From assembly GCA_947474905.1 (NCBI GenBank), contig CANJKQ010000102.1, positions 1-5,351 on the forward strand: DNA of 5,351 nt, written 5' to 3'. Shown here piece after piece: positions 1 through 5,351 of this stretch. Position 1 is the first letter of the stretch; every line of letters begins with the position of its first letter. Both the position numbers and the translations under genes were made by a program. This DNA comes from Pseudomonadota bacterium. GTDB taxonomy: Bacteria; Pseudomonadota; Alphaproteobacteria; Sphingomonadales; Sphingomonadaceae. A model generated the notes under the pieces. The model was not told where the DNA came from, made no database searches, and saw only the letters and a list, made by a program, of their open reading frames with translations.

Positions 1-323
1 AACACGACCAGCGGCGCGGCGGCATGGTCCGCAAGAAAGGCCGCACGCCGCGCGGCAACCGCCGGATGAACGATCGCCTCCAGCCGAGCGAGCGCGGCAT
101 CGTTGCCGAACACTGCCGCCCCCAGCGCCGCGCGATCAACCCCCGCTGGCCCGGTCGTACCCGGAAACGCGGCCTCTATCGCCGGCAGCAAGGCCCCGCC
201 CGGCCCCTGCAACAGGCGAACGGCAGCATCGGCATCGAACACCGGCACGCCTTCATCGGCAAACATCGCCGCAACAGTCGATTTGCCCATGCCGATCGAT
301 CCGGTGAGGCCCAGCTTGATCAT
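1..323 (-). CDS. coaE: Dephospho-CoA kinase, N-terminal half (cut by window edge)
   Basis: Dephospho-CoA kinase carries out the last step of coenzyme A synthesis, ATP-dependent phosphorylation of the ribose 3'-hydroxyl of dephospho-CoA, in the cytosol. The reading frame starts [16 protein letters not shown], with a P-loop at residues 8-15 (GSIGMGKS). It continues with VFDADAAVR (residues 28-36), which matches the family's DAD motif and its probable catalytic Asp32. A further family match is EAIVHPAV at residues 82-89. About 107 codons are present out of the usual ~195-205, so the C-terminal lid and core regions lie beyond the left edge. The start ATG (323-321) overlaps the aroE stop as ATGA, and upstream there is only a weak Shine-Dalgarno match, so translation is probably coupled to aroE. 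It is the last visible gene of the ppsR-maf-aroE-coaE operon. In related genomes dnaQ often follows, but that cannot be seen here. Confidence 0.93.
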
Positions 324-1132
324 CGCGCCAGCCTGGCACGCAGCTCATCATCGCGGTCGCGCGGCGGGGCCTGGCCGAAAAACAGTTCGAAAGCGATCGC
401 TGCCTGCCCGATCAACATCTCCAACCCATCGACAGTATCGAGATCGCGCGCGCGCGCTGCGGCCAGCAAATCCGTCTCGAGCGGGGCATAGACGATATCA
501 TAAACCACCGCGTCATCGGGCAAAGGCGCAAGGTCGAGCGTCAGAGGCGGTTGACCCACCATGCCAAGCGCGCTCGTATTAACGAGCAGGGCGACCGGCG
601 GCAGGCCCGCGTCGAGCGGCTTCACCTCACCCTTCAGCCCGAAACGCGCCAGCAACGCAGCCGCTTTCAATGGCGTGCGGTTATAGAGCGTCACCGGCCC
701 CACTCCCATTCGCGCGAGAGCGAATAGCACCGCGCGTGCCGCACCGCCTGCGCCCACCACGGCGACCGGACGATCCGCCAGGTCGAGATCGGCGATCGGC
801 GCCATGAACCCGGCGGCATCGGTATTGGTGCCGATCAAATGACCATCGGGCTGACGCAAGAGGGTGTTCATCGCGCCAATCGATCCCCGCACATCGCCCG
901 GGTCGTCGACCAGATCCATCACCGCAATCTTGTGTGGGATCGTCACGTTGCAGCCACGCCAGGCGCCATCGTCGCGACGTTGCGCGATATGGTCGGCAAG
1001 GGCGTCGGGAGGGACGTGACAAGCGCGATACTGCGCGTCGATACCCAGGGCCTCAATCCAGAATCCGTGGATCAACGGCGATTTGGAATGCGCGATGGGG
1101 TCGCCAATCACTTCGGCAAAGGGGGATGTCAT
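320..1132 (-). CDS. aroE: Shikimate dehydrogenase (NADP+)
   Basis: This enzyme reduces 3-dehydroshikimate to shikimate with NADPH in the shikimate pathway leading to chorismate and the aromatic amino acids. The 270 residues match the usual single-domain AroE length. The substrate-binding half shows [10 protein letters not shown] (residues 10-19, with the Ser16/Ser18 shikimate contacts), NVTIPHK (62-68, ending in catalytic Lys68), GAMNT (86-90) and NTDAAGF (103-109, with catalytic Asp105). The Rossmann half has the dinucleotide loop GAGGAARA (127-134) followed by NRT (151-153), where the arginine suits NADP specificity. [10 protein letters not shown] (235-244) carries the conserved Gln243. The start is the ATG that overlaps the maf stop as ATGA (1129-1132). 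An AGAGGG Shine-Dalgarno-like run lies 10 bases upstream, inside maf. All key residues are present, and nothing suggests a quinate-using paralogue. Confidence 0.97.
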
Positions 1133-1725
1133 GACGCCATTACCCTCTGGGCGCGCAGATAATCGAGGAGCGGCAGCAACGGCATGCCCATGATGGTGAA
1201 GTGGCTGCCCTCAATGCGGCTGAACAGCTGCACCCCCGGCCCTTCGACCCGATAACAGCCGACGCACCCGGCAATGGCGGGCCATTCCAGATCGAGATAC
1301 GCTTCAATGAACGCGTCCGACAATGGCCGCACGGTCATGCGGGCAAGATCGACATGGCGCCAAATCGGTTCGCCATCTCGGGCAATCACCACGGCGCTGA
1401 TCAGCAAATGAGTCGCGCCTGCCATTGCCCGCAAATGCGCCGCCGCATCGGCGCGATCGACGGGTTTGTCGAGCAGCGTGCCATCCGCCAGCGCGACGAC
1501 CGAATCGCCCCCCAACACCAGCAGGCCGGGATGGGATTGCGAGACCTTGACGGCCTTTAGCTCGGCAAGGGCATCGGCAATGTCGCGCGGCGTCGCCTTC
1601 CGGGCAAGCAAGGCCGATTTGACCGCGTTTTCATCGACATTGGCGGCAACCGCGACATGCTCGACCCCCGCCGCGCTCAGCATCGCCCGCCTCGAGGCGC
1701 TGGTTGAGGCAAGGATGAGGCTCAT
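1129..1725 (-). CDS. maf: Maf/YceF-family nucleoside triphosphate pyrophosphatase
   Basis: Maf proteins hydrolyse non-canonical or modified nucleoside triphosphates to monophosphates and pyrophosphate, cleaning the nucleotide pool. From the chosen start the protein is 198 residues. It opens MSLILASTSASRR, matching the family's LASxSxxRR phosphate-binding motif, with VDE at 30-32, LKA at 56-58, GGD with probable catalytic Asp74 at 72-74, and DKP at 86-88. The C-terminal block CYRVEGPGVQLFSRIEG (157-173) followed by MGMPLLPLL resembles the YceF branch (7-methyl-GTP preference) more than the YhdE branch (dTTP/UTP). The substrate is therefore inferred. An ATG eight codons upstream (1749) is possible but would lie inside the preceding gene. 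The ATG at 1725 gives the usual N-terminus and an ATGA overlap with the upstream stop, so I prefer it. The gene sits between the PpsR-family gene and aroE. Confidence 0.92.
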   Translation of the reverse strand: MSLILASTSASRRAMLSAAGVEHVAVAANVDENAVKSALLARKATPRDIADALAELKAVKVSQSHPGLLVLGGDSVVALADGTLLDKPVDRADAAAHLRAMAGATHLLISAVVIARDGEPIWRHVDLARMTVRPLSDAFIEAYLDLEWPAIAGCVGCYRVEGPGVQLFSRIEGSHFTIMGMPLLPLLDYLRAQRVMAS

Positions 1726-2537
1726 GCGCTGCCACGCCGTTCGTTGCACAGCGCGATGATGGCGGCGGCGGTTTCCTCGATCGATCGCCGCGTCACATCG
1801 ATCACCGGCCAGCCATTGTCGGCAAACAGGCGCCGCGCATAGGCGACTTCGCGCGTCACCGCTTCCTGGTCGACATAGGCCGTGTCAGGCGCCTGATTGA
1901 GCGACAGCAAGCGGTTGCGCCGTACCTGAACCAGTCGCTCGGCACTCGTCGTCAGCCCGACCACCAGCGGGTTTTTGAGCGTGAACAGCGACGCCGGTGG
2001 CGGTGATTCGACCACGATCGGGATGTTCGCGGTCTTATAGCCGCGATTGGCGAGGTAAATCGACGTCGGGGTCTTGGAAGAGCGCGACACGCCCGCCAGG
2101 ACGATATCGGCTTCTTCCCACTCCTCCCACGCCACCCCGTCATCATGCGCGATGGTGAACTGAATGGCCTCCACCCGCGCGAAATAGGCTGCGTCAAGCA
2201 CATGCTGGCGCCCCGGTCGCGCCTTGGCTTGCTGGCCGAGCAGCGCCGACAAAGCGCCGTTGACCGTGTCGAGCGGCGCGACAGCGGGCAGGCCAAGCAA
2301 ACGGCACTGCGCCTCAAGCGCGCGGCGCATTTCGGCATTGACGAGCGTGAACAGCACAAGACCTGGATTCTGGCCAATTTCCTGCAGAATGCGCTCAAGA
2401 TGCGCTTCGCTGCGCACCATCGGCCAGAAATGCCGGATCGTCTCGACTCCATCGAATTGGGCCAGCGCCGCCTTGGCGATGTTATCGAGCGTTTCGCCCG
2501 TTGAATCGGACAAGAGATGGACGTGGAGCCGCGTCAT
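1722..2537 (-). CDS. Kinase/pyrophosphorylase, PpsR/PDRP family (DUF299)
   Basis: Members of this family phosphorylate, using ADP, and dephosphorylate, using phosphate, a threonine of PEP synthase or pyruvate phosphate dikinase. They thereby switch that enzyme off and on in response to energy state. Whether the partner here is PpsA or PpdK cannot be told from this window, so no symbol is given. The 271-residue protein starts MTRLHVHLLSDSTGET, with the family's SDSTGET at 10-16. It has HDDG at 131-134 after YFARVEAIQF, and the diagnostic P-loop GVSRSSKT at 149-156. The P-loop is followed by PTSIYLANRGYKTANIP, which is highly conserved in the family. An in-frame ATG 20 codons upstream (2597) would add a Gly/Cys-rich leader unlike the family, so I chose the ATG at 2537. 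No clear Shine-Dalgarno precedes it. This is the first gene of the leftward operon and borders the putative origin. Confidence 0.93.
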   Translation of the reverse strand: MTRLHVHLLSDSTGETLDNIAKAALAQFDGVETIRHFWPMVRSEAHLERILQEIGQNPGLVLFTLVNAEMRRALEAQCRLLGLPAVAPLDTVNGALSALLGQQAKARPGRQHVLDAAYFARVEAIQFTIAHDDGVAWEEWEEADIVLAGVSRSSKTPTSIYLANRGYKTANIPIVVESPPPASLFTLKNPLVVGLTTSAERLVQVRRNRLLSLNQAPDTAYVDQEAVTREVAYARRLFADNGWPVIDVTRRSIEETAAAIIALCNERRGSA

Positions 2538-2548
2538 GCGCGCAAGTC

Positions 2549-2557
2549 TGTGGACAA
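2549..2557 (-). promoter_or_regulatory. DnaA-box-like site 1 (TTGTCCACA)
   Basis: Read on the minus strand this is TTGTCCACA, 8 of 9 bases of the consensus DnaA box TTATCCACA, with the CCACA core intact. It lies only about 12 bases upstream of the ppsR-type ATG, so bound DnaA could also affect expression of that gene. Binding is inferred. Confidence 0.45.
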
Positions 2558-2616
2558 CATGCCCGCAAAGGCTAGCGCAACCGCCTCCATCCGCCAAGCC
2601 GACGATTGCCGTTGAT

Positions 2617-2656
2617 AAACCGCGCGGCTATCCACACCGCTATGAACAGCCGGTTT
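2617..2656. repeat. Gapped inverted repeat around DnaA-box-like site 2
   Basis: AAACC-GCGC-GGCT (2617-2629) faces AGCCGGTTT (2648-2656). The arms pair over nine bases if the four-base GCGC is bulged out, and the 18-base loop contains most of DnaA-box-like site 2. It could be a protein-binding dyad or chance in GC-rich sequence. Confidence 0.3.
2628..2636 (+). promoter_or_regulatory. DnaA-box-like site 2 (CTATCCACA)
   Basis: On the plus strand this is CTATCCACA, matching TTATCCACA at 8 of 9 positions; only the first base differs. It is the best of the three candidate sites because the whole TATCCACA core is intact. It lies near the middle of the putative origin. Confidence 0.5.
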
Positions 2657-2670
2657 GGCGATACACAGCT

Positions 2671-2679
2671 TGTGGAAAA
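2671..2679 (-). promoter_or_regulatory. DnaA-box-like site 3 (TTTTCCACA)
   Basis: The minus strand reads TTTTCCACA, one mismatch from TTATCCACA. It is 34 bases from site 2 and in opposite orientation. A weaker match (CGATACACA, 2659-2667, plus strand) sits beside it. Confidence 0.45.
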
Positions 2680-2780
2680 TGGGGACGGCAATGGCCGACT
2701 CCGCCGCGCGCCACGGTCGCTCGCCCGTCAATCTGTGCATTGAATCGGCATCGCGAGGTTAACCCGGCAATTCGCCCGCC

Positions 2781-2820
2781 AACCAATACAACAACCTTTA
2801 TAGATTCTTATATTAGATAG
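2781..2820. promoter_or_regulatory. A+T-rich tract: candidate unwinding element and/or hemE promoter
   Basis: Thirty of these 40 bases are A or T, and 20 of the last 24 (2797-2820), in an otherwise GC-rich window. The tract lies to one side of the DnaA-box-like sites, as a duplex unwinding element would. It also ends 19 bases before the hemE ATG, so it may hold the hemE promoter: TATATT at 2809-2814 is a plausible -10, but I find no good -35 at 16-18 bases. A GANTC site (GATTC, 2803-2807) lies inside it. Confidence 0.42.
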
Positions 2821-2839
2821 CAGGGAAGACCCGACCGGC

Positions 2840-3868
2840 ATGACGACCAAAGCCTTGCTCGCGACGCTGAAAGGCGAGCGTCAGCCCCTTCCACCCTTAT
2901 GGCTGATGCGCCAGGCCGGACGCTATCTGCCCGAATATCGCGCGCTGAGAGCAGCGAAAGGCGGCTTTCTCGATCTCGTCAACGATAGCGATGCGGCCGC
3001 CGAAATCACGCTTCAGCCGCTGCGCCGCTTTGGTTTTGATGGTGCCATTCTGTTTTCGGACATTTTGATGGTGCCCTCTGCCATGGGGCAGTTCCTCACC
3101 TTTGGCGCCGGCGAAGGGCCGCAATTATCGCCCGCGCTGATCGACCATGCGCTCGATCAACTGGCGCCGGTGCCTGAGCGGCTGGATCCCGTTTACGCGA
3201 CGGTTCGCAAGGTGAAAGCCGCGCTCGATCCCGCCGTGACCTTTCTGGGTTTCGCTGGCAGTCCCTGGACGGTTGCGACCTATATGGTGGCCGGTCATGG
3301 CAGCCGCGATCAGGTCGAAACCCGCCGCTATGCCGATCGTGACCCTCAGGGATTTGCGGCGATCATCGATGCCATCATCACGCTGACCGTCGATTATCTC
3401 GCGCGCCAGATTGAGGAGGGGGTTGAAGCGGTGCAGCTGTTTGACAGCTGGGCCGGCAGCCTGTCGCCAGCTCAGTTCGAACGCTGGGTTATCGCGCCCA
3501 ATGCCGCGATCATCAGTGCGTTGAAAACGCGCCATCCCGACACGCCAATCATTGGCTTTCCCAAGGGGGCGGGCGGTAAGCTGGGCGCTTATGCCCGGGA
3601 AACCGGGGCTGATGCGATCGGCCTTGACGAAACCGTCGATCCCGCCTGGGCACATGCGACGTTGCCGGTGGGGATGCCCGTTCAGGGCAATCTCGATCCG
3701 CTGGCGCTGATTACGGGCGGCGAGGCGCTCGATACAGCGATTGATCGCGTCATTGAGGCGCTTGCCGAGCGGCCGCATGTATTCAACCTTGGGCATGGCA
3801 TCCAGCAGGACACGCCGATTGCCCATGTCGAGCAATTGGTGGCACGCGTGCGGGGAGGACGGCAATGA
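2840..3868 (+). CDS. hemE: Uroporphyrinogen decarboxylase
   Basis: HemE removes the four acetate carboxyl groups of uroporphyrinogen III to give coproporphyrinogen III, a cytosolic step of haem synthesis (and of bacteriochlorophyll synthesis in species that make it). The 342-residue protein has the expected length. It shows the signature MRQAGRYLPEYR (23-34, with substrate-binding Arg24 and Arg28), FSDILMVP (72-79, with the catalytic Asp74), GFAGSPWTVATYMV (137-150, with conserved Tyr148), DSWAGSLSP (starting at 202, with conserved Ser203), and HVFNLGHGI near the C-terminus (His319). The start ATG gives a typical N-terminus, and an AGGGAAG run ends 11 bases upstream as a rather distant ribosome site. 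hemE overlaps hemJ by ATGA, so two haem-pathway steps are translated together. Its position next to the putative oriC mirrors Caulobacter, where hemE promoters lie within the origin region. Confidence 0.98.
   Translation: MTTKALLATLKGERQPLPPLWLMRQAGRYLPEYRALRAAKGGFLDLVNDSDAAAEITLQPLRRFGFDGAILFSDILMVPSAMGQFLTFGAGEGPQLSPALIDHALDQLAPVPERLDPVYATVRKVKAALDPAVTFLGFAGSPWTVATYMVAGHGSRDQVETRRYADRDPQGFAAIIDAIITLTVDYLARQIEEGVEAVQLFDSWAGSLSPAQFERWVIAPNAAIISALKTRHPDTPIIGFPKGAGGKLGAYARETGADAIGLDETVDPAWAHATLPVGMPVQGNLDPLALITGGEALDTAIDRVIEALAERPHVFNLGHGIQQDTPIAHVEQLVARVRGGRQ
3853..3859 (+). promoter_or_regulatory. Strong Shine-Dalgarno for hemJ inside the hemE 3' end
   Basis: GGGAGGA ends five bases before the hemJ ATG at 3865 and lies in the last codons of hemE. 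It is the best ribosome site in the window and fixes the hemJ start despite the overlap. Confidence 0.75.
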
Positions 3869-4320
3869 CCGGCTGGCTCGGCAACGCCTATCCCTGGGTG
3901 AAGGCAGCGCATGTCATCTTTGTCATCTTCTGGATGGCGGGGTTATTTATGCTGCCGCGCTTTCTGGTTTATCATCAGGAAGCCGAACCAGGCTCGGCGG
4001 AAGCTGCGCGATGGGTTGAGCGTGAGCAAAAGCTGCGCGCGATCATCCTGACGCCGTCCCTGGTCATCGTCTGGCTGCTGGGATTGAGCCTGGCGGCCAA
4101 TCTGGGCGGGTTTTCGGGCGTGCCGGGGCTGGGCTGGCTCCATGCCAAAATCGCGCTGGTGGTGCTGTTGAGCGGCTATCATGGCTATATTGTCGCTTAT
4201 TCGCGGCGGCTGGCGCGTGGCGAACAGCGGTTGAGCGGCAAGCAGCTACGGTTGCTCAACGAAGTGCCGGGAATAATGGCGGTGCTGATCGTGGTGCTGG
4301 TGATCGCCCAGCCGTTTTGA
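3865..4320 (+). CDS. hemJ: Protoporphyrinogen IX oxidase HemJ (membrane protein)
   Basis: HemJ oxidises protoporphyrinogen IX to protoporphyrin IX, the penultimate step of protohaem synthesis, in the inner membrane. It is the usual form of this enzyme in alphaproteobacteria that lack HemG and HemY. The 151-residue protein has the family signature KAAHVIFVIFWMAGLFMLPR (13-32), with the conserved His16 and Arg32, then YHQE at 36-39. Further matches are WLHAK (91-95), SGYHGY (103-108) and NEVPGI (132-137). Four hydrophobic segments at roughly 14-36, 60-80, 92-112 and 136-150 fit the four-helix topology. No cleavable signal peptide is apparent. The start is set by the ATGA overlap with hemE and the GGGAGGA ribosome site. 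Pairing with hemE supports a haem role rather than the older CopD-like/UPF0093 label. The gene is complete. Confidence 0.93.
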   Translation: MTGWLGNAYPWVKAAHVIFVIFWMAGLFMLPRFLVYHQEAEPGSAEAARWVEREQKLRAIILTPSLVIVWLLGLSLAANLGGFSGVPGLGWLHAKIALVVLLSGYHGYIVAYSRRLARGEQRLSGKQLRLLNEVPGIMAVLIVVLVIAQPF

Positions 4321-4427
4321 CGGCATTCATGCCGCGCCATGGCAAGAGTGTGGCGTCCATACCTGCCACGCGCATCGTTCAAACCATGCCTGGGATTGGT
4401 ATCTGGTCGAGGGAGTGGCGCATTGCC

Positions 4428-4456
4428 TTGACTTGGTATTGGCTGATGCCTAACTT
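4428..4456 (+). promoter_or_regulatory. Candidate promoter for rho
   Basis: TTGACT (5 of 6 bases of the sigma-70 -35 box) is followed after exactly 17 bases by TAACTT, a weak -10 match (3 of 6). Initiation here would give a leader of about 120 bases before the rho ATG. The strong -35 and correct spacing argue for it; the poor -10 argues against it. Confidence 0.33.
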
Positions 4457-4530
4457 ACCCGAAATTCTAAGCGCGGCGTTCTGTCGCCTTGGGTCCTCCT
4501 TCCAAGCGTTGTCGCGGCCTCAGGCTTGCT

Positions 4531-4583
4531 GACCTCACGCTCAAGAACAACATTCCCACCTTATTCTCCACCGGACACCTGAA
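4531..4583 (+). promoter_or_regulatory. C-rich, G-poor rho leader, possible Rho-utilisation site
   Basis: The 53 bases before the rho ATG contain 21 C and 6 G. The stretch 4546-4572 has 12 C and no G at all, unusual in this GC-rich window. Rho loads on unstructured C-rich, G-poor RNA, and in E. coli rho represses itself by termination in its own leader. A similar autogenous loop is inferred here. No clear Shine-Dalgarno is present. Confidence 0.35.
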
Positions 4584-5351
4584 ATGCATCTTGCCGACCT
4601 TAAGAAAAAGACTCCCGCCGATCTGGTTGAAATGGCCGAACAATTGGGAGTCGAAGGCGCGTCGACCATGCGCAAGCAGGATTTGATGTTCGCCATCCTC
4701 AAGGTCGAAGCCGATAATGGCGAGCAGATCATGGGGCTTGGCACGATCGAAGTCTTGCCTGATGGCTTTGGTTTTCTCCGCTCGCCCGAAGCCAATTACC
4801 TCGCGGGGCCCGACGATATTTATGTCTCACCGAACCAGGTCCGCAAATTCGGGCTGCGCACGGGCGACACGGTTGAGGGCGAAATCCGCGGACCGAAGGA
4901 AGGCGAGCGCTATTTTGCGCTGACCCGCCTGACCAGCGTCAATTTCGACAATCCCGATGCGCTGCGCCACCGCGTCAATTTCGACAATCTGACGCCGCTC
5001 TATCCCGAAGAAAAGCTGACTTTCGACCAGCTCGACCCCACGCAAAAAGACAAGAGCGCGCGGGTGATCGACATTGTGTCGCCGCAGGGCAAGGGCCAGC
5101 GCACGCTGATTGTCGCGCCGCCGCGTGTCGGCAAGACGGTGATGCTGCAAAACATCGCCAAGGCGATTACCGACAATCACCCCGAAGTTTTCCTGATCGT
5201 GCTGCTGATTGACGAGCGGCCCGAGGAAGTGACCGACATGCAGCGTAGCGTGAAGGGCGAGGTGGTGAGCTCCACCTTTGACGAACCCGCCAGCCGCCAC
5301 GTCCAGGTCGCTGAAATGGTGATCGAAAAGGCCAAGCGCCTGGTCGAGCAC
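4584..5351 (+). CDS. rho: Transcription termination factor Rho, N-terminal part (cut by window edge)
   Basis: Rho is the hexameric RNA-dependent ATPase/helicase that binds C-rich nascent RNA and ends transcription. From [20 protein letters not shown] the frame is open to the window edge, giving 256 codons of about 420. Residues 1-45 form the helical Rho N-terminal domain. Next comes the cold-shock-like RNA-binding domain, with DGFGFLR (60-66) and [19 protein letters not shown] (77-95). The linker has VNFDN at 119-123 and NLTPLYP at 135-141. The ATPase core shows the Walker A motif APPRVGKT (178-185, Lys184), and [13 protein letters not shown] (207-219) with the probable catalytic Glu211, then VVSSTFDEP. 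There is no long charged insertion between the N-terminal and RNA-binding domains, so this is the compact form. The second half of the ATPase domain (Q- and R-loops) is beyond the edge. The gene probably has its own promoter downstream of hemJ. Confidence 0.97.

What the first reader, a model, noticed from the sequence alone, without database searches (positions are those of the whole stretch)
2538..2839. Likely chromosomal replication origin between the DUF299 operon and hemE
Three near-consensus DnaA boxes, a GANTC cluster and an A+T-rich tract lie in the single divergent gap of the window. The flanking genes are those at the Caulobacter and Rickettsia origins (hemE on one side, DUF299-maf-aroE-coaE on the other). 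The motifs are seen directly; the synteny rule is established for those alphaproteobacteria; its application to this organism is inference.
Basis: partly seen in the sequence, partly recalled or inferred. Interest (0 to 1): 0.75.

Follow-up and report, generated by a model that had tools for sequence, protein, structure and literature searches.

The report
Bacterial chromosome replication start site
This gap between two genes is almost certainly where a sphingomonad-like bacterium starts copying its chromosome, at a place already predicted for its relatives, so it is real but ordinary.

Summary
The gap 2538-2839 lies between a divergent DUF299/COG1806 gene and hemE. It carries three DnaA boxes one mismatch from TTATCCACA (0.04 expected), three GANTC sites and the most A+T-rich 36 bases of the window. 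The window's own genome is not held, so whole-replicon tests used relatives. Of 106 distinct gaps, the window's among them, 99 keep at least one such box (6.9 expected), and ordered blocks are conserved. Cumulative skew is lowest at this gap in local scans of two relatives and about 75 kb away in a third. The nearest parS lies 4-25 kb from hemE in 23 of 23 fully listed genomes; dnaA is at least 199 kb away in 31 of 31. In two relatives hemE has moved to a hemC-hemF-hemE row, yet gap, parS and parAB stay beside DUF299, so the gap is not merely hemE's promoter. A hemE-side oriC (PMC4741004) and GANTC enrichment around ori in Sphingomonadales (PMC9836097) are both in print: a new member of a known kind. 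For the window itself the case rests on sequence and synteny.

The parts
2538..2839 (.). Predicted oriC: divergent gap between DUF299/COG1806 gene and hemE
2549..2557 (-). DnaA box TTGTCCACA (1 mismatch to TTATCCACA); best conserved box, mean column identity 0.94 over 31 chosen relatives
2628..2636 (+). DnaA box CTATCCACA (1 mismatch), mean column identity 0.77
2671..2679 (-). DnaA box TTTTCCACA (1 mismatch), right arm of an inverted box pair, mean column identity 0.82
2659..2667 (+). Degenerate left arm of the inverted pair, CGATACACA (2 mismatches to TTATNCACA); consensus of the 31 relatives across both arms reads TTTATCCACAGCCTGTGGATAA
2697..2701 (.). GANTC (CcrM-type) site, in the conserved block CGANTC 2696-2701, mean column identity 0.92
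2742..2746 (.). GANTC site
2803..2807 (.). GANTC site inside the A+T-rich tract
2727..2741 (+). Conserved block (relatives GTCAA-N-CTGTTGGCA, identity 0.91; window diverged to GTCAATCTGTGCATT); possible IHF-type site in relatives, degenerate in the window
   Evidence: the IHF reading is inference
2758..2767 (+). Conserved block around TTAACCCGG (relatives TAA-N-CCCCG), identity 0.86
2569..2581 (+). Conserved block around GGCTAGCGCAACC, identity 0.74; role not known (could belong to the DUF299 promoter)
2784..2820 (.). Most A+T-rich tract of the window; candidate duplex-unwinding element (may overlap the hemE promoter)
   Evidence: role is inference
1722..2537 (-). DUF299/COG1806 kinase-pyrophosphorylase gene (PF03618)
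1129..1749 (-). maf-like gene (PF02545)
320..1132 (-). aroE, shikimate dehydrogenase
3..323 (-). coaE, dephospho-CoA kinase, cut by the window edge
2840..3868 (+). hemE, uroporphyrinogen decarboxylase
3865..4320 (+). UPF0093 (hemJ-like) gene
4584..5351 (+). rho, cut by the window edge

Best explanation
The gap is the chromosomal replication origin (oriC) of a Sphingomonas-like alphaproteobacterium, of the hemE-COG1806 type. DnaA-ATP binds the box next to DUF299 and the box and inverted pair in the middle of the gap. The assembly opens the A+T-rich tract beside hemE, and two forks leave in opposite directions, one through hemE-rho (towards parAB/parS in relatives), the other through DUF299-maf-aroE-coaE. 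Shown in the window: place, flanking genes, boxes, A+T tract. Shown in relatives only: strand asymmetry, parS nearby, dnaA far away. Inferred: DnaA binding, unwinding at that tract, and any role for GANTC methylation or IHF.
For: Box cluster far above chance. In 79 gaps (78 relatives and the window) 6.97 boxes/kb against 0.12/kb in the rest of the same loci. In 106 distinct gaps, 254 box sites against 7.0 expected, 99 of 106 with at least one. Box columns are 0.82 conserved against 0.63 in the rest of the gap over 31 chosen relatives. In G103 a GGGNAGGG strand-bias motif reads 95:11 on one half of the circle from hemE and 10:107 on the other; splitting at hemE is not beaten by any of 177 rotations for GC skew, TA skew or that motif. 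Summing the sparse samples by hand, the same motif reads 22:2 and 5:36 in G001 and 19:6 and 4:12 in G121 on the two sides of hemE. Cumulative G-C is lowest at the end of the 10-kb bin of the gap in G001 (230-kb scan) and G121 (290-kb scan). Nearest parS within 25 kb of hemE in 23 of 23 fully listed genomes; dnaA at least 199 kb off in 31 of 31. In two relatives hemE has left and gap, parS and parAB stay by DUF299. Published placement: PMC4741004, PMC4059872 (passages).
Against: The window's own genome is not held: no skew, parS or dnaA test on it. Seven of 106 gaps have no box within one mismatch, including L134, from the relative whose DUF299 is 87% identical to the window's. In G103 a free two-breakpoint fit puts the switch at 1.90-1.94 Mb, 50-90 kb from the gap, and the fine cumulative skew is lowest about 75 kb away, beside 5 kb that reads N, with only a local minimum at the gap. 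In G121 the low point at the gap (-1068) is barely below that 20 kb earlier (-1044). GC skew in the 20 sparse samples of G001 is noisy. None of the three boxes in the window is the exact consensus, and the whole-window count of TTWTNCACA at one mismatch is not significant. In 7 of the 12 genomes scanned for exact TTATCCACA none lies in the gap; in G002 one lies about 0.8 kb from the dnaA domain match.
Confidence: 0.93

Rival explanations
1. The gap is only a divergent promoter region in which DnaA acts as a transcription factor for hemE and DUF299; the true origin is elsewhere, for example next to dnaA.
For: The A+T-rich tract lies directly upstream of hemE and may hold its promoter; DnaA is known to regulate promoters (recalled); one exact box lies near dnaA in G002.
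Against: The gap stays with DUF299, parS and parAB in two relatives whose hemE has moved, though UPF0093 now follows it and could use the same tract; strand asymmetry switches at or near here in three relatives; dnaA is at least 199 kb away in 31 of 31 genomes.
Confidence: 0.04
2. It was the ancestral origin, but this lineage has shifted initiation elsewhere and keeps the boxes as a relic or as a DnaA-titrating cluster.
For: Boxes in the window are off-consensus, and a close relative by DUF299 (L134) has none within one mismatch.
Against: The most conserved box (one mismatch) and the CGANTC block are present in the window. No second site is indicated, but the window's genome could not be searched.
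Confidence: 0.03
3. Chance motifs in a conserved housekeeping neighbourhood.
For: GANTC count in the window is only weakly above chance.
Against: Three boxes against 0.04 expected and conserved positions in relatives.
Confidence: 0.005

Closest known systems
Caulobacter crescentus Cori
   Same: Between hemE and COG1806/DUF299; several DnaA boxes, A+T-rich region, several GANTC sites (PMC1914354 and PMC3973325, passages).
   Different: Cori has five CtrA sites and one IHF site. The window has no TTAA-N7-TTAA within one mismatch (one at two mismatches), and CtrA sites are not enriched in the family.
Sphingopyxis granuli TFA and other Sphingomonadaceae oriC (Ori-Finder/DoriC)
   Same: Same hemE-side region with conserved DnaA boxes and a putative DUE (PMC4741004, passages); Novosphingobium PP1Y also near hemE with three boxes (PMC4059872, passages).
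   Different: No difference of kind found. The TFA sequence itself was not aligned; Sphingopyxis sp. HIX (L018) is among the gaps compared. The window's boxes are each one mismatch off the consensus.
Rickettsia prowazekii and Wolbachia origins
   Same: hemE as boundary gene; COG1806 on the other side in Rickettsia (PMC1914354, passages).
   Different: Wolbachia has COG1253 in place of COG1806. The opposite case, loss of hemE from the site, is seen in two sphingomonad relatives here.

Membership tests
hemE-COG1806 type alphaproteobacterial oriC | Gap bounded by hemE and the COG1806/DUF299 gene | tested here: met
   Pfam PF01208 and PF03618
hemE-COG1806 type alphaproteobacterial oriC | Cluster of DnaA boxes above chance | tested here: met
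   3 against 0.04 expected; 254 against 7.0 in 106 gaps
hemE-COG1806 type alphaproteobacterial oriC | A+T-rich region | tested here: met
   Most A+T-rich 36-mer of the window
hemE-COG1806 type alphaproteobacterial oriC | Strand-asymmetry switch of the replicon at the gap | tested here: inconclusive
   Window's genome not held; at the gap in G001 and G121 (local scans), about 75 kb off in G103
hemE-COG1806 type alphaproteobacterial oriC | parS/parAB close by | tested here: inconclusive
   Beyond the 5.3-kb window; nearest parS within 25 kb of hemE in 23 of 23 fully listed relatives
hemE-COG1806 type alphaproteobacterial oriC | Replication actually starts here and DnaA binds the boxes | not testable with these tools
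   Needs marker frequency and footprinting
CtrA-silenced origin (Caulobacter Cori subtype) | CtrA sites TTAA-N7-TTAA (recalled consensus) in the gap | tested here: not met
   None within one mismatch in the window; 9 of 106 gaps against 7.0 by chance
Origin with IHF site | IHF consensus WATCAANNNNTTR (recalled) | tested here: inconclusive
   53 of 106 gaps within one mismatch against 16.8 by chance, none exact; window only at two mismatches
dnaA-linked oriC | dnaA next to the origin | tested here: not met
   Not in the window; at least 199 kb from hemE in 31 of 31 relatives

The most novel reading that the evidence does not exclude
Sphingomonad origins are timed by CcrM methylation rather than silenced by CtrA: GANTC sites, one of them (CGANTC) a nearly fixed part of the box architecture, let hemimethylation after fork passage delay re-initiation, an analogue of GATC/SeqA in E. 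coli. That GANTC rises around ori in Sphingomonadales is already in print (PMC9836097); the fixed site inside the box array and the origin-timing role would be the new part.
Probability: 0.2. Interest if true: 0.55.

Novelty: new member of a known kind. Interest (0 to 1): 0.26.

Why it matters
It fixes the likely origin of an unplaced sphingomonad-like sequence and adds comparative support (parS, strand bias, gap retained after hemE left) to a placement that in the papers read rests on Ori-Finder predictions. PMC9836097 (passages) kept only 17 of 114 closed Sphingomonadales genomes as having one unambiguous ori, so a rule from DUF299, parS and box architecture could help. Contig 1 of six relatives begins within 0.6 kb of the dnaA domain although the evidence puts the origin at hemE, which matters to anyone reading replication direction or gene dosage from such coordinates.

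Tried and rejected
Sparse GC skew of G001, 20 samples: too noisy to place the origin by itself; the GGGNAGGG motif in the same samples switches between the 3.03-Mb and 3.10-Mb samples. The exact TTATCCACA genome scan is not a uniform origin finder: in the hemE gap lie 3 of 5 hits of G001, 3 of 12 of G116, 2 of 43 of G103, 1 of 5 of G137 and 1 of 15 of G110, and none in G070, G121, G073, G056, G002, G016 and G135; G103 has another triple at 2322615-2322760 (gap places). CtrA sites as part of the origin: not supported for this family.

GANTC as proof of the origin: rejected. In G001 three intergenic segments besides the gap itself, of 184, hold at least as many sites as the gap, and in G121 14 of 97 (the gap may be one of them); only in G103 does the gap stand alone of 264. 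GANTC is over-represented in intergenic DNA generally (PMC3973325, passages), and its rise around ori in four orders, Sphingomonadales included, is published (PMC9836097, one section read whole). I found that paper's section only when checking this report; it lowered the probability and interest of my novel reading a little. My gene caller is crude. Expected values come from first-order Markov sequences and take no account of shared ancestry. The 106 gaps are distinct strings, not independent samples, and include the window. Of 80 loci, L001 and L024 gave no gap. Of 33 loci, six were left out as repeats of first-set genomes and two (L081, L086) for lack of synteny; two gaps were added from L134 and L138. 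The 31 aligned relatives are a choice of mine from 105, not a random draw.

parS: one search listed 18 of 26 genomes fully, G037 in part and 7 not at all; only the 18 and 5 of the 7 are counted (the other two have displaced hemE and are told apart). G133 has 8 of its 17 parS-like sites more than 50 kb away. dnaA distances use rounded genome sizes for 21 of 31 genomes; G004 and G027 are not counted there.

Full report
What is there. The 302-base gap 2538-2839 separates a DUF299/COG1806 gene (PF03618, - strand) followed by maf, aroE and coaE from hemE (PF01208, + strand) followed by a UPF0093 gene and rho. It holds three sites one mismatch from TTATCCACA at 2549-2557(-), 2628-2636(+) and 2671-2679(-), where 0.04 are expected and none of 3000 Markov sequences reached three. 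GANTC sites lie at 2697, 2742 and 2803, a modest excess by themselves (p 0.04). The most A+T-rich 36-mers of the window begin at 2784 and 2785.

Relatives by sequence. hemE was used to fetch 80 loci (the best 80 of 588 confirmed) from named genomes; 78 of them plus the window gave a usable gap. Box density is 6.97 per kb in the gaps against 0.12 per kb in the rest of these loci; 58 of 79 gaps have two or more boxes and 5 have none. A wider set of 106 distinct gaps, the window's included, has 254 box sites against 7.0 expected, 99 of 106 gaps with at least one; the seven without are L032, L035, L050, L061, L063, L105 and L134. An alignment of the window with 31 chosen relatives shows an ordered set of blocks: the box next to DUF299 (mean column identity 0.94), a GCTAGCG block (0.74), the middle box (0.77), an inverted box pair whose left arm is degenerate in the window (0.77 and 0.82), an almost fixed CGANTC (0.92), a GTCAA-N-CTGTTGGCA block (0.91, diverged in the window), a TAA-N-CCCCG block (0.86), and the A+T-rich tract with a GANTC in it (0.67). 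Box columns average 0.82 identity, the remaining columns 0.63.

Relatives by whole-chromosome features. In G103, one contig of 3.53 Mb, 60 stretches of 20 kb show that GGGNAGGG points one way on one half of the chromosome and the other way on the other half (95:11 and 10:107); no rotation of 177 beats the split at hemE for GC skew, TA skew or this motif, although a free two-breakpoint fit prefers 1.90-1.94 Mb to hemE at 1.85 Mb. Reading 196 kb through that region gives a local skew minimum at the hemE gap, but the lowest point is about 75 kb further on, beside a stretch of 5 kb that reads N. In G001 (Sphingomonas phyllosphaerae FA2, L015) and G121 the lowest cumulative value of a 230-kb and a 290-kb scan stands at the end of the 10-kb bin that holds the gap, in G121 by a small margin. 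In the sparse samples, summed by hand, the motif reads 22:2 and 5:36 on the two sides of hemE in G001, and 19:6 and 4:12 in G121. The nearest parS-like site is 4.1-24.3 kb from hemE in 23 of 23 genomes whose listing was complete, 76 of 84 sites lying within 50 kb. dnaA is 199 kb to 2.0 Mb from hemE in 31 of 31 genomes. PMC8116508 (passages) reports that dnaA is not conserved near ori in Sphingomonadales and that parAB might be a good anchor for ori.

A natural experiment. In G004 (the genome of L001, a Sphingomonas MAG) and in G027, hemE is not beside DUF299. In both it ends a hemC-hemF-hemE row (G027 by Pfam; G004 by tblastn with the G027 proteins). The gap is kept between UPF0093 and DUF299 in both. 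Two parS sites lie 6-8 kb (G027) and 9-11 kb (G004) from DUF299, with parA, parB and mnmG on the same stretch. The G027 gap keeps an exact TTATCCACA and a TTTTCCACA; the G004 gap has no box within one mismatch but one exact match to TTWTNCACA. The shared arrangement suggests one event, so this counts as one case rather than two. The gap stays where an origin would and hemE's own promoter would not, although UPF0093 may now use the A+T-rich tract.

Mechanism. Shown: the place, the ordered sites and their conservation, and in relatives the strand switch and parS. Inferred from established knowledge of DnaA origins: DnaA fills the boxes and melts the A+T-rich tract next to hemE. CtrA control is not supported: no site within one mismatch in the window, and 9 of 106 gaps against 7.0 by chance. 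This fits the report that ctrA loss has no negative effect on growth in Sphingomonas melonis (PMC8116508, passages). An IHF-type site is plausible in the family (53 of 106 gaps within one mismatch against 16.8) but only two-mismatch matches exist in the window.

GANTC. Across 106 gaps there are 513 GANTC against 158 expected, 14.5 per kb against 2.0 per kb in the flanks, and 13.3 per kb against 3.4 per kb in the UPF0093-rho gap of the same 66 loci. In G103 the hemE gap holds 11, the densest of 264 intergenic segments of the sampled part. In G001 three other segments of 184, and in G121 14 of 97, hold at least as many as the gap. A RAMA-domain protein is found in 7 of 7 genomes searched and, of 14 control genomes, only in Caulobacter (that RAMA marks CcrM is recalled). 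Several GANTC sites in the Caulobacter origin are mentioned in PMC3973325 (passages). PMC9836097 (section 19 read whole) already reports a strong increase of GANTC around ori in four orders, Sphingomonadales among them. What I have not seen in print is a fixed CGANTC inside the box array; two searches bear on this, and of the papers they listed I saw passages of PMC8116508, PMC3973325, PMC11514494, PMC2877005 and PMC9836097 only.

Known or new. PMC4741004 (passages) states that oriC was located close to hemE in Sphingopyxis granuli, as predicted for most Sphingomonadaceae in DoriC, with conserved DnaA boxes and a putative DUE. PMC4059872 (passages) reports a putative origin close to hemE in Novosphingobium PP1Y; it also calls that site close to a DNA-A gene, which differs from the dnaA distances found here in other genomes. 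PMC1914354 (passages) gives the Caulobacter and Rickettsia boundary genes. The 2001 paper that those cite for the rule is not held. No experimental mapping of a sphingomonad origin turned up: a search for oriC, Sphingomonas and marker frequency together found no paper. The finding is a new member of a known kind.

Noticed in passing
G027: L241 (origin locus) and L242:5681-8405; G004: L134, L243 (origin locus) and L244:4497-7231: hemE has left the origin locus in two relatives of the window and ends a hemC-hemF-hemE row, while the gap, parS, parAB and DUF299 stay.
   Followed up: partly
106 gaps upstream of hemE; window 2697, 2742, 2803: GANTC is about threefold above Markov expectation in the origin gaps of the family, with one nearly fixed CGANTC; the rise around ori at larger scale is published (PMC9836097).
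   Followed up: partly
L035, L051, L063, L076: In four loci no DUF299 was found beside hemE and maf abuts the gap; two of the four (L035, L063) have no box within one mismatch, so origin architecture may differ there.
   Followed up: no
L240:4615-4760 (G103:C1:2322615-2322760): Three exact TTATCCACA sites in 146 bases far from the origin, beside a two-domain ABC ATPase ORF (PF00005, PF12848); possibly a DnaA-titration or regulatory site.
   Followed up: partly
G070, G122, G056, G089, G060, G116: Contig 1 of these genomes begins within 0.6 kb of the dnaA domain match, so coordinate 1 is probably not the origin.
   Followed up: no
L030 and L023: Records titled Bacillus sp. 2B10 and Microvirga sp. 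SRT01 carry sphingomonad-like hemE loci and may be mislabelled.
   Followed up: no
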